From Lewinellaceae bacterium (GTDB lineage: Bacteria > Bacteroidota > Bacteroidia > Chitinophagales > Saprospiraceae): a stretch of DNA of 64,000 nucleotides. Position numbers and translations under genes: made by a program. The stretch is from contig JAHELJ010000010.1 in the NCBI GenBank assembly GCA_024644235.1, forward strand, positions 1-64,000, in the 5' to 3' direction. This document shows, in pieces, positions 1 to 64,000 of the stretch. Below the pieces are notes generated by a model. That model was not told the origin of the DNA. It did no database searches and saw only the letters and a list, made by a program, of their open reading frames with translations. Each line of letters begins with the position of its first letter. The first letter of the stretch is position 1.

Positions 1-592
1 CTTGAATATTGATCTCTATCTTTTCCTCATTTTCGATAATCTTCCGCTTCCAGTCCTCTATTTCTTTATGGTATTTGTCGTTGAGCTTCTCCAGCCTGGC
101 CAGCTTCTTTTCGAGTTCTTTCAGTTCGCTTTCTTCAGCTTTGAGCTCCACCTTAATGTTCTCTACATTGAGCTGCTTTTCAAAACCGAGTAACATCACG
201 GCCATTCCCTCATATTCGTTTGAGTGTTCCTCAGAGTTGAGAAAGGCTCCGCCCAGATCAGTCCATAACGTGAGGGTACTGCCATTCCCAGCAGAATTTA
301 TTATCCAATACATGTCGACTGTATTGGTGCTCACCCCCATGATCCTGGCATCATCGGTAAAATACTCCTTGCTGCGCTTCACTTTCTTGGTTTTGCCCTT
401 AAAGCTTTTAATATAATCCCGCCAAACATTGTTGGCAAACTTGCTATCATAGTCAGGAATGGAAAGAACGATAGCATTGTGTGAACCCAAGCTCATCGAT
501 TTCATTTCTTCATCAATGGCCTGGCCGTGAAGTATCGTTGAAGAGCCTAGAATTAGCAAGGCAATCCAAAGTGCAAATGGCTTCATTTTCAT
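1..592 (-). CDS. Exported coiled-coil protein, 3' end cut off by window edge
   Basis: The minus strand is open from an ATG at 592 (a second ATG lies two codons on) to the left edge, giving about 197 residues without a stop. It begins with a classic signal peptide (MKMKPFALWIALLILGSS) followed by a probable cleavage site near HGQA. The middle part (about residues 45-140) looks globular and contains YWIINSAGNGS and LWTDLGGAFL. From about residue 145 the chain becomes a strongly charged heptad-like coiled coil (KELEKKLARLEKLNDKY). I do not recognise a named family. It is probably periplasmic or on the outer membrane. The lipid kinase gene at 611-1552 lies 18 bp upstream on the same strand, so the two may be co-transcribed. 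The reading frame and signal peptide are seen directly; the function is unknown. Confidence 0.75.
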   Translation of the reverse strand, partial: MKMKPFALWIALLILGSSTILHGQAIDEEMKSMSLGSHNAIVLSIPDYDSKFANNVWRDYIKSFKGKTKKVKRSKEYFTDDARIMGVSTNTVDMYWIINSAGNGSTLTLWTDLGGAFLNSEEHSNEYEGMAVMLLGFEKQLNVENIKVELKAEESELKELEKKLARLEKLNDKYHKEIEDWKRKIIENEEKIEINIQ

Positions 593-610
593 CTTTATTC
601 TAAATTTGAT

Positions 611-1552
611 CTATACTTTTTTGCTAGTGGGACAGAGTAGATGTAAGAAATCTGGTACTGTCACTATTCGACAGGGAGCACTGCCAATCCATTCACCGTC
701 CACCTCTAATAACAATGAACTACCCTCAATTGGTTCGATTAAGATCGAAGAAGTTTGCCAGTGTTCGGTCTCCTTGAGTTGGTGGATCTTGCCGGTGTAC
801 AGCTTTGGCAGGTTGAAAATGATCTTCCATTTTGGCAGTTCCTTGACAACGGTTATCGCAAGAAGCCCGTCATTGGATATCGCATGAGGTACCAATTGCA
901 TGCCTTTACCGGCGAATTTGCAAATACCTGCAATCATCAAGTATATCTTTCCTGATTGTTCATTTTCCACAGACTGGATCAGTGAAGGCTGAGGAAGAAA
1001 GTTCCTCAATTCACGAATGGCTGTACTCAGAAACTTTGGTTTCTTGCCTTTGATTCCTTTATCTATTGATCGAATAACATGTGCATCATAGCCTACTCCT
1101 GCTGCATTGGCAAAGTAGCGCTCAATTGCGGACCCATTTTTCTGGAATTCCACCATTCCCAGGTCCTGCCTTCTCACTTCTGCCGTTTCTAAAGCTCTTA
1201 GCCACGCAGCTGGCTTTAACGGATACTTAAAATGCCGGGCGAAGTCATTGCCGTAGCCCGCGGGGAATAAAGCATATTGTAGATCGATCTTTTCTCTTTT
1301 CCTGACTTCTACAATCCCGTTTATGGCCTCGTTGTTGGTTCCATCTCCTCCAACAGCTATGATCTTTCGGTGCCCTTTCTCGGCCGCTTGAATAGTGAGA
1401 TGTCTGGCATGAGTTCTTCCCTTAGTGAAAGCCACCTCATATTTCCATCCCTTACCGTCCAATTGAGCCTTCAACTGCTTCCATTTCTGTACAGCCCTGC
1501 CGGACCCGGCTCTTGGATTTATGATGATGTACCAGCCTTTCTTTCTTTCCAA
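611..1552 (-). CDS. Diacylglycerol kinase family lipid kinase (YegS/DgkB-like)
   Basis: The 313-residue protein has the diacylglycerol kinase catalytic fold. An N-terminal INPRAGSG motif is followed by the nucleotide-binding GGDGTNNEAING at about residues 68-79, then by PAGYGNDFARHF. Members of this family phosphorylate diacylglycerol or related lipids with ATP at the cytoplasmic membrane face, recycling lipid or making lipid phosphates. The length matches the family (about 290-320). No ATG precedes the conserved INPRAG motif: reading back from it, the first usable initiator is TTG at 1552 and an in-frame stop lies about 20 bp further upstream, so a TTG start is forced. The substrate cannot be told from sequence. 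It transcribes away from the ABC exporter across a 436-bp gap. Confidence 0.88.
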   Translation of the reverse strand: MERKKGWYIIINPRAGSGRAVQKWKQLKAQLDGKGWKYEVAFTKGRTHARHLTIQAAEKGHRKIIAVGGDGTNNEAINGIVEVRKREKIDLQYALFPAGYGNDFARHFKYPLKPAAWLRALETAEVRRQDLGMVEFQKNGSAIERYFANAAGVGYDAHVIRSIDKGIKGKKPKFLSTAIRELRNFLPQPSLIQSVENEQSGKIYLMIAGICKFAGKGMQLVPHAISNDGLLAITVVKELPKWKIIFNLPKLYTGKIHQLKETEHWQTSSILIEPIEGSSLLLEVDGEWIGSAPCRIVTVPDFLHLLCPTSKKV

Positions 1553-1988
1553 TTTATAGTTTGAGTGGATTCAGCCGGAAGATAAAATTTCTTCCCTTTT
1601 CCGTTCACATCAACATAGGCACATTTTTCAAGCTGAGTCGATGGAGAAAGGGGAGAGGGCAGTAAAAAAAAGTGCGGCGCCTCGAAGAATCGATTTGCCG
1701 CACCTACACCCCAAAACCATCTATCTTGAAAGACTATGGATCTAGCCTTTGAATTCGCGTGTTAAACAAAGGTTAATATTATGTAAAAAAGGCGTCTTCC
1801 GCAAAAAAACGTTCCCCTTTATTTGAAGTCCGGGTCAATTTATGACATGAATTTGACTGAGAATTAGTCGCTTCACCAGAGATGAATTTCTTTGCCAAAT
1901 TGACATTTCTTCAGCGCCTTGATCTGTTGATTCTGATTAGGTTGGGAAAATGCATAATTCGATATCTTTGGCTCCACATTTCTATGAG
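1553..1988. other. Divergent intergenic region, 436 bp
   Basis: Gap between the lipid kinase (minus) and the ABC exporter (plus). No convincing open frame is present. It holds the minus-oriented hairpin with T-tract described separately at 1664-1703. AT-rich stretches around 1755-1830 would suit promoters, but I found no exact TAnnTTTG element here. An in-frame ATG at 1950 could extend the ABC ATPase by 13 residues. Confidence 0.6.
1664..1703 (-). terminator. Orphan Rho-independent terminator reading leftwards
   Basis: The arms GTGCGGC (1672-1678) and GCCGCAC (1697-1703) are perfectly complementary. An inner TCGA-AGAA-TCGA hairpin sits at 1682-1693. Eight As at 1664-1671 become eight Ts after the stem on the minus strand, so the structure is directional. 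No annotated minus-strand gene ends just before it; it lies upstream of the lipid kinase start. Confidence 0.6.
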
Positions 1989-2879
1989 ATGCCCATTCTT
2001 TCGGTTAGAGAAGTGACAAAAAAGTACCACGACCACCTCGCAGTGGATTCGGTGAGCTTTGATATGCCAAAAGGCACCATGCTGGGCCTTTTAGGTCCTA
2101 ATGGAGCTGGTAAAACTTCCCTAATCCGAATCATTACTACCATTACCAAGGCAGACTCCGGATCAATTTATTTCGACGGTGAGAAGCTAGGAAGATCCCA
2201 TCCAGCAATGATTGGATACCTTCCGGAAGAGAGAGGCCTTTACAAGAAGATGAAGGTTGGGGATCAACTGCTGTATTTAGCTCAGCTCAAGGGCCTGGCA
2301 CGAGCTGAAGCCCAAAAATTGATTCGAGAATGGATGGATCGTTTTGGGATGACTGATTGGTGGAGTAAACGAATCGATGAACTGTCAAAAGGTATGCAGC
2401 AGAAAGTTCAGTTTGTTTCCACCGTTGTGCACAAGCCAAAGTTGATCATTTTAGACGAGCCTTTCTCAGGACTAGATCCAATTAATACCAACCTGCTAAA
2501 AGATGAAATTCGACGATTGAATGAGGCCGGTACATCGGTGATCTTTTCAACGCACCGAATGGAGCAAGTGGAAGAAATCTGCAATTATATAGTGTTGATA
2601 AACCAGGGTAAGAATATCCTTGAAGGAGAGGTAGGAGCAATCAAAGCCTCCCATAAAGATCATTTATTCCGTATCAATTTTGAAGGAACATTGCCGTCGA
2701 TCGCCAATGGAGTAGACGTGCATTCCCGGGATCAGAATCAAATCATCATACAAGTGAATGAACTTCAGGAGGCCAATCTGTTTGTTCGTCACTTGTTGGA
2801 TAAAGGTACCACCATTACCTCCTTTCAGGAGATACTCCCAACGCTTAATGAGATCTTTATTAAGACAGTAACTGACTGA
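1989..2879 (+). CDS. ABC transporter ATP-binding protein (NatA-like, ABC-2 exporter)
   Basis: This is the nucleotide-binding subunit of an ABC-2 type exporter. It carries Walker A GPNGAGKTS, the signature LSKGMQQKV, Walker B LIILDEPFSGLDP and the switch histidine in STHRM. A C-terminal extension of about 80 residues, typical of NatA/DrrA-type subunits, follows. The start is placed at the ATG at 1989 (MPILSVREVTKKY), the usual beginning of the family; an in-frame ATG at 1950 would add 13 residues lacking family character. The permease gene starts within the stop (TGATG at 2877-2881), so the two are translationally coupled. The likely cargo is unknown; NatAB-type systems export sodium, antibiotics or lipids. 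Confidence 0.92.
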   Translation: MPILSVREVTKKYHDHLAVDSVSFDMPKGTMLGLLGPNGAGKTSLIRIITTITKADSGSIYFDGEKLGRSHPAMIGYLPEERGLYKKMKVGDQLLYLAQLKGLARAEAQKLIREWMDRFGMTDWWSKRIDELSKGMQQKVQFVSTVVHKPKLIILDEPFSGLDPINTNLLKDEIRRLNEAGTSVIFSTHRMEQVEEICNYIVLINQGKNILEGEVGAIKASHKDHLFRINFEGTLPSIANGVDVHSRDQNQIIIQVNELQEANLFVRHLLDKGTTITSFQEILPTLNEIFIKTVTD

Positions 2880-4210
2880 TGGAAAAACTCTGGTTGATCA
2901 TCAAACGTGAATATCTGACCCGGGTCACCAAGCCCTCGTTCATACTCACTACCCTGTTGGCACCGATCGCCATTGGACTGTTTTTGGTAGTGGTGGGGCT
3001 AATCATGAGTTACCAGGGTGATGATTCGAAAGAGATCGTGATCGTGGATCAAGGCAATATGCTGGAAAGAAAAATCAGGGACCAACGTAACATGTACTTC
3101 CGGTTTTCGGACCAAAGCCTGGAAGACATACTCGCCAAACGCCCTGAAGCACCATTTGATGCGGTACTCATCATTCCTCCTTTGAGAGAAATTGAACGTA
3201 CCCGGCATACAATTTTTTATCATGCTGATGAACAGCTGGACATCGACGGGATGATTGCCCTGCAGAATATTATTGAAGATAAAATCCGCGATTACAAGAT
3301 TAGGACACTGAATCTCGATGCTGACCAACTTGCTCAACTAAACACCCAGATTACCCTGGATCCGGAGCCCTTGCAGGAGACTGGTGATATAGATGGACAA
3401 GGAAGCAACCCCAGTCCGATCACCAGCGTTGTTGCTGCAGCCTTAGGAGGGTTGATGGGATTTGTTATGTACATGATTGTCTTCATCAATGGCATGATGG
3501 TGATGCGGAGTGTAATGGAAGAAAAGATGAACCGAATCGTCGAGGTGATGATCAGCAGTGTCCGGCCTTTTTATCTCATGATGGGCAAAATCTTGGGAGT
3601 AGGAGGGGTGGGACTCACCCAGCTTCTTGTTTGGGCTATTCTGATTCCCTTGGTAGCTGGTGGAGCAAATTTGCTATTTGGATTTGATTCGCAACAAATG
3701 GTACTAGACGAGGCAAGTACCGAATTTGCCACAGAGGATATCGAGATCCTAATCTCTCAGGTGAGCAGTGAACTAAGTAATCTCAACTGGTGGTTGATCG
3801 TACCATGCTTTGTGCTTTTCTTCCTGGGTGGTTACATCATATACTCTTCATTGTTTGCTGGAATAGGTTCAGCAGTCGGAGATGATCTGGCTGATAGTCA
3901 GGCACTCACACTGCCGATAATGATACCCGTGATCTTGGCGTTGTATATCATGTTTGTGGCCATAAGGGTTCCAAATAGCTCGTTGGCTGTCTGGTCCTCT
4001 ATTTTTCCACTTTTCTCTCCGATCGTGATGCCGGCCCGCCTAGCTTTTGGCCCCCCTGCCTGGCAGATTATACTCTCCCTAGTTTTATTGGTACTAGCAG
4101 CTATATTCTGCGTATGGATATCCGGTAGGATATACCGGATTGGTATCCTGATGTACGGGAAGAAAGGGTCTTTTAAAGAAATCTGGAAGTGGGTACGATC
4201 CAAGGACTAG
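2879..4210 (+). CDS. ABC-2 type transporter permease (NatB-like)
   Basis: The 443-residue integral membrane protein pairs with the preceding ATPase, with one base of overlap. Membrane segments visible by eye are one near the N-terminus (FILTTLLAPIAIGLFLVVV), then a large extracytoplasmic domain of about 130 residues, then a cluster of about five to six hydrophobic helices from residue 185 to 430. The motif VMRSVMEEKMNRIVEVMISS, typical of ABC-2 permeases of the NatB group, follows the second helix. This is the expected layout for the family. Substrate is not predictable. The gene ends about 57 bp from the convergent TonB receptor gene. Confidence 0.9.
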   Translation: MEKLWLIIKREYLTRVTKPSFILTTLLAPIAIGLFLVVVGLIMSYQGDDSKEIVIVDQGNMLERKIRDQRNMYFRFSDQSLEDILAKRPEAPFDAVLIIPPLREIERTRHTIFYHADEQLDIDGMIALQNIIEDKIRDYKIRTLNLDADQLAQLNTQITLDPEPLQETGDIDGQGSNPSPITSVVAAALGGLMGFVMYMIVFINGMMVMRSVMEEKMNRIVEVMISSVRPFYLMMGKILGVGGVGLTQLLVWAILIPLVAGGANLLFGFDSQQMVLDEASTEFATEDIEILISQVSSELSNLNWWLIVPCFVLFFLGGYIIYSSLFAGIGSAVGDDLADSQALTLPIMIPVILALYIMFVAIRVPNSSLAVWSSIFPLFSPIVMPARLAFGPPAWQIILSLVLLVLAAIFCVWISGRIYRIGILMYGKKGSFKEIWKWVRSKD

Positions 4211-4267
4211 CCGGGTTGTGGAGTGGGATCAGATTATTTACTTATTCAGGTTGCTCTCATTTTATTA

Positions 4268-6517
4268 TTAATATTCCAACCTGTATCGCATACCAAGGTA
4301 GAGCTTTCGGCCAAATATCGGGCCCCAGATTAGGTAGCTGTCGAAATAAGGTCCAAATGGGTCATCACTTGAAAGGATGGCATTTTCCTGCCGGTAATTC
4401 CAGAGGTTTTCTACGCCACTATAGAATTCCCATTTTTCTCCAAAACCTCTACTTATCTGAGCATTTGTCACCAGGTATGCAGGGGAACGGCCGGGTAAAC
4501 GATAAGCTTCAGGATTGGTCTCAGTGGACGGGATTCGTCTAGAACCCTGGTAATTGAGAGTCAAATCAAATTTCCAGGTATTCGAAGTTTCGTAAGCCAG
4601 GTTGAGAAAACCCCGGTGTTCAGCGATAAGGGGGCTCTGTAGTCGACCGGTGCGAAAATCTGTCTTTACATCATACCAGCGATAAGCCATCCTGACATCC
4701 AGGCGGGTGGCAATTTCATAGTCGAGCTGTGCCTGAAAGCTGTTGGAATAAGACTCACCCTGTAAATTGTAAAACAGTGCTTGTTGGGTATTGTAATCCA
4801 GATCGAGCACGACCTGATTCTGAAAGTAGGTATGATAGAAATCAAAGCTGATGCTTCCTGTACGTTGTTGAACCGAGAATTTCTGGGTGAAGTTGACACC
4901 AAAATTCCAGGCAACTTCGGGCTCAAGCCCGTAAGCATTCGCTTCGTTAGGATCTGCTTCGATCACGATTTCACGGGAACTGGAAAAGATTCCATGGTTC
5001 TCTGCGAAGATATTGGCTGTGCGTAGACCCTTGCCCATGGTGAACCTGAGGGCATTGTTTTCTGACAGACTGTACCGCATGTGCATCCTTGGTGTCAGAA
5101 AGAAACCGATGAGATTATGATGATCAGCACGAATGCCGGCGATTATAATTAGTTCTTCAAACAGGTTGTATGAGTATTCAAAAAATGCACCCGGTACGAC
5201 TTCATCTCGCAAGTAATTTACGTCTGATAGCTGCTCGTCATACCGGTCATATTTGAAACTCAGACCCGCCAAAAACTTGTGATTGGTATTTCCAATAATG
5301 CTATTGTATAGAAATTTTCCGAAGAACGCTTTCTGCTTGGCTTGGTAGCTGAGTAACCCGAATTGGCTGTTTTGATCATGATCTAGCACAGACATCTGCA
5401 ACCCAAATGATCTCCAGGGGATGTCTTCGTAAACCTTACCTAATTTCAGCCAGGCCTCATAGCGATCGATGGCTAAATCCATACCCCAAGCCAACCGTGA
5501 TGAACTGGGCGGTTGCAGGCCATATATCTTCTCACCACCGGTCCTATCCACTAAAGTGGCTTTGATTCCGGCCTGCATTCGAAGTCCGTCTTCTCCGATA
5601 TAGTGCCACCGATTTAGGCCGACAAATTGTTGCCCAATCGGCAAATCCATAAAGCCGTCATCATTCCTGTCGTGCCGGCCTGCCTGATCGGCACCATGGA
5701 GTAACAGCCCCGTCGACCATTGTTCATCAAATCGATGGGCGAAGTGGACATTTCCTTCCCTGCGCTGACCCTCATTCGTGTACAGGTTGATGTACAATCG
5801 TTCGGACGTCATGGGCTTGCGCAATTCGACATTGATTTGTCCGGCCACTGCTTCATAGCCATTGGCCACTGAACCAGTTCCTTTTACCAGTTGCATTCCC
5901 TCTACCCAGGTGCCGGGCGTAAAGGTGGTTCCATAGATAGCGGCGAGTCCACGTACGTCGGGCATATTTTCCCGCTCAATGACAGTGTAGGGGCTGGCTA
6001 GTCCTAACATTTGAATTTGCCGTACTCCCGTCACTGCATCTGTATATGAAACATCGACACTTGGGTTTGTTTCGAAGCTCTCTGAGAGGTTGCAACAGGC
6101 CGCTTTCAGAAGTTCTTTCTCGCCGATCTGTTCCACTTTCAAGGTTTCAAATAGCGAAATCTCAGTCGACTTCTTTCGATGCACCACCCGCACCTCTTCC
6201 AGGGATTCTGGTATCAGTTCAATCTTGAGGACTCCTGATTCAACCCCTTTGATCGTGTCCGCCAGAAATCCGACATAGCTACACACCAGGCTCTTGTAAT
6301 CTGGATGTCTGGAGATGGAAAAACTCCCGTGTACGTCGGTCACCACCCCTTGGTTGCCATTCAGCCAATAAACATTAGCACCCACTAAGGGCTCCTCTTT
6401 CCCTTCGGCATCCAGATAGATGACATGTCCGGAAATTGTTCGATCCGTTTCCTGCTGACCAAGCAGCTGCAATGGTACCAAACTTACCAGAAGAAGTGAC
6501 CAAAATACCTTGTGCAT
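4268..6517 (-). CDS. TonB-dependent receptor, metal-cassette type
   Basis: The 749-residue outer-membrane receptor starts with a signal peptide. A carboxypeptidase-regulatory-like beta domain follows (about residues 25-100, SGHVIYLDAEGKEEPLVGANVYW), then a plug domain, then a 22-strand barrel of about 500 residues ending in an aromatic strand (YLGMRYRLEY). The plug contains AACCNLSESFETNPSVDV, which I recognise from a Bacteroidota receptor group commonly found beside HMA-domain proteins. That context suggests copper or another soft metal or its chelate, taken up with TonB-ExbBD energy. The genes just upstream (HMA protein 20 bp away, then HYC_CC_PP) are in the same orientation and probably the same transcript. 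Metal specificity is inference. Confidence 0.9.
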   Translation of the reverse strand: MHKVFWSLLLVSLVPLQLLGQQETDRTISGHVIYLDAEGKEEPLVGANVYWLNGNQGVVTDVHGSFSISRHPDYKSLVCSYVGFLADTIKGVESGVLKIELIPESLEEVRVVHRKKSTEISLFETLKVEQIGEKELLKAACCNLSESFETNPSVDVSYTDAVTGVRQIQMLGLASPYTVIERENMPDVRGLAAIYGTTFTPGTWVEGMQLVKGTGSVANGYEAVAGQINVELRKPMTSERLYINLYTNEGQRREGNVHFAHRFDEQWSTGLLLHGADQAGRHDRNDDGFMDLPIGQQFVGLNRWHYIGEDGLRMQAGIKATLVDRTGGEKIYGLQPPSSSRLAWGMDLAIDRYEAWLKLGKVYEDIPWRSFGLQMSVLDHDQNSQFGLLSYQAKQKAFFGKFLYNSIIGNTNHKFLAGLSFKYDRYDEQLSDVNYLRDEVVPGAFFEYSYNLFEELIIIAGIRADHHNLIGFFLTPRMHMRYSLSENNALRFTMGKGLRTANIFAENHGIFSSSREIVIEADPNEANAYGLEPEVAWNFGVNFTQKFSVQQRTGSISFDFYHTYFQNQVVLDLDYNTQQALFYNLQGESYSNSFQAQLDYEIATRLDVRMAYRWYDVKTDFRTGRLQSPLIAEHRGFLNLAYETSNTWKFDLTLNYQGSRRIPSTETNPEAYRLPGRSPAYLVTNAQISRGFGEKWEFYSGVENLWNYRQENAILSSDDPFGPYFDSYLIWGPIFGRKLYLGMRYRLEY

Positions 6518-6537
6518 GTCCGAGTTGATTCCGATAG

Positions 6538-6897
6538 TTAATGCACTTCTACTCCATCGCGATACTTACAACATCCAGGTAGCAGATCATATGCTTCCGA
6601 CTTTGCTTTCATCACAGTTGAATCGTGTCCCGTATCAGCAACTGCCTGCAAGATATTGTCCAGACTGACTTTTTTAGGACGGTAAATAACTTTAAGTGTT
6701 TGGGTTTCCTTTTCCCATGATGCCAATTTCACCCCCTTAATAAGAGCAGCCTTTTCAATACGTTTTTTACACATATCACATACACCACTGACCGACACCT
6801 CTTCCGTCTTGATCTTTGGCGGCTTCTGAGCCAGTGAATCGTTTGGTAGGGTAAGACTGGAACCGATTAATATGAGTACGAATGTGAAGAATTTCAT
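6538..6897 (-). CDS. Exported heavy-metal-associated (HMA) domain protein
   Basis: A 119-residue protein with a signal peptide (MKFFTFVLILIGSSLTLPN) and one HMA-fold domain. The metal site is CDMCKKRIEKA with C40 and C43, the CxxC pair that binds Cu(I) or similar ions in this family. The end of the domain carries the usual LQAVADTGHD pattern before a Cys-Cys tail (PGCCKY). Most HMA proteins are cytoplasmic, so export suggests a periplasmic metal carrier working with the TonB receptor downstream. It sits between HYC_CC_PP (60 bp upstream) and the receptor (20 bp downstream). Confidence 0.88.
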   Translation of the reverse strand: MKFFTFVLILIGSSLTLPNDSLAQKPPKIKTEEVSVSGVCDMCKKRIEKAALIKGVKLASWEKETQTLKVIYRPKKVSLDNILQAVADTGHDSTVMKAKSEAYDLLPGCCKYRDGVEVH

Positions 6898-6957
6898 GAA
6901 TTAAAAATTTATCAAATAAAGAATGAGAGTAATAATGAACTTGTCCTTCAGATGGAA

Positions 6958-7344
6958 TCAACTGTAATAGGTGAGATTGCAATAAGCTAGCCAAAGAGGT
7001 ATAGTCAAAAATTGGCTTACCTCACTGGGTGGAGAACTGGTGAATGACTTGTCAGGTGAGCTGGTTAGACTTGAAGCTTCAGCTCTGAAATTCGATGGAT
7101 CCAAGCCTCTGGTGATAAAGACTGCCCGCTGAGGGCTGAATCTTAAAATAACCGGCTGATTCTCGCAGCAATCCTCCTCTGCAGACTTTGCAGGGCAAGA
7201 GGACGGGTCCTGGCAGCAATCGCCGGAGTCAAGATCGATTAAGAACCTTTCACCCTGCCCTTCACAATAATGTGGATTTAATGCTATTCCTGTCGATAGG
7301 AAAGCATAAAAAATGGAAAAGCTAATGACAAGGGCTCGCTGCAT
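6958..7344 (-). CDS. HYC_CC_PP family protein
   Basis: A 128-residue exported protein with the hallmarks of the Bacteroidota HYC_CC_PP family: a hydrophobic N-terminus, a His-Tyr-Cys triad (NPHYCEG, residues 25-27), Cys-Cys pairs (DCC at 42-44, DCC at 58-60) and a Pro-Pro near the C-terminus (SSPPSEV). The function is not established. The cysteine and histidine content and the constant neighbourhood of TonB and HMA genes suggest metal binding or sensing. The gene lies 77 bp downstream of aspS on the same strand and begins the metal cassette. Confidence 0.82.
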   Translation of the reverse strand: MQRALVISFSIFYAFLSTGIALNPHYCEGQGERFLIDLDSGDCCQDPSSCPAKSAEEDCCENQPVILRFSPQRAVFITRGLDPSNFRAEASSLTSSPDKSFTSSPPSEVSQFLTIPLWLAYCNLTYYS

Positions 7345-7421
7345 GGCTAATTGCTACTGTAACAAACGATCTCAGACCCAAACTGTTGCACCAAATGGAT
7401 GGATTTCACACAGGTGTTTCC

Positions 7422-9203
7422 TTACTCATTTCCGACATTGGCCCTGTCCCGCAGAGCTAATCCCAGTTCTTCCAACTGATCTTTATCCACGGGAGATGGC
7501 GCATCAATCATCATATCCCGGCCCATGTTGTTTTTTGGAAAGGCGATAAAATCGCGAATCGACATCGAACCCTTCATCACGGCACACAGCCGGTCAAAAC
7601 CAAAAGCAATGCCTCCATGCGGAGGTGCTCCATATTCAAATGCTCCCAGCAAAAAGCCAAACTGATCTTCAGCCTCTTCGGGGGTGAAGCCCAAGAGCTT
7701 AAAATTGCGCTCCTGCAACTTGCGATCATGAATTCGGATGGAACCACCTCCGATCTCAGCCCCATTGATCACCAGATCGTAGGCATCCGCCCGCAGACTT
7801 TTCATGGTCTGATGATCTCCATCGAGCATACGTTCGATATCTTCTTGCTTGGGAGAAGTGAAAGGATGGTGCATTGCGTGAAATCTCTCTGCCTCCTCGT
7901 CCCATTCCAGCAGAGGGAAGTCCACTACCCACAACGGGCGGAAATCATCGCCATCGCGCAGTCCCAACCTATTGCCCATTTCCAGTCTAAGTTCGTTGAG
8001 TTGTTTTTGGGTTTTTTCCTTTTCTCCGGAAACAATCAAAAGCAGGTCTCCTGGTTCGGCTCCAGCTGAATCGGCCCACTCTCTAAGTTCCTCATCAGAG
8101 TAGAACTTGCCAACACTCGATTTGAAAGTTCCATCAGCATTTACCTTTACATAGACCAGACCCTTTGCCCCGATTTGGGGTCGCTTCATCCAGTCTGTCA
8201 GTTCATTAATAGCCTTATTGGAATATTGGTCTGCCTGGTGAGGCAGGTTGATACCAATGATGATCTCTGCCTGATCAAAAACCTGAAACCCTTTTCCCTG
8301 CACAAGTTCGGTGAAGTCCACAAATTCCATCCCAAAACGTAAGTCGGGTTTGTCACTGCCAAATCTGCGTATGGCCTCGTCGTACGACATCCGGGGGAAT
8401 GCGGGCAGGTCTACATTGATGACTGACTTAAAAAGGTGTTTTGTCAACCCTTCGAAGGTGTCCAGCACTTGGTCGCGAGTCACAAAGGCTAGCTCGCAGT
8501 CGATCTGGGTGAATTCCGGCTGACGGTCAGCCCGCAAGTCTTCATCCCGAAAGCACTTCACGATCTGAAAATACTTATCGAAACCGGCGACCATCAGGAT
8601 CTGTTTAAACGTCTGTGGAGATTGAGGCAGGGCGTAAAACTGCCCTGGGTTCATCCGGCTGGGCACCACAAAATCACGTGCGCCTTCGGGAGTACTTTTG
8701 ATCAGACAGGGAGTCTCTATCTCAAGAAACCCCTCCTGTGTCAAGTATCGCCTGGTTTCAAAAGCCACCTGGCTGCGGAACATAATTTTGTCCTTTACAG
8801 GGTCTCTTCGCATGTCGAGATAGCGAAACTTCATCCGGAGGTCGTCACCTCCATCACTACTGTCCTCGATAGTAAAAGGTGGAGTAGCTGAAGGATTCAG
8901 AATGTCTAACCCTTTCATCTCTATTTCAACCTCTCCCGTAGGCCGGTTAGGATTTTTGTTACTGCGCTCCCGCACTTTGCCCTGGGCCCGGATCACAAAT
9001 TCACGCCCCAGCTGACGTGCGCGCTCGCACAACTCCTGATCATCTTCGATATTAAATACCAATTGGGTAATACCATACCGGTCTCTCAGGTCGATAAAGG
9101 TGAGTGCGCCAAAGTCCCGGCTGGCTTGAACCCACCCACTCAGGGTGACTTCTTTTCCGGCATCGGCCATTCTTAACTCACCACAGTTATGGGTGCGATA
9201 CAT
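7422..9203 (-). CDS. aspS: Aspartyl-tRNA synthetase
   Basis: A cytoplasmic class II aminoacyl-tRNA synthetase charging tRNA-Asp. The N-terminal OB-fold anticodon-binding domain is visible ([20 protein letters not shown]), then motif 2 ([18 protein letters not shown]) and motif 3 ([14 protein letters not shown]), with the bacterial GAD insertion between. The length of 593 residues is normal for the bacterial type. The start is the ATG at 9203 ([17 protein letters not shown]); an upstream TTG at 9230 would add nine residues not seen in the family. A promoter-like TATCTTTG lies at 9243-9236. The metal cassette follows on the same strand. Confidence 0.97.
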
Positions 9204-9235
9204 GATTAAGGATTTTGAAAATGGCCTCAAAAATA

Positions 9236-9264
9236 CAAAGATAACTTTGGCATGGTTGCAGGAA
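9236..9264 (-). promoter_or_regulatory. Candidate aspS promoter
   Basis: On the minus strand an exact Bacteroidota -7 element TATCTTTG (9243-9236) is preceded, after 18 bp, by TTC (9264-9262) as an imperfect -33 element (consensus TTG, 19-21 bp). The implied transcript start is about 25-30 bases before the aspS ATG. Confidence 0.5.
9242..9249 (+). promoter_or_regulatory. Candidate -7 element facing the ECF operon
   Basis: TAACTTTG matches TAnnTTTG exactly on the plus strand and overlaps the aspS -7 element by two bases, forming the palindrome CAAAGATAACTTTG (9236-9249). A TTG lies 24 bp upstream (9215-9217), longer than the consensus spacing. It would give a leader of about 120 bases before the sigma-factor gene. 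Confidence 0.35.
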
Positions 9265-9361
9265 AGCCAGAACGGATGAGTTTCGGATAAAGGTGGATTT
9301 TGTCAGTTTTGTATAAAACTTTTTTTTGTCAGGAGGCGTCTTAACAGCGAGATATCTAAAT

Positions 9362-9368
9362 AGGAGGG
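9362..9368 (+). promoter_or_regulatory. Strong Shine-Dalgarno before the ECF sigma gene
   Basis: AGGAGGG ends eight bases before the ATG at 9377. A second AGGAGG lies at 9331-9336. Bacteroidota genes rarely carry such sites, so this helps fix the start and is notable in itself. Confidence 0.6.
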
Positions 9369-9376
9369 AAAGCCTG

Positions 9377-9958
9377 ATGAACCCTGAACTGCCTGCTTCA
9401 ATGATAAATCATTTGATCGAGAAGGTCAAAGCTGGTGATGAGAAGGCCTTTAGCCGGCTGGTGGGGATGTGGCATAAGCGCATCTACAATTTTGCCTACC
9501 GGTTTGCTGGCCGCGAAGAGATTGCGGAGGAGGTGGTACAGCAGACTTTCATCCAGGTTTTCCAGAAAGTCAGCCAGCTGAAGGATGTGGCGAGCTTTAA
9601 ACCCTGGCTCTACCGGATCGCTTCCAACTGCTGTAACAACGAAGGCAGGAAGATTAAGAGGCAGCAGAGATTACAGCGTGAACGAGTCGAGACGAGCTGG
9701 GATGATCCGGATACACCCGAAAGCTTGTACCGGCGCAAAGAGCTTAATCAATTGCTACTTGATGTGCTGGGGATGATTCCTGAAGAGCAGCGAACCGTTA
9801 TCATTATGAAGGAATACGAGGGATTAAAATTTAAGGAGATTGCTGATGCGCTGGGAGAATCTCAGAATACGATAAAGTCCAGGATGTACTATGGCTTGGA
9901 TGCGATGCGAAAAATATTATCAAACAGAAATTTAAGTAAGGAGATTTATTATGAATGA
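9377..9958 (+). CDS. ECF-type RNA polymerase sigma factor
   Basis: A 193-residue sigma-70 family protein of the extracytoplasmic-function group. Region 2 spans about residues 15-85 (AFSRLVGMWHKRIYNFAYRFAGREEIAEEVVQQTF), with region 4 at the C-terminus (PEEQRTVIIMKEYEGLKFKEIADALGESQNTIKSRMYYGL). It directs RNA polymerase to stress- or envelope-response promoters. The ATG at 9377 is chosen because AGGAGGG lies at 9362-9368 with good spacing; an upstream TTG at 9326 is weaker. It overlaps the next gene by eight bases, a coupling typical of sigma/anti-sigma pairs. Confidence 0.93.
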   Translation: MNPELPASMINHLIEKVKAGDEKAFSRLVGMWHKRIYNFAYRFAGREEIAEEVVQQTFIQVFQKVSQLKDVASFKPWLYRIASNCCNNEGRKIKRQQRLQRERVETSWDDPDTPESLYRRKELNQLLLDVLGMIPEEQRTVIIMKEYEGLKFKEIADALGESQNTIKSRMYYGLDAMRKILSNRNLSKEIYYE

Positions 9959-10685
9959 GAGGAATTGGATCGATTATCTATATGGCGAGATGACCGAAGA
10001 GGAAACCCGAAATTTTGAAGAAGAGATCGGTGGCAATAGTTCAGCGAAGGATGAGTTGGATTCATTCCGAAGGGTAAGATTCTTGTTGCACCAGCATGAA
10101 GATGTGCCGCCCACTGGTAATCCTTTGGTAGTGGTTAAACGTTCTGCCATTTGGTCGAAGTGGATGGGCATTGCTGCCTCATTGCTGGTCCTACTGGTCG
10201 CAGGAAAGTTGCTCAACGTGCAGGCATCGGCTGGGCAGGGTTCGTTTCACCTGAGTTTTGGTGAAAGCACCCCCAGACAGGAGGTATCACCTCAGCTCCT
10301 TGCCAAGCTTGATCAACAACGACAGGAGTGGCAGACTGGGCTGGCCAGTTTGAGAAATGATCTGGACCAGGCGGTAGTGAACCTCCAGTCCAAACCTTCT
10401 GACCAACCAAGAACCCGGTTTGCTGAATATCAATTCGTAGAATCAGCTCTTCACGATCTGCAAGGACAGAATCAGAAAATGGCTGATGATCTGATCGAAA
10501 ATTTACGAAGGGAACAAAACGAGAACACGCAGGTGCTGGTGGACAACCTGCTAAGATATTGGGATGAGCAAAGGAAAGCTGACCTGCAATTGGTTAATGA
10601 TGGACTGCAAAATCTGGCAGAGAGCATACAATTGAGTAGCGACACTTATGCACAATTAATTCAACAACCAATCGAAAATTATTAA
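9951..10685 (+). CDS. Predicted membrane anti-sigma factor with periplasmic coiled coil
   Basis: This 244-residue protein begins with NWIDYLYGEMTEEETRNFEEEI, the helical opening common to anti-sigma factors of Bacteroidota. It has one transmembrane helix at about residues 71-88 (WMGIAASLLVLLVAGKLL), and the rest is a long glutamine- and glutamate-rich helical or coiled-coil domain (about 105-240). The zinc HxxxCxxC motif of ZAS anti-sigma factors is absent. The start overlaps the sigma gene by eight bases (ATGAATGA). By position and layout it should hold the sigma factor at the inner membrane and sense the periplasm with its coiled coil. This role is inference. Confidence 0.72.
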   Translation: MNERNWIDYLYGEMTEEETRNFEEEIGGNSSAKDELDSFRRVRFLLHQHEDVPPTGNPLVVVKRSAIWSKWMGIAASLLVLLVAGKLLNVQASAGQGSFHLSFGESTPRQEVSPQLLAKLDQQRQEWQTGLASLRNDLDQAVVNLQSKPSDQPRTRFAEYQFVESALHDLQGQNQKMADDLIENLRREQNENTQVLVDNLLRYWDEQRKADLQLVNDGLQNLAESIQLSSDTYAQLIQQPIENY

Positions 10686-10688
10686 ACT

Positions 10689-11762
10689 ATGAAATTCATA
10701 TTTACATATCTGATTCTGCTGGTGCCTGGTCTGTGTCTGGCTCAAACTGTCGACATGGGCAAGATGGACAAAGACATCGAGGTAGCAGAAAATATTCTTG
10801 CCACTTTGCTCGAGCAGGGTTCGGATCAGCGTTTTATGATGGGCCGAAATGAAGTGGAGGGATCCTACAAAGAAAACTATGGAGTGGTTTTTACCGTTCC
10901 CAGTAACAGATTTCACTTTGCGTTCGTTGCACCGGGTGGAAAAAATAAAGACAAAAGTGTAGTCGTTGCACCCGAAGTAGGCGACACTGAAGGACAAGAA
11001 GGCGAAGGTCAAGCTGTGCTGAAGGACGCGTTTGTATCTTTTCTCACTGACTATGGTCATTTGATCAGCCAACTGCAGGCATCGGATAGAATACTGGTGA
11101 AAACGGAGCAAAGCGGTGGTGGTCATGGCCGCAGAGCAGCGGTTGCTGCTGGTAACTGGGGTGGCAAGCACAGTACTTACTTGAGTGCCGAAGTGAAGAA
11201 AAGTGATCTTACGGCATTCGAAAAAGGTTCGATGTCGAAGGAGGATTTGATTAAAGCGATCACGATCAACGAGTCGGTCATGGATATCTCAGAAGAGCCT
11301 CAGATAGAAGTTTTTGCCGCCATGCTCGAAAGGCTTTATGATACTGATTTATCTTCCACCTATTATATGTCCAGCCAGCCCTCGTTCGAGCGAATGAAAG
11401 ATTTTGGGCTGACCTATTACTTGAAGGTCTACTCCAGCTATGTGGAAGGAGATGAATACTATATGCCAACAATCAATCGACGGAATGTTTCACGTGAGGA
11501 GCGACAGGAGATTGTGCAGGGAATGTATCCTAAATTTGTTGAAGGCGTGAAGGAAAATATATTGGAATATGGGCATATCCTGAAGAATGTCAAGCCTGAT
11601 GAAATGTTGGTACTTGACATTAAGCTAACTCAATGTGATGGATGCTCAATGCCAAAGCAGATTGAGATCTCCACCAAGAAGTCGACAATCGATGACTATC
11701 GCAGTGGACGGATGAGTAAGGACGAAGCGATTGCCGCCATTACCGTCAAGGATGTAAACTGA
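10689..11762 (+). CDS. Uncharacterised exported protein, third gene of ECF operon, internally duplicated
   Basis: A 357-residue protein with a clear signal peptide (MKFIFTYLILLVPGLCLAQ) and no family I recognise. It consists of two related halves. The first ends in FEKGSMSKEDLIKAIT (residues 177-192) and the second in YRSGRMSKDEAIAAIT (337-352), exactly 160 residues apart. Matching hydrophobic stretches precede each (YGVVFTVPSNRF and FGLTYYLKVYSSY; FLTDYGHLISQL and NILEYGHILKNV). It follows the anti-sigma gene by three bases and ends just before a strong terminator, so it belongs to the operon. It is probably a periplasmic effector or a co-sensor of the sigma system. Confidence 0.8.
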   Translation: MKFIFTYLILLVPGLCLAQTVDMGKMDKDIEVAENILATLLEQGSDQRFMMGRNEVEGSYKENYGVVFTVPSNRFHFAFVAPGGKNKDKSVVVAPEVGDTEGQEGEGQAVLKDAFVSFLTDYGHLISQLQASDRILVKTEQSGGGHGRRAAVAAGNWGGKHSTYLSAEVKKSDLTAFEKGSMSKEDLIKAITINESVMDISEEPQIEVFAAMLERLYDTDLSSTYYMSSQPSFERMKDFGLTYYLKVYSSYVEGDEYYMPTINRRNVSREERQEIVQGMYPKFVEGVKENILEYGHILKNVKPDEMLVLDIKLTQCDGCSMPKQIEISTKKSTIDDYRSGRMSKDEAIAAITVKDVN

Positions 11763-11792
11763 CAAGATTCTTTCATAAATAAGTACTTGATG

Positions 11793-11820
11793 ACAGGTCC
11801 ATATCGGGCCTGTTTTTTTT
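11793..11820 (+). terminator. Rho-independent terminator of the ECF operon
   Basis: The arms ACAGGTCC (11793-11800) and GGGCCTGT (11806-11813) pair over eight positions with one G-U, with a five-base loop ATATC, followed by a run of Ts to 11820. It lies about 30 bases after the stop at 11762 and marks the operon end. Confidence 0.85.
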
Positions 11821-11893
11821 ATCTAATTTTGAAATTGATTTGTGGTTTGATCTGGATTGACAGATAAATGACAGAAAGAGTCGGAATTGCATT

Positions 11894-11901
11894 TATTTTT
11901 G
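11894..11901 (+). promoter_or_regulatory. Candidate hemA -7 element
   Basis: TATTTTTG matches TAnnTTTG exactly, 13 bases before the hemA ATG, implying a very short leader. No TTG stands at the expected -33 spacing. Confidence 0.35.
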
Positions 11902-11914
11902 CCTGGTACGCAAG

Positions 11915-13108
11915 ATGTTGTCAAATTTCAAGATACTGACTGTTACACATAAGCAGGTTGATCTTGCTGACTTGCCATCTTACCAATTGTCTGGGGGTGA
12001 TGAGCGGGAGCATTTGCAACTTGGAGAACTTCAGAAAGCTCTGGCTTGTGAGGAGTTGTACTACTTGAATACCTGCAACCGGGTACTATACCTCATTATT
12101 ACCGATCGGGTGATTTCAGATCAACACCTGGAGATTCTCTTTCCCCGGGGTGAAAAAGATAAAATATCTTTCTTTCAGGGAGAAGATGCTGTTCTGCATT
12201 TATTTGAGGTAGCTTCTTCCATTCATTCGTTAGTATTGGGAGAAAGAGAAATTCTGAAACAGATCAGAGATGCATATGATAAGCAGTTTGCTTGGGGAAT
12301 TGCCGGTGACAATATTCGCCTATTGATTCAACGTACCGTGCGTACTGCTAAGAAGATTTATTCGGATACCCGTATTGCAGAAAGACCTGTTTCGGTTGTA
12401 TCACTGGCAGTGAAACGCCTACTTCAGTTCAATCTATCGAAAGATGCAAACTTTGTGCTGCTGGGAGCAGGAGACACGATTGCCCTGTTGCTGAAGCACC
12501 TAAAGAAGAAGGGTTTCTCAAATTTTCACATCTATAACCGGACTTTAGAAAGAGCAGAAAATCTGGCAGCTTCTTTGGGAGGAGCTTATAGTCCCTTGAG
12601 TGACTTAGCCAGTCATGAAGCTGCATTTGATTGTCTGATCGCAGGCACAGGGTCTGACAGGCCATTGGTGACCAGTGAGATCTTGGATAAACTGGCTAAT
12701 GGTACCGGGCATGAGAAAGTGTGGATGGATCTTAGCGTTCCGAACAATCTTAGTCCGGAAGTCCGCGAAACCTATCCCGATCGATATGTCGGGATCGATT
12801 CACTGAAGAAAGAGGCTACTGAAAACATGAAGGCGAGGAAATCGGAAATTGATAAAGTAAATCGGATTTTGCTCGATGCCGTAGAAGCCTTTCAGCAACT
12901 GTTCTATCGTAGAAGGGTAGAAAGGGCATTTACTCAAATACCAGCTGAGATCAAGTCTATCAAGCGAAAAGCTATTTCTGAGGTTTTTCGAAAAGACCTG
13001 GATACCCTGGATCCTAAAGCCAAGGACGTCGTGGAGAAGATGATGGACTACATGGAAAAGAAGTGTATCAGCGTCCCTATGAAGGCAGCCAAAAAAGCTT
13101 TGATCTGA
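11915..13108 (+). CDS. hemA: Glutamyl-tRNA reductase
   Basis: This enzyme reduces glutamyl-tRNA to glutamate-1-semialdehyde with NADPH, the first step of tetrapyrrole synthesis by the C5 route. The catalytic cysteine is C54 in YLNTCNR. SSIHSLVLGEREILKQI is the conserved substrate-domain motif, and GAGDTIALLLKHLKKKG is the NADPH-binding Rossmann turn. A C-terminal helical dimerisation domain follows. At 397 residues it is slightly shorter than the common 410-430. No other heme gene is adjacent. It stands as its own transcription unit after a terminator. Confidence 0.94.
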   Translation: MLSNFKILTVTHKQVDLADLPSYQLSGGDEREHLQLGELQKALACEELYYLNTCNRVLYLIITDRVISDQHLEILFPRGEKDKISFFQGEDAVLHLFEVASSIHSLVLGEREILKQIRDAYDKQFAWGIAGDNIRLLIQRTVRTAKKIYSDTRIAERPVSVVSLAVKRLLQFNLSKDANFVLLGAGDTIALLLKHLKKKGFSNFHIYNRTLERAENLAASLGGAYSPLSDLASHEAAFDCLIAGTGSDRPLVTSEILDKLANGTGHEKVWMDLSVPNNLSPEVRETYPDRYVGIDSLKKEATENMKARKSEIDKVNRILLDAVEAFQQLFYRRRVERAFTQIPAEIKSIKRKAISEVFRKDLDTLDPKAKDVVEKMMDYMEKKCISVPMKAAKKALI

Positions 13109-13185
13109 AAATTCACCTTCGTGATCTGATTTTTCGCTACTCTAAGATTTTCCCTTTAACTTTATTTCTGCCAAATATTATCTAG

Positions 13186-14070
13186 ATGAAAAAGCTGACT
13201 ATTATCGTTGGGCTGCTGTATACCCTTTCAGCCACTGCTCAGAACATGGACGACGTGCAAATCAATGCTACCCAAGTTGCTGGTAACATTTATATGCTGG
13301 AGGGATCCGGGGGCAATATCGGCCTTTCAGTGGGTGACGATGGCAATCTGATGATCGACAGCCAGTTTGGACCCCTCAGCGAGAAAATCAGGAAGGCCAT
13401 CATAGAAATCAATGATGCTCCGATCAAATACCTGGTAAATACTCACTGGCATGGAGACCATGTGGGAGGGAATGAAAATTTTGCTAATCGCGGTTCAGTG
13501 ATAATAGCTCACGAAAATGTGTTGGAGCGTATGAGTACAACTCAGCTCATGAGAGCTTTCAGCAGAGAAGTTCCACCAGCACCGGAAGCAGCGCGCCCGG
13601 CAATTACATTTTCTGATGACCTAGGGATTCGCTTCAATGGAGAACATATCATGGTGATCCATGTAGACGATGCCCATACCGATACTGACGCTTTCATCTA
13701 TTTTCCGGAGACCGATGTTCTACATATGGGAGACTGCTATTTTCAAGGTCGATATCCTTTCATAGATCTATCCTCGGGTGGATCAATTGACGGCATGATT
13801 GCTGCGGCAAATACTGCCATTTTTCTTACTGGCCCCGACACGAAAATCATACCGGGTCATGGACCACTTAGCAACAAAGAAGAGTTGATTGAGTACAGGG
13901 ATGTCATGCAATCCATAAGAGATAAGGTCAAGGCTGCAATCAAAGCAGGCAAAAGCCTGGACGAGATCAAAGCCATGAAACCAGGAAAGGAAACGGATGA
14001 AGAATGGGGCTCAGGATTTATCAATGCCGATACTTTCCTTGATATTGTATACACCAGTCTGACAATGTAA
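13186..14070 (+). CDS. Exported metallo-beta-lactamase-fold hydrolase
   Basis: A 294-residue protein with a signal peptide (MKKLTIIVGLLYTLSATAQ) and the MBL zinc motif THWHGDH (H87, H89, D91, H92). Later metal ligands lie in VDDAHTDTD, MGDCYF and PGHGPLS. It should be a periplasmic binuclear-zinc hydrolase. The family covers B3-like lactamases, lactonases, thiol and ester hydrolases, and the substrate cannot be told here; VDDAHTDTDAFIYFPETDVLHMGDCYF resembles the generic environmental MBL group rather than a proven carbapenemase. It follows hemA by 77 bp with no obvious functional link. Confidence 0.88.
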   Translation: MKKLTIIVGLLYTLSATAQNMDDVQINATQVAGNIYMLEGSGGNIGLSVGDDGNLMIDSQFGPLSEKIRKAIIEINDAPIKYLVNTHWHGDHVGGNENFANRGSVIIAHENVLERMSTTQLMRAFSREVPPAPEAARPAITFSDDLGIRFNGEHIMVIHVDDAHTDTDAFIYFPETDVLHMGDCYFQGRYPFIDLSSGGSIDGMIAAANTAIFLTGPDTKIIPGHGPLSNKEELIEYRDVMQSIRDKVKAAIKAGKSLDEIKAMKPGKETDEEWGSGFINADTFLDIVYTSLTM

Positions 14071-14135
14071 CCGAATATCGATTTCCTTCGAGATCACATT
14101 GTTAGCAGATAGCTTTTTATCTGAAAGTCTCTTAC

Positions 14136-14143
14136 TATATTTG
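14136..14143 (+). promoter_or_regulatory. Candidate -7 element before the YifB gene
   Basis: TATATTTG, an exact TAnnTTTG match, ends 32 bases before the chosen ATG at 14176. No TTG at the expected -33 distance. Confidence 0.4.
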
Positions 14144-14175
14144 GAATCCTGCTTTTGAACATAGCAGAGACCCGA

Positions 14176-15732
14176 ATGCTTGTAAAAACCTACGCCAGTA
14201 CTGTCCAGGGTGTCGATGCCCAAACGATTGTGGTTGAAGTCAACTCCGGTGGAACGGTACCTGCCGGCAAAAACTATTACTTCTTGGTCGGCCTGCCCGA
14301 TAATGCCGTGAAGGAAGGATTTCGCCGGATAGAAGCAGCCCTCAAGAATGTTGGCTGCCGGATGCCACGGATCAAGTTAGTGGTTAATCTCGCTCCTGCT
14401 GATATTCGAAAAGAAGGCTCTGCCTATGATCTCCCGATCGCTCTGGGAGTTCTGGCTAGCACCGGACAGATCAATGCAGATAGGCTGGCTGACTATGTGA
14501 TCATGGGAGAGCTTGCCCTTGATGGCCAGGTGCGACCCATCAAAGGTGCACTTCCGATAGCAATCCAAGCACGAAAGGAAAAATTTAAAGGTATGATCGT
14601 GCCGAAAGTAAACGCCCGGGAAGCGGCAATCGTCAACGATCTGGATGTTTTTGGAATTGACAATCTTTCTGAAGCTATTGCTTTTTTCAACGGTGAAGAT
14701 TCATTGAAACCAGTGGAAGTGGATACCAGAGATGAATTCCAAATCCACAGCAATGAGTATGAGGTTGATTTTTCGGATGTGAAAGGGCAGGAAAATATTA
14801 AAAGAGCATTGACTCTGGCCGCCGCTGGAGGACATAATGTTATCCTTATCGGTCCACCGGGAGCAGGCAAGACAATGCTTGCCCGGCGACTACCTACCAT
14901 ATTGCCGCCCATGGATCTGAGAGAAGCATTGGAAACGACAAAGATCCATTCGGTAGCCGGAATTTTGCCACCTGACTCCTCCTTGATTTCGATACGACCA
15001 TTTCGATCTCCACATCATACCATCAGCGACGTAGCCCTGGTAGGAGGGGGCTCACATCCCAGTCCAGGAGAAATTTCACTATCGCACAACGGCGTTTTGT
15101 TCCTTGATGAATTACCTGAATTCAAACGAACGGTCTTGGAAGTAATGCGCCAGCCGCTAGAAGAACGTAGAATTACTATTTCACGAGCTAAGGTGACCGT
15201 AGACTATCCGGCTAGTTTCATATTAGTGGCATCTATGAACCCTTGTCCCTGTGGATACTATAATCATCCGGAGAAGGAGTGTGTCTGTGCTCCTGGCATT
15301 ATCAAACGCTATTTGAACAAGATCTCCGGGCCTCTGCTCGACCGGATCGACATCCATGTAGAAGTCACACCTGTATCGTATGATCAGCTGTCAAACGACA
15401 ACCAGGTGGAAGAGAGCAGCGTCAGTATTATTGAGAGAGTAGTGAAGGCCCGTGAAATTCAGTTGAATCGATTCAAAGAAAGAGGGGATATCTTCTTCAA
15501 CGCTCAGATGAGTAGCAAAATGGTCCATGAAATCTGCCAAATCTCTCAGGCTGGCAAGACTTTGCTGAGGACTGCTATGGAGAAGCTACAGCTTTCTGCC
15601 CGTGCCTACGATCGCATTCTCAAGGTGTCGCGAACAGCTGCAGATCTGGCTGGCAGTGCCGACATCAAAATTGAACATTTGGCTGAGGCCATCCAGCTGC
15701 GCAGTCTGGACCGGGACAGTTGGGCAGAATAG
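14176..15732 (+). CDS. YifB/ComM-family Mg-chelatase-like AAA+ ATPase
   Basis: A 518-residue ATPase. An N-terminal Lon-protease-like ChlI domain (about residues 20-140, TIVVEVNSGGTVPAGKNYYFLVGLPD) is followed by the AAA+ module with Walker A GPPGAGKTM and Walker B LFLDELPEF. A cysteine-bearing loop (NPCPCGYYNHPEKECVC) and a C-terminal helical domain complete it. ComM is a helicase that extends branch migration during natural transformation and recombination in Gram-negative bacteria; Bacteroidota carry this YifB relative widely. The ATG at 14176 (MLVKTYASTVQGV) is chosen; the upstream TTG at 14155 is not supported by the family. Confidence 0.93.
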   Translation: MLVKTYASTVQGVDAQTIVVEVNSGGTVPAGKNYYFLVGLPDNAVKEGFRRIEAALKNVGCRMPRIKLVVNLAPADIRKEGSAYDLPIALGVLASTGQINADRLADYVIMGELALDGQVRPIKGALPIAIQARKEKFKGMIVPKVNAREAAIVNDLDVFGIDNLSEAIAFFNGEDSLKPVEVDTRDEFQIHSNEYEVDFSDVKGQENIKRALTLAAAGGHNVILIGPPGAGKTMLARRLPTILPPMDLREALETTKIHSVAGILPPDSSLISIRPFRSPHHTISDVALVGGGSHPSPGEISLSHNGVLFLDELPEFKRTVLEVMRQPLEERRITISRAKVTVDYPASFILVASMNPCPCGYYNHPEKECVCAPGIIKRYLNKISGPLLDRIDIHVEVTPVSYDQLSNDNQVEESSVSIIERVVKAREIQLNRFKERGDIFFNAQMSSKMVHEICQISQAGKTLLRTAMEKLQLSARAYDRILKVSRTAADLAGSADIKIEHLAEAIQLRSLDRDSWAE

Positions 15733-15740
15733 ACCTGGTG

Positions 15741-16913
15741 CTAGTTCATTCTTTCGATTTTCTCTAGCAAACGACTCGTTTCCGAGTGGTCAATACCAGC
15801 AGCCTGAGCCAGTTCGATAGCTGCCTGGGCAAATTTGCTCGCTTTCTTCTGGTTGCCCAGCTTGTAATAAAGTGCGGCGAGGGTATCATTGTTGTAAGGA
15901 TTGCTGTTTAGAGAGATTGATTTAGCTGCCCACTTCACCGCCCATTTGAGCGCTTTGGGATCGTCTATCTTTTCGTAGAACCCCCAGGCTAATTCATTTA
16001 GCGTACTCCACGACAAAGTGGAATATTTTTTAACAAACGCTCTGGCCAGATCCCGATACTTGTCAAGTCTTCCCCTGTGATCGTAGTAGTTGATCTCGAA
16101 TATTTCGTAGTAGGCACCAGCTTTACTGCTGGGGAAGGTAGTGGTGTATATAGACTTTGCTTCAGTCAGGTCCAGCGTTTCCAGGCTTGAATACAGGTGA
16201 TCTTCGATCATGTTAAGTAACCGCCCATGGACCGTGCCTTCGCCCAAGTGGCGAATAAAAAGGTATCGCTTTTCTACCATGAAATTGTAGTAAGGGTCGT
16301 TGTATTCACGGGCCATCTGAGCGATCAAAGGGATATTGACTGGTGCTGCCCAGTTCGACTGAGTCTCCAGATACGCTTTGCCCACGGTGTAAGCTGAAGT
16401 ATCAGTTGCTTCAAACAGACTCAATGCAAACCTTCGGAGAAAATCAGGCTCACGGTTGCCTTTCTGGTACGATGTCTTGAGTGCTGACAGTTGTTTTTCA
16501 GGGTTCAGGGCATCTTCAGCAAGCTGCAGGAGTTTTTCAGAGGTGTGGTATCCGAGGCCACGGTGTAACAGTGCTCCCTTGGCATCAAGAAATAAGAAGG
16601 TTGGATAAGCACGTACTCGATATAGCTCCGACAACTTAGGACCTTCGCCTTTCTCCATATCAAGCTTGAGATTTATGAAATGGGAGTTGAAGAATTTACC
16701 CACTGCGGTATCACTGAAGACATTCCGGTCCATCATTTTGCAAGGTCCACACCATTCCGCATAGGCGTCCACAAAAATAATTTTGTTTTGATCTGAAGCC
16801 TCTGCCAGGGCTAATTGATAATCGTTATCAATGAAATCGATAGAAAGCTGCTGCTGGGCTTGGCCAACGAGCCAATAAGCAAAGCACGCCAGGAACAAGA
16901 TCTTCTTCACCAT
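15741..16913 (-). CDS. Exported thioredoxin-fold protein with C-terminal TPR region (paralogue 1)
   Basis: The start is ATG 16913 (MVKKILFLACFAYWLVGQAQ), giving a signal peptide and 390 residues. The thioredoxin domain (about 25-145) has EWCGPCK (C55, C58) and the cis-proline region YPTFLFLD. The rest is helical, ending in TPR-like repeats (ALYYKLGNQKKASKFAQAAIELAQ). Such proteins act in the periplasm as thiol reductants or disulphide exchangers; the TPR part may bind a partner. It lies ten bases downstream of a homologous gene (16924-18102), so it is a tandem duplicate in one transcript. Confidence 0.88.
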   Translation of the reverse strand: MVKKILFLACFAYWLVGQAQQQLSIDFIDNDYQLALAEASDQNKIIFVDAYAEWCGPCKMMDRNVFSDTAVGKFFNSHFINLKLDMEKGEGPKLSELYRVRAYPTFLFLDAKGALLHRGLGYHTSEKLLQLAEDALNPEKQLSALKTSYQKGNREPDFLRRFALSLFEATDTSAYTVGKAYLETQSNWAAPVNIPLIAQMAREYNDPYYNFMVEKRYLFIRHLGEGTVHGRLLNMIEDHLYSSLETLDLTEAKSIYTTTFPSSKAGAYYEIFEINYYDHRGRLDKYRDLARAFVKKYSTLSWSTLNELAWGFYEKIDDPKALKWAVKWAAKSISLNSNPYNNDTLAALYYKLGNQKKASKFAQAAIELAQAAGIDHSETSRLLEKIERMN

Positions 16914-16923
16914 TTGGGTTCTA

Positions 16924-18102
16924 CTATGACTTTTGCGTACCTGTCTTATCACCGATGGACTTCAGAAGTTTCTCTATGTGAGGGATTGCTTTGGATTTGT
17001 TTTCTTGTGCCAATTCCAGTGCCCTTTCTGCATGCTTTTGGGCCGAGGCATAATCACTATTCAGGTATTTAACTCGAGCTGCCAGATAGCAGTTTGATTC
17101 GCTTGGTTGGTCTTCGGCAAGCTCTTCGGCCCAATCGTTAGCAGCCTTCATCAACGAAGGATCTGAATTTAGTTTCGAGATAATATTGTTGACGACGGCA
17201 AATTTTTGCTCGTTCCCCAATTTGACATACCCTTTTGCCTGTTTGAGGTATTCGTCAGTCTCTCCCGTGTAAGTATAGTAGGATAGTCGGGCTTCATACT
17301 CAAATTCTTTTGAAACAGCTGGAGCATACCGGTCCACCTTATCTATTGCCTCTTCGAGCAAATCGGCATTGGAGTACTGCATGGCTTTTTGCACTGTTTT
17401 CTTTCCGGCAGAAGCGATTTTCTCAGCCACTACTTCAGATCCAAACAGCGCCTCGATGCCTTTTTGTTCCTTCACCATCAGCGTAAAAATCCGGGAGTCA
17501 ACTTCTGAGGCACCGTGAAACAGAATCCGAAGCTTATGTTCTCCTGACAGATCTGGCTGTGAGCGAAGGTATTCATTGGTCATTTGGATCACAGGCCGAC
17601 CCGCCTTTGCTCTGGCCTCGATGTAGGTGGCCATGAATTCGGGGTCACGCTTGCCATCTTCATATTCTTTATTCATGGAACTTGAGACATCATTCTTTGA
17701 GGCTGCAAATTCGCCCAGTTGAATAAAACGTCCGGCATCCATGCCACCAGTTACCCGATGAACTATTTTGCCGGAGTGGTCCAGGAACAGGAAGGTTGGG
17801 AAAGCATTGACTCGATATTGCCTCTGGAAGTTACGGCCCTCTCCTTTTTCCATGTCAAGCTTCAGATTTATGAAGGCATCATTATATACGGAGCCCACTT
17901 CTTCCAATGGAAAGATATTTCTGGACATACGCTTACAAGGTCCGCACCAGGTTGTGAAAGCATCGACAAAGATCAGTTTGCCGCTCTGTCGAGCTACTTC
18001 CTTGGCTTCATCAAGGGATCCTTGAAAAAACTCGATACCTTGTGCCGCTGCGGTGCTACATAGACAGAAACTAAATACTATCGCAATCCATTTTGAGAAC
18101 AT
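16924..18102 (-). CDS. Exported thioredoxin-fold protein with C-terminal TPR region (paralogue 2)
   Basis: 392 residues with a signal peptide (MFSKWIAIVFSFCLCSTAAAQ). The thioredoxin active site is TWCGPCK (C53, C56), and AFPTFLFLD holds the cis-proline. A long helical domain ends in KYLNSDYASAQKHAERALELAQ, a TPR pattern. It shares INLKLDMEKGEG and the overall layout with the downstream neighbour, so the pair arose by gene duplication. Both keep intact CxxC sites, so both should be redox active; different partners are likely. The promoter should lie in 18103-18215. Confidence 0.88.
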   Translation of the reverse strand: MFSKWIAIVFSFCLCSTAAAQGIEFFQGSLDEAKEVARQSGKLIFVDAFTTWCGPCKRMSRNIFPLEEVGSVYNDAFINLKLDMEKGEGRNFQRQYRVNAFPTFLFLDHSGKIVHRVTGGMDAGRFIQLGEFAASKNDVSSSMNKEYEDGKRDPEFMATYIEARAKAGRPVIQMTNEYLRSQPDLSGEHKLRILFHGASEVDSRIFTLMVKEQKGIEALFGSEVVAEKIASAGKKTVQKAMQYSNADLLEEAIDKVDRYAPAVSKEFEYEARLSYYTYTGETDEYLKQAKGYVKLGNEQKFAVVNNIISKLNSDPSLMKAANDWAEELAEDQPSESNCYLAARVKYLNSDYASAQKHAERALELAQENKSKAIPHIEKLLKSIGDKTGTQKS

Positions 18103-18215
18103 AGCGTTTTGTTGTTTTATGCTAAGTTAACGAAATACCGCAGGGAAAGTGTTGTGTGATTATTAGCATTCTCTCGGCTTTTAAACCTTTTATTAACTTT
18201 TCGGTCAAATAGACT

Positions 18216-19604
18216 ATGCTCTCAGATCATCACAAAATAAAGCACCTAATGCATCGCGCTGGATTTGGAATGGGCCCGGCTGAGTGGCAGGCTAGCCAGG
18301 ATCTGAGGGTGGAAGATGTTCTCCGGATCCTTCTTAGTGATTCGCCGAAGCTAACCGAAAAAAGAGCGGAAGTTCCCGACCGACCTGTTGTAAATCGAAG
18401 AAACTTTATGGAGCTGTCTGAGGAGGCAAAGATGGAGCTGAGGGAGGATGATGAACAACGAGTGATCGATTTGCGAAATGAATGGCTATATAGGATGGCT
18501 TCTGCGGGAACGGATGTGTTGCGTGAGAAGATGGTTCTTTTCTGGCATGGCCATTTTGCCTGCAAATGCCCGGGGAGTCGTGTCGCTATGTCATATCTCG
18601 ACACCCTCCAAAAGCATGCTCTAGGCAGCTTTCGCGAATTGCTTTTGGCGATTGCCAGGGAGCCAGCGATGATTCGTTTCCTCAATAATCAACAAAACCG
18701 GAAGGGAAATCCAAATGAAAATTTTGCCCGTGAACTCCTGGAGTTGTTTACCATAGGTGAGGGCAATTATTCGGAAAGAGATATTAAGGAGGCAGCCCGT
18801 GCTTTTACGGGGTGGTCCAGTAGTTTTGACGGGCACTTCATTTTTCGACGTCAGCAGCACGATTATGGAGAGAAAACTTTTATGGGAGAGCGAGGCCGGT
18901 TCAATGGAGATGAGATCATCGGAATCATTCTGGCAAAACAGCAGACGGCCGACTACGTGGCTTCGAGGCTTTATACATTCTTTGTGAATGAGGAACCAGA
19001 CGCCAAAAGAATAAGTGAATTGGGAGAAGTCCTTTACCAAAGCAATTACAACATCAAAAGAACCATGGAGCATCTATTTAGCTCCCATTGGTTTTACGAG
19101 GAAAAACATATTGGCACACGCATAAAATCGCCGGTTGAGTTGCTGGTCCAACATATCAAGTTGTTTAATCTCCATTTCGAGAATCCAAGGGCGCTGCTAT
19201 TTCTTCAGAATGCCTTGGGACAGGTGTTGTTGGATCCACCCAATGTAGCTGGATGGCCATCAGGCCAGGCCTGGATAAACAACTCCACACTGATGCTCAG
19301 ATTAAATCTGGCAGCCTACCTACTACAGCAAGAAAGCCTGGACCATGCATCGCTTCCTTCTTTGAAAGCAGAAGGGCCTAGCCGGATTGTCCGTACATTA
19401 AGAGTGAGATCTGACCTGCAACCTATCTTAAATCAATTTTATGGTACAGACTTTAAAGCATTGGAAGGGAAGATAAAAGATGCACTCCTTGCCACTAATG
19501 TAGCTGTGCCAGACCTGACCTTTCCGCGCGAACAAAGGGAAAGCTCATACGCACGTAAATTGATTATCAGAACTGTTTCAATTCCGGAATTTCAAATGGC
19601 TTAA
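18216..19604 (+). CDS. DUF1800 domain-containing protein
   Basis: The 462-residue protein matches the DUF1800 family throughout: HLMHRAGFGMGPAEW near the start, REKMVLFWHGHFACK, NENFARELLELFTIGEGNYSERDIKEAARAFTGW in the middle and LLDPPNVAGWPSGQAWI late. The function of DUF1800 is unknown. It is almost always followed by a DUF1501 gene, as here (nine bases downstream), which suggests a two-component exported or membrane-associated unit. No signal peptide is visible at the N-terminus. No regulatory gene is adjacent. Confidence 0.92.
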   Translation: MLSDHHKIKHLMHRAGFGMGPAEWQASQDLRVEDVLRILLSDSPKLTEKRAEVPDRPVVNRRNFMELSEEAKMELREDDEQRVIDLRNEWLYRMASAGTDVLREKMVLFWHGHFACKCPGSRVAMSYLDTLQKHALGSFRELLLAIAREPAMIRFLNNQQNRKGNPNENFARELLELFTIGEGNYSERDIKEAARAFTGWSSSFDGHFIFRRQQHDYGEKTFMGERGRFNGDEIIGIILAKQQTADYVASRLYTFFVNEEPDAKRISELGEVLYQSNYNIKRTMEHLFSSHWFYEEKHIGTRIKSPVELLVQHIKLFNLHFENPRALLFLQNALGQVLLDPPNVAGWPSGQAWINNSTLMLRLNLAAYLLQQESLDHASLPSLKAEGPSRIVRTLRVRSDLQPILNQFYGTDFKALEGKIKDALLATNVAVPDLTFPREQRESSYARKLIIRTVSIPEFQMA

Positions 19605-19613
19605 GCTAAATGC

Positions 19614-20810
19614 ATGGAAAGACGACGCTTCATAAAGAGATCTGCAATTCTATCAGCCTCAAGCCTGATCCCCGGATTTGTACGTCAAACTGGTTTTGAT
19701 AGAATATATGGATCACGTACGGGCAAGATATTGGTGGTTATCCAACTCTCTGGGGGAAATGACGGGCTCAATACAATCGTACCCATTGACAACGATCAGT
19801 ACTATGGTAACCGGCCAACCCTCGGTATCAGAAAGGACAATACAATTGTCATCAATGACGAAATGGGATTTCACCCCTCATTGGAATCACTGAGACCAGC
19901 GCTGGACCGGGGAGAGATGTCGATTGTCAGCAGCGTGGGCTATCCAAATCCCAATCGATCTCATTTTAGATCTATGGATATCTGGCACTCAGCCAGCGAT
20001 GAAGATCGGCAGCTACAGACTGGATGGATAGGGAGGTATCTTGACAGCAATTGTCCGTCTTGTTCTGACCCTTATCACGCAGTGGAAATTGGAGATGAGT
20101 TAAGCCTGGCGTTAAAAGGCATCCGGAGGGACGGCTTTGCAATGCGGAGCCCTGAAAAGATCCGGCGTACAGCGACCAATCCTCTTCATGTCCATCTGGC
20201 CAAATCATATCCTGATCGGAAGCTTGATCCCAATGTTGACTATCTGTACAAGACGATGATCGAAGTGCAGGAATCTGCAGCCTATTTATACCAACAATCG
20301 AAGAAAAAAAGATCAAATGGTAATTACCCACGACATCCTTTTGCAAATGGCTTGAAACAAATCGCCGAGTTGATCATGGCGGATACCGATACCAAGATCT
20401 ACTATGTGAGCCTATCCGGTTTTGATACTCATGTGAATCAACTCACAAGGCAGAACCACCTTCTCAAGGTCTACAGTGAATCAGTTAGTGCCTTTATTCA
20501 GGACCTCAGGGATAGCAGACTATTGGAAGATACCCTCGTTATGACATTTTCTGAGTTTGGCCGCAGAGTCAAAGAGAATGGGAGTAGGGGAACGGACCAT
20601 GGTACTGCTAATAATGTGTTCTTTTTCGGGGGGAGCTTAGCTAAGCCGGGGTTGATCAATGGTATGCCTGATCTTTCAAAACTTGAACAGGGGGATTTGA
20701 TACATCAGATAGACTTCAGGAGCATCTATTCTACGATTCTGGAGGATTGGTTTGAGAGTGCCTCAACGAATATCCTATCGGGATCTTTTGATAAGATATC
20801 AATCATATAA
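19614..20810 (+). CDS. DUF1501 domain-containing protein with Tat-like signal
   Basis: 398 residues. The N-terminus MERRRFIKRSAILSASSLIPG resembles a twin-arginine signal. The DUF1501 core has VIQLSGGNDGLNTIVPI, YPNPNRSHFRSMDIWHSA and TFSEFGRRVKENGSRGTDHGTAN, a pattern related to the alkaline phosphatase/sulfatase superfamily metal site. It is probably exported folded by Tat. It is the standard partner of the preceding DUF1800 gene. The biochemical role is unknown. It ends in a hairpin shared with the convergent rplI. Confidence 0.92.
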   Translation: MERRRFIKRSAILSASSLIPGFVRQTGFDRIYGSRTGKILVVIQLSGGNDGLNTIVPIDNDQYYGNRPTLGIRKDNTIVINDEMGFHPSLESLRPALDRGEMSIVSSVGYPNPNRSHFRSMDIWHSASDEDRQLQTGWIGRYLDSNCPSCSDPYHAVEIGDELSLALKGIRRDGFAMRSPEKIRRTATNPLHVHLAKSYPDRKLDPNVDYLYKTMIEVQESAAYLYQQSKKKRSNGNYPRHPFANGLKQIAELIMADTDTKIYYVSLSGFDTHVNQLTRQNHLLKVYSESVSAFIQDLRDSRLLEDTLVMTFSEFGRRVKENGSRGTDHGTANNVFFFGGSLAKPGLINGMPDLSKLEQGDLIHQIDFRSIYSTILEDWFESASTNILSGSFDKISII

Positions 20811-20842
20811 AAAGCTGATGCTTTATGTCACACCGGCTTTTT
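20809..20842. terminator. Probable bidirectional terminator between DUF1501 and rplI genes
   Basis: AAAAAGC (20809-20815) pairs with GCTTTTT (20836-20842) over a 20-base loop. The A- and T-tracts lie in the stem so it could act both ways between these convergent units. The GC part of the stem is short, hence modest confidence. Confidence 0.4.
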
Positions 20843-20862
20843 CAAATTCAATCTTAAAGTTC

Positions 20863-21309
20863 TTATTCTTCGACTACTTCGAAATCCACTTCGGCTTTTA
20901 CCTCAGGGTGTAAGTTGATAGTCGCAGTATATGAGCCTAGTTCCTTGACTTCCTCGGGCATCTCAATTTTCTTGCGCTCCACCTCTATCTCAAACTGCTC
21001 TTTCAGTGCCTGGATAATCTGAATACTGGTAACGCTTCCAAATATTTTACCACTTGTTCCAGCCTTGGCACCTATTTTCAATTTTGAATCCCTTAGGCGA
21101 TCTGCCAGCTCCTGGTAATGACCCAATAACTTTGACTCCCGGGCCTCGTCTTGCCGCTGGAGCTCGGCGAGACGGCTCCGATTGGTCTGATTTGCGATAA
21201 TAGCCAAACCTTTGGGAATCAGATAATTTCTTGCATAGCCCGGTTTTACCTTCACGATCTCATGCTTGTCACCCACATTGAGGACTTCCTTCAACAATAT
21301 GATTTCCAT
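20863..21309 (-). CDS. rplI: 50S ribosomal protein bL9
   Basis: 148 residues, the normal length. The N-terminal domain signature GDKHEIVKVKPGYARNYLIPKGLA is clear, followed by the long connecting helix and the C-terminal domain (GKIFGSVTSIQIIQALKEQF). It binds 23S rRNA at the base of the L1 stalk. It is the last gene of the rpsF-rpsR-rplI operon, 20 bp after rpsR. Confidence 0.97.
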   Translation of the reverse strand: MEIILLKEVLNVGDKHEIVKVKPGYARNYLIPKGLAIIANQTNRSRLAELQRQDEARESKLLGHYQELADRLRDSKLKIGAKAGTSGKIFGSVTSIQIIQALKEQFEIEVERKKIEMPEEVKELGSYTATINLHPEVKAEVDFEVVEE

Positions 21310-21329
21310 CGTCTATAGATTTAGGCAGG

Positions 21330-21596
21330 TTATTTCAATAGATCAGTTACAAAAGGAAGCAGGGCCAGATGCCTGGCACGTTTTACGGCGGTAGCTACCT
21401 TCTTCTGATATTTAAGAGAATTGCCAGTGATTCGACGTGGCAGGATCTTACCTTGCTCATTCACAAACTGCTTCAGGAAATCAGGATCTTTGTAATCAAT
21501 GTACTTGATGCCATATTTTCTGAACCGACAGTATTTCTTTCTCTTCTGACCAATTTTGGGGTTACTGAGAAACTTTATATCGTCTCGTGATGCCAT
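21330..21596 (-). CDS. rpsR: 30S ribosomal protein bS18
   Basis: 88 residues with the family core [25 protein letters not shown] and [25 protein letters not shown]. It binds 16S rRNA together with bS6 on the platform. In Bacteroidota, bS6, bS18 and bS21 are known to form a pocket that hides the 3' anti-Shine-Dalgarno end of 16S rRNA. The gene lies 38 bp after rpsF, the usual order. Confidence 0.97.
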
Positions 21597-21634
21597 GATA
21601 TTCTTTCTTTAGGATAATTCTAATTGACAGAGTT

Positions 21635-22129
21635 CTACTCTTCTTCTTCAGCCACTGCAACAGCTGCGGCAGGTGCCGGACTAGCAGCTTTGGCGGCAGC
21701 AGGTGCCGGACTAGGAGCTGCAGTCTTAGACACTGCTTTCTTCTCCTTTGCCTTGCCATCTCGATTTTTCGAGTCTGCTTGCACGGCCTTTTTCTTTCCA
21801 ATCAGACCTTTCCTTTTGTCATCATTGTACTTCACTCCGTACTTGTCAAGCCGTACCACCAAAAAGCGCATGATTCGCTCGTCACGACGTAGTGCCAATT
21901 CCAACTTACTGATCATGTCTCCGCTCTCGGAGCTAAATTCAATGCAGTAGTACACACCCGAAGTGCGCTTACTTATGGGATAAGCGAGTTGCTTTAACCC
22001 CATCTCATCCACATGCACGATCTTACAACCCTCTGATTGTAAATGATCTACATAGGTCTGAGCTGTCGCATTTATTTCATCGCCCGACAGTACTGGATCT
22101 ACGATGAAACTTACCTCATATTGATTCAT
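21635..22129 (-). CDS. rpsF: 30S ribosomal protein bS6 with Ala/Pro/Lys-rich C-terminal tail
   Basis: The start is ATG 22129 (MNQYEVSFIVDPVLSGDEI), giving 164 residues. The first roughly 110 form a normal bS6 domain (KLELALRRDERIMRFLVVRLDKYG). The last roughly 50 are a low-complexity tail rich in Ala, Pro and Lys, ending in acidic residues, containing two ten-residue repeats (SPAPAAAKAA, SPAPAAAVAV). Tails on bS6 occur in Bacteroidota but vary in length. bS6 pairs with bS18, encoded next. An upstream GTG at 22231 would add 34 non-family residues and is rejected. A good promoter lies at 22187-22158. Confidence 0.95.
   Translation of the reverse strand: MNQYEVSFIVDPVLSGDEINATAQTYVDHLQSEGCKIVHVDEMGLKQLAYPISKRTSGVYYCIEFSSESGDMISKLELALRRDERIMRFLVVRLDKYGVKYNDDKRKGLIGKKKAVQADSKNRDGKAKEKKAVSKTAAPSPAPAAAKAASPAPAAAVAVAEEEE
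21669..21714. repeat. Two-copy 30-bp-period repeat in the rpsF tail
   Basis: gcaggtgccggactag occurs at 21669-21684 and again at 21699-21714, a 30-bp period coding for ten residues of the bS6 tail. It is a likely site of length variation by slippage. Confidence 0.75.
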
Positions 22130-22157
22130 ATGATTATTACAAATTTTAAATGGGCTG

Positions 22158-22187
22158 CAAATATAGTGATTATCCCCAGAATATGAA
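22158..22187 (-). promoter_or_regulatory. Candidate rpsF operon promoter
   Basis: On the minus strand TATATTTG (22165-22158) matches the -7 consensus exactly. A TTC 19 bp upstream (22187-22185) fits the -33 position with one mismatch. The leader before the rpsF ATG would be about 20 bases. Confidence 0.55.
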
Positions 22188-22297
22188 GGGTTTAGACCTG
22201 ATCTAATACGTGTGGCTAGCTCCAACACCAATGGGCGTCTTCATGGTCTTTAAGCTGTTCAAAAGCTTGGCCTGTTATGGGTAAAAAAAGGGCTTCC

Positions 22298-23194
22298 TCA
22301 TGCTGATACATTTTGTGCGGGAATGCCTTCGATAAAATTCAAAATCTCATCGAGATCAGCAAATACATGGTAATTCTTACGTGATTTGATCTGGTGACGA
22401 GCAAGTTGAACTCCACTTAACATGATCTTACTCTGACGACAATACAGGGAGAGTTCTTCGACATAATCTTTTACCGGAGTCTTGGGGATGCCATCATTTA
22501 TCAGAGTAAATATATAGTCAGGTTGATGAATGTTGCAGGCCGTAGAGAGATCGCTTAGGGAAATATCGTTTCCGATATTTATCACTTTAAAACCTTTGGA
22601 TTTCAGGACGTAATGAATAAACAACAAGCTGAGTTCCTGACGTTCACCTTCTGGCAGATAAAGCATAAAACTCTCGCGGTTGCTTTTTTCGGGTAATCCC
22701 TCAACAGCTACATATATCTTCTGTTTGATCAAACCAGCGATGTAGTTTTCCTGAACCGGGGCAACCGACCCGGTCATCCATAATATGCTGAGTCTGTTGA
22801 GGAATGGAAAGATTACTTCTGTCATGGTTTTTTCAAAACCCAATTCATCAATCCTCTTTTGGACTATAGCATTGAATTTGACTTCATTCATCTCCAACAT
22901 AGCAAGTGTAAGAGCATCGGATTCTACTTCAGGAGATTGATCACTGGCAGATATGCTCAGCACGGCGGCTGTGAGATCTTCCGGAGCCATGTCTGCTATC
23001 TTGGATATTTTATAGCCGTTACGATTTAGCAGGGCTATATTTAATAGGTACTTAAGGTCTTCATCGACATAATAGCGAATATTGGTGCTGGTTCTCTTCG
23101 GCTTCAGCAAACCATACCGCTTCTCCCAGATGCGAATAGTGTGGGCCTTGATACCCGAAAGCGTTTCCAGATCTCTGATCGAATAAACGGACAC
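22298..23194 (-). CDS. MerR-family regulator with degenerate cobalamin-binding domain (CarH/LitR-like)
   Basis: 298 residues. The winged-helix MerR domain occupies residues 1-70 (YSIRDLETLSGIKAHTIRIWEKRYGLLKPKRT). A helical bundle follows, then a Rossmann-like B12-binding fold (about 172-290). In CarH the helical bundle has W-x9-E-H and the fold has E-x-H-x-x-G. Here the first reads W139...E149-N150 and the second E184-R-Q186-E-L-S189, so both histidines that contact the cobalamin are replaced. It therefore probably senses something else or acts through protein contacts. It is divergent from bshA across 132 bp rich in dyads. Confidence 0.88.
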   Translation of the reverse strand: MSVYSIRDLETLSGIKAHTIRIWEKRYGLLKPKRTSTNIRYYVDEDLKYLLNIALLNRNGYKISKIADMAPEDLTAAVLSISASDQSPEVESDALTLAMLEMNEVKFNAIVQKRIDELGFEKTMTEVIFPFLNRLSILWMTGSVAPVQENYIAGLIKQKIYVAVEGLPEKSNRESFMLYLPEGERQELSLLFIHYVLKSKGFKVINIGNDISLSDLSTACNIHQPDYIFTLINDGIPKTPVKDYVEELSLYCRQSKIMLSGVQLARHQIKSRKNYHVFADLDEILNFIEGIPAQNVSA

Positions 23195-23243
23195 TGAGTT
23201 ATCAGAATGTTTAAGGTTGTACCGTAAAAAACTAAATATCCTT

Positions 23244-23318
23244 GAACAATAAACTAAAAAAGATCAATATTTGTTCGGTTCTTGATCATATCGTAAATCC
23301 CGTATTTAGAAATCTAAA
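23244..23318. promoter_or_regulatory. Dyad-rich control region between the MerR gene and bshA
   Basis: Three inverted repeats lie here: GAACAA (23244-23249) with TTGTTC (23271-23276); GATCAA (23262-23267) with TTGATC (23282-23287); and TTTAGA-AA-TCTAAA (23305-23318), which ends eight bases before the bshA ATG. They are candidate operators for the divergent MerR regulator. No exact TAnnTTTG was found. Confidence 0.4.
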
Positions 23319-23326
23319 CAGGGCAC

Positions 23327-24472
23327 ATGAAGATTGGCATAGTATGTTATCCCACCTTCGGAGGTAGCGGTGTGGTAGCCACAGAATTGGGATTGGGATT
23401 GGCTAAAAAAGGTCATCAGATCCATTTTGTCACCTATAAAAGGCCGGCCAGGCTGACCGAATTCCATGAGAACATTTACTATCATGAGGTTGGCGAAGTG
23501 AGTTATCCACTTTTTGAATATGCGCCATATGATACCGCACTCACCAGTAAACTGGTAGACGTTGTGCAATTTGAGAATCTTGATATTCTTCATGTACATT
23601 ACGCCATTCCCCATGCCACTGTAGCCTATCTAGCCAAAAAGATTTTGCTGGCATCAGGCAAATACCTGCCTTTTATCACCACCCTGCACGGCACTGATAT
23701 TACGCTGGTTGGCAATGATCAATCGTTTGCTCCCGTGGTCCAGTTTAGCATGAATAAGAGCGATGGTATCACGGCAGTCTCTCAATTCTTAAAAGACCGG
23801 ACCGCACAGTCCTTCCGACTGGAGAAGGACATCCGGGTAATTTACAATTTCATCGATTTCAGCCGTTTCAAAAAAAGCGACAAGGATCACTTCAGAAAGG
23901 CGATAGCTCCTGATGGAGAAAAGATAGTAATGCACACATCAAATTTTCGCAAAGTGAAGCGAGTGGAAGATGTAGTTCGAATATTTGCAGAAGTGGTGAA
24001 TGAAGTGCCAGCTAAACTGCTGATGGTGGGGGACGGCCCCGAACGCAGACATTGTGAGGATCTTTGTCGGAGCCTGGGTATTTGCAACAACATTCGGTTT
24101 CTTGGAAAGCAGGACGCTGTGGAGGAATTGTTGGCTCTGTCTGATCTATTTCTTCTGCCTTCCAGTAACGAAAGCTTTGGCCTTGCTGCTTTGGAAGCCA
24201 TGGCCTGTGAAGTACCGGTAGTATCCTCAAATGTGGGTGGATTGCCAGAAGTAAACATCCATGGGGAAACAGGCTTTCTGAGTGACGTAGGTGACATACA
24301 GTCTATGGCAAAGGATGCCATCAAACTGCTGAGCAATGACGACCTGCACAAATCATTCAGTCAGCAGGCATACGCTCATGCAAAGCAGTTCGACATTGAT
24401 ATCGTGCTCCCGCAGTATGAGAACTTTTACCAAGAGGTAATGGAAGAGTCGAAGCCCAACCTTATCGTCTAG
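23327..24472 (+). CDS. bshA: N-acetyl-alpha-D-glucosaminyl L-malate synthase (bacillithiol)
   Basis: A 381-residue GT4-family glycosyltransferase joining UDP-GlcNAc to L-malate, the first step of bacillithiol synthesis in the cytoplasm. The N-terminus MKIGIVCYPTFGGSGVVATELG is diagnostic. TTLHGTDITLVG, the VYNFIDF-like IYNFIDFSRF, and the nucleotide-sugar motif LPSSNESFGLAALEAMACEVPVVSSNVGGLPE also match. Length is normal. The other genes of the pathway (bshB, bshC) are not in the window. The stop overlaps the convergent porZ stop in a shared CTAG. Confidence 0.95.
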   Translation: MKIGIVCYPTFGGSGVVATELGLGLAKKGHQIHFVTYKRPARLTEFHENIYYHEVGEVSYPLFEYAPYDTALTSKLVDVVQFENLDILHVHYAIPHATVAYLAKKILLASGKYLPFITTLHGTDITLVGNDQSFAPVVQFSMNKSDGITAVSQFLKDRTAQSFRLEKDIRVIYNFIDFSRFKKSDKDHFRKAIAPDGEKIVMHTSNFRKVKRVEDVVRIFAEVVNEVPAKLLMVGDGPERRHCEDLCRSLGICNNIRFLGKQDAVEELLALSDLFLLPSSNESFGLAALEAMACEVPVVSSNVGGLPEVNIHGETGFLSDVGDIQSMAKDAIKLLSNDDLHKSFSQQAYAHAKQFDIDIVLPQYENFYQEVMEESKPNLIV

Positions 24473-26766
24473 TGTATGAAAATAATTTTAGCCAGAGCTA
24501 CATCCGGATCGAAGAGATTCTCGACGGCAGTGCTGAAGACCAGGTACACTCCTGACGCCGGTTTTCGTCCGCTAAAGTCCCGACCGTTCCAGATCGCCTG
24601 CCCTCCGGTAGCCACGGTCTCATATACTATTTGACCCTGAATGTCGGTAATCTTGACATTGGCATTCTCTGCCAGACCTTTAATGGCAATGGGGCCATCA
24701 TATTCGGGACGGACCGGATTAGGAAAGGCATATACCTCAGTCGTGTGAAATTTGCCTCCTTGTGTAGCTTCTCCCCTAACCGAAAGGATACCACGATTAG
24801 TAGCCATAAATACCTCGCCGTCAATATAATCCATCGCAATGTCGATGATCCCGTTGTCGAATAATGGCGAGTTCCTCGTTGTAAACCGGTGAATCTGGGT
24901 TTCAATATCAGGACTTTGAACAAAAACTCCATTATTAGTTCCGAACCATTTTCGGTTGCCACCATCTACCGCAATGGTTCGCACATTTTCTTCACCAAGC
25001 AGTTCCCCCGCTATTCCATTTTCTACTACAATAGGCCGAAGCCCTCTACAGCTGCCATCACTATCAAAAACGAAATTCCCACAAGCGAATTTGACTGGTC
25101 CTGCAGTTGTGCCGACCCAAACTTCTCCATCTAGATCAGTGGCAATTGCATTCACCACATTTACAGTGAGTTCAGAATTGGTTGAATTGAACACTTTGTA
25201 TCGATCATCCGAGCGGTCTTCAAGGGTGCCTCCAGTGTCAAAAACCAAAACACCGACACCTCCCACCCCAATCCATTTATTGCCCAGCTGATCAATTGCA
25301 AGATGTTCAAGATTGGTGGAGGTCGGTACATTGTAATTGTACCATTGGCCATCAGGAGTCATTACGGAAACTGGTTTAGGAGCATCGTGGTTTAGCATCC
25401 AGAGATTTCCGTCCTGGTCAAATTCCAGCGCCGTTATTCGGTTTCGATCGGGGTTGATTACAGAATTCTGCAGGCTGGAATTACTCTGATCAAACACAGT
25501 CAGTTCACCCGATTTGTACTCAATCAATCCGTCCCAAAAAGTACCGATGTAAACTGTTCCATCCTCAGAAACCGTGACAGAAAGAAAATCTCGCATGTCT
25601 TTGGCAGCGAGGACGGGGCTATTGAATTTATTGACGGATATCCAACTATTGTCGACATTGGTTAGAAATCCGTCCGTGCGGAAAAGATAGCCGTAGTTCG
25701 GAGTCACACCTCCCGTGGCTATGTACAATCGACGATTATGCACTGCGATCTGGCTGGCATTATGAGTGCTGGGGCGATTGGTCTGAATGGTGATGCATTC
25801 TCCTTCAAGTGAGGAAGTATATTTATACCCTGCATTAAGATCGGCATACCACAACCGGCCTTCCTCGTCTACCACCGCCTGCACCGACTTCTTCAAACAA
25901 TTAAAATCGAGTTGCCTCTTGGAGCCGTCATCCCTAATAAATATTTTCTTGTGATTACATCCTCGATCGCAAATCCATCCGGATAGCACGCCCTCTCCGG
26001 GATTCACTACATAGCCCAGATGAAAATCTGGCTCGGTATGCAGTAGCGAAAATCGATCCTCTTCAGCAACGTACAGGGCATTGTCGATCCCAGCATAAAG
26101 GATTCCATCGATTTCTTCAAGTGCATGTGCCTCATACTGTAGTGGCAAACCATCTTCAAAGCCGATTTTCTTCCACTGAGAAAAATCAGCTAGATTTAGG
26201 GTGCCGTCATCCCTGGCCCTAAACAAGCCCTGCTCACTACCCATATAAAGTTGCCCCTTGTGTCTGCTCACCGACCTCACCGGAAAATCAGTGAACGTCG
26301 TAAATCCAAATTCTAGTTGATCGATGTCCAGTTGAACAAGTCCAAAGCCGGTGGCCAAGTATGCAAAAGACGAACTCACATAAATGTCATGGACCGACCG
26401 GTCTTTAACGATTTGAGTATTTGCTTTGATCTGAGGTAAGTTGATAATTTCATCTTCAAAGATCAAATCGATATTGCTATTCTGGTAGACGATGATCAGA
26501 GCTTCAGAGACTGGCGCATACTCGACCAACTGGACTCCGATATCTGACAATCCTTCAACTTTGGAGAAGAATTCCAAACTCAGATCTTCCTTATTTACCT
26601 TTAAGAGTGCCCACTGAGATCCATAATATACAGCAGTTGGACTCTGGGTCACACTCAACCCGAATCGGTAGGGCAGGTAAGATCGCCAATCCCCTATTTT
26701 TAAGTCACTCTGAGCCGACAGTAGCACCGCCGATATGACAAGGCAAAAACAAAGGTGTACTCGCAT
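24469..26766 (-). CDS. porZ: PorZ-like type IX secretion system protein (two beta-propellers plus CTD)
   Basis: Start ATG 26766 (MRVHLCFCLVISAVLLSAQ) gives a signal peptide and 765 residues, close to PorZ of Porphyromonas. The N-terminal propeller motif IGDWRSYLPYRFGLSVTQS and VEGLSDIGVQLVEYAP are typical of the PorZ N-terminal domain. Propeller blades of the two-component-regulator type follow (GTFWDGLIEY, WVGTTAGPVKF, WFGTNNGVFV). The end is a T9SS C-terminal domain (FPNPVRPEYDGPI... SGVYLVF). PorZ is part of the outer-surface attachment complex that fixes T9SS cargo to anionic LPS. A longer start at 26940 would run into nadD and is rejected. Confidence 0.85.
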   Translation of the reverse strand: MRVHLCFCLVISAVLLSAQSDLKIGDWRSYLPYRFGLSVTQSPTAVYYGSQWALLKVNKEDLSLEFFSKVEGLSDIGVQLVEYAPVSEALIIVYQNSNIDLIFEDEIINLPQIKANTQIVKDRSVHDIYVSSSFAYLATGFGLVQLDIDQLEFGFTTFTDFPVRSVSRHKGQLYMGSEQGLFRARDDGTLNLADFSQWKKIGFEDGLPLQYEAHALEEIDGILYAGIDNALYVAEEDRFSLLHTEPDFHLGYVVNPGEGVLSGWICDRGCNHKKIFIRDDGSKRQLDFNCLKKSVQAVVDEEGRLWYADLNAGYKYTSSLEGECITIQTNRPSTHNASQIAVHNRRLYIATGGVTPNYGYLFRTDGFLTNVDNSWISVNKFNSPVLAAKDMRDFLSVTVSEDGTVYIGTFWDGLIEYKSGELTVFDQSNSSLQNSVINPDRNRITALEFDQDGNLWMLNHDAPKPVSVMTPDGQWYNYNVPTSTNLEHLAIDQLGNKWIGVGGVGVLVFDTGGTLEDRSDDRYKVFNSTNSELTVNVVNAIATDLDGEVWVGTTAGPVKFACGNFVFDSDGSCRGLRPIVVENGIAGELLGEENVRTIAVDGGNRKWFGTNNGVFVQSPDIETQIHRFTTRNSPLFDNGIIDIAMDYIDGEVFMATNRGILSVRGEATQGGKFHTTEVYAFPNPVRPEYDGPIAIKGLAENANVKITDIQGQIVYETVATGGQAIWNGRDFSGRKPASGVYLVFSTAVENLFDPDVALAKIIFIH

Positions 26767-26791
26767 CACTTTTGAACGAATGATGAATCTA

Positions 26792-27382
26792 TTATGTTTT
26801 CTCACCGCGTTGCTTGTACATAGTACTGTTTTCGAGGTAGCTAAAAACGGCATCGGGAACCAAATACTGGATTGATCTTTCTTGTTTAATCTGATCACGA
26901 ATGTAAGTGGACGAGATTTGTAAGAGCGGTACGTCATCAAAATAAGTCACCCGAGTATACCGCTCTTGAGGAGCTCCATCGCCGGATCGCTTGTAGACAT
27001 AAATATCATAGTCATTCAATATCCGGTCAAAGTTTTTCCATTTTTCTATAGTTGCTAGATTGTCTCCACCCATGATCAGCACAAATTGATGCTCGGGATA
27101 CTTTTCAGCGAGATAGGTTAGAGTGTCGATAGTGTATGACGGTTTAGGTAGACTGAACTCCAGGTTTGAGGACCGAAGTCGTGGATTTTCACCGATAGCC
27201 AAATTCACGAGATGAAGCCGGTCGTAGTCATTGGCAAGATTAGATCTTTTCTTGAAAGGATTATGTGGACTCACTACCATCCATACCTGGTGCAGATCAG
27301 TGCAATTAGCCATATAATTTGCGATAACCATATGCCCTGTATGCACCGGATTGTATGATCCGAAGAAAAGTCCCACCCTCAT
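26792..27382 (-). CDS. nadD: Nicotinate-nucleotide adenylyltransferase
   Basis: 196 residues with the nucleotidyltransferase motif GLFFGSYNPVHTGHMVIANYM near the start and ISSTYIRDQI near the end. It makes nicotinate adenine dinucleotide from NaMN and ATP in NAD synthesis. It sits 17 bp downstream of dnaN and 25 bp before porZ, all minus strand, a probable single transcript. Confidence 0.95.
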   Translation of the reverse strand: MRVGLFFGSYNPVHTGHMVIANYMANCTDLHQVWMVVSPHNPFKKRSNLANDYDRLHLVNLAIGENPRLRSSNLEFSLPKPSYTIDTLTYLAEKYPEHQFVLIMGGDNLATIEKWKNFDRILNDYDIYVYKRSGDGAPQERYTRVTYFDDVPLLQISSTYIRDQIKQERSIQYLVPDAVFSYLENSTMYKQRGEKT

Positions 27383-27399
27383 AAAGAAACAAAGTTACA

Positions 27400-28515
27400 C
27401 TAGCGACTCAACATGACTGGCATCACCAGCATTAAGAGTTCTTCATCATCAGGGTTTTCCCCCGGGAGAATAATTCCTGCCTTGTTCGGTGTGGAAAGTT
27501 CAACCTTCACTTCATCAGTGTCGAGAACTCCCAGCATTTCAATAAGAAACTTAGCGTTGAAACCGATGGTGATTGGCTCACCACTGTACTGACAAACCAA
27601 TTGTTCGGTGGCTTCATTAGAGAAGTCAAGATCTTGGGCTTCGATGGTAAGACTCCCGTCGTCGATGTTCAGGATGACTTGATTGGTCGTCTTGTTAGCA
27701 TAGATCGCAATCCGCTTAAGGGAACTCAGAAAATCAGATCTACTGACTGTCATCACATTTGGGTTATCAACCGGGATCACTGCATTGTAGTTAGGATATT
27801 GCGCATCGATCAGACGGCAGATCAGTTGGTGATCGTCAAACGTGAAAAAGGCATTGTTCTTATTAAATGAGATCTGCACCGTACCAGTGTCAGGCAAAGC
27901 ATTCCTGAGTAGTGAGAGTGATTTCTTTGGTACAATAAAGGATGAATTGATATCTCCATCTAATCCCGAGAAAGTATACTTCACCAGTTTGTGAGCATCC
28001 GTTGCCACAAAAATGATCTTCGAAAAGTCAATTTGAACGTATACTCCCGTCATAGCTAATCTTAGTTCATCATTGCTTGTAGCAAAGATGGTCTTGTTGA
28101 TAGCTTCATCGAGCATGTGAGCACTCAAAGTCACTGATTCCGTATTGTCAGGTTGTGGTATGGTCGGAAAATCCTCAGGATTGTCACCGGATAATTTGTA
28201 TTTACCGTAGGAGGAGGTAATCTCGATGGAATGCTTGGCATCATCTACCTCAATAGTAATCGGTTGTTCGGGAAGAGCCTTAAGGGTATCAAACAAAATC
28301 TTTCCTGGTATGGCTACCGATCCGCCCTCGTCAGCGATTACTTCCAAGGTAGTAATGATGGAGGTTTCCAGATCTGTTGAAGAAATTGTAAGATCGTTCC
28401 CTTCGATGACGAAAAGAAAATCTTCCAGGACGGGGACTACTGTATTTGAGCCAATAGCTCCATTCGCTAACTGAATCTTTTTTAGGAGCTCTGCAGAGGA
28501 GATGCTAAATTTCAT
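27400..28515 (-). CDS. dnaN: DNA polymerase III beta subunit (sliding clamp)
   Basis: 371 residues, the usual length. The three-domain clamp is recognisable from MKFSISSAELLKKIQLANGAI, GVYVQIDFSKIIFVATDAHKLVKY and the C-terminal LLMLVMPVMLSR, where the VMPV-type end forms part of the peptide-binding pocket. It encircles DNA and tethers polymerase. It is not next to dnaA or recF here, as in many Bacteroidota. The putative -7 element is at 28572-28565. Confidence 0.97.
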   Translation of the reverse strand: MKFSISSAELLKKIQLANGAIGSNTVVPVLEDFLFVIEGNDLTISSTDLETSIITTLEVIADEGGSVAIPGKILFDTLKALPEQPITIEVDDAKHSIEITSSYGKYKLSGDNPEDFPTIPQPDNTESVTLSAHMLDEAINKTIFATSNDELRLAMTGVYVQIDFSKIIFVATDAHKLVKYTFSGLDGDINSSFIVPKKSLSLLRNALPDTGTVQISFNKNNAFFTFDDHQLICRLIDAQYPNYNAVIPVDNPNVMTVSRSDFLSSLKRIAIYANKTTNQVILNIDDGSLTIEAQDLDFSNEATEQLVCQYSGEPITIGFNAKFLIEMLGVLDTDEVKVELSTPNKAGIILPGENPDDEELLMLVMPVMLSR

Positions 28516-28564
28516 AAAATCAATTGATTATATCCCGTGTGATCTGGGGGGAGAAAATTTTGGA

Positions 28565-28572
28565 CAAAAATA
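28565..28572 (-). promoter_or_regulatory. Candidate dnaN -7 element
   Basis: TATTTTTG on the minus strand matches TAnnTTTG exactly, about 50 bases before the dnaN ATG. No clear -33 TTG at 19-21 bp. Confidence 0.4.
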
Positions 28573-28607
28573 AACGATTCCCCCTCATTTTTTATACTTA
28601 CTAATTC

Positions 28608-28615
28608 TAATTTTG
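28608..28615 (+). promoter_or_regulatory. Candidate -7 element of the M16-like gene
   Basis: TAATTTTG on the plus strand matches TAnnTTTG exactly and ends 29 bases before the ATG at 28645. The -33 site is poor. Confidence 0.4.
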
Positions 28616-28644
28616 CTGTTTACTCATACCTATTGAATTTCAAG

Positions 28645-29901
28645 ATGTTAAAGCAAGCTCCACCTATCCAAAGGGTGAATGAGATTCCAGTGCCCAAGGT
28701 GCATCGCAGTACCTTGCAAAACGGAATCCCCATAATTTTTCTTGAAGGAGGGTCACAGAAGTTGGTTAGAATTGATTTGCAGATGAGAGCAGGCAGGCCT
28801 TATGAAAAGAAGAAGCTGGCATCCACCGCATGTGCCAGTCTTCTTAAGGAAGGCACCCGCAGTTTTGCTGCCAAAGAAATCGCCAACCATATCGATAATC
28901 TGGGTGCGGCGTTGTCTACCCCGTATTCATTCGATCATATCCGGGTAAGTCTGATCTGCCTAAGTAAGTATTTTGCCGATCTGGTGCCTTTGATTACGTC
29001 AATGATTACAGGACCTGTATTTCCCGAAATCGAACTTGAACTCTATAAAGGCCGTACGATTGAAAAACTCAAAATCGATTTGGTACAAAATGACATACTA
29101 GCCTATAGAAAAGCAACTGAACTGTATTTTGGCCCTGATCATCCATATGGGTACAATAGTAGTCCTGAATTGTACCGAAACTTAGATCGTGGTGATTTAC
29201 TTCACCATGCATCAATTTTCGGGACGAGAAATCTGACCGTACACCTGGCTGGGAGACCCGAGAAAGATTGGTATCAGGTCTTAAATAAACATCTTGGAAA
29301 GTGGAACGTGCCCGGAGAACCAGTGAAAGCGAACTTGCCACTTGTAGAAAGTCCGGATGATGTGGAGATTAGGTCCTCGGTAAACCGGCAAGCTGCCATC
29401 AGGATTGGCAGAAGGCTATTTAATAGACAGCATGAAGACTACTGTGGAATGCTTCTACTGAATACGATCCTGGGGGGATACTTTGGATCAAGACTCATGA
29501 GGAATATTCGTGAAGAAAAAGGACTGACATATGGGATACAGTCGGCAATAGAAACTTTAAAATTTGATGGATATTTTTCAATCAGTTGTGAGGCCGATCA
29601 AAAAAATATACCACTAATCCTGGATCAGATAGCTGTGGAACTTCAAAGACTTTGTGATGAATCAGTGGAAGAGAGTGAACTACAGATGGCCAAGAACTAT
29701 TTGGGAGGCTATCTGCTGAGTGTATCAGATGGTCCTTTTGCAATGATGGATCTGTTACGCTCAGCTCAGGCCGAAGAGCTTGCCGACGATTATTTGAACG
29801 TGCTATTACAAAAGATTCAAGCAGTGACCCCAGCGGAAATCCAACGATTGGCTGAGAAGCATTTGATCAACCATCCTTTGGTCAAGGTCGTTGCATACTG
29901 A
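28645..29901 (+). CDS. M16-family (pitrilysin-like) protein lacking the zinc motif
   Basis: 418 residues from ATG 28645 (MLKQAPPIQRVNEIPVP); a TTG 12 bases earlier is less likely. The two-domain M16 fold is visible: the N-half has RAGRPYEKKKLASTACASLLKEGT, where active members carry HxxEH before a similar LFKGT; the C-half has the conserved RNIREEKGLTYGIQSAIE with the R/Y pair. The zinc-binding HxxEH is gone, so it should be a non-catalytic subunit like the inactive partner in two-chain M16 proteases. No active M16 gene is adjacent in this window. No signal peptide is seen. Confidence 0.88.
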   Translation: MLKQAPPIQRVNEIPVPKVHRSTLQNGIPIIFLEGGSQKLVRIDLQMRAGRPYEKKKLASTACASLLKEGTRSFAAKEIANHIDNLGAALSTPYSFDHIRVSLICLSKYFADLVPLITSMITGPVFPEIELELYKGRTIEKLKIDLVQNDILAYRKATELYFGPDHPYGYNSSPELYRNLDRGDLLHHASIFGTRNLTVHLAGRPEKDWYQVLNKHLGKWNVPGEPVKANLPLVESPDDVEIRSSVNRQAAIRIGRRLFNRQHEDYCGMLLLNTILGGYFGSRLMRNIREEKGLTYGIQSAIETLKFDGYFSISCEADQKNIPLILDQIAVELQRLCDESVEESELQMAKNYLGGYLLSVSDGPFAMMDLLRSAQAEELADDYLNVLLQKIQAVTPAEIQRLAEKHLINHPLVKVVAY

Positions 29902-29929
29902 AGTCTCTGACAACCAATATATTACGAAG

Positions 29930-29956
29930 TTTCATATTTGATAATTTCATATTTGA
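29930..29956 (+). repeat. 12-bp tandem-spaced direct repeat upstream of mreB
   Basis: TTTCATATTTGA occurs at 29930-29941 and 29945-29956, a 15-bp period, about 100 bases before the mreB start. It could be a regulator-binding repeat or part of the AT-rich promoter region. Confidence 0.5.
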
Positions 29957-30054
29957 CTTTTTCGGGGTGATTTTGCATCGAATTAGGTCAAAAATCGTTT
30001 CTTTTGCGAAGATGGAACGGGCTTTGCTACCTCTTATAAGACAATGCAGATGAG

Positions 30055-31086
30055 ATGAGACTTTTTAACTTCTTCACTCAAGAATTGGCAATTGATTTAG
30101 GTACCGCCAACACGCTGATCATTCAAGATGATGAGATTGTAGTGGAGGAGCCCTCAATCGTGGCAATAGACCGGCGCACCGGAGAGACGATTGCCGTGGG
30201 ATCCAGGGCGATGCAGATGCATGAAAAGACTCATGAGCATATCAAAACAGTTCGTCCTTTGAAGGATGGAGTGATTGCAGATTTCCAGGCAGCCGAAAGT
30301 ATGATCGAGGGTATGATCAACATGATCGATCAGAAAAGACGTTTTTTTACCCATATGAAAGTGGTCATCTGCATCCCTTCTGGTATTACTGAAGTGGAGA
30401 AAAGAGCAGTCTTTGACTCAGCGGACCATGTTGATTCGAAAGAAACCTATCTAATCTATGAGCCAATGGCTGCCGCATTAGGAATTGGCTTGGATGTGCA
30501 AGAACCAGTTGGAAATATGATCATCGACATCGGGGGAGGCACCACAGAAATCGCGGTCATTGCTCTTTCTGGTATCGTTTGCGAACAATCAATACGTACT
30601 GCAGGTGATGAATTCACCATGGACATTATCGATCATCTTCGTCGTAATCACAACTTGTTGATTGGTGAACGGACGGCGGAAATCTTGAAGATAAATGTGG
30701 GCGCTGCATCAAAGAATCTGAAGGAACCTCCTGATCCCTTTGCCATCAATGGAAGAGATCTTATGACAGGTATTCCCAAGCAGCAGGTGATCAGTTACCA
30801 GGAGATATCAGAAGCCCTTGACAATTCGATCTCCAAGATTGAAGAAGCCATACTCAAGGCCCTCGAAGTAACTCCGCCAGAACTAGCTTCTGATATATAC
30901 AAGACCGGTCTCTACCTTACTGGCGGGGGAGCATTGCTTCGTGGATTGCAGGATAGAATCGCTGCCAAAACCAAACTACCAGTGGTAATTGCAGATGATC
31001 CGCTGAGAGCAGTTGTCCGTGGTACTGGTCTTGCCTTGAGAAATACGGATAAGTTTTCCTTCCTGATCGATAGGAAAAGTGTGTAA
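30055..31086 (+). CDS. mreB: Rod shape-determining protein MreB
   Basis: A 343-residue bacterial actin. Phosphate-1 motif AIDLGTANTLI, phosphate-2 region MIIDIGGGTTEIAVIAL and the adenosine motif YLTGGGALLRGLQDRI are intact. It forms membrane-associated filaments that guide lateral wall synthesis. Length is typical. It leads the mreB-mreC-mreD-mrdA run with gaps of 18, -4 and 1 bp. Its presence implies a rod-shaped cell or rod ancestor. Confidence 0.97.
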   Translation: MRLFNFFTQELAIDLGTANTLIIQDDEIVVEEPSIVAIDRRTGETIAVGSRAMQMHEKTHEHIKTVRPLKDGVIADFQAAESMIEGMINMIDQKRRFFTHMKVVICIPSGITEVEKRAVFDSADHVDSKETYLIYEPMAAALGIGLDVQEPVGNMIIDIGGGTTEIAVIALSGIVCEQSIRTAGDEFTMDIIDHLRRNHNLLIGERTAEILKINVGAASKNLKEPPDPFAINGRDLMTGIPKQQVISYQEISEALDNSISKIEEAILKALEVTPPELASDIYKTGLYLTGGGALLRGLQDRIAAKTKLPVVIADDPLRAVVRGTGLALRNTDKFSFLIDRKSV

Positions 31087-31104
31087 ATTTGCTGCATTCT
31101 TCAG

Positions 31105-31929
31105 ATGCAGAATCTACTTTATTTCCTATATCGGTTTGGTTATGTTCTGCTTTTCATCCTACTTCAGGTCATATCGATCAATCTGGTAGTCCGCTACAAT
31201 ACTGACCAGAATGCCATTTTCATTAGCTCTTCCAATGCGGTTTCTGGTTGGTTCTATCAGAAGTATGACGCGATCGTTCAGTATTTCCAGCTCTCTACAC
31301 TGGCTGATAAGATGTCGCAAGAAAATGCGGCATTGAAAGAACAACTTGAAGTCTTTCAACGAAAAAAGATTTTCGGTTCCACCATAATACAAGACACCAT
31401 CTATGAACAGCAATATCAACTGATACCTTGTAAAGTGATCAACAATTCGGTGGTCAGTCTTGATAACTTCATCACTTTGGATAAGGGCCGTAATGATGGG
31501 ATTGAACAAGGCATGGGGGTAATTCAGGAAAATGGAATTGTGGGGATAGTCACTAACGCAAATTTGAAATATAGCCGGGTGATATCGATTTTGAACCGCG
31601 CATGCAGGATCAGTGCTTCTGTGAAACGCACCGGGCATTTTGGATCATTGCGTTGGCCCGGTGGTAGTCCCACCAGGGTAATCCTGGAAGATATACCAAA
31701 GCACGCTGAGCTTGCTATAGGAGATGAGATAGTGACTAGTGGATATAGTTCCATATTTCCAGAGGACTTGTTGATCGGGCATATCCAGGATTTTCAGAGG
31801 CCGGAAGGGGGCAATTTTTATGAAATCGAGGTAAAACTTCTAAACGACATTTCCAAAGTAAAATTTGCCTATGCTGTCAAAGATCTATTTAAGATGGAGC
31901 GAGAACAAGTCGAGGTAACCGGAGAATGA
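31105..31929 (+). CDS. mreC: Rod shape-determining protein MreC
   Basis: 274 residues: one N-terminal membrane helix (about 8-28, VLLFILLQVISINLVV), a coiled coil (about 65-90, MSQENAALKEQLEVFQRK), then the periplasmic double beta-barrel domain with NNSVVSLDNFITLDKGRNDGI and GIVGIVTNANLKYSRV. It links MreB to the penicillin-binding protein encoded two genes on. It overlaps mreD by four bases (ATGA). Confidence 0.93.
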   Translation: MQNLLYFLYRFGYVLLFILLQVISINLVVRYNTDQNAIFISSSNAVSGWFYQKYDAIVQYFQLSTLADKMSQENAALKEQLEVFQRKKIFGSTIIQDTIYEQQYQLIPCKVINNSVVSLDNFITLDKGRNDGIEQGMGVIQENGIVGIVTNANLKYSRVISILNRACRISASVKRTGHFGSLRWPGGSPTRVILEDIPKHAELAIGDEIVTSGYSSIFPEDLLIGHIQDFQRPEGGNFYEIEVKLLNDISKVKFAYAVKDLFKMEREQVEVTGE

Positions 31930-32447
31930 ATCAGATCAGTCGACGAAATATTAGCCGTCTCATCTTGCTTATCCTCTTGCAGGTTCTCATTTTCAAGCAG
32001 CTGAATATAGGATCGGCGCAATTCAATTACATCCAGGTCATCATCTATCCTCTTTTCCTTATGCTGCTTCCGATTGGTATTGGGAAAGGCTGGTTACTCA
32101 TTGTTTCCTTCGCAGTAGGACTGGCCATAGATATGTTTTATGATTCGCCAGGAGTTCACGCCAGTGCCAGTGTTTTTACGGGATTCATACGGCCCTTTGT
32201 ATTGCAACTCATGGAGCCAAGAGGTGGATATAAGGTAAATGCAATTCCGACTAAAGCGGAATTTGGTGACAACTGGTTTTTGCGGTATGCCTCGCTGCTT
32301 CTGATAGCTCACCTTCTTATCTATTTTTCAATGGAAGTATTTACATTAACGGAATTGGACTACATCCTTCTCAAAACATTTTTCACTTTCTTACCATCCA
32401 TGTTGCTGATTATCATATATATGTATATACTGAATCCGCGTTTTTAA
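31926..32447 (+). CDS. mreD: Rod shape-determining protein MreD
   Basis: A 173-residue membrane protein with about five hydrophobic segments and the conserved middle part VGLAIDMFYDSPGVHASASVFTG. MreD is a poorly conserved inner-membrane partner of MreC; identity here rests on topology, the DMFYDSPGxHA motif and position between mreC and mrdA. It starts inside the mreC stop (ATGA) and ends one base before mrdA. Confidence 0.88.
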   Translation: MNQISRRNISRLILLILLQVLIFKQLNIGSAQFNYIQVIIYPLFLMLLPIGIGKGWLLIVSFAVGLAIDMFYDSPGVHASASVFTGFIRPFVLQLMEPRGGYKVNAIPTKAEFGDNWFLRYASLLLIAHLLIYFSMEVFTLTELDYILLKTFFTFLPSMLLIIIYMYILNPRF

Positions 32448-32448
32448 T

Positions 32449-34308
32449 ATGGCTTCACTTAGGAATTTGGAAGAACGGGCATTGATAGTTAAGTCAGTCA
32501 TCATCCTGCTTGGAGGAGTGATTATCCTGCGGCTGGCTTACATGCAGCTAGTGGTACAATCGTACCGGGTCAAGGCAGAAACAGCAACAATAGAAAGACA
32601 AATCGTGGAACCTTCTCGAGGGCTCATCTACGACCGCAATGGTAAATTGTTGGTTTACAATCAACCAGTGTATGATCTATATGTCACCTACAATCTGATT
32701 AATCCGGAAATGGATGTCGACAAAATGTGCCGATTACTGAATATCAATCGGGATGTATTTGATCGGGAACTCAACAAAGACTGGAGCGATGTAAGATTTG
32801 ACAAAAACGTACCATTTCTTTTTCAGGCAAGGATCGACTCCAGATTATTCGCCCGGCTACAAGAGGCCCTACATGAGTTCCCCGGGTTCTCGGTGAAGAA
32901 AAGAACCATCAGAGGATACCAACACCCCAGCGCTGCCCATGCACTGGGATACATTAGTGAAGTGGACAAGAAGACTATCGACGCCGCAGGCGGGCGCTAC
33001 GAAAAAGGAGATTACAAAGGAGTAAGTGGCCTGGAACTGACGTATGAAGACCAACTAAGAGGGGACAAGGGCCTGGAGTACCTTTTGAAGGACAATTTTG
33101 GCCGTACCGTAGGTTCATATGACGAGGGCGATCGCGACCAGAATGCTCATGCGGGATCCGATCTGACAATTTCTGTGGATATCGATCTTCAGGCATATGC
33201 AGAACAATTAATGGAAGGGAAAACAGGTAGCATTGTGGCAATTGAACCCGAGACCGGAGAAATCCTCACTCTACTAAGTAGTCCAAACTATGATCCGGCA
33301 GTGCTAAGTGCCAGTGCCGACAGGGCACGTGCATTCAAAGATCTGCAGTCTGACAGCCTCAAACCCTTCTTTAACAGGGCGATAATGGCAAAATACCCAC
33401 CGGGATCTACCTTCAAACCAATTTTAGCTCTTATCGCCTTGCAGGAAGAGATTCTGAGTCCCATGCGGTTTATCACTTGCAAAGGAGCTTATTATTATAA
33501 GATCTACCGCTGGGGCTGTCATGCCAAGCCAGGAGTCCGCAATGTTGTCAGAGCGGTGGAAGAATCATGCAACACATTTTTCTATACGGTGTATCGAGAA
33601 ATGATTGATCGCTATGGTTTTGATGAGCCTGCTCAAGGGCTGGAAGTATTGAACGAGCATCTGTATGATTTTGGATTGGGAAAACCCCTTCGCGTTGACC
33701 TGCCGGAAGAAAGCGGAGGGTTGATTCCCACCGACGAATTTTATCGCGATTTCTATGAAGACAAGGGAAATTGGCGGAGTACATATATTGTGTCCAATGG
33801 GATCGGGCAAGGCGAAGTCGAAATGACAACTTTGCAAATGGCAAATCTGGCAGTCATTCTCGGAAACCGGGGACTTTACTATCGACCTCATCTGATCCGC
33901 ACCTTTAATAATAATAATGAGGGCTTCCAGATAGATGATCGATTTAGAACTCCTAAGAGAGTTCGAATTGATGACAAATATTTTGATCCAGTCCTTGATG
34001 GGATGGAACGCAGTGTGTCGCATGGTACTTCCCGAATGGCCCAGGTTCCCGGACATAGGGTTTGTGGCAAGACCGGTACTTCGGAGAACCCCCACGGAAA
34101 GGATCATTCGGTATTTTTTGCCTTTGCACCGAGAGAGAATCCCAAAATCGGCATCGCCGTATTCGTTGAAAATGCCGGGTGGGGAGCATCTTATGCAGCA
34201 CCAATCGCTGGATTATTAATGGAGAAATACCTGAATGGAGAAATAGATCCATCCAGATTGTGGTTGGAAGACCGAATGCTGCAAGCCAATCTTCTTGCCG
34301 ATTTGTAA
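32449..34308 (+). CDS. mrdA: Penicillin-binding protein 2 (peptidoglycan DD-transpeptidase)
   Basis: 619 residues. An N-terminal membrane helix (about 15-35) is followed by the PBP dimer domain (IVEPSRGLIYDRNGKLLVYNQP). The transpeptidase domain has the SxxK motif STFK (S320, K323) in PPGSTFKP, the SxN motif in EESCNTFF, and KTGT in VCGKTGTSENPHG. It cross-links the side-wall peptidoglycan under MreBCD control and is the usual target of mecillinam-type beta-lactams. In many relatives rodA follows; here folA follows nine bases later, and no rodA is in the window. Confidence 0.95.
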   Translation: MASLRNLEERALIVKSVIILLGGVIILRLAYMQLVVQSYRVKAETATIERQIVEPSRGLIYDRNGKLLVYNQPVYDLYVTYNLINPEMDVDKMCRLLNINRDVFDRELNKDWSDVRFDKNVPFLFQARIDSRLFARLQEALHEFPGFSVKKRTIRGYQHPSAAHALGYISEVDKKTIDAAGGRYEKGDYKGVSGLELTYEDQLRGDKGLEYLLKDNFGRTVGSYDEGDRDQNAHAGSDLTISVDIDLQAYAEQLMEGKTGSIVAIEPETGEILTLLSSPNYDPAVLSASADRARAFKDLQSDSLKPFFNRAIMAKYPPGSTFKPILALIALQEEILSPMRFITCKGAYYYKIYRWGCHAKPGVRNVVRAVEESCNTFFYTVYREMIDRYGFDEPAQGLEVLNEHLYDFGLGKPLRVDLPEESGGLIPTDEFYRDFYEDKGNWRSTYIVSNGIGQGEVEMTTLQMANLAVILGNRGLYYRPHLIRTFNNNNEGFQIDDRFRTPKRVRIDDKYFDPVLDGMERSVSHGTSRMAQVPGHRVCGKTGTSENPHGKDHSVFFAFAPRENPKIGIAVFVENAGWGASYAAPIAGLLMEKYLNGEIDPSRLWLEDRMLQANLLADL

Positions 34309-34317
34309 TTTCGGGGC

Positions 34318-34893
34318 ATGATAATCTCTGCTATAGCAGCCTGTTCTAAGAATAGAGTTATTGGATCTGGCAATCAACTTCCCTGGCACCTGCCTGCTGA
34401 TATGCGCTATTTCATGAGGACCACCATGGGAAAGCATGTGATCATGGGTAGGAAGACATTTGAATCCATGAATGGCAAACCATTGCCAAAGCGAACCAAC
34501 ATCGTAATTACCAGAGATCCTTATTACGTGGCCTCAGGAACAGTGGTGGCACATTCGCTGGAAGAAGCATTGGAGCTCGCGAAACAGAATGGCGAAGAGG
34601 AGGCTTTCATTATTGGCGGTGGAGAAATCTACAATCAGAGCTTGCCCTTTTTAGATAAGTTATATCTAACTGAAATCGATCTGGAGATAGAAAACGGAGA
34701 CACCTTCTTTCCCATTTTAGATTCCAAAGAATGGGAGCTCATCAGTGAGAAAGCTTATGAACCCGACGAAAAGAACCCTCATGCATACGTTTTTCGGGTT
34801 TTCAAAAAAAAAAAACACCTTGATCAGCGAGATTCAGTACACCAATCTTCAGGAGGATTTTCTGTACTACATCTGGAAGGTCAAGCAGTTTGA
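34318..34893 (+). CDS. folA: Dihydrofolate reductase, C-terminus running out of frame through an A12 tract
   Basis: Residues 1-163 are a normal DHFR: SAIAACSKNRVIGSGNQLPWHLPADM at the start, MGRKTFESM, and FIIGGGEIYNQSLPFLDKLYLTEID. The enzyme reduces dihydrofolate with NADPH and is the trimethoprim target. The family usually ends near YVFRVFKK. Here twelve As (34804-34815) follow, and the frame then continues for 28 residues that overlap the next gene in another frame and look unlike DHFR. With thirteen As the frame would stop at once (TGA after KKKKTP). So the true end is probably near 34822, and the tail is either a base-call error or a real slippery site. Confidence 0.9.
   Translation: MIISAIAACSKNRVIGSGNQLPWHLPADMRYFMRTTMGKHVIMGRKTFESMNGKPLPKRTNIVITRDPYYVASGTVVAHSLEEALELAKQNGEEEAFIIGGGEIYNQSLPFLDKLYLTEIDLEIENGDTFFPILDSKEWELISEKAYEPDEKNPHAYVFRVFKKKKHLDQRDSVHQSSGGFSVLHLEGQAV
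34804..34815 (+). other. A12 homopolymer at the folA/DUF2851 junction
   Basis: Twelve consecutive As in the coding strand at the end of the DHFR domain. With 11 As folA fuses in frame to the DUF2851 gene; with 13 it stops at TGA directly; with 12 it continues 28 codons out of frame. Confidence 0.85.
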
Positions 34894-36136
34894 TCACCGC
34901 GAGCTGACTACAACTGACGGTAAAGCCTTACAAATACTTGAGTATGGAACCCGGAATCACCATTCGGGTCCTGATTTCCTTCATGCTAAAATTCAAATAG
35001 ACGATACGATCTGGGCCGGACACGTTGAGATGCACATTAAGGCGAGTGACTGGAACCAGCATGGTCATCAATCTGATCCCAATTATCAGAATGTAATCTT
35101 ACATGTGGTAATGCTCAATGACAAGGTCATTGAGTTATCCAACGGTGAGCCTCTGCCATGTCTGGAGCTCCAAACGAAAGTAAATCCGACTGTGATCAGG
35201 AGATATCACCAATTGATGGGCTCCCTCTCGTGGATTCCTTGTGAAAAAAGTATTTCCCAAACCTCGCCGTTAATCATGAGAACATGGTTGGAGCGGGTTT
35301 TGGTAGAACGCCTTGAGTCCAAGACTCTGAGAATTAGGGAAGTACTTAAGGAGACCGATAATGATTGGGAAGAAGCATTTTACCGGTTATTAGCGAGGAA
35401 TTTTGGATTTGGTGTCAACGGAGATGTGTTTGAATCTCTTGCAAGATCACTACCAAGAAAAGTACTTTTAAAGCACAAAGATCAGATTACACAGGTCGAA
35501 GCTCTTCTTTTTGGGCAGGCTGGATTTCTTGAGCGTTCTTTTGTGGATGCCTATCCACAAAAGCTGAAAGAAGAATACCAGTTCTTGAAGAGGAAGTATG
35601 ACCTTTCACCGGTTTATGCTCATTTATGGAAATTCATGCGTATGCGTCCGCGAAATTTTCCCACCATCAGGCTGGCACAGTTTGCGGTATTGTTTTTTAG
35701 AACCAATCATTTGTTTAGCAAGATGCTGGCTGCGGTCAGTATTAGAGAGGTATATGAGATGTTTCGAACTGAGGTTACAGCTTACTGGAAGGACCACTTT
35801 GTGTTGGAAGAGACCTCTCCTAAGCAGTCAAAGAAACTTGGTAAAGGTTCCATCCAATTACTGATCATCAATACAATAGCACCGTTTCTTTTCATGTATG
35901 GCAAGGTGCACACTAATGATACCATGCAACAAAAGGCGATAGACTTTCTTGGCCAATTACCTGCGGAATCAAACAAAGTAGTTCGAGGATTTTCATCGAT
36001 AGGAGTTACTGCCGAGAATGCGATGGAATCTCAGGCCCTCTTACAACTCAAAAAGGATTATTGCGATCGCAAGGCCTGTCTGGAATGTTCGATAGGACAT
36101 GGGCTCCTCACTAAAACGGATACTCAAGTCATATGA
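34820..36136 (+). CDS. DUF2851 family protein
   Basis: About 438 residues of a family restricted mainly to Bacteroidota, function unknown. The conserved N-terminal part is LQEDFLYYIWKVKQFD followed by LQILEYGTRNHHSGPDFLHAKIQI and WAGHVEMHIKASDW. The C-terminus has YCDRKACLECSIGHGLL, with three cysteines. The start is uncertain: TTG at 34820 begins just before the family homology and overlaps the TGA that folA would use in the alternative frame, while an in-frame ATG-like start at 34745 lies inside the DHFR code. It ends with an ATGA overlap onto lpxK. Confidence 0.85.
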   Translation: MISEIQYTNLQEDFLYYIWKVKQFDHRELTTTDGKALQILEYGTRNHHSGPDFLHAKIQIDDTIWAGHVEMHIKASDWNQHGHQSDPNYQNVILHVVMLNDKVIELSNGEPLPCLELQTKVNPTVIRRYHQLMGSLSWIPCEKSISQTSPLIMRTWLERVLVERLESKTLRIREVLKETDNDWEEAFYRLLARNFGFGVNGDVFESLARSLPRKVLLKHKDQITQVEALLFGQAGFLERSFVDAYPQKLKEEYQFLKRKYDLSPVYAHLWKFMRMRPRNFPTIRLAQFAVLFFRTNHLFSKMLAAVSIREVYEMFRTEVTAYWKDHFVLEETSPKQSKKLGKGSIQLLIINTIAPFLFMYGKVHTNDTMQQKAIDFLGQLPAESNKVVRGFSSIGVTAENAMESQALLQLKKDYCDRKACLECSIGHGLLTKTDTQVI

Positions 36137-37197
36137 TCCAGCAATTCCTTTTCAAATTGCTGATGATGCCTTTCGCTCTTCTCTATGGAGTTGGAGTATG
36201 GATTCGAAATGGACTTTACAACATAGGTTTTCTAAAAGGCATAGAGTTCAGTGTTCCAGTGATTTCTGTAGGGAATCTCACGGTAGGTGGTGCGGGGAAA
36301 TCACCACATATTGAATATCTAGTAAGGGTGCTCAAAAACTATATCTACGTCAGCACCTTGAGTAGAGGATATAAAAGAAGAACCAAAGGATTTCTTACCG
36401 TAAGAGTAAACAACCGGGCGGAGGAAGTGGGTGATGAACCATTGCAGTTTAAGCGGAAATTTCCGGATGTCGGAGTGTATGTCAGTGAAAGCAGAGAGAT
36501 CGGTATTCCCAAAATCATGGCTAGCAGGCCTGAAACTCAGGTGATTTTGCTCGACGATGCCTTCCAGCATCGATCCGTAAAGCCTGGTGTAAACATACTA
36601 CTCACAGAATATGACGATCTCTTTGTCGATGATTTTCTCCTTCCGGTAGGTCGGTTAAGAGAATGGCCATCCTCTTATAGGAGGGCAGATACCATTGTGG
36701 TTACAAAATGTCCGCTGGATTTGGACGAAAGTGAAAAGCAAAGATTGATCTCAGTAATAAAACCATTGGATCACCAAACAGTATTTTTCTCCACTTACCA
36801 ATACGGCCGGCCATACCGGATGTTCTACCCGTCAGTCACTGTTTCGCTCCAGTCAAATTTGCACGCATTGGTGATCACTGGCATTGCCAGAACAAAAGCA
36901 TTGATCAATTATTTGGAAGATCACCTGGGCTCGGTGCAAATTATTGAATATGGGGACCATCACAATTTTACCCGGTACGAGATCAGTCAGTTGAAAAAAC
37001 AATTTGACACTCTTGATGAGGACCGAAAAATCATCATAACTACCGAGAAGGATGCAGTGAGACTTGAACAGCATCACGCTTATTTGCAGCAGCACAACCT
37101 TCCGATTTTCATCCTACCTGTTTTTGTATCTTTTCTGGATGGCGATCAGCCATTTGCCCAACATGTTCAAGATTATCTGCTACGGTTTAAGAGATAA
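36133..37197 (+). CDS. lpxK: Tetraacyldisaccharide 4'-kinase
   Basis: A 354-residue lipid A kinase that phosphorylates the 4' position of the tetraacyl disaccharide at the inner membrane. An N-terminal membrane helix precedes the P-loop region VGNLTVGGAGKSPH. VILLDDAFQHRSVKPGVNILLTEY is a family signature, with the metal-binding Asp pair. The C-terminal half has IITTEKDAVRL. It starts within the DUF2851 stop (ATGA) and its 3' end is overlapped by 35 bases by the next gene. The cell therefore makes lipid A, consistent with T9SS and TonB genes. Confidence 0.95.
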   Translation: MIQQFLFKLLMMPFALLYGVGVWIRNGLYNIGFLKGIEFSVPVISVGNLTVGGAGKSPHIEYLVRVLKNYIYVSTLSRGYKRRTKGFLTVRVNNRAEEVGDEPLQFKRKFPDVGVYVSESREIGIPKIMASRPETQVILLDDAFQHRSVKPGVNILLTEYDDLFVDDFLLPVGRLREWPSSYRRADTIVVTKCPLDLDESEKQRLISVIKPLDHQTVFFSTYQYGRPYRMFYPSVTVSLQSNLHALVITGIARTKALINYLEDHLGSVQIIEYGDHHNFTRYEISQLKKQFDTLDEDRKIIITTEKDAVRLEQHHAYLQQHNLPIFILPVFVSFLDGDQPFAQHVQDYLLRFKR

Positions 37198-38962
37198 ATT
37201 CAGCGCCTTAATCGGTCTTGTCGCAATCTGGTTCTTTGTTTGCGTAAATCTGATGGGTCAGTCTGCTCATATCCCTCTCGGGAGTGAAACTCAATATGCT
37301 ATTGAGCGACTACAGATCAGGTATGGAAATCCTCTAGGAATCCACACAAGCTTGAAACCCTATCGTCGATTAGATGCATTCAATTTGGTGTTTCACCTCG
37401 ATAGCGCCGAGGTGGCATTCGGTTACCGGGATCTCAATGCACTGCAATGGATATTGGACGAGAATAATGATTATCTGGAGACTGCCAATACACCGTTATC
37501 CGAGATTCAGTACATAGATAGTTCCAAGACTTTCTACACATTGAGTGAATCAGATCATAAGGCTCGTTTGCAACGTTCCACGAGCAAGCGCACTTTTCTA
37601 AAACACTTTTACCACACACCTGCTCATTTCTTTGAGCTGAATAAAAAACATTTTCAATTGAAGATCAATCCGGTTCTCAACTTTGGGTTGGCGAATGCCG
37701 CTGGTGATGATCATCTACTATTCCAAAACCAGCGAGGAATAGCTATCCGGGGCCGGATCGATACTCGCATATATTTTCATACTGAAGTTCTTGAAAGCCA
37801 ATTCAGGTTTCCCGATTATGTTGTTGACTTCACTCAAAGATTTCAGGCAGTGCCGGGAGCTGGGTTTTTCAAGAATTACCGAAGCTCAATTTTTGATTTT
37901 GATAATGGTGTAGATTTTCTTCTATCCAATGCCTACATAGGCATTCCGATCTCCGATCATGTGCATGTGGAGTTTGGTCATGGCAGACATTTTATCGGCA
38001 ATGGGATTCGCTCGCTGCTACTTTCAGATTTTTCTCCTGAGTACTTCTATCTCAAATTCAACACCCGGGTATGGAAATTCCACTATCAAAATCTATTTGG
38101 TGAATTGCTTCGACCTCGGGAGAGAACATTAGCGGATCGGCTCTTGCCAAAAAAGTACTTCGCCGCACACCATCTCAGTCTGCAGCTCACGCCAAGTTTT
38201 AATGTGGGGATTTTCGAAACGGTGGTTTTTGCGAGAGAAAATCAATTTGAGTTTCAATATCTCAACCCAATCATCCTGTACCGAAGTGTAGAGGGAGCGA
38301 TTGGTAGTCCGGATAATGTACTAATAGGTATCGATTTGAAATGGGATATGTTCAAACGGATCTCAATCTATGGTCAGTTCATTCTTGACGAGTTCAAACT
38401 CAATGAATTGACCTCAGGAAATGGTTGGTGGGCCAATAAATATGGTTTGCAGCTCGGAGCCAGGTATTTCGATGCATTTAGCATCCCATTTCTTGACCTG
38501 CAAGTGGAGTACAATAGCATCAGGCCATATACCTTTTCACATAATGACAGTACTGCCAATTACAGTCACTACAATCAGTCATTGGCGCATCCTCTTTCTT
38601 CTAATCTTCGCGAGGTTCTCTTACGGTTAAATTATCAACCTCATCCACGAGTCACTTTGCGGTTTCACAGCATGTTTGCAATCACTGGAGAAGATCCCAC
38701 CGGGGAAAACTGGGGATCCAATTTGCTGCTATTGAATCAAAACCGCGAGCAGGATTTTGGTAACGAAATCGGCCAGGGCATTGCTACGGATATAAATCTT
38801 TTTGGTTTTGATGTCTCCTACCGCTTGAAGCCTGGTTTTTATATTGATTTATATCAACAGAGAAGAATGAAAGCAAGCGCGGAGCCAACCCGTGAACTCA
38901 ATACCCGCTACTGGGGTATCGCTGTGAGATGGAATTTATCTAGAACCAGGTTGGAATTTTAA
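37163..38962 (+). CDS. Outer-membrane beta-barrel protein, Wzi/RemB-like
   Basis: Start ATG 37163 (MFKIICYGLRDKFSALIGLV) gives a signal-like N-terminus and 599 residues; an earlier start at 37064 would overlap lpxK fully and lacks a signal. The body is an alternating hydrophobic barrel pattern with FGHGRHFIGNGIRSLLLSDF and YLKFNTRVWKFHYQNLFGELL, which resembles the capsule-assembly Wzi family and the gliding protein RemB. The C-terminal strand ends RWNLSRTRLEF with the aromatic end of outer-membrane barrels. It likely sits in the outer membrane and binds surface polysaccharide. Family assignment is by eye and moderate. Confidence 0.7.
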   Translation: MFKIICYGLRDKFSALIGLVAIWFFVCVNLMGQSAHIPLGSETQYAIERLQIRYGNPLGIHTSLKPYRRLDAFNLVFHLDSAEVAFGYRDLNALQWILDENNDYLETANTPLSEIQYIDSSKTFYTLSESDHKARLQRSTSKRTFLKHFYHTPAHFFELNKKHFQLKINPVLNFGLANAAGDDHLLFQNQRGIAIRGRIDTRIYFHTEVLESQFRFPDYVVDFTQRFQAVPGAGFFKNYRSSIFDFDNGVDFLLSNAYIGIPISDHVHVEFGHGRHFIGNGIRSLLLSDFSPEYFYLKFNTRVWKFHYQNLFGELLRPRERTLADRLLPKKYFAAHHLSLQLTPSFNVGIFETVVFARENQFEFQYLNPIILYRSVEGAIGSPDNVLIGIDLKWDMFKRISIYGQFILDEFKLNELTSGNGWWANKYGLQLGARYFDAFSIPFLDLQVEYNSIRPYTFSHNDSTANYSHYNQSLAHPLSSNLREVLLRLNYQPHPRVTLRFHSMFAITGEDPTGENWGSNLLLLNQNREQDFGNEIGQGIATDINLFGFDVSYRLKPGFYIDLYQQRRMKASAEPTRELNTRYWGIAVRWNLSRTRLEF

Positions 38963-38973
38963 CCAATCCTAGA

Positions 38974-41900
38974 TCACCTGTCTTCCTCAGCTGTTGTATC
39001 GGGCAATTCCTTTATCCGGATATGTCTGAAATGCACCTGCGAACCGTGCCCAAGAAAACCGATATGTCCTTTTCTACGACTGAGTCCCGGATGCTCTTTT
39101 CCGTCGACTGTCCCCTCCCTTGTTGCTCGTCCAATATGATCCAGCAGAATGGTGGTACCATTCAGTACAACTTTGACTCTGTCACCGTCAAAGGTGACTT
39201 CCTGAGTATTCCATTCTCCCACGGGCTTTAGATACCCACGTTTTGCCGGCATAACCCCATAAAGCGATCCATGAAACTGCCAAGGTTCGAGGCTGGCGTA
39301 TTGAGGGGCATTGTTGTCCAAGATTTGGAGTTCCTTTCCAAGGTAGGCGGCATCACCCTCCAGAGGGGCATGAACCCCCAATCCATTGTTAGCACCCGGA
39401 GTTAATTTGAATTGAAACCTAAGAACAAAATTGCCGTATTCTTCTTCGGTATATAAATTGCCATGACCTCCTTCCGTAGAGGGATAGATTACAATTTCAC
39501 CATTCTCTGCCACATAATCCTTTTTGTTTCCAACCCAGCCAGCCAGATTGATGCCATTGAAAAGAGATTTGAAACCATCAAAAGATTCGGCTCTTGGCAC
39601 ATCATATACACCTTCAATAGGTCGCACAAAAATATTTCTGAACTCAAGAGGAGTGGTGTGGGCCTGTAATTCAATTGGACCTTCCCTGAAAATGGGTTGG
39701 CTTCGGTCCCAATAATTCTCCAGAATTACATTATCAGTAACCAATTCACCATTCAGGTATACCGTGACACGATCATCGATCATCAAGATTCGAAAATTGT
39801 TCCAATGTCCGACGGGATTATCTGCGATTTTTTGAGGCTGAGATGGATAGATTTCATTATTGTATAAGCCACCAGATCCAATTATTGAACCATCCTCTTG
39901 CTTCGGATCCCAGATCTGCACTTGTGGCGAGCCACGTAGATAAATACCACTGTCACCGCCTTTTTCAATTTTCCAATCCGCCAGAAATTCGAAATCACGA
40001 TATGACTCAATAGAGCAGAGGTTGTCATAGCCGTCGCCATGAAACTCAATGGCACCGTTTTTTACTCCCCAGTTTTCCCGCATCGTAAAATCGGCAATAG
40101 ACTGCTTTTGCCGTAGCATGTAAGCAAACATTGTATCACGGGCCAGAGGATTATCGACCAACCCTTGCCAGCCTGTGAGGTCCTCTCCATTGAACATCGA
40201 AATGAAGCCTGGGGATCGTGGCATTTCTCTCAAATACTTTTCCAGAATGGCCACTGAGTACGGGTCCAGTTCAGAACCAACGATACTGTCCGATCGAAGC
40301 AAGATGTCACGTACTTCCTTTCCAAAAAATCCTTCAGGCCGCACGGTCGAAGGCAGAGCAATCTGGATAGATGCCTTTGCAGCATCTTCTGCGAATTCCG
40401 GCTCTTTCATTAATTCGCTGCACCACATCAAGCTCGGATACGTAGGAGATTGGCTCAAGAGCCGGACAATATCAGACTTGAATTCTGATGGTGCATAATC
40501 CCAGATCTGCCTAAGGATTAAATATCTCTGCTCGGCACTTACCTCCTTGTATCCCACTTTTCGGATGATAGCACCCAGCGCTTCCTCTGACCGTGAAGAG
40601 CTGCCAGCAGAAGCAAGGTAATCGATTAATGGAAATATGGCTTCAGGGCCGTTCCAACTCAGCAATTGATCCAGATCTTGATCAGAAAGGTTGTCTGATT
40701 CGATTGGTTCGGGCCACATCATCTGAAATGCCACCCTGCCACCGATCCTTGGCAATAGGTCGCTTAGCGCATCATCTTGATTCTGGCTGCCTAAAGCATT
40801 AGTCAACTGGTTAACAGCAGCTTCTGGATCCGGCTCATCCTCAATTTTCACCACGATTGCCTGCAGCAGTTCCTCACGCCCATCGGAACGAATAAAGCCG
40901 GGAAGCAAACCAATCAAAGATTCGAGATTGATGGATCTGGCCATTTTGGGAATAGCCGCAAATGCAGATTGACGTAAATCCTCATCGTCCGATGAAAGCA
41001 GATTGGTTACCGCTGTAAACACTACTGGCCCGCCCCGGTTTGATAATTTCTCGATCAAAGCAACCTTGCCGCTCTTAGTACTTGATCCTAGTAGCTCGAG
41101 CATTGCAGACATGTTTGAAGCATCGGTATGACGGGACAGTTCATTGATGATATGAGATAAGAGGATTGGATCAGAAGTTGACCTGAACACGGATGCAAGC
41201 TCACCGAATGACTCACGTCCCTGGATAGAGGAGATAGTGCGAATGCCAGCCAGTTGCAGATCGTGATCTGATGCTTGAAGTGCTTTGCGAGCATAGGGAA
41301 GAGCCATAGGTTCATTCCTGGTGCCAGAAATTGATAACAACTTTAGTTGAGAAACTGCAGGCAGTTTATCATAATATTTCAGAATGGAGGTGAGAGGAAT
41401 TTCACGGTTGAGACTTAGTGCTTCGATCGCTCCCGTTCGCAGGTCTTCATCTCCTTTTTTCAGCGCCTTCAGGAGATATTTTTTAGCACCAGCACCGAGA
41501 AATGTCGAAGCCATTGTAAGTGCCCTACTCTTAATTTGGGAGCTCTGATCACTTTTCATGACGGATTTGGCAATGCTGTTAACAATATTCACATCGCCAG
41601 CTTGACCTCTGGCATTACCAAATTTGATCAACCTCTCGAAACCTCGAGCATCAACAGCTTGTGAGGTCAGCGAAGCATAGGCACTTGGGTCACCATTTGT
41701 TGCCAACCCTTCAAGTGCGATTTCTGACACCACTGGATCCGGATCGTTCACCAAAGTCCGGAGGGTTGCAATCGCTTGCGGGTGGCTGTAGGTAGCGATT
41801 GACTTTGTCAGGTTTATTTTGCAGGTACCCATCACCGAAGACACCTGTTTAATCATAGCCTCTAATGCGTCATTGGTGCCAATGGCATTCCAGGTGGCCA

Positions 41901-42360
41901 CCACAGGCTCGCATATGGTTACGACAATTTCTTGTAATCCAGAAACAGATTGGTTTGTTCCAAAATATTGTAATTGATCAATAAGGAATGCTTGGACATC
42001 AAGTGCAAGCTCCTGTTCATTGATAGATTGGATAAATTCTTTTTCGACTTGTTCACGATCTGCAGTACCCTCCTGAGCACCAAGATATTTGGCTAATGTA
42101 GACAGGGCGTATCGTGCTGATACATCATCACCAAAACCGATCGGCACCAGACGTGAAATAACCTCCTTCCATGCTTCCGGTCCATTTTCAAGCAATGCCT
42201 CGCAGGCCAATATCGTACTAGATCGGTCCGCAGTTGGAAAATCAGCAAGAATCAAATCAACTCTCTGATCAAGTGCTAGTGAATCCTGTGACCATGCAGG
42301 CATGTCTGATCCCGCTATCAATGAGATGATGAGGATTAAATGAACTAACCTATTTGTCAT
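38974..42360 (-). CDS. Exported HEAT-repeat protein with two DUF1080 (3-keto-disaccharide hydrolase) domains
   Basis: 1128 residues with a signal peptide (MTNRLVHLILIISLIAGS). Residues about 50-690 are HEAT/ARM-like helical repeats (ATLRTLVNDPDPVVSEIALEGLA; AVTNLLSSDDEDLRQSAFAAI). Two DUF1080 domains follow: one from FISMFNGEDLTGWQGL (about 715-920) and one from FKSLFNGINLAGWVG (about 930-1120). DUF1080 enzymes have a concanavalin-like fold, and characterised ones cleave 3-keto-glycosides made by Gfo/Idh/MocA dehydrogenases. Two such dehydrogenase genes lie directly upstream on the same strand. The HEAT part may be a scaffold. The specific sugar is unknown. Confidence 0.88.
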   Translation of the reverse strand: MTNRLVHLILIISLIAGSDMPAWSQDSLALDQRVDLILADFPTADRSSTILACEALLENGPEAWKEVISRLVPIGFGDDVSARYALSTLAKYLGAQEGTADREQVEKEFIQSINEQELALDVQAFLIDQLQYFGTNQSVSGLQEIVVTICEPVVATWNAIGTNDALEAMIKQVSSVMGTCKINLTKSIATYSHPQAIATLRTLVNDPDPVVSEIALEGLATNGDPSAYASLTSQAVDARGFERLIKFGNARGQAGDVNIVNSIAKSVMKSDQSSQIKSRALTMASTFLGAGAKKYLLKALKKGDEDLRTGAIEALSLNREIPLTSILKYYDKLPAVSQLKLLSISGTRNEPMALPYARKALQASDHDLQLAGIRTISSIQGRESFGELASVFRSTSDPILLSHIINELSRHTDASNMSAMLELLGSSTKSGKVALIEKLSNRGGPVVFTAVTNLLSSDDEDLRQSAFAAIPKMARSINLESLIGLLPGFIRSDGREELLQAIVVKIEDEPDPEAAVNQLTNALGSQNQDDALSDLLPRIGGRVAFQMMWPEPIESDNLSDQDLDQLLSWNGPEAIFPLIDYLASAGSSSRSEEALGAIIRKVGYKEVSAEQRYLILRQIWDYAPSEFKSDIVRLLSQSPTYPSLMWCSELMKEPEFAEDAAKASIQIALPSTVRPEGFFGKEVRDILLRSDSIVGSELDPYSVAILEKYLREMPRSPGFISMFNGEDLTGWQGLVDNPLARDTMFAYMLRQKQSIADFTMRENWGVKNGAIEFHGDGYDNLCSIESYRDFEFLADWKIEKGGDSGIYLRGSPQVQIWDPKQEDGSIIGSGGLYNNEIYPSQPQKIADNPVGHWNNFRILMIDDRVTVYLNGELVTDNVILENYWDRSQPIFREGPIELQAHTTPLEFRNIFVRPIEGVYDVPRAESFDGFKSLFNGINLAGWVGNKKDYVAENGEIVIYPSTEGGHGNLYTEEEYGNFVLRFQFKLTPGANNGLGVHAPLEGDAAYLGKELQILDNNAPQYASLEPWQFHGSLYGVMPAKRGYLKPVGEWNTQEVTFDGDRVKVVLNGTTILLDHIGRATREGTVDGKEHPGLSRRKGHIGFLGHGSQVHFRHIRIKELPDTTAEEDR

Positions 42361-42375
42361 AGTTTCTTCTTTGAT

Positions 42376-43641
42376 TTAAACGCTCCACGCTCCTCGCATG
42401 GATTGATTGATCATTCGGTTGGCTACTTCGTTTCCGATAAATTGCTCTTTCTGCGGATCGTAAGTCAGGTTTTGACCAAGACGGAGGGCTATCACACCAA
42501 GGTTTACCAAAGTGCAGGAGCGATGGCCATTATTTTCGTTCAAGGTAAATTTCTCTCTGGTCCTCACGCTGCGACTAAATTGTGTGAGTTGTGGCGCGGG
42601 ATCAGGTAAGCTTGATATAAGTTGGTGGATATTTGGCAAGTCAGATTTCAGACCGGGGAAGAGTTTGCCAGAAGGACCTTCGATGAATGCGGCATCTTTG
42701 TCGCGATTTTCACCATCCAGAACGATTTTGCAACCATCGGCATAGGTGAATTCTATTCTCCTCCATGAACCAGCTGCATCATAATGCTGCAAGGGGGCAT
42801 CCACAAATACTTCTGTCGGACTAGTATCATCTTTCTCTAACAAATACTGAACAGGATCGAGATAGTGTTGCCCCATGTCGCCAAGACCCCCGCCATCATA
42901 ATCCCAATAACCCCTAAACTTAACATGTACCCGGTCAGGATGATATGGTTTGTATGGAGCTGGGCCCAGCCACATATCGAAGTTGAGGTGATCTGGTACC
43001 GAAAAGGCATCAAGATCTGTTCTCCCGCTCCAAAAGAATTTCCAATCAAAGCCGGTAGCTCTGTTAAGAGTGATCTTCAAAGGCCAACCAAAGGCTCGGT
43101 TTTCGACCAGTTTTTTGACTGGATGTATCGGTGTACCTAAACCATAAAAGTTGTCGGCAAATCGAAACCAAGTATTCAGTCTAAACATCCTACCATGCTG
43201 TTGAACTACTTTTTTCAAAGCAATTCCCTCACCTATTGTTCTGGTCATTGGCTTTTCGCACCAGATGTCCTTACCAGCACGTGCGGCATCTGCCGCCATG
43301 ACCGCGTGCCAATGTGGAGGTGTGGCAATGTGGACTACATCGATATCTGGCTGTTGGAGCAACTCACGATAGTCACTATACACATCAATCTGGTCCTTTG
43401 CAAGTGTCTGAGCCTTTTCTAAATGATTCGAATCGACATCGCAGATGGCTACTAACCTTCCTTCATAATCGAAATGATAGACTCCCATGGCTCCTACTCC
43501 GATAACGGCCTTGGTAAGTTGATCACTGGGAGCGGTAAATTCTTTGCCACCCAATACGGAGCGGGGTACTATGGAAAAAGTCGCAGCTGCCAGTGTCGTG
43601 TTACGAACAAATGCCCGGCGATTCATGCCCTGATTACTCAT
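42376..43641 (-). CDS. Gfo/Idh/MocA-family oxidoreductase with Tat-type signal (1)
   Basis: Start ATG 43641 (MSNQGMNRRAFVRNTTLAAATF) contains an RR-x-F-x-R twin-arginine-like motif; a start at 43626 (MNRR) is also possible. The NAD(P)-binding turn is VIGVGAMG, the Lys-Pro dyad is CEKP, and the late GDMGQHYLDPVQ carries the catalytic-His region. These enzymes oxidise sugar hydroxyls, often at C3, using a tightly bound cofactor. It lies 15 bases upstream of the HEAT-DUF1080 gene in the same direction, so the two likely form one pathway. Substrate unknown. Confidence 0.9.
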   Translation of the reverse strand: MSNQGMNRRAFVRNTTLAAATFSIVPRSVLGGKEFTAPSDQLTKAVIGVGAMGVYHFDYEGRLVAICDVDSNHLEKAQTLAKDQIDVYSDYRELLQQPDIDVVHIATPPHWHAVMAADAARAGKDIWCEKPMTRTIGEGIALKKVVQQHGRMFRLNTWFRFADNFYGLGTPIHPVKKLVENRAFGWPLKITLNRATGFDWKFFWSGRTDLDAFSVPDHLNFDMWLGPAPYKPYHPDRVHVKFRGYWDYDGGGLGDMGQHYLDPVQYLLEKDDTSPTEVFVDAPLQHYDAAGSWRRIEFTYADGCKIVLDGENRDKDAAFIEGPSGKLFPGLKSDLPNIHQLISSLPDPAPQLTQFSRSVRTREKFTLNENNGHRSCTLVNLGVIALRLGQNLTYDPQKEQFIGNEVANRMINQSMRGAWSV

Positions 43642-43711
43642 ACTTGCTTTTTGATTTTGGCGCAGCAAATATACTTCTTATCGACAAAGTCGAAGGGCAC
43701 CCAGCCCTTGG

Positions 43712-45019
43712 TTACACCTTTGGCAAATCCCAGCCATTGTGGTAGGCTGCATTCAGAAGCTTGGTAGCCTTCCTACTGGTAAATCCGTCTTTGGCAGGGT
43801 TCCAGAACACCTTCTCTCCTGTCTTATAAGCTATGTTGCCCATGTGGCAGTTTACGGCAGCCACACTACCCACATCAATGGGACAGGTCAGGGCAGTACT
43901 GTCTTTTGATCGTACTGCATCAAGAAAATTACTGGTGTGACGATCCAGATCGCTACCTTCCCGTTCACGAAGGGTTACCGCATCCATTTTACCTTTTTCT
44001 GGAATGACCTCCCAACCGCGACGGTCGACGACAAGTGTCCCATTGTTACCAAGAAAGGCTATGCCGTGATTGCGGCCAAAATTTGCGCTGTCAATCCCAG
44101 TGCCGTGCTCCCAGATCATATTAAATCCATCATATTCGTAGATAGCCTGCAAAGTGTCGGGTGTTTCGGATGCGTCATCCGGATAGGCCAACTTGCCTCC
44201 GGCAGCATACACTGTATGTGGTGCTTTTGCCTTCATACCCCACAAAGCAATATCCACCAGGTGAACGCCCCAGTCGGTCATTAAACCTCCGGCATAATCC
44301 CAAAACCAACGAAAGTTGAAATGGAACCTATTTTCATTAAACGGTCTGGTAGGAGCCGGTCCCAGCCACATCTTATAGTCTACCTCTACCGGTACATTTG
44401 TATCAGGTTTAGGGGAAATGGCTTTCATCCATCCCTGATAAGCCCATACCTTCACCAACCGGATGTTCCCTAAAGCTCCAGACCACACAAATTCCATTGC
44501 ATCTTTGAAATGGGGACTACTGCGCTGCCATTGACCCACTTGGACAATTGATTGGTATCGTTCAACAGCCCTTTGCATGATCTGACATTCCTCTATGGAA
44601 TTTGCAATCGGCTTTTCTACATAGACGTCTTTACCAGCGGCACAAGCGTCAACCATCATCTTGCAATGCCAGTGATCCGGTGTGCCAATGATTATGACAT
44701 CTATTTCTGAATCGTCTAAAAGCTCACGGTAATCACCGTAAGAATCAGGTTCATATTCCAATTTGGATCGAATCTCATCAAGTCGTCTTTTTACTACACG
44801 CTGATCTACATCACAAATCGCCCGGCAATGAATACCGCCATTTCGAAACATTGATTGCAAATTTGACCAGCCCATTCCATTGCAACCTATCACCCCAACC
44901 TGAACGTCATCTGATCGCCTGAATCTGCTATTGATTAGAAAAGAAGGGGTGGAGAATGCTGCCATTCCCATTGCACTTTTCTTCAAGAAAAGCCGACGTG
45001 AGGATTCATTCATTTTCAT
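43712..45019 (-). CDS. Gfo/Idh/MocA-family oxidoreductase with Tat-type signal (2)
   Basis: 435 residues beginning MKMNESSRRLFLKKSAMGMAAFSTPSF, a Tat-like signal. The Rossmann turn is VGVIGCNGMG, the dyad VEKP, and the catalytic region MTDWGVHLVDIALWG. The C-terminal tail (FTSRKATKLLNAAYHNGWDLPKV) is typical of the exported subgroup paired with DUF1080 proteins. It precedes paralogue 1 by 70 bases in the same direction. Only distant similarity links it to paralogue 1, so they probably act on different substrates or steps. Confidence 0.9.
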   Translation of the reverse strand: MKMNESSRRLFLKKSAMGMAAFSTPSFLINSRFRRSDDVQVGVIGCNGMGWSNLQSMFRNGGIHCRAICDVDQRVVKRRLDEIRSKLEYEPDSYGDYRELLDDSEIDVIIIGTPDHWHCKMMVDACAAGKDVYVEKPIANSIEECQIMQRAVERYQSIVQVGQWQRSSPHFKDAMEFVWSGALGNIRLVKVWAYQGWMKAISPKPDTNVPVEVDYKMWLGPAPTRPFNENRFHFNFRWFWDYAGGLMTDWGVHLVDIALWGMKAKAPHTVYAAGGKLAYPDDASETPDTLQAIYEYDGFNMIWEHGTGIDSANFGRNHGIAFLGNNGTLVVDRRGWEVIPEKGKMDAVTLREREGSDLDRHTSNFLDAVRSKDSTALTCPIDVGSVAAVNCHMGNIAYKTGEKVFWNPAKDGFTSRKATKLLNAAYHNGWDLPKV

Positions 45020-45079
45020 TTTGGTCTTTTTGTATTTCTAAAATTAGGAAAATGTGTAACCTTTGGACATCCTTCAATT

Positions 45080-45862
45080 ATGACAACAATGACAAATAAG
45101 TACAAACCATACCTTCTGGCTGAAACAAATTGGAAAGAGGTGCGAGAAATCGAGTACGAATTGGCTGTCCTCCCATGGGGAGCAACCGAAGCGCATAATT
45201 TCCACCTTCCCTATGCTACCGACAACTATCAGGTTGAATACGTGGCGGAGCAAGCTGCGGCTCACGCCTGGGAAGCAGGGGCCAAGGTGGTTTTGCTCCC
45301 GTGTGTTCCTTTTGGAGTAAACACTGGTCAACTTTCGGTAGACCTCTGCATTAATATGCGACCTGCTACCCAATTGGCCGTATTGTATGATGTAGTGGAT
45401 GTCCTCAACCGGCAGGGTGTCGATAAGTTGATTATTCTCAATGGACACGGAGGCAACGATTTCAAAACGATGATACGTGAGTTGTCTATGACTTTCCCCA
45501 ATGTCTTCATTGCTTGGGTGAATTGGTATCGGGTGGCAGATTGGAATCTCTATTTTGACGAGCCGGGTGACCATGCCGGGGAAATGGAAACCAGCTCAAT
45601 GATGCATATTCGACCTGATCTGGTACGGCCACTGGTAGAGGCTGGTCCGGGAGAAGCAAAGACATTTCGCCTAGATGGATTTAAAGAAGGCTGGGCGGTA
45701 AGCCAACGTGATTGGCACAGAGTAACTACAGATACAGGAGTTGGTAATCCGGCAAAGGCTACGGCCGAAAAAGGCAAATTATACCTTGATGATACCGTTG
45801 AGAAACTGGCAAAGTTTTTTGTCGATCTGGCAAAATCAACTAAAGAGAACTTGTACGAATGA
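45080..45862 (+). CDS. Creatininase family protein
   Basis: 260 residues matching the creatinine amidohydrolase fold. The metal ligands appear in VLPWGATEAHNFHLPYATD (E37, H42, D48) and the GHGGND motif in IILNGHGGNDF; a late Glu lies in DHAGEMETSSM. Family members hydrolyse cyclic or linear amides (creatinine, the FAPy intermediate, mycofactocin peptide). The substrate here is unknown. It is divergent from the Gfo/Idh genes across 60 bp, so it may share their control. No signal peptide, hence cytoplasmic. Confidence 0.9.
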   Translation: MTTMTNKYKPYLLAETNWKEVREIEYELAVLPWGATEAHNFHLPYATDNYQVEYVAEQAAAHAWEAGAKVVLLPCVPFGVNTGQLSVDLCINMRPATQLAVLYDVVDVLNRQGVDKLIILNGHGGNDFKTMIRELSMTFPNVFIAWVNWYRVADWNLYFDEPGDHAGEMETSSMMHIRPDLVRPLVEAGPGEAKTFRLDGFKEGWAVSQRDWHRVTTDTGVGNPAKATAEKGKLYLDDTVEKLAKFFVDLAKSTKENLYE

Positions 45863-45865
45863 CAT

Positions 45866-46669
45866 CTACGGCTTTTTCAATATCCAAATATCCTGAGGAA
45901 GTGCGTTGCCCTCAACCGGAGCCGGCACCTGATGCTCCAGGATCTGATAAGAGCTAAACAAAGCCTCCATGAGCGGCACCGGATGAAAAGCAGAGAAAGT
46001 TCGGTGTCCCAGCGTGGTCCGACCTCTAATAACCAGTTGGCCACGGTCAAAAAGTTTTTTTTCCGCTCTGGACAATTTCCCTCTGAAGTTTGGCCCTTGA
46101 GTCGTGACCAATAAGACACCATCTGGCTTTAGTACTCTTTGAAGCTCTTGTATCCATTTCTCGTGCAAATCATCTGATAGGTGGGTAAGAACAGAAATCC
46201 CGTAAATCAGGTTAAAATGATCCTGGGGAAAATCTAATTCCCCTTCCATTTCATTTTGGACAAATTGTATTTCCGGAAAAGTTTCATTGCACCATCTTAC
46301 ACTCTCCAAGTTGGCGTCAGTTCCATAATATTGATTTTCTGATCCTAATATTGAGGGAAGATGCCTGATTACTCGAGCTGGGCCACAACCCCAGTCCAAT
46401 ATTCGAACCCCGTCCAGTTCAAGGTGAGGTCGAAGCAAAGAGATAAGCCATTTAGCTGTTTGTAACCCCCCGTGATAATACTTTTCATAATCTAACCGAT
46501 ACGACTCATACATGAGATAGTCTGGTGGCAGTGCAATAGCTGGGTTGGCCTTGCGAAACTCTTCGTTAACTTTTCGGTAATATCCACTATGCAGGATAAA
46601 GCGAACTCGATCAGCAACTTTGATGAGACCAAGTTTACGCAAGAAAAGAGATAACACTCCCCGATTCAT
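45866..46669 (-). CDS. Class I SAM-dependent methyltransferase
   Basis: 267 residues. The SAM-binding motif I is VRILDWGCGPARVIRHL, with ENQYYGTDANLESVRWC (motif II acidic) and FNLIYGISVLTHL after it. ELQRVLKPDGVLLVTTQGP is the usual post-core strand. It could methylate a sugar, lipid or small molecule; nothing decides. The gene ends three bases from the convergent creatininase gene. It lies near glycosyltransferases, so a polysaccharide role is possible but speculative. Confidence 0.85.
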   Translation of the reverse strand: MNRGVLSLFLRKLGLIKVADRVRFILHSGYYRKVNEEFRKANPAIALPPDYLMYESYRLDYEKYYHGGLQTAKWLISLLRPHLELDGVRILDWGCGPARVIRHLPSILGSENQYYGTDANLESVRWCNETFPEIQFVQNEMEGELDFPQDHFNLIYGISVLTHLSDDLHEKWIQELQRVLKPDGVLLVTTQGPNFRGKLSRAEKKLFDRGQLVIRGRTTLGHRTFSAFHPVPLMEALFSSYQILEHQVPAPVEGNALPQDIWILKKP

Positions 46670-47039
46670 GAATCAATAATAAAGAAATGCCATGTGGATT
46701 ATGCTCAATCCTATCCTGGCCGCTTAGGTTGGACTTGCAAAGTTGGAAGGAATGACCACCATTATCCTGACCATCCTCAAGACTTTAAGTATTGATCCTG
46801 AAATGTAAGATAGTAGTAACCCGTCGAATGTCTATGATTGTCGAATCAATGAACTTGATTGAAAGTAGCCTTGCCAAGGAAGTCTATCACATCCATTAAG
46901 GATCCCTAATTGTCGATAGACTTAGAAAGAGCAGAATTAGAATTGTGAAAAAATCAAACTTTCCTCGATTTCTTCTGTGAATTTCCTCAATCACCATGGT
47001 ATTAATTAACATTGCGGTCTTATCACCTCCCGATTATAA
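46670..47039. other. Intergenic region, 370 bp
   Basis: Gap between the divergent methyltransferase and GT39 genes. It is AT-rich with no convincing frame, no tRNA-like fold and no exact TAnnTTTG element. Both flanking promoters should lie here. Nothing else seen. Confidence 0.5.
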
Positions 47040-48635
47040 GTGACATCACGATTAAGATCCTGGCCATTAGAACAAAAAGTCTTTGGTTTACTGCTACTGT
47101 TTTCAGTGCCGGTGCTTCTTATCAATCTTGGGCAAGTACCGTTTATCGAGGACGAAGGCATAAGAGGACTGGTGGCTTTGGAAATGAAGCTGTCTGGTAA
47201 TTACATTGCCCCAACGCTAAATGGCGAATGGTATCTCAAAAAGCCTCCCCTATGGAATTGGATCCTATGTTTATCCTTCGCAGTTTTTGGTGAGGTCAAT
47301 GAATTCTCTGCCCGATTTCCGACCGTCGTATTTCTATACATTTTTGTCATTCATACTTTTTTAGTATTTCGGAGACATTGCAGCACTCGTGTTGCAGCCT
47401 TTTCAGCACTAGCAGTTCTCACTTGCGGCAGGATTCTCTTTTGGGATTCTATGCTGGCCCTGATCGATATATGTTTTTCATGGATTATTTTCTGTTTGTT
47501 TGTATGGATTTTTGAATGTCATAAAGAAGGTAAATTTCGTAAGCTCTATCTTGGAGCTTACCTACTGGCTGCGCTTGCCTTCTTACTGAAGGGTCTCCCC
47601 GCTCTGGTCTTTTTGGGCCTCACCCTGGTCGTCTACCAATGGTTTAAGAATAGCTGGACGAAATTGTTCTCATGGGATCACCTCCTTGGGGTCCTCAGTT
47701 TAGTAGTTGTGTTAGGAGGGTATTTATTGGCATACGCTCAGGTAAACTCTATTGAATCACTGTTGGGAGTATTTTTTGATGAATCAGCCAAACGAACGAT
47801 TGCACAGCACACTTTTTCAGAGTCTATTCGTGAGTGGATGTGGTTCCCATTTGAGATGTTATACCACTTCTTACCGTGGTCTTTATTGGCCTTCCTGGCC
47901 CTAGATCGTTCAGCCCTGGCGTCTGTCAAGAGACACTCCTTCATGGTCTTCTGTCTTATTGTATTTGCGGCCAATATTTGGATCTACTGGTTCTCTCCTG
48001 AGGTCTATCCACGCTACCTCATTATGTTTACTCCTTTGTACTTTGGACTCGGCTTTCAATTTCACGAAAACCTGTCACCAGATTCGAAATCGGTAGTGGA
48101 TGGGATCATGAAGTTATTGGCCGTCCTTTCGATTCCCGTGATGTTGGCGCCTGTTTTTTATGAGGGATCGGAGGGCATACCAAATTTATTGATAAAGGTG
48201 TTGCTTCTAACCATATTGCTATGCACATTGACCTGGCTTCTAATTACTAAAAAAAGGATAAGAGTTCTGATTTTTTTCGCGGTCCTTCTCACATTGAGAT
48301 GGGGGCTCGATTTATTTGTCTTGCCCTTGCGTGCAACCACTACAGAGGGGTCTCTGGTGAGAGAGGATGCATTGCGAATCGGCAGAAAATTTTCTAATGC
48401 TTCACTCTATATTTTTGCTGATGATAGCTTGAGATTTGAGAACAGTTTTTACATCACTTCACAGAGGAAACAGATCCTGACCCGTACTTATAGCCAGTCT
48501 CCCGGTTCTACTTTGATCGTCAATCCCAGGAAATATCCCGAACTTGTCAGAAAGTATCCGGTAGTGGATTCTATGCATGTTAGACGAATTGAGCGCATAG
48601 CCTATATCTTACAAATACCTGAACAGAATCAATGA
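47040..48635 (+). CDS. GT39/ArnT-like membrane glycosyltransferase
   Basis: A 531-residue polytopic membrane protein with about eleven hydrophobic segments. The first periplasmic loop has PFIEDEGIRGLVALEMKLSG and YLKKPPLWNW, the acidic catalytic loop and KPP motif of the ArnT/PMT (GT39/GT83) superfamily. It would transfer a sugar from a polyprenyl phosphate to lipid A, a glycan or protein on the periplasmic side. The start is GTG at 47040; no upstream ATG is in frame. It overlaps the GT2 gene by four bases, suggesting that the GT2 makes its donor. Confidence 0.87.
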   Translation: MTSRLRSWPLEQKVFGLLLLFSVPVLLINLGQVPFIEDEGIRGLVALEMKLSGNYIAPTLNGEWYLKKPPLWNWILCLSFAVFGEVNEFSARFPTVVFLYIFVIHTFLVFRRHCSTRVAAFSALAVLTCGRILFWDSMLALIDICFSWIIFCLFVWIFECHKEGKFRKLYLGAYLLAALAFLLKGLPALVFLGLTLVVYQWFKNSWTKLFSWDHLLGVLSLVVVLGGYLLAYAQVNSIESLLGVFFDESAKRTIAQHTFSESIREWMWFPFEMLYHFLPWSLLAFLALDRSALASVKRHSFMVFCLIVFAANIWIYWFSPEVYPRYLIMFTPLYFGLGFQFHENLSPDSKSVVDGIMKLLAVLSIPVMLAPVFYEGSEGIPNLLIKVLLLTILLCTLTWLLITKKRIRVLIFFAVLLTLRWGLDLFVLPLRATTTEGSLVREDALRIGRKFSNASLYIFADDSLRFENSFYITSQRKQILTRTYSQSPGSTLIVNPRKYPELVRKYPVVDSMHVRRIERIAYILQIPEQNQ

Positions 48636-49606
48636 GTAGAGCGCCAGAAATATCAGTAGTGGTATGTGTCTTCAATGAGGAGGAAAACATTCAGCTGTTA
48701 ATTAGCCAGATTGAGGAAGCACTGAACCTCTATGAGTTTGAAGCTATTCTGGTTGACGATGGGTCGACTGATGGAACCTTGAAAGCTGCAAGAAGCTTCC
48801 AGGCTGGCTGGTTGAAGATCGTTGAGCTCCGAAAGAATTATGGTCAGAGTCTTGCATTATCTGCGGGTATCCATTTGGCAAGAGGCAAGTATATTGTCAC
48901 GATGGATGGGGACTTGCAGAATGACCCATCAGATATCCCAGCCATGTTACAGCTATGCCGTGAGGGAAGCTGGGATCTGGTCGCGGGGGTTAGAAAGAAT
49001 CGTCAAGACAATATGTTTCTGCGAAAGATTCCCAGTATGATTGCAAACTGGATTATTCGCAGAAGTTCGGGAATTGAGATAACTGATTACGGGTGTACGC
49101 TGAAACTATTTCGGCAGGAAATCGCCAAAGATCTTGGCTTGTACGGCGAATTACATCGATTCATACCCGTGTTGGCACACCTAGAAGGAGCCAGAATCAC
49201 CCAAGTGGAAGTGCGACACCATCCAAGGATTCACGGACGCTCTAAGTATGGGATGGGACGCACTCTTCGTGTGATCAGTGATCTGGTGCTTATGATTTTT
49301 TTCAAGAAATACCTTCAGAGGCCGATGCATTTGTTTGGTGGCCTCGGCGTAGTGATCTTGTTGATAGGATTGATTATCAACTTCTATATGATTTGGTTCA
49401 AATTGCAAGGGCAGGACATCTGGGGAAAGCCCCTCATGTTGGTAGGTATTCTTTTTGTACTTGCTGGAATACAGCTAATCACTTTCGGCATTTTTGTCGA
49501 ACTACAAATGCGAACCTACTACGAATCCCAACAAAAGACCCCATATCGCATTCGAAATATCTTTGACACCAGGGAGAGAATAAAGACCGAGATAGACTCA
49601 AACTAA
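48632..49606 (+). CDS. GT2 polyprenyl-phosphate glycosyltransferase (GtrB/ArnC/DPM1-like)
   Basis: 324 residues. The GT-A domain has VVVCVFNEEENI, LVDDGSTDGT and the DxD-type TMDGDLQNDP. Two C-terminal membrane helices (about 235-258 and 270-292) fix it to the inner membrane. This family moves a sugar from a nucleotide donor onto undecaprenyl phosphate. It is coupled to the GT39 gene by an ATGA overlap, the same logic as arnC-arnT. The sugar is not known; glucose or an aminosugar are possible. Confidence 0.9.
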   Translation: MSRAPEISVVVCVFNEEENIQLLISQIEEALNLYEFEAILVDDGSTDGTLKAARSFQAGWLKIVELRKNYGQSLALSAGIHLARGKYIVTMDGDLQNDPSDIPAMLQLCREGSWDLVAGVRKNRQDNMFLRKIPSMIANWIIRRSSGIEITDYGCTLKLFRQEIAKDLGLYGELHRFIPVLAHLEGARITQVEVRHHPRIHGRSKYGMGRTLRVISDLVLMIFFKKYLQRPMHLFGGLGVVILLIGLIINFYMIWFKLQGQDIWGKPLMLVGILFVLAGIQLITFGIFVELQMRTYYESQQKTPYRIRNIFDTRERIKTEIDSN

Positions 49607-49670
49607 CGGTAGGTCTATCAACGCATCCTTGACTCGTTTAGCTTAGGAGTACACCGTACGGCGGTTTTGG

Positions 49671-49678
49671 TAATTTTG
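49671..49678 (+). promoter_or_regulatory. Candidate -7 element of the CHAT gene
   Basis: TAATTTTG matches TAnnTTTG exactly and ends 14 bases before the ATG at 49693. The -33 position lacks a clear TTG. Confidence 0.4.
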
Positions 49679-49692
49679 GCAAAATTTTTCAA

Positions 49693-52683
49693 ATGGATAA
49701 GCTTTTTCGCATAGTGATATCAGTTTGTTTGATCACTTCAACTCTACAGACAGCTTCTGGACAGATGTTGAGGGAATTTGGTGCATTGACCTGGCAGCAA
49801 AAGGACAGCATTATTTCTACTTTGTACGAAAGTGGTCTGGAGGCAGTATCATTCCCAATGATTGATAGTGCCTATCAATTCGAAAAAGCCAAGGAGCACA
49901 CCAGAACAACTCCACTTGCCATCTTTGCAATGTGGCAAGGCATCCGGTTTATGACCTTAGATAGCCTCGTATCATCTAAAGCTTACTTTGACGAAGCGGA
50001 CCAGTTGTGTCAGAGCAGGCAAGCAACAAGAGATTCGCTATACCCGGATCTTCTACTCAACATGGCTGAGTTACATATTCGGGGAAATAGTCGTGAACAA
50101 GCAGGAGTTTTCCTGCGACGTGCTGCCAATCATTTGGCAAAATCTCAATCCGGGAATGCAAACTTATACCTCAATACCTTAAACCAAGTTGTGGCTTTGG
50201 AATCTTCCAGTGGAGATGTTGATACTGCTGAAGCTTACTCAAGAAGAGCCCTGCAATTTGCCCAGGAGAGATTCGGACAAACTTCGATCCAGTACTTACA
50301 GGCATTGGCTGGTATTGGAGAGGTACATCAGGCACGGGGCGATTTGCGCCGGGCCAGCCGTACTATCTTGCAAGCTTACGAATTGGCGAAGACTCATCTG
50401 GCCGATGATGATATTAACAAGGTTGCCCTCGGTCGAAATGCAGCCAGTGTACATGAAACCCTCGGCCGTGCTGAAGAGGCGGAGGAGATATACATCGAAC
50501 TTATTGACTTTTTTGAAAGTAATTCCAGAGCGCAAAGGGGAACCCTCTATCCCGTCACATTAAATCAAGTCGGAGCATTCTATTTGAATCAGGAGAACTT
50601 TGAGAAAGCCTATGAGTATTACAACAAGGCCAACATTCTTTTTACCCTACGCACGGAAAGAACCGACCCCAATTACATTATATCCCAAAGTAATGTTGCG
50701 GATCTTCTCAAGTGGAAGGGTCAGTATGTAGAAGCGCAACAATACTATGAAGATGCTTTACAATATGCACCGCAGGTCTTTGGTGCAAACAGTTGGCTGG
50801 CAGGTCACCTACACAAAAGTTTAGGTGAATTGCATGTATCGTCTGGAGATCTTCAGAAAGCGGTGGTCCATCAGGAAAGAGCACGCGACATCTTCGAACT
50901 TGCCCGTGGTGATCTAAGTTTGGAATATGCCCAAGCTCTTGGAGCATTAGGCAAGACACATGATGCGATGGGTTCCAAAGACCTTGCAGAAGAAAATCTT
51001 ACAGCTGCGCATGACCAATTGGTTGCCATCTATGGCTCTGATAATCCAATAGTTTTTGCTTCGAGTCGTCAACTGGCGGAGTTCTATTCCGGAAAAGATC
51101 AGACTCAAGCGAAGCGATATTATCTGATGGCTGGCGATCAGCTCTTAACTACACTGTATACCAAGCTGGAATTCCTCCTTGCGGAAGAGCGAGCAGAATA
51201 CATCGACAGTTTCGAATCTTTCTTTTCGAACTATCTCGACTTCTGCCTGAATAATCCTAATGATGCATCATTGAATCGGCAGGCGCTGGAAATGGCAGGA
51301 GCCCTAAAGACATCTGATTTCCGCCCAGATCTGACAACAATTACCAGAAGCCTCAGAAATGCGACAGACTCCTATCGTCAGCAATACTCAGCATGGCAAG
51401 AGCTTAGAGTGAGAATCATTGATCAGCAAAATCAAACTCTTCAGCAGCAATCTCTGGCAGAGATTGAGCTGTCTCAAATGATCGAGGAAGCCAGGCAGAT
51501 TGAGAGCAGCCTGATCGGTGCACTCAGAAAGGGCGACCGGTTTGAACCGGAACTGGTTAACAGAATACAGCAAAGAATAGATCAGCAGACAGCATATCTC
51601 GAGTTCTACAATCTGGAGACAATAATTGATTCTCTTTCCTCAGAAACCGAAGTTTACGCCTTTATTTTATCCAATTCAGGCACTCCAAAGGTTGTTCGAA
51701 TTGTAGATTTTGCGGGACTGGATTCCAGGGTTATCCCTAACAGTTCAGATTATGAAAAGTTATGGAAGCCCCTGGAGCAATTCTTAGAAGGTAAAACTAA
51801 AATCACTATCTGTGTCGATAATGGTCTTGACCGATTTCCGTTTCATCTCATTCCCATTGAATCCGGTAAGATCTTACATGATCGGCATTCATTTCGATAT
51901 GTAAGTCCGGGAGGTATTCTACCATTTGGAGAAGGGGTAAGAGTTGATATACGAAATGCTAGTCTGACAGGGGGAGCTCTATATGATTTGAACCCTGAAG
52001 CACTTATGAAGGGCAATCAACAATGGGGTTATAATATCGGCTTACACCAAACATCAGATGAAAAGAAATTACTTGGATCTGAATTTCCGAGAGTAACAGC
52101 TTCTATTGGGGAGATTAAGGCGATAGAGGTTATGCTGTCTAAAAAGAAGTGGAGTACAACTCTGTCAGAAGGTTCGGATGCTACGGAATCAAATCTAAAA
52201 AGGTTGCTGTCGGATAATCCCTCCGGAATAATTCATATTTCCACCCATGCTTTTAAGATCGAGCCGATCAAAATGATAAAGTACAGGCACCCAATGATGT
52301 CTTTTGGATTGGCGCTCACAGGAGCCAACTATATTTGGCGAGGATCGGAAGTAGCTCAGGAGGCTGAAGATGGCCTATTGACCGCTCTTGAGATCGAAAC
52401 CATAGATCTTTCAGCATGTGATCTTTTAACACTTCATCTATATGAGAGTGGAGAATCCACGAGTACTTCGATGCTCGGGCAAGCTTTCAGAATTGCTGGA
52501 GCTAAGCAAGTTTTGATGAATCTTTGGCAAACAGATCCTGCTGAGAGCAAAATCTTTCTTACGACCTTCTATAAAAATCTATTGAAAGAGGAAGTACCTT
52601 CCAAGGCATTGGCAAAGACCCAGGCCAAAATGCGAAAGAAATTGAGTCAGGAGACATGGGGGGCATTTGTGCTAGTGGAATGA
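49693..52683 (+). CDS. Exported TPR-CHAT domain protein (caspase-like protease fold)
   Basis: 996 residues with a signal peptide (MDKLFRIVISVCLITSTLQTASG). Residues about 40-480 are tetratricopeptide repeats (AFYLNQENFEKAYEYYNKANILF; LADLLKWKG-type units). A helical linker (about 530-640) leads to the C-terminal CHAT domain (about 690-995). The catalytic pair is present: H852 in IHISTHAF and C909 in DLSACDLLTL, followed by AGAKQVLMNLWQTDP. CHAT proteases cleave after TPR-mediated recognition; cytoplasmic ones act in defence (gasdermin or Craspase systems). The signal peptide puts this one in the periplasm or outside, which argues against those roles. Target unknown. Confidence 0.9.
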   Translation: MDKLFRIVISVCLITSTLQTASGQMLREFGALTWQQKDSIISTLYESGLEAVSFPMIDSAYQFEKAKEHTRTTPLAIFAMWQGIRFMTLDSLVSSKAYFDEADQLCQSRQATRDSLYPDLLLNMAELHIRGNSREQAGVFLRRAANHLAKSQSGNANLYLNTLNQVVALESSSGDVDTAEAYSRRALQFAQERFGQTSIQYLQALAGIGEVHQARGDLRRASRTILQAYELAKTHLADDDINKVALGRNAASVHETLGRAEEAEEIYIELIDFFESNSRAQRGTLYPVTLNQVGAFYLNQENFEKAYEYYNKANILFTLRTERTDPNYIISQSNVADLLKWKGQYVEAQQYYEDALQYAPQVFGANSWLAGHLHKSLGELHVSSGDLQKAVVHQERARDIFELARGDLSLEYAQALGALGKTHDAMGSKDLAEENLTAAHDQLVAIYGSDNPIVFASSRQLAEFYSGKDQTQAKRYYLMAGDQLLTTLYTKLEFLLAEERAEYIDSFESFFSNYLDFCLNNPNDASLNRQALEMAGALKTSDFRPDLTTITRSLRNATDSYRQQYSAWQELRVRIIDQQNQTLQQQSLAEIELSQMIEEARQIESSLIGALRKGDRFEPELVNRIQQRIDQQTAYLEFYNLETIIDSLSSETEVYAFILSNSGTPKVVRIVDFAGLDSRVIPNSSDYEKLWKPLEQFLEGKTKITICVDNGLDRFPFHLIPIESGKILHDRHSFRYVSPGGILPFGEGVRVDIRNASLTGGALYDLNPEALMKGNQQWGYNIGLHQTSDEKKLLGSEFPRVTASIGEIKAIEVMLSKKKWSTTLSEGSDATESNLKRLLSDNPSGIIHISTHAFKIEPIKMIKYRHPMMSFGLALTGANYIWRGSEVAQEAEDGLLTALEIETIDLSACDLLTLHLYESGESTSTSMLGQAFRIAGAKQVLMNLWQTDPAESKIFLTTFYKNLLKEEVPSKALAKTQAKMRKKLSQETWGAFVLVE

Positions 52684-52695
52684 TTTGAGGAAGCA

Positions 52696-54798
52696 TTACA
52701 TGGTCAAATCCGAATCTATCTGAATTGATTCCAGGATGCGTTGGAAAGATGGCTCCTTCTGGATTTCATCACTAAGATGCATTTGTCTGAGTTCTTTGAG
52801 CCAGTCTTGCTTTTTCTCATTGGCCTCTTGCAGAATCATCAAAGTAGTTTGCTTGTGTCCCATTCGATCGAAAAAACAGGCTTCTAATGCCGAAATGGAT
52901 TTTTCTGGAAATTGGGATTTCAGGGTGTCCAATTTTTTACCAGCCAGGCTCAAATCTCCCTTTTGTGTATTCACATACAGCTCTGAACACAACTTGTCAA
53001 ACCTGTTGTGCTGTTTTTTCAAAAGACTTTCCACCTGCTGCCAATCCTGGAGGTTGGCATAGAATTTTATCACACTGGCGATGGCGTCATCGTTGTCGGG
53101 ATAATTTGAGAGCAATTTCATGTATTGTCTCTCGGCACTAGTCTTGTCACCGGCGGCCTCCATTGATTTCGCGATCATTTTTTGATAGACATACTCATAT
53201 GGATTCAAACGGTGGGCATGGTTGAAATAAGATAATGACTCATGATATTTACCGGCATCGAAGAGTACTTTGCCAAGCAAATGATAGGCATAATCATAGC
53301 TGGGTTTCAATTGTATCGCATGTTGACAGAGATCGAAAACTTCACGTGAATCACTGAGAAAAAAGGTGTATTGGCGTAGCGCATCAGCTACATATGCCTC
53401 TGCTAGATCGCGGTCGAGGAGAAAAGCCCGTCCGGCGTACTCGGAGGCATAGAAAAGAGCAGTATCAGTATCTATCAGCTCGTAGACTTTCATCAATGAG
53501 TAACATTGAGATAACCCAGCATAACCCAAGGCAAAAGTACTATCCACCGCGATGCTCCTTTCAAGTAGTTCTTTTGACAGTGAAAGTCCATCACGGCTTC
53601 GAGAACTGGCCGCATCACGTGCTTTTCGGTACAGTTCCAAGACCCTAAAAGAAGTGTGTTTCCGATCGACTCCAGCGAGGAAAGGATTTTCGCTAGCTTC
53701 TAAGTTCACAGCAACATTCTTGGCAATGTCTTCTTTGATTTCCGGCAAGCTCTCAAAGGGTTTGTCAAATTGATATTTCCATTTGTTCCGCCCAGTGCGA
53801 GCATCAACTAATTGTACCTCAAGAAAGGTGTTGTCTGCATCCTTTTTCAATTGCCCCTTCAACAAATGAGTGACTCCCATTGACTCGGCAATCTTCCGGG
53901 TTGGACCGTCTTTGTCCCTTTTGATTTTGGCCGAAGCTTCTGGAGATAAAACCCGCATTCCTTCGAAGGCAGCCAGATTGGTAATGACCTCATCAGTGAG
54001 ACTGGCAAGTAACACTTCATCATCTTTCCCTAGTCCGGACATGTCAAACGGCAGTACGCCCAGGGTGGCAAGACTTTCGCCTGTGGCCAAAGAAAGAATA
54101 CGCTGAGAACTTATGTAAGTATAGATGGTTCCACTGGCCACCAGGAGAAGTACAATCCACATCAAAAAATTACCTGTTAAAGGCTGTTTCCTCAACTTAG
54201 TGGAAAGCTTACCTTCCAACTGCAGTGCAGAAGGTACTGCAAGATCCTTTTGATCCAGGGCGTAGATTTCCAGAGGGAATTGAACATTTTTGAATCGGAT
54301 AGTTCCAAGATTCTTAAAGGCGAACTCCGGGTGATTGTGCAAATGTTTGTACACCTCCCCTGAGACTAATATAGAATTAGGTATTCCAACAGATTCGATG
54401 CGGGATGCCAAATTTACACCATCGCCATAAATCGCACCATTTCGCTCCACTATATCCCCAAGGTGAATTCCAATACGGGAAGGCAAACAATCAGAGCTCA
54501 TTAGTGCCTTTTGGATTTCCAGAGCACATGATACAGCATCGAATGTACTCCGAAAAACACTTAATGTTCCATCACCATAGTACTGTATTATCCTTCCTTG
54601 AAACTTGTCATGGCTTTGTTTAACCAGTTTGCGATTGATCTCAAGCTTTCTGAGCGTCTGACTTTCGTCATCCTGTACCAAAGCGGTAAATCCAACTACA
54701 TCGATAAACATGACCGCTGCCAGATACCTGCCATCGGTACCTTCGCTCGGTCGATCTCCATTGTTCACATTAGATGGATTGTTGCTGGCTCTCTTCAT
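52696..54798 (-). CDS. Class III nucleotidyl cyclase - TolB-like - TPR membrane protein
   Basis: 700 residues. The cyclase domain (about 24-182) has metal Asp D33 (FIDVVGFT) and D76 (YYGDGT), and transition-state N129 and R133 (VNLASRIES). The purine-selecting position that is Lys in adenylate cyclases is Q72, so ATP versus GTP is open. A membrane helix lies at about 211-228. A TolB-N/FlgO-like domain follows (about 240-385; GVLPFDMSGLGKDDEVLLASLTDEVITNL), then TPRs (about 400-690). The layout suggests a cytoplasmic cyclase controlled by a periplasmic TPR sensor. It converges on the CHAT gene with 12 bp between. Confidence 0.9.
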   Translation of the reverse strand: MKRASNNPSNVNNGDRPSEGTDGRYLAAVMFIDVVGFTALVQDDESQTLRKLEINRKLVKQSHDKFQGRIIQYYGDGTLSVFRSTFDAVSCALEIQKALMSSDCLPSRIGIHLGDIVERNGAIYGDGVNLASRIESVGIPNSILVSGEVYKHLHNHPEFAFKNLGTIRFKNVQFPLEIYALDQKDLAVPSALQLEGKLSTKLRKQPLTGNFLMWIVLLLVASGTIYTYISSQRILSLATGESLATLGVLPFDMSGLGKDDEVLLASLTDEVITNLAAFEGMRVLSPEASAKIKRDKDGPTRKIAESMGVTHLLKGQLKKDADNTFLEVQLVDARTGRNKWKYQFDKPFESLPEIKEDIAKNVAVNLEASENPFLAGVDRKHTSFRVLELYRKARDAASSRSRDGLSLSKELLERSIAVDSTFALGYAGLSQCYSLMKVYELIDTDTALFYASEYAGRAFLLDRDLAEAYVADALRQYTFFLSDSREVFDLCQHAIQLKPSYDYAYHLLGKVLFDAGKYHESLSYFNHAHRLNPYEYVYQKMIAKSMEAAGDKTSAERQYMKLLSNYPDNDDAIASVIKFYANLQDWQQVESLLKKQHNRFDKLCSELYVNTQKGDLSLAGKKLDTLKSQFPEKSISALEACFFDRMGHKQTTLMILQEANEKKQDWLKELRQMHLSDEIQKEPSFQRILESIQIDSDLTM

Positions 54799-55277
54799 GA
54801 CAAAAATAGGGCTGGATTTTATTGGGCGTCCACTGTAACGTAAAGATGGTTTTACAACGCAGATAGTTGCATTTTATTCGTGTCTTTCGACAAATGGTTC
54901 GTTTTGTAGGATAAGTCACTTTTACCGGCGACCCATGTGTTAGAGAAGTTTTAAAGTGTCGTCCGATCATAATAGAGTTTATTAAGAAACTTAACAGCTT
55001 AAGATCGTTAACTCAACTTTAATATTGCTACGGCCGTATACACCGTCATATTGCAAAGATTACATCGTTTTGATGTTGAAATTTTGGGAAGATGAAGACA
55101 AAAGAGATATTAACCGAGATAGTGTACGGGCTACTGCTTTTATTTATACTTTTCAATTTACTCACTCAATTCGTATTTCTGATATGATTTCTCTATCAGA
55201 GCTAGTTCGGAGTTTCTCAACAGATCAGAAGCTGTTATAATTGTCCTCCAAATCTCAATGTTTTTGATCTGGGCAAT
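54799..55277. other. Intergenic region, 479 bp, AT-rich
   Basis: Between the cyclase gene start and the small hypothetical gene. The region is AT-rich with several short frames (the longest about 55-70 codons at 55025-55240) that have no signal, motif or credible start. No RNA gene was recognised. The cyclase promoter must lie at its left end; TATTTTTG at 54808-54801 is an exact -7 match but too near the ATG to be used with the annotated start. Confidence 0.45.
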
Positions 55278-55577
55278 ATGATGTCTGAGCTAGCGCAATT
55301 CAAACAGCAGAAAACAGTTCATATTTTATTTTCGGGGCTTCAGGGAGAACAATTTAATTCTTTGCTTGGAATGCAAACATATGATGCAAGGACGGATGTT
55401 GATCCCCACGTCCTTCAAGCTTTGCCATCCCTGGATGAGAATGTATGGCATTTGATTGATTTTCGTCCTGTCCGGCAGCTGCGGCTTAATAATGTGGATC
55501 CAAAGCTCAAATCGATGATTTTTGGATTTGACTTTTGGGTCCTTGTACCTGAAACAAAGGGAGTAACTGCGTTTTAA
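55278..55577 (+). CDS. Small hypothetical protein
   Basis: A 99-residue frame starting MMSELAQFKQQKTVHILFSGL and ending ETKGVTAF. The composition is protein-like, with a spaced hydrophobic pattern and no low complexity, and it lies 48 bp upstream of the acyl-CoA ligase in the same direction. No motif, signal peptide or membrane segment is seen and I know no family. It may be a real small gene or a remnant of a longer one; AT-rich flanks favour a recent or decaying origin. Confidence 0.4.
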   Translation: MMSELAQFKQQKTVHILFSGLQGEQFNSLLGMQTYDARTDVDPHVLQALPSLDENVWHLIDFRPVRQLRLNNVDPKLKSMIFGFDFWVLVPETKGVTAF

Positions 55578-55625
55578 TTCTTTGCCGTGCTGGTAACTGA
55601 TTATTATCTTAAGCCAAAAGATTGA

Positions 55626-57440
55626 ATGGAAATTAGCCGCCTTTTTGATTTTGTTACTCACCAGTTAGAAAATTATCCGCAGGAAGAAGCCCTTTGCGAT
55701 CTTTACATGGGTAAAATGCGGTGCTATTCGACGCAGCGAGTCGACGAGATCTCGAATCAAATAGCCCATGGCTTGAAAGCCATCGGACTGGCTGAAGGAG
55801 ATCGGGTAGGATTGGTCGTATATCGAAATCGAATCGAATTCACCTTGTTGGACCTGGGTATTCAGAAGGCTGGCATGGTGAGTGTTCCACTCTACCCAAC
55901 AATTAGCTCAGCCGAGTATATTTATATTCTCAACGACTCTGAAACTAAGGCCATATTTATCGGAGGTGCCGATCTTACTGACAAGATTTTGAAGGCAAAG
56001 GAAAAATGTGAGGCGCTGCGGCATATCTATGCCCTAGACGATGATTCATCCTTGACGAACTGGAATCAATTATGGCAAGACCAGCCTAAAACCAGACCCG
56101 GGGTTGAAGTTGCAGCAGAGCAACTAGTGACGATTATATACACTTCTGGGACCACCGGCTATCCCAAGGGAGTGATGTTATGCCATCGAAACATTGTGGA
56201 GAACGTGAAAGCTGTAAATCGTCTTATTCCGCTTGACCCGGGCCTGCGGGCGATGAGTTTTCTCCCCTTGAGCCACATATTTGAGAGATCAGCTTCATTT
56301 TCATACTTGTATACTGGTGCAAAGATCATATTTACAGCTTTGGACAACCTGGGTGGAGAAAATGGTGATTTGCGGCGGGTAGCTCCACATTTCATGACAT
56401 GTGTTCCCAGATTATTGGAAAAGGTATATGAGAAGATTTACCAGAAAGGATTAGAACTTCAAGGCTTGAAGAAGAACCTGTTCTTCTGGGCCCTTTCGCT
56501 CACCGACGATTATGAGTACGACAAGGTCTATTCCGGATGGTCATCGATAAAACGGAGAATTGCAGATCGCTTGATTTTCGCTAAATGGAGGGAGGCACTA
56601 GGAGGAGAATTAAGAGGAATAATTACCGGATCAGCGCCTTGCCCTGTGAAGATAGCCCGGGTTTTCTCGGCAGCCGGGATCCCGGTGAGGGAGGGCTATG
56701 GACTTACAGAGTCATCTCCTGGTATCAGTATAAATCGATTTACACCCGGGATGGCCCTGTTGGGAACAGTGGGGCCCATGCTTGATAATGTGGAAGTTCG
56801 GATCGATATGGAGGGAGACTATCAACCAGGTGAGGGAGAAATCTTGGCGACTGGACCCAATATTATGATGGGCTACTATAAAAAGCCTGAAGAGACGAGA
56901 AAAGTCTTAAAAAATCAAAGTGGAGGAACCTGGTTGAGAACTGGGGATATTGGAACTTTAGTAAAGGGTCCGAACGGAATCAGATTTTTGAAGATAACTG
57001 ATAGAAAGAAAGAACTACTTAAGACCTCCGGAGGAAAATATGTCGCTCCAGCGCCCATAGAAAACAAATTGAAGGAGGAGATTTTGATTGAACAAGCGAT
57101 GGTGGTGGGAGATAGTCGAAAGTTTGTTTCTGCTTTAATTATCCCAGCTGAGGAGCCTCTGAGGTTGTATTGCAAAGAAGAAAGTATACCCTGGACCAAT
57201 CTTCAGGATGCCATTTGCAACGACAGAATTCTGTCAAAGTATGAAGAAATTGTTAGCGAGGTGAATCCATCATTTAGCCATACTGAACAGATCAAGCAGT
57301 TTCGGTTGCTGGGAGACCTGTGGGAGCCAAGCAAGTTGGATGGTTCGGAAAGTGAACTCACACCGACTATGAAATTGAAGAGAAGAGTCCTATTGGCAAA
57401 ATACAGTCGGCAGATCGAAGAAATCTACTCAGGTGACTAG
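55626..57440 (+). CDS. Long-chain fatty-acid-CoA ligase (AMP-dependent synthetase)
   Basis: 604 residues of the ANL superfamily. The P-loop motif IIYTSGTTGYPKGVML, the A5 motif EGYGLTESSPGISIN, the hinge region TGDIGTLVKGPNGIRFLKITDRKKELLKTSGGKYVAP and a C-terminal domain are complete. It activates fatty acids to acyl-CoA with ATP, feeding beta-oxidation or phospholipid synthesis. Similarity is closest to the FadD15/AMP-forming long-chain type. The gene ends six bases from the convergent mnmG. Confidence 0.93.
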   Translation: MEISRLFDFVTHQLENYPQEEALCDLYMGKMRCYSTQRVDEISNQIAHGLKAIGLAEGDRVGLVVYRNRIEFTLLDLGIQKAGMVSVPLYPTISSAEYIYILNDSETKAIFIGGADLTDKILKAKEKCEALRHIYALDDDSSLTNWNQLWQDQPKTRPGVEVAAEQLVTIIYTSGTTGYPKGVMLCHRNIVENVKAVNRLIPLDPGLRAMSFLPLSHIFERSASFSYLYTGAKIIFTALDNLGGENGDLRRVAPHFMTCVPRLLEKVYEKIYQKGLELQGLKKNLFFWALSLTDDYEYDKVYSGWSSIKRRIADRLIFAKWREALGGELRGIITGSAPCPVKIARVFSAAGIPVREGYGLTESSPGISINRFTPGMALLGTVGPMLDNVEVRIDMEGDYQPGEGEILATGPNIMMGYYKKPEETRKVLKNQSGGTWLRTGDIGTLVKGPNGIRFLKITDRKKELLKTSGGKYVAPAPIENKLKEEILIEQAMVVGDSRKFVSALIIPAEEPLRLYCKEESIPWTNLQDAICNDRILSKYEEIVSEVNPSFSHTEQIKQFRLLGDLWEPSKLDGSESELTPTMKLKRRVLLAKYSRQIEEIYSGD

Positions 57441-57446
57441 TTCTCA

Positions 57447-59312
57447 TTACCTGCCTACATGCACAAGTAGAACAGATATGTCTGATGGAGAGACTCCACT
57501 TATCCTGCTTGCCTGGCCAATAGTACGAGGACGCAGCTTGCTTAGCTTTTCTCTGGCTTCGGTTGAAAGTGAGGGCAGTTCATAGTAGTCGAAACCGTCA
57601 TGTAACCTAACAGTTTCCAACCGATTCATTTTTTCTACCATCTCCTGTTCCTTGCGGATATATCCAGCATATTTCATATCGATTTCGGCCAGCTCACATA
57701 CTTCCTGATCAAACTGTTTCATCTGGCCTTCCAAGTCAGGCACTGCAGTTTTCAAATCAGAGATACTTATATGTGGACGGAGCAAAATGCTGATCAGTTT
57801 TACTTTCTGGTCAATTCGTGCTGAGCCAAAATCATCGAGAAGTCCGTTGATTTGATCAGGAGATACGCTGATCTTACCAAAAAGATTTTCGATTTCTTTT
57901 ACCTGCTCATTTTTCCTTTCAACAGTGGCTATCCGGTCATCGAGCCCTTTCATTCCCAGTGATGCAGCCAGCGGTGTCAAGCGAAGATCCGCGTTGTCTT
58001 GCCGGAGAAGAATTCTGTATTCTGCCCGGGATGTAAACATCCGGTATGGTTCCTTGGTCCCTTTGTTGACCAAATCGTCGATTAACACTCCAATATACCC
58101 TTCAGATCGTTTGAGAATAAATGGTTCAAGATCATTGATAGCCAGATAGGCATTCACCCCAGCAATAAGTCCCTGGCAAGCGGCTTCCTCATAGCCGGTC
58201 GTACCATTGATTTGTCCTGCAAAGAAAAGGCGATCGACCGCTCTGGTTTCCAGATTAGGTTTCAATTGGGTCGGAGGGAAGTAATCGTACTCTATAGCAT
58301 AGCCCGGCCTAAACATTTTGGCCGACTCAAATCCGGGGACCTTTTGTAGAGCTTTGAGTTGAACATCTTCCGGTAGAGAGCTAGAAAATCCATTTACATA
58401 TATCTCGCAGGTATCCCAGCCCTCAGGCTCTACAAACAGCTGATGTCTATCCTTGTCAGCAAAGCGATCAATTTTATCCTCGATGCTGGGGCAGTACCTC
58501 GGACCAGTGCCTCTGATGCGTCCGTTAAACATGGGTGATTGATCAAAGCCGGTGCGGAGTATTTCATGCACCTCTTTGTTGGTATAAGAAATGTGACAAG
58601 GTAATTGACGTTCTGGCCTGGGAGTGTTGGTGAAGGAGAACTTACCAGGATTTTCATCACCTGGCTGTATTTCCATTTTACTCCAATCTAGGCTCCGGCC
58701 ATCAACTCTGGGAGGAGTGCCCGTTTTCATCCTACCCGATTCAAAGCCCAATTCATTTAGTTGACTGGTGATGCCTTTTGCAGCGCGTTCTCCTGCTCGT
58801 CCACCGCCAAATTGCTTTTCTCCAATATGAATGATCCCATTGAGGAATGTCCCATTGGTCAGAATCACAGCCTTTCCCTCGATTACTAATCCCAGGCCAG
58901 TCCGGACTCCTCGAACTCTACCATCCTTTACCTCCAATCCGGTCACCATCTCCTGCCAAAAGTCTATCAAAGGATGCCCTTCCAGCAGGCTTCTCCATTT
59001 TTGAGCGAAAAGGAGACGGTCATTCTGAGAGCGAGGGCTCCACATAGCAGGGCCCTTGGACTTGTTAAGCATTCTGAATTGTAACATGGTATGATCAGAA
59101 ACAATCCCGGAATATCCACCCAGAGCATCTACCTCACGTACTATTTGACCTTTAGCCACACCCCCCATAGCAGGATTACATGACATCTGAGCAATAGTCT
59201 GCATATTCATGGTGGCTAGCATGACCCTGGCACCCATATTGGCAGCTGCAACTGCTGCTTCGCATCCGGAGTGACCGGCACCGACTACAATTATGTCATA
59301 CTTTGGAAACAT
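57447..59312 (-). CDS. mnmG: tRNA uridine-5-carboxymethylaminomethyl modification enzyme MnmG
   Basis: 621 residues, the long form. The FAD-binding N-terminus is IIVVGAGHSGCEAAVAAANMG; GGGRAGERAAKGI and TGTPPRVDGRSLDW match the family, as does the C-terminal helical domain IGQASRISGVSPSDISVLLVH. With MnmE it modifies the wobble uridine of several tRNAs. It is a single-gene unit with a well-formed promoter at 59364-59332. Confidence 0.97.
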   Translation of the reverse strand: MFPKYDIIVVGAGHSGCEAAVAAANMGARVMLATMNMQTIAQMSCNPAMGGVAKGQIVREVDALGGYSGIVSDHTMLQFRMLNKSKGPAMWSPRSQNDRLLFAQKWRSLLEGHPLIDFWQEMVTGLEVKDGRVRGVRTGLGLVIEGKAVILTNGTFLNGIIHIGEKQFGGGRAGERAAKGITSQLNELGFESGRMKTGTPPRVDGRSLDWSKMEIQPGDENPGKFSFTNTPRPERQLPCHISYTNKEVHEILRTGFDQSPMFNGRIRGTGPRYCPSIEDKIDRFADKDRHQLFVEPEGWDTCEIYVNGFSSSLPEDVQLKALQKVPGFESAKMFRPGYAIEYDYFPPTQLKPNLETRAVDRLFFAGQINGTTGYEEAACQGLIAGVNAYLAINDLEPFILKRSEGYIGVLIDDLVNKGTKEPYRMFTSRAEYRILLRQDNADLRLTPLAASLGMKGLDDRIATVERKNEQVKEIENLFGKISVSPDQINGLLDDFGSARIDQKVKLISILLRPHISISDLKTAVPDLEGQMKQFDQEVCELAEIDMKYAGYIRKEQEMVEKMNRLETVRLHDGFDYYELPSLSTEAREKLSKLRPRTIGQASRISGVSPSDISVLLVHVGR

Positions 59313-59331
59313 GCACTATATTAATAGCATG

Positions 59332-59364
59332 CAAAGATAGTAACGTCCAGAATGGAATTGCCAA
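59332..59364 (-). promoter_or_regulatory. Candidate mnmG promoter
   Basis: On the minus strand TTG (59364-59362), a 22-bp spacer and TATCTTTG (59339-59332) match the Bacteroidota -33/-7 pattern, with the spacer one base longer than the usual 19-21. The ATG at 59312 lies about 20 bases after the -7 element. Confidence 0.55.
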
Positions 59365-59381
59365 ACTCAGTATGTCTTCGG

Positions 59382-59834
59382 CTAATTGGTATTGGCAGGT
59401 TTCACCAAGCGGGCATCGTTCAGAGCGTACATCAATCGATTGATATCCGTCGCGTTCAACTCAAGCTTTCCCTTTAATGTCACCTGCTCTGCACTGTACT
59501 CCACTGGCTCGCTAGCGAAAACCTCCATTACTGTCTCTGGCCCTGCTCCTCCACAAAAGAAGCACATGTTGTATGGATATGCCGAGAATATAAATTCCTT
59601 GTGGCTTTTATAGCCTTCCACTGGTATGATGTATCCCCTAATGGTTACCTCTTTTCCCTCCAATGCCCTGATGTCTTCACTAAAGACAGGTACATCCACC
59701 TTGAATCCCATCAGCTCATCATATTGTTTGGTGAATGTAATCTTGGCAAGAGTTTTCCACATGTTTTCCTGACTGTGAACGCTGCTCACAGTGAACATAA
59801 AACAGGCAATAGCGATACAAAATCGAAGTGTCAT
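59382..59834 (-). CDS. Exported DUF3299-like protein
   Basis: 150 residues with a signal peptide (MTLRFCIAIACFMFTVSSVHS). An OB-like beta region follows: LEGKEVTIRGYIIPVEGYK, then NMCFFCGGAGPETVMEVFA, where the CxxC-type pair and GPE motif are conserved in related Bacteroidota proteins. DUF3299 proteins are small periplasmic or lipoprotein partners of ABC or metal systems; the exact role is unknown. It stands alone, upstream of mnmG in the same direction but separated by the mnmG promoter. Confidence 0.65.
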   Translation of the reverse strand: MTLRFCIAIACFMFTVSSVHSQENMWKTLAKITFTKQYDELMGFKVDVPVFSEDIRALEGKEVTIRGYIIPVEGYKSHKEFIFSAYPYNMCFFCGGAGPETVMEVFASEPVEYSAEQVTLKGKLELNATDINRLMYALNDARLVKPANTN

Positions 59835-60176
59835 AGTAATTTATCTTTCCACATGGATAACGGTCTTTCTCTTTAGCAGGTTCGTAATTTTCGTTATCGA
59901 TAGGTTAAAAAAGCGACTGCAAATCTAACAGCTTTCTGTGAATCCCACTCTGCAAGAAACAATTTTGGGCCTTGAGCCTTTCTCCAGAAGCAAGATTTTG
60001 TACCATCTGGCCTCTAAATTTTACCAGAAAATTACCAATTTCACCTGGTCTTTATGAAAGCTATTGTCATGCGAATATAATTATTGACAATCTCTGGCAT
60101 TGTCAAGTCTTGTCTGAGTCGTTCGTCTCAGGCCTTTCAACCTACTTCATTTTAATCTACTGAAGACCTTGTTCGC
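59835..60176. other. Intergenic region, 342 bp
   Basis: Divergent gap between the DUF3299-like and MATE genes. No credible frame and no tRNA-like fold was seen. Its right part holds the inverted repeat at 60084-60106 described separately. Confidence 0.5.
60084..60106. promoter_or_regulatory. Inverted repeat upstream of the MATE gene, possible operator
   Basis: TTGACAA (60084-60090) and TTGTCAA (60100-60106) form a perfect 7-bp dyad with a nine-base spacer. A further ATTGTCA half-site lies at 60063-60069, 36 bp before the copy at 60099-60105. Efflux genes are often controlled by dyad-binding repressors; no regulator gene is adjacent. Confidence 0.45.
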
Positions 60177-61562
60177 ATGAAAAAATATTGGAAGTTATTA
60201 TGGGTAGCAATCCGGGGTGAAGAAAAGAATTTCACCTCCGGAAGTATCAATCGAGCCATCTTTCTTTTATCGGTCCCGATGATTTTAGAGATGGTCATGG
60301 AAGCCCTCTTTGCCGTAGTGGATGTATTCTTTGTATCCCGAGTTAGCGTAAATGCTGTTGCGACTGTTGGGTTGACAGAATCGGTTATTACTGTTGTATA
60401 TGCCATTGCGATCGGATTGAGCATGGCAACGACCGCTATGATCGCTAGAAGAATCGGGGAAGGGAAGAAAGATGCGGCTGCAGTTGCAGCGGTGCAGGCA
60501 ATGGTGATCACGTTTTCATTCTCTCTGATTATTAGTGTCGCGGGGTTCTTTTACGCCGAAAAGATTCTCTATCTGATGGGTGGTGATGATGACTTGATTG
60601 CTGAAGGAGCGAGCTATACGCGGATTATTTTCGCTGGAAATTTTGTCATCATGTTCTTGTTCCTGTTGAATGCGGTATTTCGAGGAGCTGGTGATGCATC
60701 GATAGCAATGCGAGCCCTCTGGATTGCCAATGGACTTAATATAGTCCTTGATCCCTGTCTGATATTTGGCTGGGGACCTTTTCCGGAACTTGGGGTCGCG
60801 GGAGCGGCTGTGGCTACAAATATTGGGAGGGGAATTGGCGTGATTTTTCAGCTGTTCGTCTTGTTTGGAGGTAATTCTATCATCCAGATCGGACGAAAAC
60901 ATCTACGGATAGCATGGGCAGTTGTAAAGAGATTGTTCGAAGTGTCTCTTGGTGGAATGGGTCAATACGTTATTGCCTCATCTAGTTGGATATTTTTGAT
61001 GCGGATTATGTCGGAGTTTGGCGAGCAAGCGGTAGCCGGGTATACTATTTCAATAAGAATGCTGATTTTTACCATCTTACCTGCCTGGGGTATGGCCAAT
61101 GCTGCAGCTACGTTGGTTGGACAAAACCTGGGAGCAAGCGAACCGGATCGAGCTGAACTTTCCGTCTGGAGATCTGCTTTCTACACCATGTTGTTTCTTC
61201 TCTTGGTTTCAATTATTTACATCGCGTGGGCACCCGATTTGGTAAGAATATTTCACGAAGGGCCTCTGGTTGTGAAGTATGGCACTGCCAGCTTGAGGAT
61301 AATTTGTCTTGGCTATATCTTTTTTGCTTATGGGATGGTAATTAGTCAGGCTTTCAACGGTGCCGGAGATACTCGCACGCCAACCGTGATGAATTTCATC
61401 TGCTTTTGGGCCATCCAGATTCCACTGGCTTATTGGATTGGCATCACCCAAGGCTTAGGTCCGAATGGAGTGTTTTGGGCCGTAGCCATTTCAGAAACTA
61501 TACTTGCCGGTCTCTGCATTTATTTGTTCAGAAAAGGAAGATGGAAGAAGATTGCAATATGA
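60177..61562 (+). CDS. MATE family efflux transporter
   Basis: 461 residues with twelve predicted membrane helices in two halves of six. The opening AIFLLSVPMILEMVMEALFAVVDVFFVSRV and the second-half start ASSSWIFLMRIMSEFGEQAVAGYTISIRM are MATE signatures, as are NAVFRGAGDASIAMRALW and AFNGAGDTRTPTVMNF. It exports cationic drugs or metabolites with Na+ or H+ antiport. It ends at 61562, directly abutting the stop of the convergent peptidase gene. Confidence 0.95.
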   Translation: MKKYWKLLWVAIRGEEKNFTSGSINRAIFLLSVPMILEMVMEALFAVVDVFFVSRVSVNAVATVGLTESVITVVYAIAIGLSMATTAMIARRIGEGKKDAAAVAAVQAMVITFSFSLIISVAGFFYAEKILYLMGGDDDLIAEGASYTRIIFAGNFVIMFLFLLNAVFRGAGDASIAMRALWIANGLNIVLDPCLIFGWGPFPELGVAGAAVATNIGRGIGVIFQLFVLFGGNSIIQIGRKHLRIAWAVVKRLFEVSLGGMGQYVIASSSWIFLMRIMSEFGEQAVAGYTISIRMLIFTILPAWGMANAAATLVGQNLGASEPDRAELSVWRSAFYTMLFLLLVSIIYIAWAPDLVRIFHEGPLVVKYGTASLRIICLGYIFFAYGMVISQAFNGAGDTRTPTVMNFICFWAIQIPLAYWIGITQGLGPNGVFWAVAISETILAGLCIYLFRKGRWKKIAI

Positions 61563-63161
61563 TTATCGATCATAAACGGTATCATCCACTACATCTACCC
61601 GTATCCTTTTATCACGGTTTGCGATTTCCCAGACCAGATGATAGATATGGGTAGTGATTTCATGGTATTTGGAATAAAGGATTTTGTCAGGAGTGTCACC
61701 AGGCCGGTGATAATCTTCATGCGTGCCAGTGAAGAAGAAAATAGATGGGATACCCTTCTTCGCAAAATTGTAGTGGTCAGACCGGTAGTAGTATCGGTTA
61801 GGATCGTTTTTAGCATTATAGGTATAATCTAACTGGAGATGCGAGAAATGGTTATTTACCGTCTCATTGATATTATGCAGATCTGTACTCAACCGGTTCG
61901 ACCCGATCACGTAGACGTACTGTGGAGACTCTTCATGTTCCCGGTCTGTTCGACCAATCATATCAATGTTAATGTTCACAGTTATATTTTCCAGCGGCAT
62001 CGAAGGATTTTCAGAAAAGTATTCTGACCCCAACAGTCCCTTTTCTTCACCGGTGAAGAAAATAGCCATGACACTTCGGCGAGGCCCCAAATTTTTATTC
62101 TTTGCTTCGGCTATCACTCTCATAATTTCTAAAAGAGCGGTGGTCCCTGATGCATTGTCATCAGCCCCACGAAATATGGAGTTACCTCGTCTTCCAAGGT
62201 GGTCATAGTGAGCCGAGAGAACGACAACTTCATCTTTCAACAACGAATCAACGCCTTCGATATATCCGATTACATTTTTGTCGTATAGGACATTTCTGCT
62301 GATGTGTTGTTGCACATTCATCTTCACCGGCAATCGAAGCGGTCTGCCGACTCCTGTGTTTCGCAGGCTGCGTTGATTTTGTAGAAAGGAATTCCACTTT
62401 TCACCAATGATGTTCTTAGCGATTTGGGTGGAGATAAAGATATGATTCGGCAGATCTGGCTTTTGTACTTTGCCAAAGTATAGTGACTGACTCAAAACTC
62501 GGTTACGATGTAGAGAAACATTGCTTCTGATCTGCGGATCAATGATCAAGACCATTCGCACCTTATGCTTAGCGGCAATAGCGAGTTTTTTTTGAATATT
62601 TCCCGCCCATTCAGAGGGATCTCGACCCCCTGATATGTAAGAGATGCTGTCTGGTGATAATGGTTCACCAGGGTAAATCATGATAACCTTACCTCTCACA
62701 TTGGCGTTGGCATAGTCGCTATATGCAGGATCATCTATTCCGTATCCCAAAAAGACAACGTCCTTGATTCGGAGATTAGGAAGATTATGATTTTCATCGT
62801 GGAAAGACAGAAAATCCCAAAGGTGCTTGTATTCCGTTCCATTCACTTCAACCCCAAGGTTCTCCCATTTGATCCAGGTAAAAGCAACCTGCTGAAAATA
62901 ATCGCGATGCCCGGGAGCCTTTTCGACTTGTGAGTTTTTCAGTTCTTGAATCAGATATTGTGCGGCTCGTGCGCTACCTGGCGTACCCGTCTCGCGGCCT
63001 TCGAATTCGTTTGATGCTATTTTCTCAAGGTGCTGTTGGAGCCGATTCGAATCGATATTCCTTGATATGAAAGCTGCAGCGAATGGATCGGCTTCTATCT
63101 GAGTCTGAGCAAACCCAGATTGAGGAATAGTGAAAAGAAAAAGTAGTAAGACTCTCAGCAT
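61563..63161 (-). CDS. M28-family zinc aminopeptidase with PA insert, exported
   Basis: 532 residues with a signal peptide (MLRVLLLFLFTIPQSGFAQ). A PA-type insert (about 115-290) splits the catalytic domain. All zinc and catalytic residues of M28 are seen: VVLSAHYDHLG (His, Asp), FRGADDNASG (Asp), FFTGEEKGLLGSEYF (Glu-Glu), NINIDMIGRT (Asp) and RSDHYNFAKKG (His). It should release N-terminal amino acids in the periplasm or outside. It overlaps rpiB by seven bases, so it is the last gene of the GT117-rpiB-M28 transcript. Confidence 0.94.
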   Translation of the reverse strand: MLRVLLLFLFTIPQSGFAQTQIEADPFAAAFISRNIDSNRLQQHLEKIASNEFEGRETGTPGSARAAQYLIQELKNSQVEKAPGHRDYFQQVAFTWIKWENLGVEVNGTEYKHLWDFLSFHDENHNLPNLRIKDVVFLGYGIDDPAYSDYANANVRGKVIMIYPGEPLSPDSISYISGGRDPSEWAGNIQKKLAIAAKHKVRMVLIIDPQIRSNVSLHRNRVLSQSLYFGKVQKPDLPNHIFISTQIAKNIIGEKWNSFLQNQRSLRNTGVGRPLRLPVKMNVQQHISRNVLYDKNVIGYIEGVDSLLKDEVVVLSAHYDHLGRRGNSIFRGADDNASGTTALLEIMRVIAEAKNKNLGPRRSVMAIFFTGEEKGLLGSEYFSENPSMPLENITVNINIDMIGRTDREHEESPQYVYVIGSNRLSTDLHNINETVNNHFSHLQLDYTYNAKNDPNRYYYRSDHYNFAKKGIPSIFFFTGTHEDYHRPGDTPDKILYSKYHEITTHIYHLVWEIANRDKRIRVDVVDDTVYDR

Positions 63162-63616
63162 ATGCTGATTTTGTCAACTCGCCTTTGATGGCGTCCTCCA
63201 TCAAAGCTTTCATGTACAAAAATGTCAACGAGTTTCACGGCTTCATCCTTGCTGATGAATCTTGCTGGAATGGCAATGACATTAGCGTTGTTATGATGGC
63301 GCGCTAAAGATGCCAGTCCTTCATTCCAGCATACAGCTGCTCTGATGGTCTGGTGCTTGTTGGCGGTCATGGCAACTCCGTTGCCGCTGCCACAAATCAA
63401 CACCCCCAGGTGAGCTTCTCCACGCTCTATCGACTCGGCGACCGGGTGAACAAAATCCGGGTAATCAACAGATTCGTTGGAATATGTTCCCTTGTCATTG
63501 ACTGCAAAACCTTTTTCCTCCAATAATTCCATTATCGCCTCTTTGTACGGGTAGCCGGCGTGATCACATCCAATGGAAATACTAACCTTGCTATCCTTTG
63601 ACTCCCTGGACTTCAT
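63155..63616 (-). CDS. rpiB: Ribose 5-phosphate isomerase B
   Basis: About 153 residues from ATG 63616 (MKSRESKDSKVSISIGCDHAGYPYKE); in-frame ATGs at 63622 and 63643 are alternatives. The RpiB motifs are GCDHAGYPYKEAI, DYPDFVHPVAESIERGE and CGSGNGVAMTANKHQTIRAA. The enzyme interconverts ribose and ribulose 5-phosphates in the pentose phosphate pathway. Its 5' end overlaps the 3' end of the upstream gene by 26 bases and its 3' end overlaps the peptidase gene, a tight operon. Confidence 0.95.
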   Translation of the reverse strand: MKSRESKDSKVSISIGCDHAGYPYKEAIMELLEEKGFAVNDKGTYSNESVDYPDFVHPVAESIERGEAHLGVLICGSGNGVAMTANKHQTIRAAVCWNEGLASLARHHNNANVIAIPARFISKDEAVKLVDIFVHESFDGGRHQRRVDKISIC

Positions 63617-64000
63617 AGACATCAAACCTCTGTTTAAGTTCATTTAAGAATTCCGTGTCGTTAGCGGTAGTTGCCATCCGTTTCATTTCGGTCACAATCT
63701 GTAAGGCTGCCCTTTGATCTGATGCAAACCCAGCATTGAGGTCTTCGGTCGAAAGGCTTTGGTAAAAGGCCAGTAGGTCTTCGGTTTCGTCAGCGAGAAT
63801 CTCAAGGTGAAATTTCAACTTGTCGTAAGCTAGCGCCCGCTCATACACTCTTAGAAGATTCAGCGTCTGTACGTTGTATGGAAAATTCATGTGAGGAAAT
63901 GCCTCAAAGTATTTATCCACAATATCCACAGCCCGGTCGTTGTCGAACTTGGCTAGTAGCTCGTATGCAGTTCTTTCAAAGAGTGTCTTATGGGCGTAAT
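63591..64000 (-). CDS. C-terminal part of a GT117/DUF2723 family membrane protein, 5' end beyond window
   Basis: The frame is open to the right edge, with 136 residues visible. The segment ALDKYF-like VDKYFEAFPHMNFPYNVQTL, HLEILADETEDLLAFYQSL and the DLNAGFASDQRAALQI region match the helical C-terminal domain I know from Bacteroidota DUF2723 (glycosyltransferase family 117) proteins, whose N-terminal half is a multi-helix membrane domain lying outside this window. The role is protein O-glycosylation or related surface sugar transfer, by family inference. It is co-transcribed with rpiB. Confidence 0.75.
   Translation of the reverse strand, partial: YAHKTLFERTAYELLAKFDNDRAVDIVDKYFEAFPHMNFPYNVQTLNLLRVYERALAYDKLKFHLEILADETEDLLAFYQSLSTEDLNAGFASDQRAALQIVTEMKRMATTANDTEFLNELKQRFDVYEVQGVKG

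Follow-up and report, generated by a model that had tools for sequence, protein, structure and literature searches.

A conserved Bacteroidota gene pair of a Gfo/Idh/MocA oxidoreductase and a HEAT–DUF1080 protein, and its proposed role in periplasmic glycoside oxidation

Gene content of the locus

Three minus-strand genes lie between 38974 and 45019 of the window (the whole 64,000-nucleotide stretch of DNA that was analysed), where an earlier note made from the letters alone had placed them, and a fourth gene diverges from them:

38974..42360, minus strand: HEAT-DUF1080-DUF1080 protein (P0001, 1128 aa), from its open reading frame, Pfam and a structure model; N-terminus Sec-like by eye
38977..39600, minus strand: second DUF1080 domain of P0001 (DUFb, residues 921-1128), with KELQILD containing E1010, and H1105
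39601..40224, minus strand: first DUF1080 domain of P0001 (DUFa, residues 713-920), with PQVQIWD containing Q813, and H901
40225..42297, minus strand: HEAT-type alpha-solenoid of P0001, about residues 22-712, from Pfam HEAT_2 and the model
42376..43668, minus strand: GfoC2 (P0002, 430 aa from TTG), Gfo/Idh/MocA protein with full-length PF19051; the conserved partner
43712..45019, minus strand: Gfo1 (P0003, 435 aa), second Gfo/Idh/MocA oxidoreductase; no conserved neighbour
45020..45079, no strand: divergent intergenic region of 60 bp, from the open reading frame coordinates
45080..45862, plus strand: creatininase-family protein (P0004), from Pfam; no conserved neighbour

Between the end of Gfo1 and the TTG start of GfoC2 lie 43 bp; ATG codons at 43641 and 43626 are alternative GfoC2 starts nearer the Tat motif, and 15 bp separate the end of GfoC2 from the start of the HEAT-DUF gene. 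Judged by eye, the N-termini of GfoC2 (NRRAFVRN) and Gfo1 (SRRLFLKK) carry twin-arginine motifs and that of P0001 is Sec-like. Both oxidoreductases also match PF01408 (E 2.3e-20 for P0002 and 3.2e-19 for P0003), in agreement with the earlier description of two Tat-signalled Gfo/Idh/MocA proteins; the reading frame and Pfam likewise bear out an exported 1128-residue protein with HEAT repeats and two DUF1080 domains, its export signal again read by eye. The creatininase gene (Pfam Creatininase, E 1.4e-59) does diverge from the 60-bp region, as had been described.

The two oxidoreductases differ in their match to PF19051, which scores 432 bits for GfoC2 and 77 bits for Gfo1. The GxGxxG, CEKP and GQHY motifs of GfoC2 were kept in all 10 aligned rows, and the best solved matches of its profile were the dehydrogenases 8tdf and 8tdh, in matches spanning only about its first 270 positions. 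Neither protein reached the cut-off of 750 set by NCBIfam NF058561, the equivalog for the BT_2158 glycoside 3-dehydrogenase (155.2 bits for P0002, 164.3 for P0003), and with GfoC2 scoring so far under it, C3 oxidation by this protein stays putative.

Conservation of the gene pair

Of the 395 Bacteroidota genomes sampled, 15, belonging to 7 families, have GfoC2 (full-length PF19051, E≤1e-120). A DUF1080 gene follows it directly on the same strand in 14 of the 15, 12 of these with HEAT homology, so that by homology dehydrogenase and lyase/hydratase genes stand together in 14/15 genomes; the 14 kb examined in the remaining one (G165, locus L105) held no DUF1080 match. Two extra pairs from outside the sample, on the MAG contig L060 and in Parabacteroides distasonis (NZ_OY725779.1), bring the pairs examined to 16, with gaps, measured from the earliest possible start, of -13 to 48 bp and of 122 bp in L068. 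Among 19 further genomes with matches, the neighbourhoods of 16 were compared, leaving out the three that match DUFb only (G217, G292 and G414). Strong DUFa matches (E≤1e-100) numbered nine among the 395 genomes and all fell within the 15 GfoC2 genomes (Fisher p 8.5e-15, not corrected for relatedness). The complete pair is rare: a search of 40 relatives, including 24 from the same family, gave no full-length match. A second sample of 295 genomes of the class held six GfoC2 genomes, all already in the first sample, and no new pairs, and a scan of a viral collection found no relative.

SusC/SusD-like genes adjoin the pair in L067 and in P. distasonis, where the two proteins are WP_005856828.1 and WP_009275971.1 and the locus also holds a sulfatase and a GH109-type enzyme. 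The enzymes encoded nearby vary between loci, so no single substrate follows from them. The earlier note had proposed looking for a conserved neighbourhood in other genomes: the GfoC2–DUF1080 adjacency is conserved (14/15), and neither Gfo1 nor the creatininase is conserved with the pair. The open-licence literature searched held no description of a HEAT-DUF1080 fusion with a fixed GfoC2 partner; its sole co-mention of DUF1080 and 'HEAT repeat' was in a passage of PMC10434189, where the words belong to different genes. Tandem DUF1080 domains and DUF1080 genes beside Gfo genes are already known, and what appears to be new against that literature is the HEAT fusion together with the fixed GfoC2 partner.

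The two DUF1080 domains

P0001 matches PF06439 (3keto-disac_hyd) at 271.5 bits against a cut-off of 26.8 (E 5.7e-81 for the whole protein) in two stretches, each of which passes the cut-off alone (144.7 and 137.4 bits). The profiles of both domains match solved eliminase/hydratases of Bacteroides thetaiotaomicron and Alistipes (8rr2, 9fbe, 8tda, 8v31), and that of DUFb reaches E 9.5e-31 against solved DUF1080 chains. In an alignment of 11 rows, E1010, Q1012, D1015 and H1105 of DUFb were invariant throughout, and Q813, Q815, D818 and H901 of DUFa were invariant in all 10 rows that have this domain. BT2157 has a Glu in its E-x-Q motif; DUFb keeps this residue, and DUFa has an invariant Gln in its place. 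H901 aligns, in a low-scoring stretch, with a histidine of BT2157 (chain position 250 in 8rr2/3osd), and H1105 shares its column; by an inferred numbering offset, this is probably His275 of the B. theta enzyme, whose H275N variant is reported as a hydration-deficient lyase in an excerpt of PMC13273386.

The C-terminal DUF1080 domain keeps both Glu and His in all 16 pairs, and with these residues in place DUFb is the likely catalyst. The earlier note would have been refuted by both domains lacking a catalytic pocket; at least DUFb retains the residues checked. Its account of a DUF1080 enzyme that cleaves the oxidised product is too simple, as hydratase or eliminase/hydratase is what the titles of the B. 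theta DUF1080 structures say.

DUFa is harder to assign. It may be a carbohydrate-binding domain rather than an enzyme, so that the HEAT part and DUFa only hold DUFb on the glycan, a reading to which we give slightly less than an even chance. Its Gln is invariant where DUFb has Glu, and it is present in 11 of the 16 pairs, the other five having a single DUF1080 domain, whereas the Glu/His domain is never missing. When DUFa was remodelled alone (five alignment rows, mean pLDDT 72.2), Foldseek also matched it to the CBM66 binding module 4b1m (E 1.1e-7). However, the same model matched DUF1080 structures better (best E 1.5e-12, with the eliminase/hydratases at about 7e-11), the histidine is kept, and conservation in DUFa is no lower than in DUFb (columns average 71% identity in alignment A1 versus 66% in A2, ten rows each from genomes that are not entirely identical). 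DUFa-like domains also stand alone in three loci (L102-L104), which argues further against a role confined to binding.

DUF1080 and Gfo genes are common in this genome: we found 21 DUF1080 domain matches in 16 open reading frames and 18 matches to PF19051; the HEAT fusion is the unusual part. Five of the reading frames carry two DUF1080 domains, three besides P0001 having Gln in the first and Glu in the second at the same column, and among the four other tandem frames C180 alone is closely followed by a PF19051 Gfo gene (51 bits); two contigs with tandems end close by. The double DUF1080, which the earlier note had described, joined to HEAT repeats, as an unusual scaffolded form, is therefore not defining, given these five frames, the tandem protein BT3469 (4jqt) and the single-domain pairs; the fusion to HEAT repeats beside GfoC2 remains distinctive.

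The HEAT solenoid

We detected HEAT_2 (PF13646) in four stretches of P0001 (E 8.8e-18, 64.8 bits against a cut-off of 27.7). The full-length AlphaFold model, built from an alignment of three sequences (mean pLDDT 56.8), has near-unbroken helices from about residue 22 to 712, with good confidence only at about 190-500 and 590-670 (pLDDT mostly 68-86) and low confidence before 160 and, with so shallow an alignment, in the DUF domains. Since the helices span this range, the HEAT part comes to about 600-690 residues, consistent with the roughly 600 estimated earlier. The best VIA matches of the model were HEAT/ARM solenoids (Z 13.8-16.9, rmsd 6.5-17.5); this comparison mostly probes residues 164-544, and its Z values, a little higher than the value of about 13 common for helical repeats, are uninformative on function.

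Solenoids of the HEAT kind commonly bind proteins, and the one in P0001 most likely serves as a docking scaffold, which would hold GfoC2 or another partner beside the DUF1080 domains. HEAT homology is found in 14 of the 16 pairs, from distant families. However, the region diverges strongly, with 20-25% identity where the DUF domains of these proteins reach 51-69% (the DUFb of L069, at 40%, is the exception), and the pairs of L068 and L072 have a short N-terminus with no HEAT match, so docking by this region is unproven and cannot be universal. The fast divergence, the variable length of the region and the two pairs with no detected HEAT match also speak for a solenoid unlinked to GfoC2 that acts as a spacer, anchors the protein to the cell envelope or docks other proteins, with adjacency of the genes reflecting shared regulation. 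We hold this to be a tentative alternative with a substantial chance of being right, against which stand the breadth of HEAT homology and the usual habit of such solenoids.

Proposed pathway

From the genes, domains, adjacency and residues observed, we infer the reactions, the carbon attacked and the order of steps, taking export from N-termini read by eye. GfoC2 and the HEAT-DUF protein would form a two-gene periplasmic oxidation-elimination/hydration module for glycosides, with putative chemistry, substrate and docking, and on the sequence evidence we consider this reading somewhat more probable than not. GfoC2 would be exported with its NAD(P) via the Tat route and would oxidise a sugar hydroxyl, most likely at C3, of a glycoside freed from a glycan by other enzymes. 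The 3-keto product may then pass to the DUF1080 protein, which would break its glycosidic bond by elimination and add water, yielding a 3-keto-sugar and the remainder of the molecule. DUFa, with Gln replacing Glu, could be a specialised second domain for another step or for substrate binding, and the solenoid may dock GfoC2 or some other partner next to both domains. Gfo1 is possibly a second dehydrogenase or reductase in this organism, and the creatininase is probably incidental. The exported 3-keto-glycoside pathway of the earlier note stands as the best reading, given the profile matches to solved homologues, with GfoC2 as the only conserved partner.

A bolder version, which we think unlikely, is an assembly line on one polypeptide in which GfoC2 docked on the HEAT part would hand its unstable 3-keto product on to a pair of divergent DUF1080 sites. 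DUFa (Gln) and DUFb (Glu) would share out elimination and hydration, which would make a separate TIM-barrel lyase unnecessary and keep the reactive keto-glycal from being released.

The DUF1080 protein might also hydrolyse the glycan itself, as a conventional glycosidase, with GfoC2 acting afterwards on the freed sugar. Excerpts of the literature cite a Planctomycete DUF1080 protein, THTE_1561, as an endo-xanthanase/lichenase (PMC9007349) and propose DUF1080 for direct cleavage of the xanthan backbone (PMC5673643). However, where a solved homologue has an assigned reaction, its structure title refers to C3-oxidised sugars, and the partner gene is almost always one for a dehydrogenase (14/15), which together make direct hydrolysis improbable here.

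Least probable is the four-gene pathway suggested by the earlier note, for which one may cite the 43-bp and 60-bp gaps on either side of Gfo1, the keto-inositol hydrolase IolN among the creatininase relatives (43 bits, cut-off 245) and the Gfo gene before GfoC2 in P. distasonis, though this is of GH109 type; neighbourhood comparisons go against it, and we rejected it as a conserved unit. No creatininase lies near other pairs (BLAST E≤1e-5; L144 by annotation), and Gfo1-like genes near pairs are weak and few: L069 has them before and after the pair (22-27% identity, and 36% for a fragment where the locus ends), and in L068 they run antiparallel to the pair (27-32%). In an 80-genome family sample of fragmented assemblies, Gfo1 and the creatininase both occurred in 8 genomes besides the window and never on the same contig; a Gfo match lay within 1.5 kb of the creatininase in 0/15 creatininase loci, and GfoC2 or the HEAT-DUF protein was found in 0/14 Gfo1 loci, with a weak DUF1080 match in L135.

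Oxidation-elimination routes for glycosides have been recognised only recently. A conserved two-gene unit of a HEAT-bearing lyase/hydratase and one preferred dehydrogenase would make substrate channelling directly testable, and the presence of the pair in the gut species P. distasonis makes deletion and growth tests possible there. The recurring Gln-then-Glu order in tandem DUF1080 proteins offers a simple hypothesis for a division of work between the domains.

Comparison with known systems

BT2156-BT2158 of B. thetaiotaomicron and AL2 of Alistipes likewise place a Gfo dehydrogenase near a DUF1080 eliminase/hydratase, the B. theta genes being listed in a passage of PMC10434189 as sugar phosphate isomerase/epimerase, DUF1080 and Gfo. 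BT2157 is 3osd by structure title, and an excerpt of PMC11300592 describes BT2158 as a periplasmic glycoside 3-dehydrogenase, a type whose equivalog cut-off GfoC2 misses by far. The solved B. theta DUF1080 chains have a single domain, whereas here a HEAT solenoid and a second DUF1080 are fused. None of the 31 matches in this genome to PF01261 (the family of BT2156) lies inside the 64-kb window, the nearest on the contig being at 72268, and so we do not class the locus as of the BT2156-BT2158 type. Hydration in such pathways may use 'the same or another lyase', as a passage of PMC13273386 puts it.

The Caulobacter LacABC/DUF1080 pathway for 3'-ketolactose, for which an excerpt of PMC9007349 proposes CCNA_01705 as the hydrolase, resembles the proposed module in oxidising a disaccharide in the periplasm before a DUF1080 enzyme acts, and differs in its three-component membrane dehydrogenase, which is not a Gfo protein, and its single DUF1080 domain. 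CBM66 modules share the fold class of DUFa and match it more weakly than DUF1080 enzymes do. BT3469 (4jqt) has two DUF1080 domains in tandem, as P0001 does, but at 431 residues it leaves no room for a HEAT solenoid.

Gene arrangement and domains

The earlier note had placed three genes in one direction, here the minus strand, with a creatininase gene (P0004) diverging from them, and this arrangement is borne out by the ORF positions:

38974-42360, minus strand: P0001, the HEAT-DUF1080-DUF1080 protein of 1128 residues (Pfam, structure model)
P0001 residues 713-920: DUFa, its first DUF1080 domain
P0001 residues 921-1128: DUFb, its second DUF1080 domain
42376-43668, minus strand: P0002 (GfoC2), a Gfo/Idh/MocA protein matching the whole of PF19051 at 432 bits
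43712-45019, minus strand: P0003 (Gfo1), a second Gfo/Idh/MocA protein, matching PF19051 in part at 77 bits

The N-terminus of P0001 appears Sec-like by eye, and is followed by a part (residues ~22-712) that is helical in an AlphaFold model and scores as HEAT repeats by Pfam, with good model confidence limited to residues ~190-500 and 590-670. The twin-arginine motifs of GfoC2 and Gfo1 are likewise putative, as judged by eye. Profile searches of the window's genome returned 18 matches to PF19051 and 21 DUF1080 domain matches in 16 ORFs. Five of these ORFs carry DUF1080 in tandem, and BT3469 of B. theta is a tandem DUF1080 protein with a solved structure (4jqt), so the double DUF1080 by itself is not special.

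The genes nearest to P0001-P0004 offer no substrate clue, the closest of those scanned being cell-wall, LpxK, DHFR, glycosyltransferase, and methyltransferase genes. Convergent with the HEAT-DUF gene is a 632-residue ORF (37064-38962) that resembles an outer-membrane barrel by eye and had no Pfam match. Elsewhere in the window, TPR repeats and a CHAT peptidase-like domain are combined in a 996-residue protein (49693-52683) encoded beside glycosyltransferase genes.

A conserved pair across Bacteroidota

At E<=1e-60, P0001 had matches in 18 of the 395 Bacteroidota genomes sampled, the window's own among them. In the 17 others, the match covered HEAT plus DUFa and DUFb, wholly or in large part, in seven, both DUF domains in one (G421), and DUFb alone in nine. 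P0001 matches in these 395 and in a set of 40 relatives came from 19 genomes besides the window's, and we examined neighbourhoods of 14 to 20 kb in 16 of them, leaving out G217, G292, and G414. A GfoC2 homologue of 57-67% identity lies directly upstream of a HEAT-DUF or shortened DUF protein at loci L060, L062-L069, and L072. Free-standing DUFb-like proteins of 219-258 aa, with 62-66% identity to DUFb, were also seen (L061, L070, L071, L075, L076, L077), with a Gfo-type gene adjoining in the last three.

The GfoC2 profile (E<=1e-120) matched 15 of the 395 genomes, from seven families, and a class-level sample of 295 genomes held no GfoC2 genome beyond these 15. The conserved neighbourhood that the earlier note had in view is present for GfoC2 and the DUF1080 protein, whose gene comes next on the same strand in all of the 15 but G165 (L105). 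Of these 14 pairs, eight have HEAT-DUFa-DUFb (window included), four have HEAT with a single DUF1080 (L106-L109, all one family), and one each has DUFa-DUFb (L068) or DUFb (L072) on a short N-terminus. HEAT homology was thus detected in 12 of the 14 by BLAST or Pfam, with none in L068 and L072 by Pfam at E<=0.001, and Pfam found HEAT in both pairs from other collections, L060 (a MAG contig) and L144 (Parabacteroides distasonis). By eye, the L144 protein closely resembles the L067 one, and the two may be near relatives. Intergene gaps over all 16 pairs run from -13 to 48 bp, save 122 bp in L068. The GfoC2 N-termini of L106-L109 show R-K in place of R-R.

The DUFa profile (E<=1e-40) matched 12 of the 395 genomes. 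All nine matches at E<=1e-100 belong to GfoC2-linked proteins (Fisher's p = 8.5e-15 for these genomes falling within the GfoC2 genomes, related genomes being non-independent); the remaining three proteins (L102-L104) have a single domain, and one of these is encoded in GfoC2 genome G241, yet on a separate contig from GfoC2. Distribution of the pair is patchy: a full-length P0001 match was absent from all 40 relatives, of which 24 belong to the window's family, although G201, also of that family, does carry the pair.

Creatininase and Gfo1 were rejected as members of the conserved unit. In an 80-genome family sample, homologues of creatininase (E<=1e-50) and Gfo1 (E<=1e-90) occur in 16 and 13 genomes, respectively, window counted, and both occur in eight besides the window, each time on different contigs of fragmented assemblies. 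No Gfo match lay in the ~1.5-kb flanks of any of the 15 other creatininase loci. GfoC2 and HEAT-DUF proteins were likewise missing from all 14 other Gfo1 loci, one of which (L135) had a weak DUF1080 match.

The selection of neighbouring genes scanned around the pairs points to glycan breakdown in general rather than to a single substrate. The P. distasonis pair comes after a SusC-like receptor (an unannotated ORF scoring as a TonB plug), SusD, a sulfatase, and a GH109-type Gfo; L067 has SusC- and SusD-like genes. At other loci the pair has nearby a pectate lyase (L060), GH67 (L072), sulfatases (L106 and L108), or a fucosidase-like protein (L107); at L105, where GfoC2 stands alone, arabinofuranosidases lie close to it. 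The P. distasonis SusC/SusD locus is preceded by genes for a sigma-70 factor and a FecR-type protein, and its sequence, NZ_OY725779.1, is labelled a plasmid yet has recQ, murB, and other chromosome-like genes.

Residues and structure of the DUF1080 domains

We aligned all 21 DUF1080 domain matches of the window's genome with three DUFa-like domains. DUFb has E1010 in an E-x-Q-x-x-D motif and H1105 near its C-terminal end, both invariant in 11 of 11 proteins compared from the conserved pairs, and DUFa has Q813 at the Glu column and H901 at the His column, invariant in all 10 of these proteins that have DUFa. The same rule fits the four single-domain pairs and both P. distasonis domains, so that every one of the 16 pairs has a Glu/His DUF1080 and 11 of them have DUFa. 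Among the other tandem ORFs of the window's genome (loci L007/L002, L011/L005, L012/L008, and L020/L018), C180, C238, and C154 have Gln in the first domain, Glu in the second, and His in both, and C208 has Arg then Glu without a C-terminal His in either. Neither residue is universal in DUF1080, because several other domains of this genome keep Glu and miss His, and the single-domain protein of L014 has Gln at the Glu column.

A DUFa model built from five sequences (mean pLDDT 72.2) best matched DUF1080 structures, led by 3u1x (E 1.5e-12), BT2157 (3osd; E 3.3e-11), and 8tda and 8rr2 (E about 7e-11), with CBM66 ranking behind (E 1.1e-7); TM-scores of about 0.5-0.6 were moderate, and rmsd ran from 5 to 12. 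H901 aligned with position 250 of the 8rr2 and 3osd chains, within a stretch of low alignment score. Given an assumed chain start, this position would be His275, and an H275N variant of a B. theta lyase is described as deficient in hydration (PMC13273386). The best solved matches of GfoC2 were the dehydrogenases 8tdf and 8tdh, spanning only about the first 270 positions.

Proposed function and relation to known systems

The evidence best supports a periplasmic module for oxidation and elimination/hydration, with the DUF1080 enzyme borne on a HEAT solenoid and GfoC2 as its dedicated dehydrogenase. The reaction class of this putative module is supported by homology, and a shared function of GfoC2 and the DUF1080 protein by the adjacency of their genes; oxidation may be at C3, and the HEAT part may serve in docking. 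No PF01261 TIM-barrel protein was found in the 64-kb window, which is compatible with the DUF1080 domains doing both elimination and hydration. Alternatively, a PF01261 enzyme encoded outside the window could take part, the genome having 31 matches, and at L108, where the pair has a single DUF1080, such a gene (5014-5862) is divergent from GfoC2.

Both DUF1080 beside a Gfo dehydrogenase and DUF1080 in tandem are already known arrangements, and other DUF1080 fusions have been published, for example one to an alginate-lyase domain (PMC13027841). The portions of the open-licence literature searched gave no description of a HEAT-DUF1080 fusion with a fixed GfoC2 partner, and within that literature we rate the HEAT fusion and its fixed GfoC2 partner as the new element.
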